Virus record (IMG/VR): IMGVR_UViG_3300030329_003326
Span: 1 to 38,618 of that record
DNA length: 38,618 nt
Source of the DNA: a virus
Direction: 5' to 3' (one strand)
Part shown: positions 1-38,618 of the stretch, one piece after another
How the letters are laid out: each line of letters starts with the position of its first letter
How positions within the stretch are numbered: the first letter of the stretch is position 1
Position numbers and translations under genes: made by a program
The notes under the pieces: generated by a model
Databases searched by the model: none
Seen by the model: the letters and a program-made list of their open reading frames with translations, nothing else
Told to the model about the DNA's origin: nothing

Positions 1-269
1 ATAAAGTTATCTAAATATTGGTGCGCGTCTAGTTTATTAACAAATACATCTGCGCTACGCTCACGTAATGCGGGCTCATCAAAGCCCATTTCTCCTATCA
101 CAACTGCGGGAGCGTATATCTTAAACTCTCGCGTGCTAAGGTCTTTTGTTCCTCTCATCGAACTTTCATTATCATATAAACCACGAATCATTTTACTAAT
201 CATCTTAATTTTACTATTATCAAATAGTGCGGGCTTATATTCATCGTAAATAAGTGGGAACATATTTGT
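1..269. repeat. Terminal direct repeat, left copy
   Basis: These 269 bases are repeated exactly at 38350-38618. The copies lie inside the coding sequence of the primase-helicase, and merging them gives a continuous in-frame gene. The simplest reading is that the contig is a circle (unique length 38,349 bp) opened at an arbitrary point. A true packaging repeat would more usually fall between genes. Confidence 0.97.
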
Positions 270-2072
270 CGACGACCCTAGCGCTGTGAATGCAAAGTTT
301 GTGATGTCGTCAACCCTTAGCATCGGAGAGATGTCTCCGAAAAAAGGCTGAATAAAATGTCGGGCGGTTTCGGACTTACCGCTCCCAGCTTGTCCGTGTA
401 TCATTAGCACGGGGAATCTCACGGAATGAGACTCATATAATCTTTGCTTAACAAAGATACTGATACACCACCCGACAATAGTTGCACAAACCGATATGTC
501 ATTAAACCTAAATAGGTTTCTAAAAATAGACTTTAGCTCATCTTTCTCAATGCTAACCTCAGGTGAAAACGTTAATTCTTTTTTCACCGCAGGGTTAAAG
601 TATATAAAATCTTCTCGTTGAGAGTTTTTATCCCAGCTCATTAACTGGGTTAGCACAATCCAATTTTTACTAAGAGGGTCTTTTATCATACCTACACTAC
701 TACAGCCTTGCACCGAAGGCAATTTAGGATAATGTTGGTTTAAATAATCCAAGACTCTCATTAGCTCATTTTCTGAGCCATACCATAATAGCTTATGATA
801 CAGGGACATAATCTTGCGTTTAAACGCGGGCAGAGAAGATACGTCTCCTGCATCAAAGCTAACGGACTTAATCATTTTATCCGGCGTAATTAAGTCCCAT
901 ACTCTACTAATTTGGTCTTCTATGCGAACAACCCTCACAGGCTCTACAGTAAAAGTAGACAGTTCTTTATCTACTTTAGCACCTTCAATCCAATATCTGC
1001 CCCTAGATTCATAAACAGGAGTGCTAACCGAATTAGTCTTGATTCCGGCGACAGCCGGAGACTTGTAAGGAACTTTAACATCGTCCTTAAAGTCTGTATT
1101 TTTTTGAATCCAATTATAAGTAATAGGTTTCATTCCCTCGCAAGACAATATCTTTTGTTGAGTTAGCTTTCTATCATAGCGCCGGCTGTCAAGCGATGAT
1201 ATATTATGTATTGCTTTTATTCCTTCATCTCCGAAAGGAAGAAGATTCGTTATTAAAGAAATCCAAGCATTATAATCAACTAAAGAAGGGTTGTTTTTGC
1301 ACCAAGAGATGAAAGGGTCATTGAGAACGTTAATTAACCCATCGGGAGCGTAGGTATACTCAATAGTATCTTGCTCATATACAGCAGAGCTCTCAACCTC
1401 ATTAAGTAAATCCCACTTGTCGAGAAGAGTGTTTATGATTTCGGGTGTTAGCTTAACTATCTCATCTAAGAATATTTCTACATCAGAAGTATCCTTATAT
1501 TTATAACCCTTTTCATCTATAAAGTGTGTCCCTTTGTTTATAAACATCGCACTAAAGGGCATATGAATAAGGTTTCCGAAGCCTTTCGATGTCTCAAACA
1601 ACCTGTCCTGCGAGGGAAAGAATCTATCCATCGAGGAGAGCTTATCAGCTCTGCAAGCTAACAAGAATCCTCCCATTAGCCTCCTTGCCTTCCAAGATTC
1701 TATTTCTTCAGAGAAGAATAACCAAATATGCATTCCATTTCCAGACTTAGAAATTTCTGTATAGAAGTTTATATTTAGCTCATCTGCTAACATATGCATA
1801 GCATTTAAAGCTTCAGTTGCCTCTTCTTTTTCAGACTCTGAATGAAAGTCGAAGTCAGCAGATATCCATTTAGTTTTATTTCCCTCAAGTAAAGGATAAA
1901 TCCCTATCCCATAAAACTTTTTATCCGTGACGTGTTTCTTTATTAATTCTTGTGTTATTTTCTTTTTGACAGACTTATAAGCGTAGCGCTTAGTCCTCTT
2001 ATCATAGAAACATTCTGCGTACACGTCGTTACGTGCGTAGAATAAATCCATTAGTTTTTTATATATTTTCAT
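1..2072 (-). CDS. Primase-helicase, N-terminal 690 residues (continues at 38349)
   Basis: Archaeo-eukaryotic primase (AEP) domain fused to a P-loop helicase. It should synthesise primers and unwind phage DNA in the cytoplasm. ATG at 2072 follows a GGGGAG site. The frame is open to base 1 and joins the frame at 37767-38618 to give 884 residues. Visible AEP motifs: metal-binding DFDFH near residues 73-77, SGNGMH near 110-115, then FFPSQDRL (151-158) and GNLIHMPF (166-173), the pattern of TOTE-type primases. The helicase part has Walker A GQAGSGKS near 560-567 and Walker B IYDEY near 606-612. It is the last large gene of the leftward replication operon, after the SSB-like gene, and an iteron array follows its stop. 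No DNA polymerase is encoded, so it probably acts as initiator and primase feeding host polymerase. The AEP call is strong; the helicase superfamily (SF3-like or other) is less certain. Confidence 0.88.
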   Translation of the reverse strand, partial: MKIYKKLMDLFYARNDVYAECFYDKRTKRYAYKSVKKKITQELIKKHVTDKKFYGIGIYPLLEGNKTKWISADFDFHSESEKEEATEALNAMHMLADELNINFYTEISKSGNGMHIWLFFSEEIESWKARRLMGGFLLACRADKLSSMDRFFPSQDRLFETSKGFGNLIHMPFSAMFINKGTHFIDEKGYKYKDTSDVEIFLDEIVKLTPEIINTLLDKWDLLNEVESSAVYEQDTIEYTYAPDGLINVLNDPFISWCKNNPSLVDYNAWISLITNLLPFGDEGIKAIHNISSLDSRRYDRKLTQQKILSCEGMKPITYNWIQKNTDFKDDVKVPYKSPAVAGIKTNSVSTPVYESRGRYWIEGAKVDKELSTFTVEPVRVVRIEDQISRVWDLITPDKMIKSVSFDAGDVSSLPAFKRKIMSLYHKLLWYGSENELMRVLDYLNQHYPKLPSVQGCSSVGMIKDPLSKNWIVLTQLMSWDKNSQREDFIYFNPAVKKELTFSPEVSIEKDELKSIFRNLFRFNDISVCATIVGWCISIFVKQRLYESHSVRFPVLMIHGQAGSGKSETARHFIQPFFGDISPMLRVDDITNFAFTALGSSTNMFPLIYDEYKPALFDNSKIKMISKMIRGLYDNESSMRGTKDLSTREFKIYAPAVVIGEMGFDEPALRERSADVFVNKLDAHQYLDNF

Positions 2073-2097
2073 TGTTTCTCCCCGTGCAAGGTGTTAT

Positions 2098-2117
2098 GCG
2101 GGGGCTCTCGCCCCCGC
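2098..2117. other. GC-rich hairpin between SSB-like and primase genes
   Basis: Perfect 8-bp stem GCGGGGGC/GCCCCCGC with a 4-base loop, striking in AT-rich surroundings. In the leftward transcript it lies just after the SSB-like stop and just before the primase ribosome binding site. No U-run follows, so it is not a standard intrinsic terminator. It could block RNA decay or adjust primase translation. Confidence 0.6.
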
Positions 2118-2125
2118 GTTATTAC

Positions 2126-2866
2126 TTAATTGAATATCTCGTCAACCTCTTTATTTGTCTTCTTTTTTGACCCGATATCTTTTCCGAACTCGTTATCTTT
2201 TTCCATCTCAGGACTGCTAACGAACTCTCTCGATGATTCCCATAGCTGCGTAGCCGTGCTAACATCAGCATCTGATGCTGCGGATTTAGGCTGCGCTTTA
2301 GCTTGAATCACGTGATACTTGTTACCACCCTTCTCCTCAACAGCAGAAGATATTTTAAAATAGCTTCTCCAAGAAGGTCTGATATACATAAGATTAGCAT
2401 TAAGATTCTTAGCAAATTTTGCTGAAGCACCCTTAAATGTAATCATTGCCGGCATTATAGAGTCTTTCTGTAGCACTAAATAATGGTAGCTTTTGACAGC
2501 GTGAGAGCCGTCATCTTTCCACGCGAACTCTTGAGGTGTAATCAAAGAGCCGTCTTCCCAATGTTTACCATCTCTGCTAAACTTTAAGACCTCTCTTCTG
2601 CCCGATTCTCCAACCTCTCCAAATACGCGCGCAGTTGTGTAGTAAGAAACGATAACACATTCAAAGCTATTACCATATATTTCTCCGGTAACGGGATTTA
2701 CAAAATCCCCCGCTTTAACGTTTTCGCCTTCAAATTCAGACATATCAGATATCTTTTGCCATAATACAATACTAGGCACCCTAACATCTGACTTATCAAT
2801 TTCCATTGCATAACCCTGTGGTACTGCTATATTACTACTTTGCTTTGTTGTTATTTTATCACTCAT
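2126..2866 (-). CDS. Probable single-stranded DNA-binding protein
   Basis: A 246-residue soluble protein, ATG at 2866 with an AAGGA site upstream. It has a beta-rich central region (FECVIVSYYTTARVFGEV, later YHYLVLQK and PAMITFKG). A low-complexity, charged C-terminal stretch ends in EVDEIFN. An acidic tail with a terminal aromatic residue is typical of SSB proteins that recruit partners. It sits between the small 140-residue protein and the primase-helicase in the leftward replication operon, where phages often carry an SSB or annealing protein. I see no diagnostic family motif, so the call rests on size, tail and context. It would protect ssDNA and recruit the primase-helicase or nuclease. 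Confidence 0.45.
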   Translation of the reverse strand: MSDKITTKQSSNIAVPQGYAMEIDKSDVRVPSIVLWQKISDMSEFEGENVKAGDFVNPVTGEIYGNSFECVIVSYYTTARVFGEVGESGRREVLKFSRDGKHWEDGSLITPQEFAWKDDGSHAVKSYHYLVLQKDSIMPAMITFKGASAKFAKNLNANLMYIRPSWRSYFKISSAVEEKGGNKYHVIQAKAQPKSAASDADVSTATQLWESSREFVSSPEMEKDNEFGKDIGSKKKTNKEVDEIFN

Positions 2867-2870
2867 TGTT

Positions 2871-3293
2871 TTATCCTTTTTTTCTTATTGTTAACTTTTC
2901 AAAACTATCAAACTCAGCACTCTTTGGCATAGGCAGTTGTCCTTCCATAACCATTCTATGTATTTCCTGCACTCCACCTAAGTTAAGTTGGCGCCTTAGC
3001 ACGAACTCAACATCATTTCTAGTACAGAACTTTTGGAATGCTTGATAGTCACTTACTTTCATTGTGACAACTCTTTCTTTCCAACACGTACCCGCTCCGT
3101 CTACGCTAACTATTTCCGACTTTTCTTCGTCTTCCGCGATGGAGAGGTCTTTCGTGATTTCTTCGTTGACCCTTTTGAGCTCGTCTTTGAACGGCTTCGC
3201 GAGGGCTTCTTTTTGGTCGATTTCGTCTTTGACTTCACGCCAATAGATGATTTTTTCTTTGAGCGTAAGCTCTTCTGTGTCTTTGAATTGCAT
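2871..3293 (-). CDS. Replication-operon protein of unknown function, 140 aa
   Basis: I chose ATG at 3293 because a strong AGGAGAAG site stands just upstream. A longer in-frame start at 3335 lacks one. The N-terminal third is a charged helical, coiled-coil-like region (residues about 1-55). It is followed by a compact mixed domain containing GAGTCWKERVV and FCTRNDVEFVLRRQL. Position and build resemble the Gp157-like accessory proteins found beside phage SSB and helicase genes, but I cannot confirm the family. Its first 61 codons overlap a second frame at 3110-3379 that also has its own good ribosome binding site. Those codons end in C or G far more often than the rest of the gene. Confidence 0.75.
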   Translation of the reverse strand: MQFKDTEELTLKEKIIYWREVKDEIDQKEALAKPFKDELKRVNEEITKDLSIAEDEEKSEIVSVDGAGTCWKERVVTMKVSDYQAFQKFCTRNDVEFVLRRQLNLGGVQEIHRMVMEGQLPMPKSAEFDSFEKLTIRKKG

Positions 3294-3379
3294 TTTTTCT
3301 TCTCCTTCTTTGTTTCTTTTTTTTCTACTCCCCATATAATATCTACTAGGTCTTGTAGTATGTCTTGTACGCTTTTCAT
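3110..3379 (-). CDS. Possible overprinted, very basic 89-aa protein
   Basis: The ATG at 3379 directly follows the helicase stop (TAAATG), with GGAG eight bases upstream. The start region therefore looks coupled and real. The first 29 residues (MKSVQDILQDLVDIIWGVEK, then a Lys-rich stretch) are unique to this frame. The remaining 60 lie in an alternative frame of the next gene and consist almost only of Lys, Ser, Arg and Thr. Such a tail would bind nucleic acid non-specifically, like H1-type or AlgP-type tails. Alternatively only the start is used, or the frame is a by-product of an acidic-coding region. No homology can be claimed. Confidence 0.4.
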   Translation of the reverse strand: MKSVQDILQDLVDIIWGVEKKETKKEKKKCNSKTQKSLRSKKKSSIGVKSKTKSTKKKPSRSRSKTSSKGSTKKSRKTSPSRKTKKSRK

Positions 3380-5032
3380 TTACTTTTCTCCTTTGATGTC
3401 TTCTATCATTGAATAAACCATATCATTCAGTCCTTGCTTTTTCATAACGGCTTTATAAACTCTAAAGTCCACGCTTTTATCAGCACAAAGAAATGTATAG
3501 TTGCACGTCTTAGATTGCCCAATCCTATGAATCCTCTCTTGGGATTGATACAAATCATCAAGAGAATAAGACAGAGAGTAGTAAATAACATTAGAACAAT
3601 TAGTAAAAGTAAGCCCATACTTAGCGCTCTGAACGTTAGCAAACAAAATACGCGCATCGCCGTCTTTAAACCTTTGAATAGCTTCTTGTTGTGAAGTGAC
3701 CGATTGACCCCCGTGTATGAATGCTCCATCTTTATACATCTCCTTAAAGATTGCTATCTCTCCCTTGTAAGTGCAATAAACAATAACTTGTTCATCTGCT
3801 AACTCACCCATTAGCATAGAGTCTAGCTCTTTGTTTTTAGCGTTATGAAATTCTGTAAAAGTTTTATCTCCATCGTCTTCGTGATAAACGAATCCGCTTG
3901 TTATTTGAGACAACTTTTGAAGCTTAGCACCGGCATTTACAGCCGTAATAGTTTTATCTTCAATCTCTGTTATAAATTGCTTAGCCATTTCATCGTAGAA
4001 TTTTTTTTGCTCCCTAGTCATAGTTATTTTTCGTATATTATATATTTTCTCCGGTAAGTCTAAGCAATCATCTTTTTTGTGTCTTATAACTAACCTTTCT
4101 ATCTTAGAGGTTATAGATTCAAACCCTTTCTTCTTAGGAACCCACTCTTTATTCATATAAGACCAAGGGTTAGGCGTGAAATATTTATGCCTAAACTGAT
4201 AAAAAGAACCACCTAACAAACTAGGCTCCACTATATTAAAGGGGGCATATATCTCCATAAGATTGTTTGGAGTTATTAATCCAGATATGATAATTCTTTT
4301 AGGAACAATCCTAGCTAAAGCCGTTACTCTTTTAGTCCACTTAGCACTAGGGTTTTTTAGTCTCACAGCTTCATCGCACACTAAAATATCATACCCTTCT
4401 TCTTCAAAAGTAAATTTTGTATGCATAGATTCGTAGTTAGTGACATAAATGTTAGCATCAGAGTTAAATGCTTCTAATTTTTTCTCAGCAGTTCCAACTG
4501 CCGGCACAATCTTTAAATTAGGATATGTTTTATTACAATCAGCGACCCAACTGCTCTGTATAATACTTTTTGGACAAATAACCAAGACTTTTATTTTATT
4601 ATTCTCTTCCCAATATTCATTAATAACAGAGAGAGTGGCTATCGTTTTCCCCGTACCACAATCAGACAGGTCGGCATAACTGCCCCTAGCCTTGCCAAAT
4701 AATCTAGTTTGGTTTTGATGCCCATATAATATATGAGTGTCATCTTTAGGTAAGTCTGTAAAGCCTGCGCGCTTATACGCGCCCGCACTATGCTCTATAA
4801 AGTTAAGTTCATTGTATACCTTAGATAATGCGGGAGAAAAAACTATATTTAACTCAATGAGAGCTTCACATATAGGTAGTGTTGGCTCTATGAAATACCA
4901 ATACTTATCTTTTTTGTTCCATAAAGCGCCTACAAGCTTAACTCTATCCTTATACTCGTAAGGCACGTCTAAAACTATTTCTCTTGTCTGAGGGTCGTAT
5001 TTTGCGGTTATAATGCTAGATTGTGTCGTCAT
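3380..5032 (-). CDS. SNF2-family (SF2) DNA helicase
   Basis: A 550-residue ATP-dependent DNA translocase. Walker A DCGTGKT is at residues 124-130, the DExx box DEAV at about 220-223, and motif VI QERIHRIGQ near 500, which is typical of SNF2/Rad54-like enzymes. Residues about 10-55 (VGALWNKKDKYWYF) form a small HARP-like DNA-binding N-terminus found in many phage SNF2 helicases. Motif III reads SGLITPNN instead of the usual SGTP. The gene overlaps the end of the upstream histone-like gene by 17 bases and ends against the start of the basic small ORF, so all appear translationally coupled. It probably remodels forks or supports recombination and replication restart alongside the primase-helicase. 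Confidence 0.92.
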   Translation of the reverse strand: MTTQSSIITAKYDPQTREIVLDVPYEYKDRVKLVGALWNKKDKYWYFIEPTLPICEALIELNIVFSPALSKVYNELNFIEHSAGAYKRAGFTDLPKDDTHILYGHQNQTRLFGKARGSYADLSDCGTGKTIATLSVINEYWEENNKIKVLVICPKSIIQSSWVADCNKTYPNLKIVPAVGTAEKKLEAFNSDANIYVTNYESMHTKFTFEEEGYDILVCDEAVRLKNPSAKWTKRVTALARIVPKRIIISGLITPNNLMEIYAPFNIVEPSLLGGSFYQFRHKYFTPNPWSYMNKEWVPKKKGFESITSKIERLVIRHKKDDCLDLPEKIYNIRKITMTREQKKFYDEMAKQFITEIEDKTITAVNAGAKLQKLSQITSGFVYHEDDGDKTFTEFHNAKNKELDSMLMGELADEQVIVYCTYKGEIAIFKEMYKDGAFIHGGQSVTSQQEAIQRFKDGDARILFANVQSAKYGLTFTNCSNVIYYSLSYSLDDLYQSQERIHRIGQSKTCNYTFLCADKSVDFRVYKAVMKKQGLNDMVYSMIEDIKGEK

Positions 5033-5276
5033 ATTCTCGATTTATCCCTTTTAAACTTTTCATATATTGTTTTTCAATAAGGGCGTAAATCTGTTCAGAC
5101 TTCAATCGCTTTATTTTATGCTTTTTAACATCATTGCATAAATCTTTCAAAATGTTCTCCAAGTGCATTTGAATAGCATATATTGCGCCGGCTGATATTT
5201 GAATACCTTCCTCGTTTGCATATCTTTTGACTTGTTTGATTTTTAAAAGTCTTGCTTGTCTATCACCTCTGCCCAT
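5016..5276 (-). CDS. Small DNA-binding protein, possible histone fold
   Basis: An 86-residue, Lys/Arg-rich, all-helical protein. After a basic N-terminus the predicted pattern is a short helix (VKRYANEEG), a loop with IS, a long central helix (residues about 30-52), a basic loop (KIKRLKSE) and a short last helix (QIYALIEK). This order and the hydrophobic spacing resemble archaeal histones and NF-YB-like proteins. The central helix is about four residues shorter and the usual Arg-Asp pair is missing. It is the first gene of the helicase/SSB/primase operon. No ribosome binding site precedes ATG 5276, and a -10-like hexamer is only 6 bases upstream, so it may be translated leaderless. Fold assignment is inference. 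Confidence 0.6.
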   Translation of the reverse strand: MGRGDRQARLLKIKQVKRYANEEGIQISAGAIYAIQMHLENILKDLCNDVKKHKIKRLKSEQIYALIEKQYMKSLKGINREYDDTI

Positions 5277-5282
5277 ACGATA

Positions 5283-5312
5283 AACTTACAACGAATATCA
5301 TATTCAATGCAA
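5283..5312 (-). promoter_or_regulatory. Leftward promoter with palindromic operator
   Basis: Reading leftward: TTGCAT (5312-5307), an 18-base spacer, TAAGTT (5288-5283). The spacer contains the 13-bp palindrome GAATATCATATTC (5293-5305). The same core occurs at 30510-30520 and 31398-31408. At the latter it also lies between a TTG-type -35 and TAAGTT. It would drive the histone-like/helicase/SSB/primase operon. Confidence 0.5.
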
Positions 5313-5338
5313 GAAAAAAAATTATTTTTCTTTTTTCT
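5311..5338 (-). terminator. Weak A/U-rich terminator after lysozyme gene
   Basis: In the leftward transcript the lysozyme gene ends in an A-rich run, its TAA stop and then eight U residues. AAGAAAAA can pair with the U-rich side. It is a weak intrinsic terminator at best. It would separate the late genes from the replication operon whose promoter begins at 5312. Confidence 0.3.
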
Positions 5339-5819
5339 CTTCGGGCTTGTACCCGTTCATAGAACAGAAATGCTCGACCGTTCCGCGACCTTTTTCGCTA
5401 TTATATATACGTTTCCAATACTCAGCTTGACTCATCACATCTCCAACTTTAGGTAGAGGGGCAGGGTCTCTCCAAAATTTAATCCTACAAAGAGCAATGG
5501 CGAATGCCATATTCGTTTTCATTTGAAATTCAAGTTCTAATTTGTCAGCCCTTTGTTCCCATCGAAAACCTACTGTTTTTAATTTCTCAATTAGCAGGGG
5601 TCTAAATTGGACGAAATGGTCTAAAATATCTTTAGCCGTCTCTGGTTCTATTTGCCAAAAAGATATTGCAGGATTGCCTTTAGCAGGGCTAGTTATATGC
5701 CTATAGGCAGACTCAGCCATACCAACGCGATATATCAAATCAACAGCCTCGTGGCTGTGCATTCCTATCTTGAGCAAAGTATCGGATATTACTTTTTTTA
5801 TACCAGTAATTTTCTCCAT
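5322..5819 (-). CDS. Endolysin, transglycosylase-like lysozyme
   Basis: A 165-residue protein with the goose-type or SLT-like signature. AESAYRH gives the likely catalytic Glu36, followed by GNPAISFWQIEPETA (about 48-62) and a C-terminal helical half with MAFAIALCRIKFW. It should cut the glycan backbone of peptidoglycan. There is no signal peptide, so release would depend on a holin; a holin-like gene lies two genes upstream. Its start overlaps the stop of the 63-residue gene. The C-terminus is a Glu/Lys tail (PEEKKEK). Confidence 0.75.
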   Translation of the reverse strand: MEKITGIKKVISDTLLKIGMHSHEAVDLIYRVGMAESAYRHITSPAKGNPAISFWQIEPETAKDILDHFVQFRPLLIEKLKTVGFRWEQRADKLELEFQMKTNMAFAIALCRIKFWRDPAPLPKVGDVMSQAEYWKRIYNSEKGRGTVEHFCSMNGYKPEEKKEK

Positions 5820-6010
5820 TAGTCTTTCATAATAGCTTCTTTAAGAGTGTCTTCTACAGCTTCCCAAATAGCTGTAAATATTTTTTCTTCAGTCTTCTCG
5901 GAAAGCATAGGGATATTTATATCATCATTAATTTTTTTAATTAATTCCCTCTTTCTCTCTTCGTTAAAAAGATAACCTACTACTATTTTCTTAAAACTAT
6001 CATCTGCCAT
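5819..6010 (-). CDS. Small protein of unknown function in lysis cassette
   Basis: A 63-residue helical protein (MADDSFKKIVVGYLFNEE and onward), with neither a signal peptide nor a membrane segment. A good AAAGGAGA-type site precedes the ATG. It lies between the holin-like gene and the endolysin, with its stop overlapping the endolysin start, so it is co-translated with the lysis genes. Its role is unknown; it may regulate lysis. Confidence 0.7.
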   Translation of the reverse strand: MADDSFKKIVVGYLFNEERKRELIKKINDDINIPMLSEKTEEKIFTAIWEAVEDTLKEAIMKD

Positions 6011-6011
6011 A

Positions 6012-6317
6012 CTATCTCCTTTTCTTCTTTTTATTTAAAATATGGTTTATTTTGTCCTGCAAACCATTACCGCTTAATTTAGCAATAATATGTACTAAAG
6101 CCTCGTATTGTTTTTGCAATCCTCTGTTTTCTATTTGAATTTTTTTTTGCTGGTCTATAAGCTTTATAATAATCCCTTCGAGGCGATTAAATTTGTTATG
6201 CAAATCTGCGGTCAAATCATCTTGAATATACTTATTCTGCTTCCAAATAAAATACCCGAACGCCGCAGCAACTACGACAGGGATTCCGAACTGTTCTAAT
6301 GCTTGAATTATATCCAA
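6012..6317 (-). CDS. Holin-like membrane protein (BhlA/UviB type)
   Basis: A 101-residue protein with one N-terminal membrane segment (residues about 9-25, FGIPVVVAAAFGYFIW). A charged coiled coil follows (about 30-75), and the tail is very basic (KKKKRR). One N-terminal transmembrane helix, a KxN linker and a coiled coil is the layout of BhlA/UviB-type holins. It sits directly upstream of the lysis genes. It would permeabilise the inner membrane to release the endolysin. A spanin-like or other membrane role is possible, but no lipobox or periplasmic domain is seen. Confidence 0.6.
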   Translation of the reverse strand: MDIIQALEQFGIPVVVAAAFGYFIWKQNKYIQDDLTADLHNKFNRLEGIIIKLIDQQKKIQIENRGLQKQYEALVHIIAKLSGNGLQDKINHILNKKKKRR

Positions 6318-6328
6318 GTTAGCACCAG

Positions 6329-6898
6329 TTATGTAGGGTCAGCATCAGCAGTGTAAGTCATTTTTTCTTTTCTTAAATATATTTCATCTAAAAACATAAT
6401 ATCGCCTGAATTGTTAGCAATCATACCTATTGTAAAATAAGCTCCAACGGCTGTCGCTGTCCAAATAAGAGAATGGGCTTGAACCCACTGCCCTTCAATC
6501 ATATTAGTAGCGTCAACTCCTATAACATCAGAATACGCATAGTCATTGTTAAACAGCGTAGAGCCTACAGCAACCCAGTAAGCAGTAGGTTCTGCCGTAG
6601 ACGGTACAGTAGGTATTAGCATTTTAAAGCTAAGTTCATATTCCGTCCCCACAACTAAGCTCAAATTAACAAAAGAAGTTTTATTAGCACCGGTTCCTGC
6701 TCCAACCATTTTTACGGAATTATCGCCAGTAGAGCTATAATCGCTTGACTGAGAAATAATGCAATTACAAGACCCGTCAACCGTGTTGTCTCTCCAATCG
6801 CCTACGCCACTCCCTATAGTCACAGTAGATGCTGTAGAGAAAGCATCACCTAGTACGTTATCCCCGTAAAGCGTCGGGTCTTTTCTATAAGTTGTCAT
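6329..6898 (-). CDS. Carbohydrate-binding-module-like virion protein
   Basis: A 189-residue, Ser/Thr/Gly-rich, beta-rich protein. The middle (TEYELSFKMLIP ... WVQAHSLIWTATAVGAYFTIGM ... FLDEIYLRK) matches the strand pattern of jelly-roll carbohydrate-binding modules such as CBM4/9/22. It closes the virion gene block, and its ATG overlaps the stop of the 2195-residue internal protein. It probably decorates the tail or capsid and binds host surface glycans, making it the best receptor-binding candidate in the genome. No separate long tail fibre or endosialidase gene is seen. Confidence 0.6.
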   Translation of the reverse strand: MTTYRKDPTLYGDNVLGDAFSTASTVTIGSGVGDWRDNTVDGSCNCIISQSSDYSSTGDNSVKMVGAGTGANKTSFVNLSLVVGTEYELSFKMLIPTVPSTAEPTAYWVAVGSTLFNNDYAYSDVIGVDATNMIEGQWVQAHSLIWTATAVGAYFTIGMIANNSGDIMFLDEIYLRKEKMTYTADADPT

Positions 6899-9800
6899 TA
6901 TTCTAACTCCTCTTCAGCTTCTCTTAATAACATTTCATAATTTTGCTTAGCATCAAAAAGCTTGCCTTCGTATAACTCTGGCTCTAATTCTTTAAGCCTC
7001 TGAAAAGCTTGGTAGTGCAGAAAAGCCTCAGCTTCCTCAGCGTTTGATATTTGAGTAGTTACCTTTCCTTGTGTTTCTTTAAGATATTGAACAAAATCTT
7101 TATTATCTAAGTCTTCTGCTTTAAATAAAAAGCTATAATCTCTTTTAGGGTTAAAAAGCCAATCAGTCTCTAGGTTATACGTTTTAATAAATTTATGCGC
7201 TGATGTTTCTGCTAACCCTTCTGTAATTAGTTGTACATTTTCCAACATCATATTTTGAACCATCATTCTAACGTCCTCATCAGAGTCTGATTTAGCCCAT
7301 CTCTTAGAAAGCTTAAGATTTCCATTTTCGTCTAAGTTTAACTCAAGTCGCTCTCTACCATTTTCTCTGATAACGCGACCTTGGTCATCTCTAGCAATAT
7401 CAAAAATCATATTATTCATTAGCCATATAAAATTATTTTGACCGTTAGCAGCATTTACAAGCCATTTATCTATCCTACTAAGAGGTGCCCCCATTACTGT
7501 ATTTCTATTTTCTTCAAACTTATCAAACAAATTCAACCTAACAAGCTCGTCGACTATAAGGTTTCTTGCCTGCTGCCAAAAAGCAGGGTCTTCCATAATT
7601 TGAGAATACTTTTCAGGCACGTTACCCCAAAAAGCGCCTATTTCAGCAGAGTTCATAGTGTTTAGACCAAAAAGAGACCCAACTCCCTGTTTTTTAAGCA
7701 CAGGCTCTCCAAACAAATCTAATCTCGGTAAATTAATAGTGTAGTCATTAAAATAGTCCTTACCCATAATTAAATCTGAAATATTATTAAGTTTTTCCCT
7801 AGCCTCTTTTTCAGTATAGCCATTATCTTCCATAAAACTTGGAAGCTTTTTTTCTCTTTCTTCGTTAGCATAATTTTTTAAGCCTTCCAGAACGGATGAC
7901 GCTGTATCTCCCCCAAATACCTCTGCATACCCTCCAAAGAATGTTTTTTCAAATCTACGCCAAAGAATATTAGGGTCTTTTGTAAAAGAATACCTGCTAG
8001 GATTCACAAGACTAACATCTCTATATCCTTGTGTTTTATTATTATAGTCTTGACTTTCATAATAATAAGGGTCTATAATAGAGCCATAACTAAGCATCAT
8101 ATTAGGCATTAAAGAACTCCTAAAAGTCTCTAGCCAAAAATCCCACATACTTGTATTTCCGTGAATCAAATCTGAAGCCATATCTATTCCGCCTACAAAC
8201 GGATTCTCTAAATAAGTGTACGCAAGAGAAATCATCCCATTCTCAAATCTTTCCCAATCGCTAGGGTCTCCCTGCCCATCTAGGATAGACCCTAAAATAG
8301 ACATTATTTCATTTCCGGGAGAAAAACCTCTTGGGCTCCAACATTCAGTAGTGCCATCCAGAGTATAAGCGCAAACATCTCCGGGGTTTATGCGCTTTAT
8401 TTCATATATCATTTTCTCATAGTCACTCAACATCTCATAAGGCTTTGCCTTGAAATAGCCTCTGTACCCCTGCTCATTAGCCTCATCTAAAGGCGCCGGA
8501 GTACCATCCTCTCTATAGCCACCATACATATTATTAGCAAGAGAATACATTGTATAAGCAAATCCTGAGGCGGTAGTTTGTTTTGATGCTACGTCCGCAA
8601 ATATACCCCAATCTCCATATGCTAACCCTTTACCCATACCTTTAAACCCATCTTTACTTAGGAAACCTATGCCCGGAGTTCTATGATATATAGTCTTACC
8701 TATATTTACAGGGGTATTAAAAAATGGTATCCAAAACTGAAAAAATGTACCGACATTTCCAGACCTTTGCCTACTAGCCCAATCCCCTAGAGCTCCTAAT
8801 TTTGCTTGAAATGTAGAGTATTCAGCGCTTGCTATAGCTTCGTCTACTATTTTTTTTGGAGGGTCTTTTATAAGACTGTCAAACTCTCTCTTCCACTCTT
8901 TAGTCCCCGGTCTATAGCCGTTCTTTTTTAAATGCCTGAAAATATATTGTGCAACAAACGCCTCCTCGGCTGGCTGCCTGAAAAATATATCTATCGCCGC
9001 CTGACTTCTTTGAGGCGTCCTTATTAATTTTCCCCAAGCTCCGCCTATATATCCGTCGACACTAAATCTTTCTTTGGTATAAAAAGCATCTGTTTTTAAG
9101 TAGTTCTTATCCTCATATAGCATAGCCTTAATATTCTTATAAACAGTTCCGTGCTCACCTCTGTACTTACCACCAAAATAAGAACTAAAAGCTTGTTTTG
9201 TATATGCTAACGTTTCTCCAAAGAAACGAGACCTTTCAGGGGTTACTTGCATCCAAGCAGGTAGACTTTCCCACTCTTTACCGGTCAATTTTGAATATAT
9301 GTAGCCAGAAGGTCTTCTTATCGCAGGGGTAAGGGCGTATCTATCTAAGTTTGTTAGCACCGCGTCATAAAACGCAGATATAGGCTTATCTGTATATAAT
9401 AAAGCTTGATTACTTGAATTACCAATCGTACTTCTCACTACAGCACCTATAGAAAATAGCTTAGCATTCCTAGAAACCTCAACAAGAGAGTTTATTAAAT
9501 TATTAATTTTAGTAGGACTTTTGTCTTTCGACTGTAGCATTTTATTTACATCATCTAATATAAAATTTCCTTGAGCCGTAATAAGCTCGCCTTCACTAAA
9601 AATCATCGCAAGCTCGTCAGAGACAGGGTGCTTATGTATATTAAGCTTTCTGCCTGTAGTAGCACTGTGGGCGGTTAGAGACTTAAAAAATTTGGTAAAC
9701 TGAGACATAGCTGCTTCGTACTCGCTCATTCTCATTGTATGCTGATTATTTATAAGATTCCTACCTATAGCAGTCATAATTCTTTCAGCCGAAAGATATT

Positions 9801-12800
9801 CAGCCGCAGTAAACTCAAAGTTTCCAGCCGCAAGCTCATCATCTGTAACATTTAAAACCTTTCTAAGAACAGATTCTATAGTTTCTTTTTGTATAGATTC
9901 ATCATCTATATCTTTCCAGTTTTTCTTACCTAAAGCCCTTATCTCTTTATTTATCTCTTTACCTAGGAATCTACCAAGGTTTCCTATAAAATTTCTTAAA
10001 TCTTCAGGATATTTATCTAGATTAATATTTCCAGTATAATTATAAGCTTCATCCATTTTGCCGCTAGGTGGAGTAGGTTCTCCACCTTTCCCAGTAGGCT
10101 TGTTTGTTGCTGTTTGATTAGCTTTTCTGATATTGTCTTGAATAACTTTAAATTTAGAGTTGTACGAGTCCCCTATAAATCTTCTCAGTATTTCATTGTC
10201 ATCTTTATTTAATTTATTTTTACCAAAAAAGGTCTTAGTTAGGCTATTCCAGTTATTGTCTAGATATTTTTGCCAAGCATACAAATCTTTGTTCATATAA
10301 TCAGGGTCTGCAATAAATTTCTGCAGTAAAGTCCCAACAACCTCGTCTAATTCTTTTGAGACTAAGTCTATATTTTCTGGAGTTATTCCTTCCTTTTTTA
10401 ACTTTTCATCAAGAGCCTTTTTATTCTTATTATCAACCTTACCTTTTTTTAAAAAATTATTCATAAATTTTCTACCTTCTGGCTGTGCTAACAGTGCAGT
10501 TAGATACTCTTTAACGTTCCCTCCTAATATAGCCACCTCTCTAGACTCATAAGGAACAGCGAGGCTTCCTGTGCTTCCAAAAGTATTTAAGAAATTATTA
10601 TACGATGTATTGGCATCAGAAAGTTTCTTTTTCCCCCACTGATAACCCTTTACTCCGCCGTAAGCCATAAAAGGGCTTATCATTAAGCCGTCAAAAGTCA
10701 GCTCTCCAATAAGCCTAGATATCTCTTGACTATTCTGCTCACTCTCGGGAAGATTAGAATACGTTACGATATCTCCAATTTTATTGCCAGAAGTGTACAA
10801 CAAAGAGCCAAATATAGCAGTTCCAAATGTTTTTACAGCGTATTCATAAGCTTTCGGAGAAGCAGTCTTCATCCATTGCAAGCCTTTAGCTCCGGAAACG
10901 GTCAATGCTATATTCATAGGAGTTACAAGCTCTCCACCTTTTTGACCAACGGTAGTAAAGCCTTTCATAAAATTTGTCCAAGCTCCTACATCCATAGACA
11001 TAGCATCCATAGGGAGTAATCCTTGGTCGTCCATATCTTTGACAAACTGAATAATCTTATCGTCACTGTATAGTATATTTTGGTAAAACCAATCTTCAAA
11101 TATAGAACGATGAGACCACACTTCTCCTCCTAAAGCGTCTTTCCAGATAGTAGGACTGTAAAACGCAGACACTATTGATTCAAGTATTCCATAATCCCAA
11201 GAATCTGTCATAGTTTGCAACTTAAAAAATTCCCTCATACCTATAATTCCGCCAGCTTCTATCTCTTCTTTTTGCTTTTTGCTCCCAGCTACTGTCCTTT
11301 CTCCGTATTCTCTAGTCCAAGCCTTTTCAAAGGAGCGAAACTCGTTCATTATAGAAGGTATATTATTTTGACCAGAATAAGCTTCTTCAATTTCTTTTAA
11401 CCTATTTATGCCTCCTTGTTCAGAAAAAGCTGTATTAGCTAGGAAAAACTTTAAATTTCTTAAATACCTAGCTTGAGTTCTTACATCAGATTTTGTTAGC
11501 ACGTCTGCGGCTTCTAGGTCAGCTTTACTATATTCAGAACCATCGTCCCATCCATTATAATAATAAAACTCTTGCTTACTTAAAGGCTCCCAATTTGGAT
11601 TGCCTTCTGTGAATTGAAGGTACATATCATAAGCATCTGCCCTGCTAGGAACGACATAATCTCCAGTTTTATCAAAATAAGTATCAACTAAAGCTTTCAT
11701 CAGATTAACAACTTCTCTTTTATTCTCATCCCCGTAAAGAGTATTAAAAGAGACAATCTGTGCTTTGACTTTCTGCATTTCCTGCTCAATAGAATAAGGG
11801 CTCACCCAATTAGGACTATCTAGGTCTGCACCCCTTTCGACGCCTTGAAGCCATTGTACTTGCTGCATTATCTTTTCCCAAGCTAAATACTTTTCAGTAC
11901 CTACCTCCATACTGGTTCCATCTGTGTATTGCGCTATTATTTTATCAGGAACACTATGAGTTCTAGTTACACTTAGAACAGTTCTACCTAAGTCGTCAAT
12001 AGTTCTAGTAAATTCAAAAACATCCTCGCTAAATATTTCACTTATAGGTAAACCGTCTTCAGGGTTAATCCAGTTTAAAACTCCTTTCTGAATACTTGTG
12101 CCTCTTCCAGATAAAATCTCTGCCATACTAACATCACCCTTTTGTATAGATTGCATTAAAACAGGGTCTTTTCGAATCTCGCTAGGAGTGATAGATACGG
12201 GCTCACTATATATAAAAGTATTGCCTAGCTTAACTTTTCCAGCTTCATAATAATTTTTTAAATCAAGTTCTGTGCCTCCAGCCCCAAAAACAGACGAAGA
12301 AGACAATATCTCTTGGATATTCACCTTCTTTGTAATACCTTTATTACCTTCTTCTGCGGTATAGTTTGAAAAGGTTACTTCTTGACCATCGGAGCTAACA
12401 GAAGAGACATATATACCATAATCTAAACCGCCCCACTCTTCATCTATTTTGTAAGGGTCAGGGTAAGGTTTCCCGTCTATAAATAACTGCATAGTATGTC
12501 CACCCCCTATCTGAAATCCTTTATTTTCAGATTCAGGAATAGGAACCCAGAGCCCATCGCCACCCTTATCATCCATATTATTTATATACTGGTACTTATT
12601 CAGCTCTTTTGCAATCGCCAACTTAATATCCTCATCTTCTGCATTATTGTATTCATCAATTAAATTATTCAAATTCCATATAGCCTCGTCCCACTCAGCC
12701 CTAAGAGTTTCTTGCATTTGGACAGTCATATTATCCCATCCGGGTATTCTATTTATACCCTTTTTAACTTTCTTGATTTCACTACCATCAGGGTTGAAAT

Positions 12801-13485
12801 GTATATATTCTCCCCCATCGTCTACCATAGGTATAAATCTGGAATTTTCTCTAATCATTGTTGGCTGACCCCCTCCGCTTAATCCGTACGCAAATCCCTT
12901 AGGGGCGAGTACATATTGTATTGTTCTAGGGTTGCCAAACTCATCTTCAACATTAATAGTATGAAAATTTTTAGAATAGTCTGTATTTGGGTCAAACCCA
13001 TTTACAGATACGAAATTAAAATCTTCAGCAAGGTAGTCGAAAACCTCATCTCTTGCATTGATTTTGTCGTGGAATTTAAAGTTTATATCATCATACTTAC
13101 TAACTTCTCCGGGGCGCTTTCCGTATCTTTCTACATACTCGGCTTCACTCATCCTTGAAGTAATGCTTTTATTAAGAGTCTCGTCAAATTTATAAGAACC
13201 AGTTAGACCTTGAGCTACCATACTTGGGCTATAAAGATTAGTGCTCATCCCAATTATTTTACTAGGAAGGTTCTCTAAGTCTACATTAAACTCTAAATCT
13301 CCCCAATTAAGTGCAGTTGTAGTCTTTTTCTTCTTCTTTTTCTCAGACAGAATAAGAGCCCTCGCATCGTCCCCTGAGAGTTTTTTATCTTTTTCAATAT
13401 CGGGAGATACGTCAGCTACGCTGGTTTTAATTTCCTCGTCTTCTCTTTCGTCTAACTGAGAATATAGTTCGTCTGTTTTAGCCAC
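6898..13485 (-). CDS. Giant internal virion (ejection) protein, 2195 aa
   Basis: The longest gene in the genome, with a GTG start at 13485. The N-terminus is acidic and Lys-rich. A hydrophobic stretch lies near residues 850-900 (KTFGTAIFGSLLYTSGNKIG). Around residues 1340-1700 is a region (KLFSIGAVVRSTIGNSSNQA, then FFQFWIPFFNTPVNIGKTIY) resembling the large-polyvalent-protein LPD38 module found in giant phage ejection proteins. The C-terminus is acidic and helical. Its place after the nozzle and two coiled-coil proteins matches the internal core proteins of T7-like and N4-like podoviruses, which are ejected ahead of the DNA. I see no clear lytic transglycosylase, protease or RNA polymerase motif. 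Confidence 0.75.
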   Translation of the reverse strand: MAKTDELYSQLDEREDEEIKTSVADVSPDIEKDKKLSGDDARALILSEKKKKKKTTTALNWGDLEFNVDLENLPSKIIGMSTNLYSPSMVAQGLTGSYKFDETLNKSITSRMSEAEYVERYGKRPGEVSKYDDINFKFHDKINARDEVFDYLAEDFNFVSVNGFDPNTDYSKNFHTINVEDEFGNPRTIQYVLAPKGFAYGLSGGGQPTMIRENSRFIPMVDDGGEYIHFNPDGSEIKKVKKGINRIPGWDNMTVQMQETLRAEWDEAIWNLNNLIDEYNNAEDEDIKLAIAKELNKYQYINNMDDKGGDGLWVPIPESENKGFQIGGGHTMQLFIDGKPYPDPYKIDEEWGGLDYGIYVSSVSSDGQEVTFSNYTAEEGNKGITKKVNIQEILSSSSVFGAGGTELDLKNYYEAGKVKLGNTFIYSEPVSITPSEIRKDPVLMQSIQKGDVSMAEILSGRGTSIQKGVLNWINPEDGLPISEIFSEDVFEFTRTIDDLGRTVLSVTRTHSVPDKIIAQYTDGTSMEVGTEKYLAWEKIMQQVQWLQGVERGADLDSPNWVSPYSIEQEMQKVKAQIVSFNTLYGDENKREVVNLMKALVDTYFDKTGDYVVPSRADAYDMYLQFTEGNPNWEPLSKQEFYYYNGWDDGSEYSKADLEAADVLTKSDVRTQARYLRNLKFFLANTAFSEQGGINRLKEIEEAYSGQNNIPSIMNEFRSFEKAWTREYGERTVAGSKKQKEEIEAGGIIGMREFFKLQTMTDSWDYGILESIVSAFYSPTIWKDALGGEVWSHRSIFEDWFYQNILYSDDKIIQFVKDMDDQGLLPMDAMSMDVGAWTNFMKGFTTVGQKGGELVTPMNIALTVSGAKGLQWMKTASPKAYEYAVKTFGTAIFGSLLYTSGNKIGDIVTYSNLPESEQNSQEISRLIGELTFDGLMISPFMAYGGVKGYQWGKKKLSDANTSYNNFLNTFGSTGSLAVPYESREVAILGGNVKEYLTALLAQPEGRKFMNNFLKKGKVDNKNKKALDEKLKKEGITPENIDLVSKELDEVVGTLLQKFIADPDYMNKDLYAWQKYLDNNWNSLTKTFFGKNKLNKDDNEILRRFIGDSYNSKFKVIQDNIRKANQTATNKPTGKGGEPTPPSGKMDEAYNYTGNINLDKYPEDLRNFIGNLGRFLGKEINKEIRALGKKNWKDIDDESIQKETIESVLRKVLNVTDDELAAGNFEFTAAEYLSAERIMTAIGRNLINNQHTMRMSEYEAAMSQFTKFFKSLTAHSATTGRKLNIHKHPVSDELAMIFSEGELITAQGNFILDDVNKMLQSKDKSPTKINNLINSLVEVSRNAKLFSIGAVVRSTIGNSSNQALLYTDKPISAFYDAVLTNLDRYALTPAIRRPSGYIYSKLTGKEWESLPAWMQVTPERSRFFGETLAYTKQAFSSYFGGKYRGEHGTVYKNIKAMLYEDKNYLKTDAFYTKERFSVDGYIGGAWGKLIRTPQRSQAAIDIFFRQPAEEAFVAQYIFRHLKKNGYRPGTKEWKREFDSLIKDPPKKIVDEAIASAEYSTFQAKLGALGDWASRQRSGNVGTFFQFWIPFFNTPVNIGKTIYHRTPGIGFLSKDGFKGMGKGLAYGDWGIFADVASKQTTASGFAYTMYSLANNMYGGYREDGTPAPLDEANEQGYRGYFKAKPYEMLSDYEKMIYEIKRINPGDVCAYTLDGTTECWSPRGFSPGNEIMSILGSILDGQGDPSDWERFENGMISLAYTYLENPFVGGIDMASDLIHGNTSMWDFWLETFRSSLMPNMMLSYGSIIDPYYYESQDYNNKTQGYRDVSLVNPSRYSFTKDPNILWRRFEKTFFGGYAEVFGGDTASSVLEGLKNYANEEREKKLPSFMEDNGYTEKEAREKLNNISDLIMGKDYFNDYTINLPRLDLFGEPVLKKQGVGSLFGLNTMNSAEIGAFWGNVPEKYSQIMEDPAFWQQARNLIVDELVRLNLFDKFEENRNTVMGAPLSRIDKWLVNAANGQNNFIWLMNNMIFDIARDDQGRVIRENGRERLELNLDENGNLKLSKRWAKSDSDEDVRMMVQNMMLENVQLITEGLAETSAHKFIKTYNLETDWLFNPKRDYSFLFKAEDLDNKDFVQYLKETQGKVTTQISNAEEAEAFLHYQAFQRLKELEPELYEGKLFDAKQNYEMLLREAEEELE

Positions 13486-13488
13486 TAT

Positions 13489-14913
13489 CTAGCTCTCTTC
13501 CTCATCGTCTTTCTTTATTGAAAAATCTTGATAGTAGGGAAAGCTCATTAATGGAGTCCCTATTCCGGGGTTCTCTATCTCTTTTAAATAGCTTTCATTT
13601 TTTACTCTTTCTTTAGTCTTAGAATCTATTATAAACTCTCTATTGTCTATTATAAACTCTCTATTATCTATAGCGGGTTCATATCCAAGCTTGGCAAAGT
13701 TAAGATTAAAAAGACTGCTCCGCATTCTGCTCAATTCTTTCAAAACACCATCTCTCTTTTTTTCAATATTTGCGACATCAGTAGCTTCTTTACTTATAAT
13801 GTCTATATGCTCATAGATTTCAGGATATATTGTCTTTAAACCCTCATAACTTGCGCTTACCAATTCGCCGCCTCGCCCTGTTGGAGAATCGGCAGGTAAA
13901 TAAAACCCTTCCATATACTCCTTTAAAGTAATACTATCTTCACCGCCATAGACACTACCAAGCAATGCATCTGCGGTATTAACATCTAAATCTAAATTTT
14001 TTGATGCAGTTTCTTTCAATAGAGGGGTGTCCCACACAGCATCTGATACATTGTAATTTACTCCATTATTAAGCTCTTTATATATCATTAGCTTCTTAAT
14101 AAGGCTCTCAACAGTTTTATCATCTGCAAGCTTTGTAATATTTGTCTTTTTCAAAAGATTAATTGCTTGCAGAGCTTCAAAAGTTGCATCATCTAAGTCA
14201 AACGCTGCTTTTAATTGCGCTCTTTTCAATTCAACCTTTTTTAAAGCTTCTATCTCGGCAAGGTCATTTTCTATAGATTCTTCTAGTCCACTTTTATACT
14301 CCTCAGTGATAGGGTTTAATCTACTCAAGTCTTCTTTTTCAGCCTCCAGCTCCGACTGATACGCAATTTTCTGACCAGTAAGAGCACTAATAGTAGCATC
14401 ATAATTATCTAGCTCACCCATAACTGTTTCTATAGTAGGAAATTTAAGCCCTTGCACTAGAAGTTTTTCATTTACTTTTTCTTTATCTGTTGCCTTTAAA
14501 TTATTATAATAAATATCCCATCTCTTAACAATTTCAGTCGCTTTATCGTACTTTTTACGAACATCGCTACCTTCATCCATCTTAGCAGGATTAAACATAG
14601 ATTCGACATCCATATCACTGGAAACACCAGAAAGAAAGCTCTCAACAGCAGGACTTATATTAGGCTTAAAGACGTTTTTACCAGCCTTGATGCCTTTTAC
14701 ATACATAAGCATATCTTGAGCGTATTCTTTTACCTCGGTATTTTCTCCAGATTGACTTACAATTTCCTTCCAATACTCAACTTCAGCTTTATAGTTGTCT
14801 TCTGTTATCTTATTTTGAGCCTTTTGGGCGGCAATATCTTTCTTCTTTTTCTTCTCCTTGCCCTTAATAAAACCTTCTATAAACTTACCTACTAATAATC
14901 CGGGGTTAGCCAT
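13489..14913 (-). CDS. Probable internal virion (ejection) protein, 474 aa
   Basis: A mostly helical, acidic protein with a basic N-terminal patch (GKFIEGFIKGKEKKKKKD) and a long coiled coil around residues 190-250. ATG at 14913 follows a GGGAGAAG site. It lies between the 290-residue coiled-coil protein and the giant 2195-residue protein, in the gene block typical of podovirus ejection proteins. A 21-bp tandem duplication near the 3' end gives the peptide repeat IIDNREF twice. The family is not recognised; the role is inferred from position and build. Confidence 0.65.
   Translation of the reverse strand: MANPGLLVGKFIEGFIKGKEKKKKKDIAAQKAQNKITEDNYKAEVEYWKEIVSQSGENTEVKEYAQDMLMYVKGIKAGKNVFKPNISPAVESFLSGVSSDMDVESMFNPAKMDEGSDVRKKYDKATEIVKRWDIYYNNLKATDKEKVNEKLLVQGLKFPTIETVMGELDNYDATISALTGQKIAYQSELEAEKEDLSRLNPITEEYKSGLEESIENDLAEIEALKKVELKRAQLKAAFDLDDATFEALQAINLLKKTNITKLADDKTVESLIKKLMIYKELNNGVNYNVSDAVWDTPLLKETASKNLDLDVNTADALLGSVYGGEDSITLKEYMEGFYLPADSPTGRGGELVSASYEGLKTIYPEIYEHIDIISKEATDVANIEKKRDGVLKELSRMRSSLFNLNFAKLGYEPAIDNREFIIDNREFIIDSKTKERVKNESYLKEIENPGIGTPLMSFPYYQDFSIKKDDEEES
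13625..13666. repeat. Tandem 21-bp repeat, two copies
   Basis: Two adjacent 21-base units (13625-13645 and 13646-13666) differ only in the last base. They encode a repeated 7-residue unit (NREFIID) near the C-terminus of the 474-residue protein. The in-frame duplication looks recent and could vary in copy number between related phages. Confidence 0.9.
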
Positions 14914-15786
14914 CTATTCTTCTCCCTCTATTTCGCCACCAAGACGTCTAATTTCGCCACCTAACCTATTAACAAGACCAAAAACGTTAGTTCCTCCCGC
15001 AGCTTCTCCAATACCTTGAGCAAAACTGCCCCAAGCTGCGCTTTTAGCTGCATCTGTCTGAGCTTTAGCTCCTACCTTAGCCACTTTTAACTGATTAGCT
15101 AAACTCTCTCTATGCTTCATAAGGTCTTGCTGCATTTGCTTCATACCTTGAGATAAACTTTCAGCAGTCCACCCTTGCTCTGCACCAAACTGTGCTAACT
15201 GCCCTACAGTCTGAGAGTGAATAGCTTGACCTTGCAAGCCTAGGTCTGCTATCGTCCTTGCAACATTTTCAGTACCTTGAGAGCTCATAATCCTAGCCTC
15301 TTCAGGACTATAGCCCTGTGCTAACAACGCATCTCTTTGAGCTCTTATAGTTTCGCCAGATACTCTAGCTGTTTGCTTTTGAGCAATCTCAGTTTGCCTA
15401 GCGGTTGTGTCTATAGCTGCTTGTTTAGCTGTAGCCACCGCTTCGTGAGCCTTCAAGTCTAATCGCTTAGCTTCTTTATCAGCTCGTATCTTATCTTGAT
15501 ATTCAGACGAAGAATATATGCCTCCCCCTGAATATTCTCTAGAGCGTTCAACTAATACATCTGAGTTAGTATTATACGCGCTCCTGCTAGTATCAAGACT
15601 GCCGTCGGGTCTATAAGCCAGCATCATATACTTACGATGCTTGTCTGTGCCATAATTTTTATTGCTTCTCCACCTTCTTGAGTATAATTTATACTTAGTT
15701 CCATCTTCGCCATAATAAGTTTTAATATACTTTTCTTGATATTTATATCCGTGCTTACGCGCAGACTTGGTTGCGGGAATAGCCAT
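14914..15786 (-). CDS. Probable internal virion protein, coiled coil, 290 aa
   Basis: The N-terminus is basic and Tyr-rich. From residue about 100 the protein is a long Ala/Gln-rich helical region (KAHEAVATAKQAAIDTTARQ) typical of T7 gp14-like ejection proteins. The C-terminus is Gly-rich and repeats RLGGEI twice, after a weakly hydrophobic stretch (GSFAQGIGEAAGGTNVFGLV) that could insert into membranes. ATG 15786 is preceded by GGAG and overlaps the end of the nozzle gene region. It would be ejected with DNA and help form the channel across the envelope. Confidence 0.6.
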   Translation of the reverse strand: MAIPATKSARKHGYKYQEKYIKTYYGEDGTKYKLYSRRWRSNKNYGTDKHRKYMMLAYRPDGSLDTSRSAYNTNSDVLVERSREYSGGGIYSSSEYQDKIRADKEAKRLDLKAHEAVATAKQAAIDTTARQTEIAQKQTARVSGETIRAQRDALLAQGYSPEEARIMSSQGTENVARTIADLGLQGQAIHSQTVGQLAQFGAEQGWTAESLSQGMKQMQQDLMKHRESLANQLKVAKVGAKAQTDAAKSAAWGSFAQGIGEAAGGTNVFGLVNRLGGEIRRLGGEIEGEE

Positions 15787-15787
15787 C

Positions 15788-18700
15788 CTAATCTCCTTTC
15801 ATTGTGTCCCAACCGATTAACTCCATATCCTCTACGTGAAGGTCGGTTGAGGTTGTTTCAAATTTAAACGATATTGCCTTACCTGTGACATTTACAGGTA
15901 GATTAAATGTTTTTAGCGATGTGTTAGATGGAATTGACTTAGTTTTATCTAAAACCCCATCTATATAAACGCTACAGGTTATAGCAATCGAGCTTTTATA
16001 CGTCAATCTCAATGTCCTAATATACTTAATTGTATCAGGAGAATCAAAGACATATTCTTTTGTTTTCCAAATACCTGTAGTGCTAACCGTAGCACCTGTA
16101 TCGGCATTAAATTCGTGCACGCTAACGGTGTCGTGGTCAGCGTGAGCAGCGTCACTATTATCAAAAATTAAAATCTGAGACTCATCGTTATCTCCAAAAA
16201 TTAAATTAGAATATGTGCCGTCGGATATATCTTTAATCTTACCGTGCTGAGTCCAGCCTTTCTTTGCAAAATTATACTTATAGTACCCTGTATGGGCAGT
16301 TGTTGTATCTGGGACAAATATCAGCTCTCCAAGCTTAGCAGAAAAACCAAGACTAGGGTTAGCTATAGTTACGCCCGAACTGCTATAAAAAAGGTCTCTA
16401 ATTGTCATACTAAGCTCTTCTTTAGTAGGCATTAAGTATATCCCTGAATGATTAAGCATCGCCACTCCAAAAGGAGTTATGGCATAAGCATTTGGATACG
16501 ATAGACCTACGCCTTGTATTCTTTGAACCTCCCTAAACCCATTGTTAGGGTCTAATATATAAACATTATTTTCTTTCATAACAAGAACACCACCTTGTAT
16601 AGAAGTAATCCCTACAATATCATCGGAATCAGCATTTCCTATATCTCTACTTCTATGAAAGGAAAACTCGTCAAATCGATAAGGGAGTGTCCATAATATC
16701 CTACTACGCTCTCTGTTTCTTTGGTTGTTATCATCCAATATATCTATATTAGCCACAACAGTTATAGCATTAATAATAGTGCTATCTTTCCATTTAACAG
16801 GCTTAATGCGAGCTTCTTGAGACCTATCTGTTAAACCTTGGTAAGTCAACATTTTAGCGCCGTCAAAGGGCAAATACATCGTTGTAGCACAATCTCCTCT
16901 AGCAAATGCTGACTTATACTCGTAGCCGTGACTGTTAAAATCGGCATTATGGTCTGCGTGTTTATCTTGAGTAGCCTCCATACTAAGGCTATCACCCCCG
17001 ACAGTATCTAAGATTCTTTCATCAGACCAAATACCTCCGCCATAATGATTTATAGGAAAGTGGGTACCCGCAATACCAACATCAAATATACCCTGAGTCC
17101 CTGACCCGTCGTCAAACTCTATTGGCGTCGCTGTTTCATCAACACCAAAAACTTGAGCTGCTGAACCTGAAAGCTTAAATATTCTATAATTTTTATTTGG
17201 ACTGTATCTAGCGCTTTCTGCATCAGAATCTTTTGTTTTAAAAACAACAATATGGGTGCCTTTTACATACCCTAATAGCGGAAAAACTATATTAACACCT
17301 GTAGTGCCAACAACAGTTATAGTACCTATCTGATAACTTGTTGCACTTTTTTCCCATTTAACATATATAGGGTTTTTAAGTATATACGAATCGTAATCAT
17401 TTATACCTCCCAAACCAGCCCCAAAAGTCATCATATCCTCTTCATATCCCTTAGCTCTTGCAACATATCTTCCATACATAGTTCTAAGTTGATTAAATTT
17501 ACCCACAGTTTTATGAAAAGAAGTATTAAAGTCGCCGCTTACCGCAGCTATTTGACTTGCATCTATAGGAGCTATTAAGTGTATACTTCCAAAAATTTCG
17601 TGTTTTTTAGGCTCGAAGGCGGGAGTCGAAAGAGTTGGGACTGCACCTGAAGCTTCTGCAAGAGCTCCTGTATTGCCAAAGCCCATAAAGCCTTTAAAGA
17701 ACCTTTTAACGTCAATACAGGGCGTTCCGCCCTCATTTCCAGCCTGAGTAAGTTCATTGCCAGAATGGAAAGCCCAGTAAGGACAGTCTATCCAAGCGCC
17801 AAAGTTAGAACCGACTTGATTTAAAGGGTCGCCAAGAACGTTCCTATGACCAATCTCTTCTTTTGGAGTAGAGTCTAATTTTCTTTGAGCATAAACATCA
17901 TCCCAAGCGCCTTTGTTTATATCATAAGTCATAGCGTGGTACCAGTCTTCCTCGCCCTTGGGTTGCCAATAAAGCTTTATCGCTGTAATTCTTTTATTAA
18001 AACTAGATAAATCGGAATTTGTGCCACCTGCAACAGTAGTTTCAGTCTCAAGTATTGTGCCGGAAAATTCAGTAGAAAGAGCTGCGCTGTTTGATAAGCT
18101 TAACTGTCCCCACCTTCCAAGCTCAAACATATTGCTTTTCTGAGGAATAGCTCCTGAAGAAGCTGCTGATTTCTCTACACCATTAACCATATTGATTAAC
18201 TGCCCATAGTTTAAAGATTGACCGTCTCCGGACTCATTGTGAACTAATATATTAATAAGTAAATTATTGTTATTAGTTCCTCCGTCTCTATCTATATTAA
18301 AATCTAATTTTTTAACACACAAGCCATCTTGACCTGATGTAGCTCCGCTAGTATCTATTTTCCACTGAAACTCTGCGCCATTATATATAGGTCTTCCGTC
18401 AGAATCTACGCCATTTGCTAAATATTCATCTTTTCCCGGAGGGTAGTTTCCATATCCACTCCCAAGCTGCGTATTTGGCATAGCACCTAAAGCTTTATCA
18501 AAAGTAAAGGTTAGCGTTCCTGAGCCTCCGCCACTCTCCATATCGGGAGATGTCGTAGTGGCTGACGTACCTGCCCCTGTATTTACAACTATATTAATAG
18601 CTCTTGCTTTTTGAGGGGGACTCATTTTATAAATAGACTTTCCTTCGATATCTATAGGAGTAGTTCCTCTGCACCCTCTATGGACAAAAGCAAAGGCGTC

Positions 18701-20098
18701 TGTAGCAAACCATATTTTGTAAACTTTAACTATTTCAGAGCCTATTTCAAGATAATCTCCAACAGAAAGCTCTTTGTGTGCGCCGTGATTAGTATCTGTA
18801 GATGTTAATTTAATATGCACAGCTCCTTTTCTATTATGAGGGTCGGTAGAGACAACTTCTTCGACTTTAATAGGAACAGAATCCTCTGCTGCAGCAGCGT
18901 CTGTAGGACTGTATTTCATAGCCTCAACAGCACTTTCTTCAGGAATTTCAGCGCAATCGAATCCAGTTATACCTATATTACCACTATCATCTCTTGATAG
19001 TTCTGACTCTTGAACACCGTCATATATATACGTAAAGGCATATTTATCTTCTGAGCTAAAAACATTTCCAGCTCCTTCGGCGTCCATCCAATTAATATCT
19101 TCTCCCGGATTAGGGTCTGCTAAGCTCACAGTAGACGATGAATCTGTATGTTGATGCGAGTAAGTAGTTGGCTCATATACATATAAACCTATATCGTTAG
19201 CATCTAAAACTTTACCAGTAGGGTCAAAACATCCATCCATTTTTATAATTTTAGGCGGTGCTAACTCTTGGTCTAAAATAACCCAATCATTAAAATCTTT
19301 TGATATTTGAGGTCTGAAAGCATTAGGGGACATCCTATTGGCAAAATCAACATCAAGGTCATCAACGCCAAAAAACTTCCTTTTTATGTGACCTATCCAT
19401 TTAGAATTATTTTGATTAGTTAGCACGGAGTCTGATATACGTATATTTCCTCCGTAAAAATACGCCACAGGCTTAGGCGGGTCTGCTATTCTATAAGTAT
19501 GACTACTACCCATAATATCTTTACTTAAAGTAACAGTATTAGCACTATCTATGTTCGTAACAGTAGCCTTATCTTCGCTACCATCGGTTGTATTATATAC
19601 AATATCTCCGACGCTACAAAATGTGGTTAAATCTATACCTGTGTCATTAAGTTTATTTGTTGTAGCAGAAGTAGTTGTTGATTCTTTTCCATATTTAGTC
19701 CAGCTTAAATCAAATACCTTGTCTTTAGTAAGAGTTTCTTGGTTAATCAAGACAGCAGCAAAACTACTACCTGTAGCAGGAGCAGTATTATTGACAGCGC
19801 CAATATATAGCCAATATTTTCCGGAAGCTTGAACAGGAACAGTGTCGAAACTCCATTCAGCTCTATAATTATATAAAGCCGCGCCCGAATGAGTGTTAGA
19901 AATATAGACAGAGCCATTAGTATCCAAACTAGGTGTTAGCTCCTTAACATTTAAACCTTTAGTGATTCTTCCCGGAAACTGATTATTTATATCTACTAAC
20001 TGCTGAAACTGACCTTCCTGTAAGTCTCTTGGAGATATTATTGTTACTATACCACCAGACCAGTCGCCAATAACATATTTTATAGGCTTAGTAGCCAT
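15788..20098 (-). CDS. Tail nozzle-like protein, 1436 aa
   Basis: A large beta-rich protein. Its C-terminal third carries the signature of podovirus nozzle or stabilisation beta-propellers (T7 gp12 / P22 gp10 type): GGVLVMKENNVYILDP near residue 1165, GVAMLNHSGIYLMP, and KLGELIFVPD. A final jelly-roll-like segment ends the chain. The N-terminus (GDWSGGIVTIISPRDLQEGQ) is also typical of these proteins. At 1436 residues it is roughly twice the usual length, so one or more domains are inserted in the middle (about 300-900), including Gly/Ser-rich blocks. It would form the distal tail tube and may carry extra receptor-binding modules. It follows the two short adaptor genes, and its ATG overlaps the preceding stop. 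Confidence 0.7.
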   Translation of the reverse strand: MATKPIKYVIGDWSGGIVTIISPRDLQEGQFQQLVDINNQFPGRITKGLNVKELTPSLDTNGSVYISNTHSGAALYNYRAEWSFDTVPVQASGKYWLYIGAVNNTAPATGSSFAAVLINQETLTKDKVFDLSWTKYGKESTTTSATTNKLNDTGIDLTTFCSVGDIVYNTTDGSEDKATVTNIDSANTVTLSKDIMGSSHTYRIADPPKPVAYFYGGNIRISDSVLTNQNNSKWIGHIKRKFFGVDDLDVDFANRMSPNAFRPQISKDFNDWVILDQELAPPKIIKMDGCFDPTGKVLDANDIGLYVYEPTTYSHQHTDSSSTVSLADPNPGEDINWMDAEGAGNVFSSEDKYAFTYIYDGVQESELSRDDSGNIGITGFDCAEIPEESAVEAMKYSPTDAAAAEDSVPIKVEEVVSTDPHNRKGAVHIKLTSTDTNHGAHKELSVGDYLEIGSEIVKVYKIWFATDAFAFVHRGCRGTTPIDIEGKSIYKMSPPQKARAINIVVNTGAGTSATTTSPDMESGGGSGTLTFTFDKALGAMPNTQLGSGYGNYPPGKDEYLANGVDSDGRPIYNGAEFQWKIDTSGATSGQDGLCVKKLDFNIDRDGGTNNNNLLINILVHNESGDGQSLNYGQLINMVNGVEKSAASSGAIPQKSNMFELGRWGQLSLSNSAALSTEFSGTILETETTVAGGTNSDLSSFNKRITAIKLYWQPKGEEDWYHAMTYDINKGAWDDVYAQRKLDSTPKEEIGHRNVLGDPLNQVGSNFGAWIDCPYWAFHSGNELTQAGNEGGTPCIDVKRFFKGFMGFGNTGALAEASGAVPTLSTPAFEPKKHEIFGSIHLIAPIDASQIAAVSGDFNTSFHKTVGKFNQLRTMYGRYVARAKGYEEDMMTFGAGLGGINDYDSYILKNPIYVKWEKSATSYQIGTITVVGTTGVNIVFPLLGYVKGTHIVVFKTKDSDAESARYSPNKNYRIFKLSGSAAQVFGVDETATPIEFDDGSGTQGIFDVGIAGTHFPINHYGGGIWSDERILDTVGGDSLSMEATQDKHADHNADFNSHGYEYKSAFARGDCATTMYLPFDGAKMLTYQGLTDRSQEARIKPVKWKDSTIINAITVVANIDILDDNNQRNRERSRILWTLPYRFDEFSFHRSRDIGNADSDDIVGITSIQGGVLVMKENNVYILDPNNGFREVQRIQGVGLSYPNAYAITPFGVAMLNHSGIYLMPTKEELSMTIRDLFYSSSGVTIANPSLGFSAKLGELIFVPDTTTAHTGYYKYNFAKKGWTQHGKIKDISDGTYSNLIFGDNDESQILIFDNSDAAHADHDTVSVHEFNADTGATVSTTGIWKTKEYVFDSPDTIKYIRTLRLTYKSSIAITCSVYIDGVLDKTKSIPSNTSLKTFNLPVNVTGKAISFKFETTSTDLHVEDMELIGWDTMKGD

Positions 20099-20466
20099 TA
20101 AATATCTGTATAAGGGCTATGCACAACCTCATCTCTGACTACCTTAGATGAACCTACTGCCTTGTCAAACAACTCTAACCATTCTTGCTTCCATATCATA
20201 GCTTTTTGAGGGTCTATCCTCATCATAATCTGATATGTAGCATAAGCAACCAATGAATCGTGATGCTCTTCTGATATCTGAGGAGTGCTAGCATATGAAT
20301 TAGATGTCGGAGTACTACCTTGAACCAATGTTTTAGGTTTTTTAACATAATGAATCCTAAAAGCCTTTACCTCTGTAGGTGTAGGGTAGAAACCAATATT
20401 GTCACCCCATTGATAATAATATTTGCCTTGCTTTAATACAGGATATATGTGATACTTACTACTCAT
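20098..20466 (-). CDS. Head-tail adaptor, C-terminal half (split gene?)
   Basis: 122 residues. An early segment (GFYPTPTEVKAFRIHYVKKP) is followed by a helical end (ISEEHHDSLVAYATYQIMMR, then DPQKAMIWKQEWLELFDKA). This is the C-terminal half of the usual podovirus adaptor layout. The matching N-terminal half is the gene just upstream. The two meet at TAATG with a one-base frame change. They may be a true fission with coupled translation or a frameshift of an originally 215-residue protein. Confidence 0.6.
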   Translation of the reverse strand: MSSKYHIYPVLKQGKYYYQWGDNIGFYPTPTEVKAFRIHYVKKPKTLVQGSTPTSNSYASTPQISEEHHDSLVAYATYQIMMRIDPQKAMIWKQEWLELFDKAVGSSKVVRDEVVHSPYTDI

Positions 20467-20747
20467 TAGGTTACATCCAGTTCGTCTATTTTATCATATT
20501 CTACCAATGGAACTTTAAAACCGTCATAATCAACTCTTAATACAGATATAGCATCGTCAGGTATCGGATATCTTTCCTTGTCTGCCACAGTCTGAGCGTG
20601 AGATGAAGCTCTAAGTATAGAGCCTTCCTTAACTATATCATATTGTGCGGTATTTATTAAGCTTAGAATCTCGGCATCTGAAACAACTTGCTGAGAAGGG
20701 CTTCCTAAATTAAGCCTCACTTTTGCTACTATTTCTTTAACTGTCAT
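20466..20747 (-). CDS. Head-tail adaptor, N-terminal half (split gene?)
   Basis: 93 residues: MTVKEIVAKVRLNLGSP, then SDAEILSLINTAQYDIVKEG, then RYPIPDDAISVLRVDYDGF. This is the pattern of the first half of phage adaptor proteins that dock below the portal: two helices followed by a proline-rich strand region. It stops abruptly after EYDKIDELDVT, where a full-length homologue would go on. The next gene supplies that continuation in another frame. Its ATG overlaps the stop of the 342-residue adaptor. Confidence 0.6.
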   Translation of the reverse strand: MTVKEIVAKVRLNLGSPSQQVVSDAEILSLINTAQYDIVKEGSILRASSHAQTVADKERYPIPDDAISVLRVDYDGFKVPLVEYDKIDELDVT

Positions 20748-21775
20748 TAGATTACCTCACTATCTATTTCATTTTTAGGTTTAGGGAATTGCATTGCTCC
20801 TTGTATTACAGCAGAAAGCTCTGATAAATACTCTTGTTTCATTACGGTAGCAAGCTCATAGTTTCCTAATTGTTCATAAATTCTTCCAGCAGCATACGTT
20901 ACCATTATATTCTGTAAATTAGGTGGCAAACTGCACTCTGAAGTCCTAGTCTCGTTAGGAGTACGTATATATGTTATTCTGTATTTACTTGAAGCATTAT
21001 CAACGGCAGGGCTTATTTTTATATCACCATTAAATATTGTCCAAAATTTATTTTTCCAAGGTAAAGAGTTGTCTACAATAGCATTGGAATAAAAAGGATG
21101 TTCTCCTGACTGTATTTGCTCAAATAAATCATAGGGCACGTGCTCCCCTATTGTAATAGAGTCCGACTCCCCTCCTTGGTCTGCCGCCGCCCAAGCTAAC
21201 TCTAAAACCTTAAACACAGCATATGATGTAGTTGATGCTGCCCCTCCAGCTAAAGGTATTTCTGTTCTATCAGCTAACGAGTTACCATTTCTACTTTCAT
21301 TTACAATTAAATTTTCTGTTCCCGATGTTGAATTATGTGTAAACAACTGTATTGGAACTTTATTCATAATATCGTTTTGAGCATCTAATAACCACTGGTC
21401 TATATCAGAAGTTAATGGTGGCTCATCCTCAGAAGATGTCTGTGCTAACGTAAAAGATGCAGCAGTTTGCGTGATGCTAATCTTTCTAGCCCCTGTTATA
21501 GTCACAACAGCGTTATCTGCACTAGCAGATATCTTTGATGCGAACACATTATTTATTGCCGCAACCATATCTGCCGCCTGAGTCGCAGGCGTAGTATCTC
21601 TATCTATATGAGCTTTGTTATCTTGCGCAGTATCGTGAACAGTAAAAACTGTATCATCAATAGTTATAGTGTCTCCGTTCGTAGGGTCAGTGCCCTCACA
21701 GGTAATTGTATGTAGACCCGAATCTATATTACAACGCCTTCTCGCTCTATCTTCTAATTGTGCTAATGTAGCCAT
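20747..21775 (-). CDS. Adaptor-type protein with inserted beta domain, 342 aa
   Basis: ATG at 21775 follows AAAGGAG; the TTG one codon earlier is not needed. The outer parts (MATLAQLEDRARRRCN; DIDQWLLDAQNDIMNKVPIQ; a helical end with YAAGRIYEQLGNYELATVMK) fit a gp4-like or gp11-like head-tail adaptor. Residues about 22-108 form an inserted beta domain (DTITIDDTVFTVHD, AADMVAAINNVF, AVVTITG) of a type common in phage structural proteins. It is probably the adaptor ring under the portal, with the insert exposed. It follows the major capsid gene after a strong hairpin. Confidence 0.6.
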   Translation of the reverse strand: MATLAQLEDRARRRCNIDSGLHTITCEGTDPTNGDTITIDDTVFTVHDTAQDNKAHIDRDTTPATQAADMVAAINNVFASKISASADNAVVTITGARKISITQTAASFTLAQTSSEDEPPLTSDIDQWLLDAQNDIMNKVPIQLFTHNSTSGTENLIVNESRNGNSLADRTEIPLAGGAASTTSYAVFKVLELAWAAADQGGESDSITIGEHVPYDLFEQIQSGEHPFYSNAIVDNSLPWKNKFWTIFNGDIKISPAVDNASSKYRITYIRTPNETRTSECSLPPNLQNIMVTYAAGRIYEQLGNYELATVMKQEYLSELSAVIQGAMQFPKPKNEIDSEVI

Positions 21776-21790
21776 CAATCTCCTTTATTA

Positions 21791-21814
21791 ATGGGAGCGC
21801 CGAAGCGCTCCCAT
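21791..21814 (-). other. UUCG-tetraloop hairpin after major capsid gene
   Basis: Perfect 10-bp stem (ATGGGAGCGC/GCGCTCCCAT). In the leftward transcript the loop is C(UUCG)G, the most stable RNA tetraloop. It lies between the major capsid stop and the next ribosome binding site. No U-run follows, so it more likely stabilises the capsid mRNA end or partly attenuates transcription than acts as a full terminator. Confidence 0.7.
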
Positions 21815-21827
21815 AATTAATCAACTA

Positions 21828-22841
21828 TTAAGTTAATGAAGTTGTAAGTGTATTATACTCAATAACCGCAAAGTCCTTAGAATTGAACTTAGCTTTTGAG
21901 AATTCATAAATTACACTTGCCGAAACGCTTAACTTATTACCTCTATCAACTGTTTCTTCGTGCCAGTTGTGGTCGCCACCAAATGCAGCGATACCAGCTT
22001 GAGCACCCATAAACAGATTTCTACAGTAATGAGTTCCGCCAGTCGACCCTTCGGAACCTGAACCACCATCATCAGCAGTAAGAATACCGTCGTGTTCGTG
22101 GATTACACATCCGTCCCACATACCTAATGCTCCTGTGAATAATGGATTGTCAGAACCTCTAGGCATAGCATACTGAGCAGCATTCATAAAATCGCTTTGA
22201 TTTTTTAGCTCGTGCGCAGCCTCAGGATGAAGAATAAGAACATAATAATCCTTACCATTCACTCTAATAGGTCTAACTTTAGGGTTCAGCAATTTAGCTC
22301 TAGCTACTAATCTACTAATAGCTTTAGCGCCTATAGTATCACCCGCTACAACACCTGTTGTAGAAGTCCAAGGAGCTATATCAGTGTGATAGTTTGCCCC
22401 TGCTGCTGAGTGAAGTCTATAAGTTGGAGAAGCACTTAATGCAGTGATTAAGTCATTCTCCATTGTTTCTGCGAACCATACTTTTAAAGAATCTAATGCT
22501 TCTTTACGGAAGTCAATTAAAGTCTTCTTGTCGTGCATTTTACCTGTCGATAAAACACCTTGTCTTAATTGGTCAAGAGTCACTGTTTGAGTGTAAGTAT
22601 CGATTCCAACTTCGTTACCTGCGAGCGTATTGTCGCCTGTAATTCCGCTACCTTCGATTTTCATTTTCAAACCTACTGTAACATCTTTACCTTTTGCAGC
22701 TTTTAAGTCGTTCAGAACGTGTATCGCTGAATTACTTCCACCAAAAAAACGAGAGAAATAAGTGTCTTTTTTAGCAGAGGTAAACAGCTCTTTCGCCCAT
22801 CGCGAAACTTCTAAAGCTGAGTTCCATTGTACATTTGCCAT
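21828..22841 (-). CDS. Major capsid protein, N4-gp56 family
   Basis: 337 residues, ATG at 22841 after an AGGAG site. The opening (VQWNSALEVSRWAKELFTSA ... YFSRFFGGSNSA) and later blocks (GKDVTVGLKMKIEGSGITGD; YVLILHPEAAHELKN; a late GNKLSVSASVIYEFSKAKF) match the N4-gp56 type of HK97-fold capsid proteins. It would form the icosahedral shell. It follows the scaffold and decoration genes in the standard order. Length is slightly short for the family but normal for small podoviruses. Confidence 0.88.
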   Translation of the reverse strand: MANVQWNSALEVSRWAKELFTSAKKDTYFSRFFGGSNSAIHVLNDLKAAKGKDVTVGLKMKIEGSGITGDNTLAGNEVGIDTYTQTVTLDQLRQGVLSTGKMHDKKTLIDFRKEALDSLKVWFAETMENDLITALSASPTYRLHSAAGANYHTDIAPWTSTTGVVAGDTIGAKAISRLVARAKLLNPKVRPIRVNGKDYYVLILHPEAAHELKNQSDFMNAAQYAMPRGSDNPLFTGALGMWDGCVIHEHDGILTADDGGSGSEGSTGGTHYCRNLFMGAQAGIAAFGGDHNWHEETVDRGNKLSVSASVIYEFSKAKFNSKDFAVIEYNTLTTSLT

Positions 22842-22859
22842 TTTTTATTCTCCTGTTAT

Positions 22860-23360
22860 TTAAAGTGTTTGAACATATTCCACAATTAAAGTCCCTTCTC
22901 CATCTGACAAGTCAGCAGCAGGTTTTGCCGTTATATAACTATCGGTTACACAAAGGTGTCCTTTTTGCGAAACATATGAAGTTGAGGTTAAAGAACCACA
23001 CATTTCTCCACTAGCTTTTTCTCCGCCTGCCACATAAACTCCAACAGCGTGATTATTTAGCTGAGAGTCGTCTAATAAACAGTCAAGATTTCCGTCAGTA
23101 CCAGCGGCACCTGCCGATGTACCTACACCAAAGTCAATACCATCGGTAAAGGCAGTCTTAACTATCCATAAAGCTCTTATAATAGCGGCTCCAACTGGAA
23201 GCTTAGCTAATATATAAACATCTGCGGTAGCAGGGATATCACTGTGGATTAAATTAATAGCCATATGATTAAAGCCCGTTCTTTCAGCACCATCTACTTT
23301 TCCAAGTATAGAGGCTTGAGGGGTCGAACCATCTGCGGCTAACAAACTAACATCTGCCAT
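22860..23360 (-). CDS. Probable capsid decoration (head) protein, 166 aa
   Basis: A beta-rich, Ala/Gly-rich protein (ILGKVDGAERTGFNHMAINL; ADVYILAKLPVGAAIIRALW; EGTLIVEYVQTL) lying between the scaffold and the major capsid gene. Small beta proteins at this site usually bind the capsid surface and stabilise the shell. ATG 23360 has a GGAG site. No exact family is recognised. Confidence 0.6.
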   Translation of the reverse strand: MADVSLLAADGSTPQASILGKVDGAERTGFNHMAINLIHSDIPATADVYILAKLPVGAAIIRALWIVKTAFTDGIDFGVGTSAGAAGTDGNLDCLLDDSQLNNHAVGVYVAGGEKASGEMCGSLTSTSYVSQKGHLCVTDSYITAKPAADLSDGEGTLIVEYVQTL

Positions 23361-23381
23361 AGTTTATCTCCTATTGTTTAA

Positions 23382-24362
23382 TTAATATGAGTCCTTAGTA
23401 ATACCTAAGAGCTCATAACGCTTATCATCGGGTAATTTCTCCCATTCGTCAAAGCCCATCTTGTCATAGTCAGCGCCACCAGTACCATCGCTATTTACAT
23501 CGCTAAGGCTACTGTCAACTTTATTTGACTCCATAACTTTTTCAATGGTCTTATTAGAATCTTTAGAAACATTACCACCACTTTTTTTAGCTCTAGTCCC
23601 GCCATTGAAATACGAGAAATCCTCTTTCACTGTAGCGTGAGCAAGCTCTAAGTATTTTCTTAAAGCCTCAGGACTGCTCGTATCTCCAGCAGCGACACCT
23701 GCTTTTGCACCGTCTTTAATAAGAGCGACAACATCTTCTTCTTTTTTATATTCAGGATGCTCTTTCATAAAGCCTTCCTGAGCCGTAGCAACGTTGGAAA
23801 AGTACTGAGCATTACTTTCTTCCTCTTCTTTTTTCTGCTGATATTGCTCGAATTTCTTCTCAGCCATATCATTAGCGAGCTCCGCAATACCTTCTTTAGA
23901 ATATATATCATACTCCTTATCAGGTATTTCGACGGGAGCTACCTCACTCTCAACCTCTTCAGCGTTAGCATCAGAGTTAGCATTTTGAGCTTCGAGACTG
24001 TTAGCACGCTCTTTATATTTCCCAAGTTCTTCGGCTTGCTTACCCATAAATTGAGTAAGATTCGTATAGTCTTTAGCCATTTTATCAATGTTAGACTTAT
24101 CATAAGATGCGCCGTTAATATTATAGACTTGGTCTTCGACTTCCTTCGGACTATCCTTTTGTACTGGTTCCTCTTCTTTAGCGTCCACTTCGGGCTGCGC
24201 CTCATTAGATTCTTCAGCTACATTGGCTTCCTCTGTAGGTTCATAATCAGGATTTAAGTCTTCTTCGGTGAGAACTTCATACCCTTCGGCAGATTTATCC
24301 TCCTGTCCGACTTTAACTTCTTCTAATTCCTGTTCAGTTTTTTGATTTACTTCTTCTGTCAT
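23382..24362 (-). CDS. Capsid scaffolding protein
   Basis: 326 residues. I chose ATG at 24362 because AAAGGAG stands just upstream; a start at 24443 would add a basic stretch lying inside the portal end. The protein is very acidic (Glu/Asp/Gln-rich first 110 residues) and has coiled-coil segments around 110-130 and 165-190. The C-terminal part contains FDEWEKLPDDKRYELLGI. High acidity, helical build and position between portal and capsid genes are typical of podovirus scaffolds, which direct shell assembly and then leave the procapsid. Confidence 0.8.
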   Translation of the reverse strand: MTEEVNQKTEQELEEVKVGQEDKSAEGYEVLTEEDLNPDYEPTEEANVAEESNEAQPEVDAKEEEPVQKDSPKEVEDQVYNINGASYDKSNIDKMAKDYTNLTQFMGKQAEELGKYKERANSLEAQNANSDANAEEVESEVAPVEIPDKEYDIYSKEGIAELANDMAEKKFEQYQQKKEEEESNAQYFSNVATAQEGFMKEHPEYKKEEDVVALIKDGAKAGVAAGDTSSPEALRKYLELAHATVKEDFSYFNGGTRAKKSGGNVSKDSNKTIEKVMESNKVDSSLSDVNSDGTGGADYDKMGFDEWEKLPDDKRYELLGITKDSY

Positions 24363-24393
24363 TGTGTTTTTCTCCTTTGGGTCTGCTTTCGCC

Positions 24394-26328
24394 CTAACCC
24401 TCTTGCGCAAGCTCCGCCTCTTCTTGTGCTTCTCTCTCAGCAATAACTTGCTCAGCTTTCTGCATAGCTTCTTCCATAATCGCTTGACTTTGAGCTCCTG
24501 AGAGCTGTTCTATCATTTCGCGCTTACCGGGGAAGTCAGACATATCGATAACAGATTTAACGATAGTCATAACTGCTGTAGGAGGCATAGCTTGTGCGTA
24601 TTGTAATAATTCTTTTGCTGATTGAACTGAAGCAATTCTTGCTGTTGGAGATGTCTCTCCTTCGTCAATCAGTATATCATAACTTAAATCATAAAATCTT
24701 TGTATTAATTGCATTGGCGCATTTTGTAAATATTGAGGATTGTCTCTATGGATAATACCGACAATCTTTTGAATTTTAGGCATATCGTAAAATTGCTGTA
24801 TGTTTGACATTACCTGTTCCACCACGAGGCGCTTTGCGGTATTTAAATGGTCAAAAAGCTCTTGTAAAGTTGTTAGTCCTTGCTGTATTCGAGTTTGAGC
24901 GGCTACGCCACTTTCTCTGGAGTTGGTAGGGATACCTATAAGACTATCATTTATACCGCTAATCTCTTTAGTATCGTTTTGTGAAGTCTGTTCCAACCAT
25001 TGGTAGTGCGAAAGGATTCCCATAAAATTGTGCGTAGAAGGCAATATTTTATCTTTAATACTTCCCTTAACACCAACCCAAGCGCCCGGAGTAGATAATG
25101 CTTTTAATTGCTCAGAATCTATAGATGATTGTTGAAAGAAACCTCCACCTTTAGGAGCTCTATTCAATATATCTACAAACTGACTATGTCTTTTATTTTT
25201 CTCATCTTGAGGGTCAATTAAATTTTTAACAACACCAAAAGTCTCAACCCTCTTACCGCTATCCTCCATATAGGCATATACAGGGACGATAGGAAAAGAG
25301 TTGTGTTTAAATGGAATTAATTTAGTATCTCTTATCACCATATTACCTGAATAGCAAGTCATATATATTCTATTTTCTGGAACCTTGGCAGGGACAAACA
25401 TAGCGTCTTGACCTTGCTCTTGAGCCATTTGATTAACTTCTTGAGAGGCTTTTATAGCTTCTTGCTTGTTTTTGGCAGGGAATTTTTGACCCATATTACC
25501 AACAACATACCATTGATACTCTACTCTTTTTTCGTATAACTCTATAATTTTAGCACGACGCTTATTATTGTCTACAAAAGAAGACCAGTCGTGAATATTA
25601 GGATTAATACTATAGTCATTTTCCATCTCCTGAACTCTTCTAGGGAATCTAGCGTCTCTTTCAAAATTTAACATAGCTCCAATCTCTTGAGGAGTTTTAG
25701 ACATAAATACTTCAGGGTATGTTCTTTTTAATTGAGGTATAGATAGCCATTTTTGCCTTAATAAGTAATGAGCGTCAGACATATCATATTCGACGCTATC
25801 AGGGTCTTTGTATACATTAAAAACATTTTCATTTCTAATTTTATTAGATAGAGTAACTTCTCCGGGTGCAAAGCTTGTGCCTACATCTATCCAAGCTCTG
25901 CCGCATATAATAGCGGTTTTAAAGGCTCTTGAGAATACCTTTTGCATTTGCCTATTCCTATCTTCAAATTTTAATAAAGCTGTCGCTAGTAAGGCTAACT
26001 CATCGTCCTCAGCGCCAACAGGGGTAGCTTTAAACCCACTTCTTATCTGCTGCTCTAATCCTGTGACCGTATTTACCTTTCCAAAAACAAGGTTGAATGC
26101 TAACGGAGGTCTGCCATCTGATGTTAGCAGGTCTACTTCTTCATCAGTCCACTGCTTACCATTATAATAGTTAAAAGCCTCTTCAAAATTATTCATATCT
26201 TCGCGATTAGCATATTCCATCCAATTATAGATTTCAAGCATCTCGCTAAGTCTATTTTGTTTTGGCGTAGCTGAATTAGATTGATATCCGTCAGCTACTG
26301 ATTTTGCTACCGCCATAGATTCAGGCAT
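24394..26328 (-). CDS. Portal protein, P22 type
   Basis: 644 residues, a normal length for P22-type portals. Recognisable blocks include FEEAFNYYNGKQWTDEE, GRPPLAFNLVFGKVNTVTGL, AFKTAIICGRAWIDVG and GVAAQTRIQQGLTTLQELFD. A Gln/Glu-rich C-terminal helix follows, like the portal barrel or crown. It forms the dodecameric DNA gate at one capsid vertex and docks the terminase. Its ATG abuts the stop of the small Gly-rich protein and lies four genes after the terminase. A P22-type portal fits headful packaging. Confidence 0.88.
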   Translation of the reverse strand: MPESMAVAKSVADGYQSNSATPKQNRLSEMLEIYNWMEYANREDMNNFEEAFNYYNGKQWTDEEVDLLTSDGRPPLAFNLVFGKVNTVTGLEQQIRSGFKATPVGAEDDELALLATALLKFEDRNRQMQKVFSRAFKTAIICGRAWIDVGTSFAPGEVTLSNKIRNENVFNVYKDPDSVEYDMSDAHYLLRQKWLSIPQLKRTYPEVFMSKTPQEIGAMLNFERDARFPRRVQEMENDYSINPNIHDWSSFVDNNKRRAKIIELYEKRVEYQWYVVGNMGQKFPAKNKQEAIKASQEVNQMAQEQGQDAMFVPAKVPENRIYMTCYSGNMVIRDTKLIPFKHNSFPIVPVYAYMEDSGKRVETFGVVKNLIDPQDEKNKRHSQFVDILNRAPKGGGFFQQSSIDSEQLKALSTPGAWVGVKGSIKDKILPSTHNFMGILSHYQWLEQTSQNDTKEISGINDSLIGIPTNSRESGVAAQTRIQQGLTTLQELFDHLNTAKRLVVEQVMSNIQQFYDMPKIQKIVGIIHRDNPQYLQNAPMQLIQRFYDLSYDILIDEGETSPTARIASVQSAKELLQYAQAMPPTAVMTIVKSVIDMSDFPGKREMIEQLSGAQSQAIMEEAMQKAEQVIAEREAQEEAELAQEG

Positions 26329-26721
26329 TTATTCGTCCTCTCCTCCCATACCACTGTATGTTTTAGAATAACCTTTAACAGAGCCAGAGTTATACGAAAC
26401 AGAACCGCCATATCTCTTTTTTTGTACTTTTTTCTTCTTCTTATAATCTAAGTTATAAGTTTTTCGAGAGCTACTAGACCCTGAAGACCCTCCGGGAGCT
26501 GACCCACCACCGCCACCTTGACCCGGCGAACCGGTTCCACCTCCGGCGCCATATTTTTCTATTTTGCCACCTTTCTTAAACCCAAGGAGATTCAGACCTT
26601 TCTTCACGTTAGTTTGAACATATTTACCGTAATCAAAGTCTTTTTTACCAATATCCTTTATCTCGCCTTTCTTTTGCTTTTTCTTTTGCTTTTTCTTCTC
26701 ATCCTTTGTGTTATATGCCAT
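26329..26721 (-). CDS. Basic Gly-rich protein with GMG tail, 130 aa
   Basis: ATG at 26721 (MAYNTKDEKKKQKKKQKKGE) has GGGAG six bases upstream; the earlier start at 26790 lies within the previous gene. The N-terminus is Lys-rich. The middle is Gly/Ser low complexity (GAGGGTGSPGQGGGGGSAPG), and the tail is basic and Tyr-rich (KKRYGGSV ... GYSKTYSGMGGEDE). The motif with Gly-Gly after basic residues and the terminal GMG recur in the neighbouring genes. It is probably a minor DNA-associated head protein; the function is not known. Confidence 0.65.
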   Translation of the reverse strand: MAYNTKDEKKKQKKKQKKGEIKDIGKKDFDYGKYVQTNVKKGLNLLGFKKGGKIEKYGAGGGTGSPGQGGGGGSAPGGSSGSSSSRKTYNLDYKKKKKVQKKRYGGSVSYNSGSVKGYSKTYSGMGGEDE

Positions 26722-26722
26722 A

Positions 26723-28162
26723 TTATTCTCCCATACCTGCGATATCGTTACTAAAATTCTCTCCTTGAGAAGCTCTATTGCTAGAGGCATAATTGTCGCC
26801 TTTAGGTTTTTGATATCTTTGATTTTTATAAGTGTAGCCTATCTGACCACCTAAACGTTTTTTATCTATCTCTTTATCTTCTTTATTCGATTCTTTAATA
26901 TCCTTCTTTAGAGACTGCATTCTTTGAGGTATCCTTAATGACGCTTGAGCCTCAGAACCGCTCACTCCCTCTTTTAATTTATATCCTCGAGGAGTAGCTA
27001 TTATAAACTTATCAATTTCCCCACTTCTAATAGCATTCATTAAAGCGTTGAGATTCTCAGAGTTGCTAGTTAGCTCAGCTCCAAAGACTTTTAAAATAGA
27101 TGAAAGCTCTTGTCTGGTAGCGGTAATAGCACTGCTATCCTTTCCATCTTCACCTACCATACTTTCATACATATTCGCGATATTTCTTGAAACAGTGCCC
27201 CCTTCTGGAGTTTTATATGTGCCACCTTGAGGAGAATCTGTAGCTATGCTCCTAGAGAGCTCATTTATAAAGTCTATATATTTTCTATGTTCATCTTTCG
27301 TTATCATTAGCGGTAAATCACCCTTACTACCCGAGTCGGGGTCTTCTATTCCATCTGCAATCCTTTTAATATCCCAAAGTTGGCTTTGCAGGTCTGCCAT
27401 TTCACTGTCTTTTCCGGAAAACAGCTCTTCAGTAGAAACATCCGCAGTCATTTCTATAATCTTTCTATCTAAATCAGACGAGCCTTCAGGCTTGGGGTGT
27501 GGATTGTTAATATAGTGAAAATCATATCCGCTCCTGTGATATCTGTCCATATATTTTTCAATATAACTGTCGCTTTTACCCTCAGAAGATAATTCCTCAT
27601 ATTTTTTTCTAGTTTTTTGACTATCATAATATTTTTGTAAGTCATCCCGTAGCATATGCGAATAAACATAGTCTTTTCCTTTATCTTTTTGAAGGTAATT
27701 GATGTCCCCTAAACCAAGCTCCTTAACGGCTTTAACTCTTCGTTCTTTAATTTTCTTCTGAGCATCACCAACATAATCTTTTTGCTTTGCAGGAACCTCA
27801 ACACTTCCATCGTCAGTGTCTATAACGTCAGTTTCTTTTGATTGAGCTTGCTTTATACCCTCAAGAGCCTCTTTTTGTTGCTCAGTTGGGAGCATAGGTT
27901 TGTCTGCACCTTTAAAGTACTTATCTTCCTTCTCCTCAACACTACCACCTTCTTTATATAAAGAAATATTCTGCATAGGTTCTTCTACGGGCATTTTTGA
28001 ATTATCTTCTTCAAGCTGACCGCCTTCCTGATACATAGAGGCTGGAGATGGCTGTCTTAGCGCATTATTCCTCTTAGTCTCTTGCTCTTCTCCCTTAGGT
28101 TTTACAATACCTCCAGTCTCGTATATTATCTTATAATGCTCTTCTTTTACATTCCCTGCCAT
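26723..28162 (-). CDS. Head-region protein with Y-x-x-GG repeats, 479 aa
   Basis: Charged and helical. Near the N-terminus YETGG, YQEGG and YKEGG recur, each followed by an acidic stretch. The C-terminus is basic with LGGQIGYTYKNQRYQKPKG and ends DIAGMGE. The middle (about 130-400) is helical with no motif I recognise. ATG 28162 follows AGGAG. It lies between terminase and portal in a run of four proteins sharing Gly-Gly and GMG motifs, so they may act together, for example as an internal head or packaging-associated set. No enzyme signature is seen. Confidence 0.65.
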   Translation of the reverse strand: MAGNVKEEHYKIIYETGGIVKPKGEEQETKRNNALRQPSPASMYQEGGQLEEDNSKMPVEEPMQNISLYKEGGSVEEKEDKYFKGADKPMLPTEQQKEALEGIKQAQSKETDVIDTDDGSVEVPAKQKDYVGDAQKKIKERRVKAVKELGLGDINYLQKDKGKDYVYSHMLRDDLQKYYDSQKTRKKYEELSSEGKSDSYIEKYMDRYHRSGYDFHYINNPHPKPEGSSDLDRKIIEMTADVSTEELFSGKDSEMADLQSQLWDIKRIADGIEDPDSGSKGDLPLMITKDEHRKYIDFINELSRSIATDSPQGGTYKTPEGGTVSRNIANMYESMVGEDGKDSSAITATRQELSSILKVFGAELTSNSENLNALMNAIRSGEIDKFIIATPRGYKLKEGVSGSEAQASLRIPQRMQSLKKDIKESNKEDKEIDKKRLGGQIGYTYKNQRYQKPKGDNYASSNRASQGENFSNDIAGMGE

Positions 28163-28170
28163 TTTATCTC

Positions 28171-28509
28171 CTATTTTCCCATTCCGGGACAGTTTTTGCC
28201 TGCATAGCCCCCTCTTCTGTACACCCCTGAATCTGAAGCGTGCTTGACGCGTTTTTTGCGTTTAGTAACAGGGTTTTTAGCTATATTTCTACCCATCCTA
28301 GCCTTAGGAAGCGGTTTTAGTTTAGCTACAGACTGAGGGTCATTATTTATAGCCTGTAGTTGTGATTTAAATTTTGCGGCAGATTCTTTATTAACAATAA
28401 ACTCTCCGCCTTCAACCTCTATCATTCGACCTTGCCTTTTAACAATAGCCTTGACGCCTCCGCGCTCGTGGGAGGCGCCCTTTACTTTTCCTGAAAAAGC
28501 CTTGCCCAT
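28171..28509 (-). CDS. Basic protein with GGEFIVNK motif, 112 aa
   Basis: It starts MGKAFSGKVKGASHERGGVK, then has IEVEGGEFIVNKESAAKF, a small beta motif I have seen in various phage structural proteins. It ends in a strongly basic segment and a C-terminus YRRGGYAGKNCPGMGK. The start overlaps the previous stop (TAATG). It shares the Gly-Gly and GMG tail with its neighbours. It is likely a minor virion or head-assembly protein; the function is unknown. Confidence 0.65.
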   Translation of the reverse strand: MGKAFSGKVKGASHERGGVKAIVKRQGRMIEVEGGEFIVNKESAAKFKSQLQAINNDPQSVAKLKPLPKARMGRNIAKNPVTKRKKRVKHASDSGVYRRGGYAGKNCPGMGK

Positions 28510-28691
28510 TAAGGTCTTCTTGGTGGTACGGGTGGACTCGGAACAGGTCTTCGCCCTACGGCAAGCCCCTTTCCTCTCATTCTACCTTTACTAGAACGAC
28601 TAGTTGCACCAACCACCCTTCTAGAGCTTTGGTTTCCACGAGCAAAAGACTTCATAAGTTTAATCGCATCGCTATAAAACTCTTTACCCAT
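28509..28691 (-). CDS. Small basic Pro-rich protein, 60 aa
   Basis: Arg/Lys-rich, with a C-terminal proline stretch (PVPSPPVPPRRP). ATG 28691 lies inside the end of the next gene upstream and has GGAGAAG before it. Both ends overlap neighbours, so it is coupled. There is no known family; a nucleic-acid-binding or capsid-interior role is possible. Confidence 0.55.
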   Translation of the reverse strand: MGKEFYSDAIKLMKSFARGNQSSRRVVGATSRSSKGRMRGKGLAVGRRPVPSPPVPPRRP

Positions 28692-28902
28692 TTTTCTTCT
28701 CCTTCTTGTTTTTTAATTTCCCTAAAGAGTTTTCCCCTTCTTTCCAGTCTGGTAAGTCTTGATGAGGAATATCTGCTATACTTTGGATTTTTTTATACTC
28801 CCTATTTTTCTTATGGTGTGCGGGAAAAAAATCACCATCTGCGTTCGTTCCAATCCAATTTTCTGTTAATTTACCACCTTTTTTTCTTTTTTTCTTAGAC
28901 AA
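28684..28902 (-). CDS. Small Lys-rich protein after terminase, 72 aa
   Basis: 72 residues with a basic start (MSKKKRKKGGKLTENWIG), a central DGDFFPAHHKKNREY and a Lys-rich end. It overlaps the terminase end by 8 bases and the next gene by 8. It shares the basic-Gly-Gly motif (KKGGKL) with the three following genes. Function not recognised. Confidence 0.6.
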   Translation of the reverse strand: MSKKKRKKGGKLTENWIGTNADGDFFPAHHKKNREYKKIQSIADIPHQDLPDWKEGENSLGKLKNKKEKKNG

Positions 28903-30298
28903 TTTTCCAAGTCCCCCTATTTTTCTGTTTTCTAGCAGTCATCATATCCATCGCATAGTTATATTGTGACGACGGGTCTGCTGAATCTGCAAAATTAATA
29001 AAATACCTTAATGCATCCATAGCGTGGTCATCTTTTTTCTTTGGCGCTTCAGGAGCATTTTTACTACCTTCTAAATTGTATCCTTGCCACGTATAGTCTT
29101 GTATCTCCTCTATAAATGGCACATTATTATCAACATCGAATACAAATAATTTTGGCTTGCCGGAGATAGGGTCAAGTTTAATATATCTACTGACTCTATC
29201 TATACCGGCTACTACGTCGTTATCTGCACTTTCCCAGAAGATACCACAATCTTCGTACTGACCGGCTATTGACATATCAGATGCCATACCTCCTCGTTTG
29301 TGGAATATAGAGGGGTCTGCTAACCAGCGAGTTATGGGGTCATTACCGACAATCTGCCAAATCTTTTCAGCGTGATAATCAATCCATTGGTCGGATTCGT
29401 AATGTGTATTATATAAATAAGCAACCCCATATTCATCAACTGCGAAAAATAATACTGCCGTAGGATTTCTATGTCCGTGGTCAAGAACTACATATTTATT
29501 CCACCATTTAGGAATAGGAAACGGTTTTATAACGTGAGTCGTTTCATCGAACTCACTCCATATAAGACCCTCGTAATTATCCCAAGAGCCATAAACGAAT
29601 CTCTTGACCCATCTTTCGGGCTGTGATAGACGGTCGGCAATGTAGTCCCACGGCAGATTGGGGTTGTCGCAATGCAACGGGGTAACTTCTTTCTGTGAGG
29701 TAGGAGGAGGAGTTCCCTCACGCCAAATTTTACCTTCGACACAATTATAATCTTTGCGTCCACCGTTTTTAATCCACCTTCTCCAAACCCAACTATGACC
29801 GTTTGGATTGGCGGTAGCGAAGCTTCGTCGAGAAGCATTTTTTCTTCTAAGCTGACCAATACAAGCTATCCACACATTCTCAGATATCTCCTCTATCTGG
29901 TCAACCATTACAGCACCGATATTCATAGACTTTACTTTCTGCATAGCCTCTCTGCTCTCATCGAGCTGCATATAAAATAGTTTACTATCATTTAAAAATG
30001 TAATTGACTGCTCACTACGGTCGTGCCTTTTTATTATAGCGGGGTCAATTAAATCAAAGAAAGATACCAATGTCGATTTTTTAAGTGCCATTAATGTCTT
30101 CCTACCTAATATAACAACGTTTCTCGGAAAGCTCATACACTCAATCGCAGCTTGCAATACAAGCCAGTCGGTTTTACCCCAACCAAGAGACCCTGCTGCT
30201 AATATATGCTTCTCTGTCGTATCGAACAGAGTTTTCTGACTTATCAGAGCATCCGATGGTTTTCCGTCAGCGTCTTTGAATCCGAGATATACGTCCAT
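28895..30298 (-). CDS. terL: Terminase large subunit
   Basis: The packaging motor, 467 residues. The N-terminal ATPase has Walker A GSLGWGKT (residues 36-43), Walker B VMVDQIEE near 130, and coupling motif ATANPNG. The C-terminal RNase H-like nuclease has conserved acids in VVLDHGH, WLADPS and DDHAMDALRY. It pumps DNA through the portal and cuts concatemers. ATG 30298 overlaps the stop of the 62-residue gene. The small subunit lies upstream across a GC-rich non-coding gap, so the two subunits may be separately controlled. Confidence 0.95.
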   Translation of the reverse strand: MDVYLGFKDADGKPSDALISQKTLFDTTEKHILAAGSLGWGKTDWLVLQAAIECMSFPRNVVILGRKTLMALKKSTLVSFFDLIDPAIIKRHDRSEQSITFLNDSKLFYMQLDESREAMQKVKSMNIGAVMVDQIEEISENVWIACIGQLRRKNASRRSFATANPNGHSWVWRRWIKNGGRKDYNCVEGKIWREGTPPPTSQKEVTPLHCDNPNLPWDYIADRLSQPERWVKRFVYGSWDNYEGLIWSEFDETTHVIKPFPIPKWWNKYVVLDHGHRNPTAVLFFAVDEYGVAYLYNTHYESDQWIDYHAEKIWQIVGNDPITRWLADPSIFHKRGGMASDMSIAGQYEDCGIFWESADNDVVAGIDRVSRYIKLDPISGKPKLFVFDVDNNVPFIEEIQDYTWQGYNLEGSKNAPEAPKKKDDHAMDALRYFINFADSADPSSQYNYAMDMMTARKQKNRGTWKIV

Positions 30299-30486
30299 TA
30301 TTTTATTTTCTTACTCTTCTTTTCTAACATCATAATTCTATCAGACTGACTTCTCACTCTCATTTCGAGGTCAGAAACCTTTAAATCTAGCTCGTTTGGC
30401 TTCTCAACATAGTCGAGTACCTTGTCGAGCTTAAACTTCTTTAGAACAACCTTTAATATAGTATTAGTTAACATCTTAGTAATCAT
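30298..30486 (-). CDS. Small coiled-coil protein before terL, 62 aa
   Basis: MITKMLTNTILKVVLKKF, then a heptad-like stretch (ELDLKVSDLEMRVRSQSDRI) and a Lys-rich end. An excellent AAAGGAG site precedes ATG 30486. It is the first gene after the GC-rich gap and palindromic operator, and its stop overlaps the terL start. The N-terminal helix is amphipathic and mildly hydrophobic. Role unknown; it may assist packaging or be a small membrane-associated protein. Confidence 0.65.
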   Translation of the reverse strand: MITKMLTNTILKVVLKKFKLDKVLDYVEKPNELDLKVSDLEMRVRSQSDRIMMLEKKSKKIK

Positions 30487-30684
30487 TTAAATTCTCCTTT
30501 GATATGATAAATATGATATTCGGTTTTGAGTTTCAAAATAATGCTGGCGCTGTATAAAGGGGGTGGCTAGCGCGAGGTGGCTTACCCCCCCCGCATTTGC
30601 TCCTTCGCGTAGGAGGTCGGCGGATTTGTCTGTACGCGTACTACACGGCTCTGCTGTCCTTCGCGTTAGGGTCGTCCTTGTCAT
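30487..30684. promoter_or_regulatory. GC-rich non-coding gap between terS and terL operon
   Basis: A 198-base gap. Positions 30541-30700 are near 57% GC by hand count, against mid-30s for the genome. It holds a C8 run, a GGGGGT/ACCCCC pair, repeated GGTGGC and several ACGCGT/CGCGTA sites, including TACGCGTA (30633-30640). A 65-codon leftward frame spans it, but has no ribosome binding site and a translation unlike a natural protein. This is the expected place for a pac site recognised by the small terminase, or for a promoter. Confidence 0.5.
30503..30520. promoter_or_regulatory. Palindromic operator before terL operon
   Basis: AATATGATATT (30510-30520) is preceded by a second TATGATA half-site 10 bases away (30503-30509). 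The same 11-mer lies at 31398-31408 and, with central C, at 5294-5304. A leftward TTGAAA (30536-30531) stands about 17 bases upstream of a TATTTA hexamer. Probably a regulator site controlling the late operon. Confidence 0.5.
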
Positions 30685-31236
30685 CTATACGCGTCCGACG
30701 ATTTCATTAAGGTCGCTCTTCTTCTCTCTTCGCGTGGGAGGGCTGACTTCAGTCTTCGCGTAGGAACTGACACCGCTTCCGAAATTAATATTGATATCGA
30801 CGTTAGCACCGGACGTGCGCTTGTCTGCGTAGCGGTCTCTGTTCAGTGATTTCATTCGGAATATCCTCTCGGTAACGTTCTGTTTCAACAACGCGTTACG
30901 CGTGCTGACGCGTTCGAGCTCCATTAATTCAACTTCATCTGTGATTTTCCGTGCTAACGCGTAGGCTGACTTGAATGCCTTGTCAACGCGTAAGGCGATT
31001 GCTACGTCACTCTTACTGATGCCGACGATATCACAAGCTTTTGAGATTGATACATTGCCTTCGGTAATGAAGGTTTCGATGAGCTTTTGATATTCCGGCT
31101 CCAGCTTATGCGTAAGAGCTTCGAGTCCTTTTTGGCTACTTTGTGTCGGTAGTAAATTTACATTTTTCGACTCTAAAGCCGACGATTTAGTGTTTTTTTC
31201 GGATTTTTTGTCCAATTTCATAGCAAAATCTACCAT
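30685..31236 (-). CDS. terS: Terminase small subunit (probable)
   Basis: About 183 residues. The first clear ATG is at 31236; a TTG at 31248 and an ATG at 31221 are alternatives, and none has a good ribosome binding site. The central part is a helix-turn-helix type DNA-binding domain (FITEGNVSISKACDIVGISK, then SDVAIALRVDKAFKSAYALA), as in small terminases that recognise the packaging site. The C-terminal part is low complexity and basic. Position just upstream of terL supports the call. The gene contains an unusual cluster of ACGCGT sites and codons ending in C or G. Confidence 0.7.
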   Translation of the reverse strand: MVDFAMKLDKKSEKNTKSSALESKNVNLLPTQSSQKGLEALTHKLEPEYQKLIETFITEGNVSISKACDIVGISKSDVAIALRVDKAFKSAYALARKITDEVELMELERVSTRNALLKQNVTERIFRMKSLNRDRYADKRTSGANVDININFGSGVSSYAKTEVSPPTRREKKSDLNEIVGRV

Positions 31237-31391
31237 TAGTGACGGCAATGATGCAACAATTTTGTTTGTTAGCAGGGTGCTAATAGTGACGGGATTACCT
31301 AAATTTCCAAAAAGTCCTCTATTTTGAGTGAAATTTCCGATACATTAAGCCAGCTATACCGACGGCATAGAAAGTTAATGAAAAATAAAAC

Positions 31392-31420
31392 TTGACAAAT
31401 ATGATATTTATGATTAAGTT
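31392..31420 (+). promoter_or_regulatory. Early rightward promoter with operator in spacer
   Basis: TTGACA (31392-31397), 17-base spacer, TAAGTT (31415-31420). The spacer contains the palindrome AATATGATATT (31398-31408), followed by a second half-site TATGATT (31409-31415). The consensus -35 and exact spacing make this the best promoter in the window. A repressor on the palindrome would block it. Confidence 0.6.
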
Positions 31421-31460
31421 ATTTTAGTTGACCGACGGGTCACGACAACAAAAAAAAACC

Positions 31461-31476
31461 CGACGAGACGTCGTCG
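31461..31476 (-). terminator. Leftward intrinsic terminator
   Basis: Stem CGACGA/TCGTCG with a 4-base loop, followed in the leftward direction by GG and nine T residues. This is a standard intrinsic terminator for leftward transcription. It would stop antisense reading from the early operon before it reaches the control region. Rightward, it is only a leader hairpin ahead of the first gene. Confidence 0.55.
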
Positions 31477-31491
31477 AAAATGGAGTAAAAA

Positions 31492-31899
31492 ATGAAAAAT
31501 CAAGTTAACCTACGCATAGAAGACAACAATCACATCGAGGACTGCACCGAGGAGACTCTCAAATGCGCGCTTATGTCCGCGCAAATGGACGCGAAGATAC
31601 TCCTTCGCGAAGGGAAATTCGAACCAAAATGGACGTGTATTCTCGACGACAATGGCGAACACGTGCTTGAGTGCGCACTTGTGCCCGTGTATGTGGGCGA
31701 CGACGAGCAATTCGAAGGGCTAGACTTTCCTTTCCTAGTGGAAATCGTAGAGAGCGCCTTCGGAGACACCTTCGCGAGTGATGAACTCGAGGAGATTAGC
31801 CTTCGCACGTATGAGGCGCAGACACGCTTGCAGGAGTGCGCGTTCCGAGGCATCGAAGAGATTGACGGAAATATCGAATTCGTAGCTTGTCAAATCTAG
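31492..31899 (+). CDS. First early gene: acidic protein, 135 aa
   Basis: Unrecognised, strongly acidic protein (many Glu and Asp, few Lys or Arg) with blocks such as HIEDCTEETLKCALMSAQ and FPFLVEIVESAFGDTFASD. ATG 31492 has GGAG upstream. As the first gene after the early promoter it should be made immediately on infection. Acidic early phage proteins often block host nucleases or RNA polymerase (Ocr-like DNA mimics, for example), but no motif proves this. Codons are richer in C and G than in the virion genes. Confidence 0.7.
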   Translation: MKNQVNLRIEDNNHIEDCTEETLKCALMSAQMDAKILLREGKFEPKWTCILDDNGEHVLECALVPVYVGDDEQFEGLDFPFLVEIVESAFGDTFASDELEEISLRTYEAQTRLQECAFRGIEEIDGNIEFVACQI

Positions 31900-31989
31900 G
31901 CTACGCGTTACACACACACTAGCGCGCTTGCACGGGGCGGGCGCGCGTTCACAAAACCTCGACTTTATCGTCGGGGAAAGGGGTAATTT

Positions 31990-32157
31990 ATGAAAAATTG
32001 GTGGGATAGTAAAAATTGGCTGAACGCCCGTCTGTGCTCGTACCTACGAGAGCGGACACGCAAAGGGGCGAAGGAGACTCTCTTCGACAAGGTCGCAATT
32101 TGGTGGCTACGCGAAAGGTGTCTTATCGACGATGCGAGGTTTGATTACTACGCATAA
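31990..32157 (+). CDS. Small early protein, 55 aa
   Basis: MKNWWDSKNWLNARLCSYLR and onward, ending DDARFDYYA. ATG 31990 follows AAAGGGG. It is rich in Trp and Arg, and the same CG-rich codon texture as its neighbour supports coding. A leader hairpin (CCTCGAC/GTCGGGG, about 31957-31975) lies just ahead of its ribosome binding site. Unknown function; probably a host-takeover peptide. Confidence 0.6.
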   Translation: MKNWWDSKNWLNARLCSYLRERTRKGAKETLFDKVAIWWLRERCLIDDARFDYYA

Positions 32158-32190
32158 GAGAGCAAATGAACAGAAAAATAACAATACAAC

Positions 32191-32212
32191 GCGTAGAGAA
32201 TGGTCTCTGCGC
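32191..32212 (+). other. Hairpin before the duplicated 41-bp element
   Basis: A 9-bp stem (GCGTAGAGA/TCTCTGCGC, one G-T pair) with loop ATGG. It is followed after a few bases by an A-rich then T4 stretch. It could be a weak terminator or attenuator after the 55-residue gene. A 25-codon frame (32167-32244) runs through it and could be a leader peptide. Confidence 0.45.
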
Positions 32213-32229
32213 AAATAACGACGTTTTAC

Positions 32230-32270
32230 ATATAATACTCTGAGTATTTATGAAGAGTATTATATATAAA
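32230..32270. repeat. 41-bp inverted-repeat element, copy 1
   Basis: Identical over 41 bases to 36520-36560. Outer arms ATATAATACTCT (32230-32241) and AGAGTATTATAT (32254-32265) are perfect inverted repeats. The inner GAGTATT gives a third half-site, so AATACTC/GAGTATT occurs three times. TATAAT is present in both orientations near the ends. It lies 35 bases before the AAA+ ATPase start. Likely an operator or a phage-specific promoter. Confidence 0.85.
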
Positions 32271-32305
32271 GCAAAACATCGTCAAACGACGGAAAGGAAA
32301 GCAAA

Positions 32306-33697
32306 ATGAAACCTACAATGGAAAGTAGCGTAAATGAAATGCGGAGGTATTTATCTCGGCAAATAGCCAACAAAACGATAGCAACGACGGGATTCACGCC
32401 AAGCGCCCCGAGTAAAGTGATTCGAATGGCTACCAAAGATACTCTTTGGAAATGGATAAAAAATCATCAAATCGATTGGGCAAATTACGACTCCGACGGA
32501 GTAGTATTGTCCGAAGACTCAGACTCTAGCGGAAATGGGGGCGGTAGCGAAGGAGATTCCGAAGAGACTAAGCAAGAAACAAATGAGCCTCCTACGGAAA
32601 TAAAGCCAACCGATGCTAACTCTAAAGAGTTACCTAAATTGACGGAAGCGAACGGCTTACCTTCAATGTCTTCGCAAGGTGGCGACTGCAAATACATAAC
32701 CACTCAAGGAGCCGTAGGCTTAGACGTTCTACAGAACGATGCTGGAACTCCGATGTTAACCGAAGAGATAAACAAGACACAACAAGTTGTGAATATAGTT
32801 AATGCCGACCTTATTATGCTTGAAGAGTCGACTAGAAGAGGTATTAATGCTCTTGCAGAGCAAATAGACGAACTTGACACTAGCGGTAGCGTTAGCATCA
32901 AAATTAATGATGTCGAGGTTAAGACTAATAGTGAAGAGCATTACCACCCGAAATTCGAGACGATAGCTAATTATCTCCGTTGGGATAAACAAGTGATGCT
33001 CGTCGGTAGAGCGGGAACGGGCAAAACAACAATAGCGCATCAAATAGCGACGGCATTTGGATTGAAATTTGCTCATCTGAGTTGCTCGGCGGGAATGAGT
33101 GAGGCACACTTGCTTGGTCGTATGTTATTCGACGGAGAATATGTATTAGCAGATTTCGTCGATATCTATGAAAATGGGGGCGTGTTTCTCTTCGATGAGT
33201 TTGATGCTATGGACGGAAATACCGCCGTGGTAATCAACTCGGCATTAGCTAATGGTAAAATGAGTGTACCTAATAGAAAGGATAAACCGACGGCTTATAG
33301 ACATAAAGACTGCTACATTATTACCGCCTCGAATACTTGGGGCACGGGATTTGGCGACGGGATTTATGCCGGTAGAAATAAACTTGACGGGGCAACGCTT
33401 GATAGGTTTTGTGCATCGAGAGTACATTTTGACTACGACACTAAACTAGAGCGAAAGTTAGCACCGAACAAGGACATAGCGAAGGCACTATGGACACTAC
33501 GTAAGAGAGTGGACAAGTATAGGCTACAACGTATAGTGTCGACGAGACTATTCTTCACTGCTAATGTTCACACCAAAGGTGGCGAGTCAGTTAAGGACTT
33601 TTTCAATACTATCGCTATTGATTGGACGGACGAAGAGAAAGCGAAGGTTGATTATGACGGCATCATTAAAATAGCAGAAGGGGGCAACAATGCGTAA
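32306..33697 (+). CDS. MoxR/CobS-type AAA+ ATPase
   Basis: 463 residues. The N-terminus has a short basic helical domain, then an acidic Ser/Gly/Glu linker (about 65-110). The AAA+ module has Walker A GRAGTGKT (about 234-241), Walker B FLFDEFD (about 293-299), sensor ASNTWGTG (about 341-348) and a late Arg-rich segment (STRLFFTANVHTKG). This pattern fits the MoxR/CobS group, which works with VWA-domain partners. The next gene, overlapping by 8 bases, looks like such a partner. ATG 32306 has a GGAAAGGA-type site. The pair probably remodels a protein or complex during infection; the target is unknown. Confidence 0.85.
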   Translation: MKPTMESSVNEMRRYLSRQIANKTIATTGFTPSAPSKVIRMATKDTLWKWIKNHQIDWANYDSDGVVLSEDSDSSGNGGGSEGDSEETKQETNEPPTEIKPTDANSKELPKLTEANGLPSMSSQGGDCKYITTQGAVGLDVLQNDAGTPMLTEEINKTQQVVNIVNADLIMLEESTRRGINALAEQIDELDTSGSVSIKINDVEVKTNSEEHYHPKFETIANYLRWDKQVMLVGRAGTGKTTIAHQIATAFGLKFAHLSCSAGMSEAHLLGRMLFDGEYVLADFVDIYENGGVFLFDEFDAMDGNTAVVINSALANGKMSVPNRKDKPTAYRHKDCYIITASNTWGTGFGDGIYAGRNKLDGATLDRFCASRVHFDYDTKLERKLAPNKDIAKALWTLRKRVDKYRLQRIVSTRLFFTANVHTKGGESVKDFFNTIAIDWTDEEKAKVDYDGIIKIAEGGNNA

Positions 33698-34634
33698 AAT
33701 CGACGGCTTTAAAAATAAAGTGTATTTACACGAATCTGTTGATGTCCGAGTAGTGCACAAGGAAGACGGGAACGACCAAGACCCTCGAATGCTTATGCTA
33801 CGAGAGTGGGAAAACATAGCCGAAATCGTAGATTTCGTCGATAAATGTCCTAATGATGCCTACGGCAGAACTGAAGAGCATAAAAAAGGCTACGGCTCAA
33901 GTGTTGGAGACGATGATGCTAATTGGCGCTTTGGTACATACAAAACGCTAAAGCGTACTCGTAAGGCGTTGGAAGAAGGTCGATGCTCAAAGCTAGTCAA
34001 AGACTATATCGAAGAGTATAGAAATAAGCTAAAAGCTGACGGCTTATATGACACTCCCGACGAGTTGAAAGATAGCGTTAAACGAAGACGAGTTTGGCGT
34101 GAAGAAGGTGCGGAACTTGACATAGACGCCGTTATGAGTGGCGACCCAAATTATTGGGTTAAAACAGAGCGTAACGGTAAAATGCGAATAGTACGACTAG
34201 TCGTAAATTGGTCTTTTAGTAGTGGTAATAATGCGTCAGAATCAGCTAAGTTGTTAGCAATATGCTATTGTGTGTCGGAAATACTAGAAAGTCTTGGATA
34301 TGGTGTCGAGATATACGGCGCTCAATATTGTTATGCTCCTAGTAGCTTTAAAGCTAAAGGAAATAGGCACGAACAAGGCTCTATTGTACCATTAAAGAAA
34401 GTACAACAACCGCTTGACCTACAAAGAATAGGGAGCGCATCGATTACGGGACTATTTAGATATTTCGGTTTCGTTATGGATAATGAACTATTCGGAAATT
34501 TTAATGGTAGATGTCTTTCGCCATCTAAAGAATGGTTAGCATACATAGGTTGTGATGTGTTAGTCGACACGTCTTGGTCTCGAGGAAACCAAACAACCAA
34601 AGTTAAAAAAATAATCGATAGATTAAAAGGATAA
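33690..34634 (+). CDS. VWA-like partner of the AAA+ ATPase, 314 aa
   Basis: An N-terminal domain (W-rich, GTYKTLKRTRKALEEG) is followed by a VWA-like fold. A first strand (MRIVRLVVNWSFSSG) carries NxSxS where a metal site would have DxSxS. A long helix (SAKLLAICYCVSEILESLGY) and a second strand (VEIYGAQ) follow, and a late strand contains DVLVDTSWSRGN. MoxR ATPases are usually paired with VWA proteins, and the 8-base gene overlap fits a stoichiometric pair. The Asn in place of the first Asp suggests a weak or absent MIDAS metal site. ATG 33690 has GGGGG upstream. Confidence 0.65.
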   Translation: MRKIDGFKNKVYLHESVDVRVVHKEDGNDQDPRMLMLREWENIAEIVDFVDKCPNDAYGRTEEHKKGYGSSVGDDDANWRFGTYKTLKRTRKALEEGRCSKLVKDYIEEYRNKLKADGLYDTPDELKDSVKRRRVWREEGAELDIDAVMSGDPNYWVKTERNGKMRIVRLVVNWSFSSGNNASESAKLLAICYCVSEILESLGYGVEIYGAQYCYAPSSFKAKGNRHEQGSIVPLKKVQQPLDLQRIGSASITGLFRYFGFVMDNELFGNFNGRCLSPSKEWLAYIGCDVLVDTSWSRGNQTTKVKKIIDRLKG

Positions 34635-34639
34635 TAGAA

Positions 34640-34987
34640 ATGAAAAAAGCAGACTTTAAAGCGTGGTCATTAATTGTAGCTTATGCGAAGGATAGCGATA
34701 TCCCTTTGATGACAGATAATAACGTAGTTAGCATCAATGTTTATGGCTCGCTAACACAAGTAGTAAACGCCATAATAGGCACCACGTCAAATTACATTGA
34801 TGCGAGCCTAATAACACCTAAAACAAACCTACGTAAAGGAATTGTAGAGTGTATGGATAATAATCAGCCGTATCATTTAAACATAGAGCACGGCGGTAAT
34901 ATGTTAAGCTTTAGAGTAGATAAACATCTACTTGAGGCGGGAATTAAAATAACAACATCGTCTATAGACGAAAAGGAAACAAGATAA
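34640..34987 (+). CDS. Early operon protein, 115 aa
   Basis: Unrecognised mixed alpha/beta protein (MKKADFKAWSLIVAYAKD; NNVVSINVYGSLTQVVNAII; HLNIEHGGNMLSFRVDKHLL). ATG 34640 follows AAAGGAT six bases after the VWA-like gene stop. Its stop overlaps the next start (TAATG), so it is coupled. It may be an accessory of the AAA+/VWA pair. Confidence 0.7.
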   Translation: MKKADFKAWSLIVAYAKDSDIPLMTDNNVVSINVYGSLTQVVNAIIGTTSNYIDASLITPKTNLRKGIVECMDNNQPYHLNIEHGGNMLSFRVDKHLLEAGIKITTSSIDEKETR

Positions 34988-35583
34988 TGAAAAATAAAAA
35001 AACAGACATACTTAGAGAAACTTTGATAAAACAAGCAACTGATAACATCAAAGACCCCGATACATTGCAACACTTTCTTGACAAGATAGATAAGATGAGT
35101 GAGATTGGTTTTATAAACCTATCTCTAGGTAAAATGAAAGACGATACTAAGCATATAGGTCGCATATTTAAAGCGCAAGAACCTTTGTTTAACTTAGTCA
35201 CGTCTATATTACAAGTTATGGAAGAGGCTAATCCTAGCCTATTCAAAAAGAGTGTCGATGAATTAACTGACGGAGTAAAGTTTACTATTGGTAGAGAAGA
35301 TAGTACGCTTAATGAGACAGACACAATCGGAGACGTGCTAAGATGCATATTTAATGATGCATTTTATAGTATGATGAGAGATGCGAGAAGGAGCGTTGAT
35401 AGTATGGAAGGTGGCATAGGAACTATTGATATGCTAACAAATTGCTCCGACGAGGAATATGAAAAAATGTCTAAAAAGTATGCCTCAGAATCTTACCCCG
35501 AAGATGTCAAAGATGAGATTGAAAAGGCTACTAAAAGGCTAAAGTCTAAAGCGAAAAAAGGGGGAGTCAATGCCGAAGCATAA
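34987..35583 (+). CDS. Early operon helical protein, 198 aa
   Basis: Unrecognised, mainly helical and charged, with a basic C-terminus (KATKRLKSKAKKGGVNAEA). ATG 34987 overlaps the stop of the previous gene and has AAGGAAAC upstream. Its end overlaps the next gene by 14 bases. No membrane or enzyme motif is visible. Confidence 0.7.
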   Translation: MKNKKTDILRETLIKQATDNIKDPDTLQHFLDKIDKMSEIGFINLSLGKMKDDTKHIGRIFKAQEPLFNLVTSILQVMEEANPSLFKKSVDELTDGVKFTIGREDSTLNETDTIGDVLRCIFNDAFYSMMRDARRSVDSMEGGIGTIDMLTNCSDEEYEKMSKKYASESYPEDVKDEIEKATKRLKSKAKKGGVNAEA

Positions 35584-35815
35584 GCGTCAAACAGAAAAAG
35601 AAATTAAGCAGAGGGCGTGTGAATTCGCGTCCTCTGTAAGAGGACAATTCATTATAGGTAAGGCGTTAGCAGTAGCGATTGAGACTTTGTCTAAGTTACC
35701 TACTAACAAAAAACCTAGTAGTGATATTGATGATATGAAATATTTAACTGAAAATCTATTCCAAATGGGCGCAGTTTGTCACGCTCTTGAGAATGGAAAA
35801 GGAGCAAAATCGTAA
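35570..35815 (+). CDS. Small early protein, 81 aa
   Basis: MPKHKRQTEKEIKQRACEFA and onward: a basic N-terminus followed by helical segments (IIGKALAVAIETLSKLP). GGGGGAG precedes ATG 35570 within the end of the previous gene. Its stop overlaps the next start (TAATG). Unknown function. Confidence 0.65.
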   Translation: MPKHKRQTEKEIKQRACEFASSVRGQFIIGKALAVAIETLSKLPTNKKPSSDIDDMKYLTENLFQMGAVCHALENGKGAKS

Positions 35816-36054
35816 TGATAAAACACATCAAAGATGAAGTTAAAAAAGTAATGGATAACGTCGAGCCTATCAAGGAATTGTTAGCATCGTTCGAGGATTG
35901 GAAGGCGTACAAAGATGTACAGAGTAGCGGGTCGTTTAATATGCTCTCGCCTATGGCTATGGAATTAAGCGGTCTAGACGAGGCAGTCTATTACGACATA
36001 ATAGAAAACTACGAAGATTACGAGCAGTTATACGGCGAGGGTATGTTTGAGTAA
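35815..36054 (+). CDS. Small acidic early protein, 79 aa
   Basis: A helical, acidic protein (MIKHIKDEVKKVMDNVEPIK ... YDIIENYEDYEQLYGEGMFE). It is coupled to the preceding gene by TAATG with AAAGGAG upstream. The Tyr/Glu/Asp-rich end is the notable feature. Unknown function; a hairpin follows its stop. Confidence 0.65.
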   Translation: MIKHIKDEVKKVMDNVEPIKELLASFEDWKAYKDVQSSGSFNMLSPMAMELSGLDEAVYYDIIENYEDYEQLYGEGMFE

Positions 36055-36084
36055 ATACAGCGCGTATAATTTTATAGCCTACTC

Positions 36085-36105
36085 GGGCAGAGTTTATCTC
36101 TGCCC
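36085..36105 (+). terminator. Hairpin, possible attenuator, in early operon
   Basis: A perfect 8-bp stem (GGGCAGAG/CTCTGCCC) with loop TTTAT is nested inside a 5-bp outer pair AGCCT/AGGCT (36076-36080 and 36110-36114). Only a short TTT follows, so it may partially terminate or protect the upstream messenger. It divides the early operon into a proximal and a distal part. Confidence 0.5.
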
Positions 36106-36142
36106 TCACAGGCTTTCAAATTATTAAATAAGGAGTATTTTA

Positions 36143-36514
36143 ATGAAATTCAAGATATACGTAACAAATGGTGGTATTATGGGCATCACTAACGAACACA
36201 CTAGCCTTACGAATTGGTTATTCGATTCGTTAGCAGAGGCGAAAACCTTTTGCTTGGATAGGTGGGTAAATAATAAAATCAGCGCAAACAATATAAAAGG
36301 AGAGTATGTGTGGTATAGAAGAAAATACCCATCATACGAGGATTATGTTATGAGCCTTAGGGTAGAACATATAGCTGACTCTATGGATTTTTTAGGCAAG
36401 GTTAATGATATAGATGAGCGAATAACAGAGTTAAAAATAGTAATGAATGACTTGCTAACAGAAAAATTTGAATGGGAGCAACTTTCAAATCACTTTTATA
36501 AAGAGGAAGAATGA
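36143..36514 (+). CDS. Early operon protein, 123 aa
   Basis: MKFKIYVTNGGIMGITNEHT, a central basic segment, then a C-terminal coiled coil (VNDIDERITELKIVMNDLLT). ATG 36143 follows AAGGAG. Its beginning resembles small phage proteins with an N-terminal beta hairpin, but no family is recognised. The duplicated 41-bp element begins 6 bases after its stop. Confidence 0.65.
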   Translation: MKFKIYVTNGGIMGITNEHTSLTNWLFDSLAEAKTFCLDRWVNNKISANNIKGEYVWYRRKYPSYEDYVMSLRVEHIADSMDFLGKVNDIDERITELKIVMNDLLTEKFEWEQLSNHFYKEEE

Positions 36515-36519
36515 CTTAT

Positions 36520-36560
36520 ATATAATACTCTGAGTATTTATGAAGAGTATTATATATAAA
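36520..36560. repeat. 41-bp inverted-repeat element, copy 2
   Basis: Exact copy of 32230-32270. Here the outer stem extends to 13 bp because base 36519 (T) pairs with 36556 (A). It lies 13 bases before the next small gene, so it sits at the site of a promoter or operator for the last three genes of the early operon. Confidence 0.85.
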
Positions 36561-36573
36561 ATAAGGAGAAAGA

Positions 36574-36720
36574 ATGACACATTGGTTGAAAAAAATGAGG
36601 TTACGAGAATTAAGACTAACAATGATAGTAAACACTTTTAGAGACAAACTAATAGAGTTAGACGAACAAGAGTTTATTGATTGGGTGGAAAAAACACAAT
36701 TTCCAAAGGAGAAAAAATGA
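36574..36720 (+). CDS. Very small early protein, 48 aa
   Basis: Starts MTHWLKKMRLRELRLTMIVN and ends WVEKTQFPKEKK. AAGGAG stands eight bases before ATG 36574, and its stop overlaps the next start (ATGA). Basic and helical. Overlap, ribosome binding site and the upstream repeat make it a likely real gene despite its size. Confidence 0.55.
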   Translation: MTHWLKKMRLRELRLTMIVNTFRDKLIELDEQEFIDWVEKTQFPKEKK

Positions 36721-37016
36721 TAACAATGCCAATGTACACGTTCATAACAATAGTTGTGTTAGCATTTATAATTACGCTAATAATGGTTTATTTTGCGGGG
36801 AAATATATGATGCTAACTAGCCAATTCGACTTTCTCGAAGATGAGATAGAGAGAACTCTTGAAGAAGAGAAAAGCAAAAGTAAACCTCATTGGTACTCTG
36901 AAGAAAAAGAACTCAACCAAGGTTGGATTGAGGCTCTCCAATACTCATTAAGACAAGTAAGATTTGCTAGAATATTAACCTCAAAGGAGATTGACAATGT
37001 CAACAAAAAATCATAA
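36717..37016 (+). CDS. Small membrane protein, 99 aa
   Basis: ATG 36717 overlaps the previous stop (ATGA) and has AAAGGAG upstream. One N-terminal membrane segment (residues about 6-28, TFITIVVLAFIITLIMVYF) is followed by an acidic coiled-coil cytoplasmic or periplasmic domain (FDFLEDEIERTLEEEKSKSK). It is expressed early, so superinfection exclusion or membrane remodelling is more likely than lysis. Function not established. Confidence 0.65.
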   Translation: MITMPMYTFITIVVLAFIITLIMVYFAGKYMMLTSQFDFLEDEIERTLEEEKSKSKPHWYSEEKELNQGWIEALQYSLRQVRFARILTSKEIDNVNKKS

Positions 37017-37161
37017 TCCAATAACACATACGTATTATTACTTACGTATTAATCGATTCTTATGGACTCGATTTAAGTCTGCTTGCGCAAAGCGTAATGA
37101 GACTATGAGAGACATTATCGTCAAGCTTGTTAAAGCTTGGACAGAAAAAAACGAAATGTAA
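36997..37161 (+). CDS. Ribbon-helix-helix (CopG-like) regulator, 54 aa
   Basis: MSTKNHNPITHTYYYLRINR, then a helix-turn-helix core (FLWTRFKSACAKRNETMRDI and IVKLVKAWTEKN). A short strand followed by two helices, with conserved spacing, fits the MetJ/Arc/CopG fold. AAAGGAG precedes ATG 36997, which lies inside the end of the membrane protein gene. Such dimers bind short palindromes, so it is a candidate regulator of AATATGATATT or the 41-bp elements. It is the last early gene. Confidence 0.6.
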   Translation: MSTKNHNPITHTYYYLRINRFLWTRFKSACAKRNETMRDIIVKLVKAWTEKNEM

Positions 37162-37172
37162 AAACAACGTTG

Positions 37173-37254
37173 TGATTAGCATCGGAAACGTTTCTACACA
37201 AACCACGGCGTCTACGCAAAGGTAGTTGTAGAAATTAAAGTACGATGCTAATCA
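37173..37254. repeat. Nested inverted repeat at convergent gene ends
   Basis: Outer 12-bp arms TGATTAGCATCG (37173-37184) and CGATGCTAATCA (37243-37254). Inner 8-bp arms TTTCTACA (37191-37198) and TGTAGAAA (37227-37234). A GCG-TCTA-CGC mini-hairpin sits in the centre. The palindrome ATCATTAATGAT (37251-37262) overlaps the end. It lies where the early operon and the nuclease gene meet tail to tail. A bidirectional terminator is plausible, although no U-run is present. Confidence 0.7.
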
Positions 37255-37568
37255 TTAATGATTATCCACTTACTCAATCCGTCCTTCACATCATTCACAG
37301 AACACGCGACAAAAGAAATCGCGTTATGCCTTCGCTTCTCTGCTAACCATTCTTCTTGTATGCGCGTAGCTTTCTTACCTTCGCGCTTTACCTCAATCGC
37401 TATGTACGTACCATCGGGCGCGCACGCGACTATGTCACTCATACCTCTGCGCCCGTACGTACCTATTGTTATGACGTCCGCAGAAAATCCGTGCTCACGT
37501 AAAAACTTCATAATCTGGTTTTGAATTTGTTTTTCAGTTAGCACCTTCTTCTTTTTTTTCAATTTCAT
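37248..37568 (-). CDS. VRR-NUC nuclease
   Basis: 106 residues, the full length of a stand-alone VRR-NUC enzyme. Motifs: TEKQIQNQIMKFLREHG at the start, catalytic Asp45 in RGMSDIVA, then Glu59 and Lys61 in IAIEVKREG, and Gln71 in ATRIQEEWL. These enzymes cut branched or Holliday-like DNA. ATG 37568 has GAGGG upstream. It lies downstream of the primase-helicase and next to the iteron array, so it probably resolves replication or recombination intermediates before packaging. Confidence 0.88.
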   Translation of the reverse strand: MKLKKKKKVLTEKQIQNQIMKFLREHGFSADVITIGTYGRRGMSDIVACAPDGTYIAIEVKREGKKATRIQEEWLAEKRRHNAISFVACSVNDVKDGLSKWIIIND

Positions 37569-37571
37569 TAT

Positions 37572-37765
37572 ATTACCCTCTGTTACCTTTTTGTTACCCT
37601 AAATTCTCTTCGATGTAACCTTGTAACCTCATTTTTAGCACCAAAAACAAATTGAACAACGTCTCTATATATGCACAAAAAAAGGGTTACAAGGGTTACA
37701 AAGGTTACAACCGAAGGTAACGCAAAGGTTACATTTAGGTTACAACCTAGTAAATTTAGGTTACA
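37572..37765. repeat. GGTTACA iteron array, candidate replication origin
   Basis: Six exact GGTTACA copies (37685, 37694, 37703, 37727, 37738 and 37759) point rightward. Two exact inverted copies TGTAACC (37614, 37622) and two near copies TGTTACC (37581, 37592) point the other way. An AT-rich stretch (37629-37680) lies between the two groups. Imperfect copies lie at 37572 and 37716. Spacings of 9, 9, 24, 11 and 21 bases put many copies on nearly the same helical face. Two iteron groups flanking an AT-rich core right after an initiator-type primase-helicase is the layout of SaPI origins. It also overlaps a leftward frame that I consider non-coding. Confidence 0.75.
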
Positions 37766-37766
37766 A

Positions 37767-38618
37767 TTACTCTTCATATAGCTTTTTAGCCACCAATTTT
37801 TGAATATCAAAGACTCTTGCTTTACGTGTTGCATCTTGAAGTCGCACCGCTTTATAGCCAATATAATAATCCATTTTACTTATCTGCTTAACGAATTCAC
37901 TATGTGATATTACCTCCCCCTCAAAGCTTGTTTCTCTTGCCCATTTTTTAAACTTTGGATAGATAGTTGGAGTGTGTAAATATAACTGAGTAGTCTCTAA
38001 GTTTGTATCAATTACATCATCTTCCAGTATCCCAGATTGCCTCATAATTAGCATCGCTTCCAGTATATTGTCGACAGCAGAGCGAGTCTCTCCGAGAATA
38101 GTTTGAGCCTCTAACTGCGTTTTCATAACAACTTCTTTCTCAGCTTCTAATTTCAAAGGAATGCCGTTAGCATCATAAAACTTCTCTAACAGGGTTAATC
38201 CTGTATTTATCATTGCAATATTATGACGAACTCTACCATTACCTTTAATGTTATCCTTAAAAACTTGGAACAATTCCTCATCAGTAAGAGTTAAAGTCCA
38301 ATTCAAAATAGCATTACCAAGTTTACTTATCGGCAACTTAGATAGTTTGATAAAGTTATCTAAATATTGGTGCGCGTCTAGTTTATTAACAAATACATCT
38401 GCGCTACGCTCACGTAATGCGGGCTCATCAAAGCCCATTTCTCCTATCACAACTGCGGGAGCGTATATCTTAAACTCTCGCGTGCTAAGGTCTTTTGTTC
38501 CTCTCATCGAACTTTCATTATCATATAAACCACGAATCATTTTACTAATCATCTTAATTTTACTATTATCAAATAGTGCGGGCTTATATTCATCGTAAAT
38601 AAGTGGGAACATATTTGT
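37767..38618 (-). CDS. Primase-helicase, C-terminal 283 residues (same gene as 1-2072)
   Basis: The right-hand end of the primase-helicase. Its frame at 38618 is the frame at position 269, so joining the ends restores one gene. This part holds Walker B (IYDEY) and the rest of the ATPase (GTKDLSTREFKIYAPAVVIG, then FDEPALRERSADVFVNKLDA), which carries an Arg-finger-like site. A C-terminal winged-helix-like region (DYYIGYKAVRLQDATRKARV) may bind the iterons just past its stop. The apparent start at 38612 is not the true start. Confidence 0.88.
   Translation of the reverse strand, partial: TNMFPLIYDEYKPALFDNSKIKMISKMIRGLYDNESSMRGTKDLSTREFKIYAPAVVIGEMGFDEPALRERSADVFVNKLDAHQYLDNFIKLSKLPISKLGNAILNWTLTLTDEELFQVFKDNIKGNGRVRHNIAMINTGLTLLEKFYDANGIPLKLEAEKEVVMKTQLEAQTILGETRSAVDNILEAMLIMRQSGILEDDVIDTNLETTQLYLHTPTIYPKFKKWARETSFEGEVISHSEFVKQISKMDYYIGYKAVRLQDATRKARVFDIQKLVAKKLYEE
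38350..38618. repeat. Terminal direct repeat, right copy
   Basis: Exact copy of bases 1-269. It marks the overlap by which the contig closes into a circle. Confidence 0.97.

What the first reader, a model, noticed from the sequence alone, without database searches (positions are those of the whole stretch)
37572..37766. GGTTACA iterons flanking an AT-rich core: likely phage replication origin
Seen: six direct GGTTACA copies on one side and inverted TGTAACC/TGTTACC copies on the other, with an AT-rich stretch between, all within 195 bases after the primase-helicase stop. Known: SaPI origins have two iteron groups flanking an AT-rich segment next to the rep gene. Inference: the phage primase-helicase is both initiator and primase and binds these iterons through its C-terminal winged-helix-like end. 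This would be a self-contained initiator-origin module in a lytic podovirus lacking its own polymerase.
Basis: partly seen in the sequence, partly recalled or inferred. Interest (0 to 1): 0.8.

Follow-up and report, generated by a model that had tools for sequence, protein, structure and literature searches.

The report
Phage replication origin beside its initiator
A 198-base stretch just behind a phage's DNA-copying (primase-helicase) gene carries eleven copies of a short word in two opposed groups around a soft centre, almost certainly the place where that protein starts copying the phage genome, and many unrelated phages carry the same kind of array in the same place.

Summary
Between the primase-helicase stop (37767) and the next gene (start 37568) lie six GGTTACA and one GGTAACG on the right and two TGTAACC plus two TGTTACC on the left, around a 56-bp core (71% AT; genome 62%). 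No shuffle of the genome gives more than 3 clustered copies, against 10 observed. The contig is a circularised 38,349-bp genome.

The array is under selection. A 96%-identical relative keeps all ten iterons (0/70 bases changed, against 24/128 elsewhere; p=1.6e-5). A 68%-identical relative keeps place and layout but has switched to GGTAACA. Relatives at 26-29%, including a haloarchaeal virus, have GTNAC arrays in the same place. In 12 of 13 phages tested an inverted array directly follows the primase gene (control regions 3/196, all one locus). Chromosomal TOTE primases lack it (0/8).

The C-terminus models as a winged helix, with SaPIbov1 Rep among the top structural matches. In Lactobacillus phage A2 the equivalent segment is annotated rep_origin. 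In phage NrS-1 the equivalent array contains TTTGGTTA, the published start motif of its primase-polymerase.

Best reading: initiator-plus-iteron replication origin, a new member of a known kind (PICI/SaPI and phage A2 layout). Binding and origin activity are untested.

The parts
37759..37765 (+). iteron GGTTACA 1 (outermost, next to primase stop)
   Evidence: unchanged in L009
37738..37744 (+). iteron GGTTACA 2
37727..37733 (+). iteron GGTTACA 3
37716..37722 (+). degenerate iteron GGTAACG (changed in the 96% relative, so probably not needed)
37685..37709 (+). inner right cluster: three GGTTACA at 9-bp pitch (37685, 37694, 37703)
   Evidence: a 9-bp inner triple or pair recurs in relatives
37629..37684 (.). 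56-bp core, 71% AT, with a T run and CATATATA; proposed melting site
   Evidence: GCATATATAGAGACGTTGTT identical in L009; CATATATA kept in L010
37614..37628 (-). inner left cluster: two inverted iterons TGTAACC (37614, 37622)
37581..37598 (-). outer left cluster: two inverted iterons TGTTACC (37581, 37592)
37767..38618 (-). C-terminal part of the primase-helicase (283 aa): end of the helicase and a C-terminal winged-helix domain (model residues 178-283); proposed initiator
3..2072 (-). N-terminal 690 aa of the same protein (gene crosses the circular junction; 884 aa in all): AEP-TOTE primase domain and Walker A motif GQAGSGKS
   Evidence: (PF22548, 5e-37)
2126..2866 (-). Pam3 gp34-like protein upstream of the primase, probable ssDNA-binding protein (role inferred from position)
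   Evidence: PF23977, 4e-11
37248..37568 (-). VRR-NUC / Holliday-junction-resolvase-like nuclease just past the array; a resolvase or nuclease gene follows the array in several other phages too

Best explanation
The segment is the phage's replication origin. The AEP primase-helicase encoded next to it binds the GGTTACA iterons as double-stranded DNA through its C-terminal winged helix, in two oppositely oriented groups. It assembles as helicase rings facing each other, the T-run/CATATATA core melts, and the primase domain starts new strands on the exposed template. Shown here: the array, its selection, its covariation with the initiator, its recurrence 3' of primase-helicases, and the winged-helix model. 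Inferred: binding, ring assembly, melting and priming.
For: (1) Ten clustered iterons against at most 3 in shuffles. (2) Iteron bases 0/70 changed against 24/128 elsewhere between the window and a 96% relative, p=1.6e-5. (3) In a relative with a 68%-identical primase, same place, orientation and core motif, but the iteron is GGTAACA. (4) Primases 26-29% identical, in L133, L134 and haloarchaeal virus CGphi46, also have arrays directly 3' (GGTCACA, GGTTACA, GTAACAT). (5) A search for three spaced GGTTACA in viral contigs: of 18 ORFs of at least 350 aa whose 3' end lies within 200 bp of the array, 16 are primase-helicases of several families. (6) Scored without a preset motif, 12/13 primase 3' regions have a significant inverted 7-mer array, against 3/196 control regions, all three the same locus; chromosomal TOTE primases 0/8. 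(7) Lactobacillus phage A2 is annotated rep_origin exactly there. (8) Winged-helix model, pLDDT about 88, matching SaPIbov1 Rep (8tch) at Z 8.2 over 167 residues. (9) SaPI Rep and SCCmec Cch2 bind iterons 3' of their own genes through the C-terminal domain (PMC7581432).
Against: No binding or replication data for this phage. GC skew does not point to an origin here; the turn follows gene direction. Only two close relatives with this segment were found. The model as a whole has low confidence (mean pLDDT 59.9), and other winged helices score similarly (TcpK Z 8.4). A small ribbon-helix-helix gene lies nearby and is conserved. Large Vibrio and Pseudomonas phages with related primases (SHOU24, Lana, UAntarctica, K478b) have no array directly 3' of the gene.
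Confidence: 0.87

Rival explanations
1. The array is an operator or partition site bound by the small ribbon-helix-helix protein encoded at 36991-37161, regulating transcription or segregation rather than starting replication.
For: The RHH gene (ParG/Arc-like) is kept near the array in L009 (5e-37) and L010 (6e-8); RHH proteins bind short repeats (general knowledge).
Against: No RHH relative was found beside the arrays of L133, L134, CGphi46 or NrS-1. The array lies behind the primase gene and ahead of the VRR-NUC gene, not before the RHH gene. Arrays recur beside primase-helicases with different neighbours. No more sigma-70-like promoters than chance and no ParA-like partner among the proteins scanned.
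Confidence: 0.06
2. The iterons are single-strand template sites where the AEP domain starts synthesis, as for NrS-1 polymerase at TTTGGTTA, and the double-strand docking site is elsewhere. This can also be combined with the best explanation.
For: The NrS-1 polymerase start motif 5'-TTTGGTTA-3' (PMC8718748, PMC7102993) lies inside an array of GGTTACACTTT units 3' of its gene. SCCmec CCPol-MP starts at iterons (PMC7581432).
Against: Iterons are precisely phased and inverted, and recur beside Toprim-type and DUF927 proteins too. In other AEP phages the iteron is unrelated to GGTTA (A2 ACGGGAG, SP15-1 CTTCCAA). The window has no more near-matches to the whole 8-mer than chance.
Confidence: 0.05
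3. The functional element is a single-stranded stem-loop, as proposed for pRN1 and phage BIP-1 AEP initiators, and the repeats are merely its arms.
For: The segment folds better than shuffles as ssDNA (z -3.4); pRN1 needs a stem-loop 3' of orf904 (PMC4234260).
Against: Inverted iterons make such a fold automatically. The unit of conservation is the heptamer, not the arms: spacers change freely while iterons do not, and direct repeats at 9-bp pitch are not explained by a hairpin.
Confidence: 0.02

Closest known systems
SaPI / PICI replication origins (rep-ori, pri-rep-ori)
   Same: Two iteron groups flank an AT-rich core directly 3' of the initiator gene (PMC6092414); the C-terminal winged helix resembles SaPIbov1 Rep.
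   Different: Here a phage, not a satellite; primase (AEP-TOTE) and helicase are one protein. [quoted passage not shown] the survey here finds it in many phages.
Lactobacillus phage A2 rep_origin (NC_004112) and its phage relatives phi105, CL2, phiSP15-1, LP-HM00113468
   Same: AEP (NrS-1-like) primase-helicase, then an inverted iteron array, then soon after (in A2, CL2, LP-HM) a Holliday-junction resolvase.
   Different: Iteron sequence (ACGGGAG in A2) and primase subfamily differ.
Nitratiruptor phage NrS-1 primase-polymerase system
   Same: Related AEP domain; GGTTACA-containing array directly 3' of the gene; known start motif TTTGGTTA lies inside it.
   Different: Longer unit (GGTTACACTTT) and more scattered copies; the array overlaps an annotated small ORF.
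pRN1 ORF904 / phage BIP-1 origin model
   Same: AEP primase, helicase and winged helix in one protein; origin 3' of the gene (PMC4234260).
   Different: A stem-loop without iterons is proposed there.
SCCmec Cch2 origin; satellite phage P4 alpha protein
   Same: Helicase-initiator binds iterons; Cch2 does so 3' of its gene with its C-terminal domain (PMC7581432). P4 alpha binds repeats at its origin (PMC4234260).
   Different: Cch2 iteron is AAGTG and Cch2 has no fused primase; P4 alpha has a Toprim-type primase.

Membership tests
PICI/SaPI-type origin layout | lies immediately 3' of the initiator gene | tested here: met
   array starts 1 bp past the primase-helicase stop codon
PICI/SaPI-type origin layout | two iteron sets flanking an AT-rich region | tested here: met
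   7 + 4 copies in opposite orientation, core 71% AT against 62%
PICI/SaPI-type origin layout | initiator with C-terminal DNA-binding domain of the SaPI Rep kind | tested here: inconclusive
   winged-helix model, 8tch Z 8.2 over 167 residues; other winged helices (TcpK 8.4) score alike
PICI/SaPI-type origin layout | initiator binds the iterons and rep plus ori replicates autonomously | not testable with these tools
   needs binding and plasmid replication assays
PICI (as an element) | satellite element that depends on a helper phage for its virion | tested here: not met
   genome carries its own terminase, portal, major head and internal virion proteins
NrS-1-type primase-polymerase origin | AEP domain related to NrS-1 polymerase | tested here: inconclusive
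   profile hit E 2.5e-12, but the profile includes L039, which carries the NrS-1 HBD domain; Pfam places the window protein in AEP-TOTE
NrS-1-type primase-polymerase origin | start motif TTTGGTTA in the origin | tested here: not met
   no exact TTTGGTTA in the array; only the GGTTA part is shared; one exact copy elsewhere
pRN1-type stem-loop origin | about 100-nt stem-loop without iterons | tested here: not met
   iterons present; the fold follows from their inversion
TOTE conflict (defence) system | chromosomal AEP-TOTE defence locus without an origin array | tested here: not met
   window primase is in a phage genome with an array; eight chromosomal TOTE genes lack one

The most novel reading that the evidence does not exclude
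The same heptamer family (GGTNACA and neighbours) is used by many unrelated phage primase-helicases as a common iteron whose middle bases switch quickly between relatives, forming a readable specificity code between initiator and origin. In AEP systems such as NrS-1 and possibly this phage, the iteron does double duty: docking site on duplex DNA and start template for primer-free synthesis after melting.
Probability: 0.3. Interest if true: 0.8.

Novelty: new member of a known kind. Interest (0 to 1): 0.62.

Why it matters
It places a specific, testable origin and its initiator in a phage genome known only from sequence, and shows that the origin layout described as exclusive to phage-inducible islands (PMC6092414) is widespread in phages with primase-helicases, including a haloarchaeal virus. 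Many initiator-iteron pairs with different iterons can be collected automatically, so the recognition code of the winged helix could be decoded. It also gives a setting for the NrS-1 polymerase start motif, which the NrS-1 paper PMC7102993 describes as just two genome copies.

Tried and rejected
GC skew as origin evidence: rejected, as it tracks gene direction. Full-length structure prediction: mean pLDDT 41.6, unusable. Sequence profile of the C-terminal 283 aa against solved structures: no match. Alignment-based and further relative searches in viral contigs added only L133 and L134. Control motif ACATTGG gave 56 loci, of which three sit by VapE/Prim-Pol primases, so arrays of other sequence also sit there; the comparison of GGTTACA with the control near large ORFs (23/37 against 3/18, Fisher p=0.002) is therefore conservative, but over all intergenic arrays it is only borderline (p=0.05). 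D5_N genes in bacterial genomes: only 2/9 with an array. Paracoccus phage R3: none directly 3', but seven ATTATAC copies one gene further on. One search used a query that was not a real protein sequence and is disregarded. Rfam and tRNA searches of the window: nothing. Several shuffle p-values sit at the floor set by the number of shuffles.

Full report
WHAT IS THERE. The window is one contig whose first and last 269 bases are identical, so it is a complete circular or circularly permuted genome of 38,349 bp. The gene that crosses the junction encodes an 884-aa protein: an AEP-TOTE primase domain (PF22548, E 5e-37), a Walker A motif GQAGSGKS, and a C-terminal region. It ends at 37767. The next gene on the same strand, a VRR-NUC nuclease, starts at 37568. 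The 198 bp between them are filled by the array: six GGTTACA and one GGTAACG on the primase side, two TGTAACC and two TGTTACC on the other, and a 56-bp core with a T run and CATATATA. In the sense of the primase gene the order is TGTAACC group, core, GGTTACA group. The three copies next to the core on the primase side are 9 bp apart.

IS IT CHANCE. In 200 dinucleotide shuffles of the genome the largest cluster of these heptamers in 195 bp was 3; the observed number is 10. Taking any 7-mer, the observed maximum is 8 and shuffled genomes reach 3 to 5. The core is 71% AT against 62% for the genome, the 89th percentile, so the AT-rich claim is true but not striking.

SELECTION AND COVARIATION. IMG/VR contig L009/L011 carries a 96%-identical primase. 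All 70 iteron bases are unchanged, while 24 of 128 other bases in the segment differ (p=1.6e-5). The odd GGTAACG copy is not kept. L010/L013 has a primase 68% identical over its length; its array is in the same place with the same orientation and a CATATATA core, but the unit is GGTAACA throughout, 11 copies. A change of the word in both arms at once, with layout kept, is what a site recognised by a diverging protein should do.

MORE DISTANT RELATIVES. Primases 26-29% identical to the window's, L133, L134 (the same contig as L039) and Halorubrum virus CGphi46, have arrays directly 3' of the gene with GGTCACA, GGTTACA and GTAACAT units. Four large phages with related primases, SHOU24, Lana, UAntarctica and K478b, do not; the records of Lana and K478b also list a DNA polymerase nearby. 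Chromosomal AEP-TOTE genes of defence systems do not either (0 of 8), so the array goes with a replication role, not with the domain.

GENERALITY. Of 18 ORFs of at least 350 aa whose 3' end lies within 200 bp of such an array, 16 are primase-helicases, of the VapE, DUF927, D5_N/Prim-Pol, DUF5906 and Toprim families; the other two are integrases. A search without a preset motif, scoring the commonest 7-mer in the 450 bp after the stop, found significant inverted arrays for 12 of 13 primases, against 3 of 196 control regions, all three overlapping one cluster in phage R3 that lies one gene downstream of its primase. These 13 include the window's two close relatives and two loci whose primases were found through relatedness to it. 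VapE proteins 49-92% identical to that of L082 carry arrays of GGTTACA, GGTAACA, GGTGACA, TGGTACA or GGTTCC type, again rapid switching. In VapE genes sampled from bacterial genomes most have a significant array; in D5_N genes only 2 of 9.

TWO LINKS TO EXPERIMENT. First, the GenBank record of Lactobacillus phage A2 annotates a rep_origin directly 3' of its AEP primase, exactly where inverted ACGGGAG/CTCCCGT repeats flank an 81% AT core. Whether that annotation rests on experiment was not checked here. Second, NrS-1 phage polymerase starts DNA synthesis without a primer at 5'-TTTGGTTA-3' (PMC8718748, PMC7102993). In the NrS-1 genome that motif (as TAACCAAA) lies inside an array of GGTTACACTTT units directly 3' of the polymerase gene, with 13 copies of the commonest 7-mer. 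PMC7102993 mentions two genome copies and a possible origin; 'iteron' and 'repeat' do not occur in the main texts of the two papers.

THE INITIATOR. The last 283 residues were modelled with four relatives. The overall model is weak (mean pLDDT 59.9), but residues 181-283 have pLDDT around 88 except at the very end and form helix, two short strands, two helices and a two-stranded wing: a winged helix. The best structural matches include pCW3 TcpK bound to oriT (Z 8.3-8.4) and SaPIbov1 Rep (8tch, Z 8.2), the latter over 167 residues that extend into the linker helices. Z near 8 is at the edge of what the aligner treats as informative. The full-length model failed.

MECHANISM. The protein would bind each heptamer through the winged helix, three sites at 9-bp pitch on one side and two inverted ones on the other, so that two helicase assemblies face each other across the core. 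Melting of the core would expose template for the AEP domain. On the NrS-1 rule that synthesis starts just upstream of the recognition site, GGTTA-containing strands in both groups would direct new strands into and across the core, which is right for two diverging forks. Binding, assembly, melting and priming are all inferred; the array's selection, covariation and genomic association are shown.

WHAT DOES NOT FIT. GC skew is no help: the circular cumulative skew has a maximum near 37.2 kb, where coding direction also switches. A conserved ribbon-helix-helix gene nearby keeps an operator reading alive, but it has no counterpart beside the more distant arrays.

VERDICT. As a kind of thing it is known: iteron origin 3' of the initiator, as in SaPI/PICI and phage A2. 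What is less expected is how common it is in phages, how often the unit is GGTNAC-like, how fast it switches, and that the NrS-1 start motif sits inside such an array.

Noticed in passing
window 37168-37258: Very stable hairpin (-36 kcal/mol as RNA, z -7.2) between convergent gene ends. The outer stem GATTAGCATCG/CGATGCTAATC is largely kept in L009 (6360-6490) while the inside is different. No Rfam match.
   Followed up: partly
window 30550-30980: Locally G+C-rich stretch with repeated TTCGCGT / ACGCGT words beside the putative small-terminase region; second strongest 7-mer cluster in the genome. Possibly a packaging site.
   Followed up: no
L281 7098-7499: In NrS-1 (AB746912) an annotated small ORF (NRS1_29) coincides with the iteron array, so the ORF may be spurious or the array lies inside a gene.
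   Followed up: partly
L038 7960-7987 and L043 2838-2865: Three-copy GGTTACA arrays also occur directly 3' of integrase genes, perhaps arm-type sites.
   Followed up: no
L039 2041-2506: The whole origin-like block is present twice in tandem (about 325 bp apart) behind the primase of IMGVR_UViG_3300031952_000028.
   Followed up: no
window 2126-2866, 37248-37568; L275, L276, L278-L280, L282: A replication module of SSB or small protein, primase, array, then resolvase or nuclease recurs in phages of Listeria, Lactobacillus and others, and in this window.
   Followed up: partly
window 6898-13485: A 2195-aa ORF without any PHROGs match.
   Followed up: no
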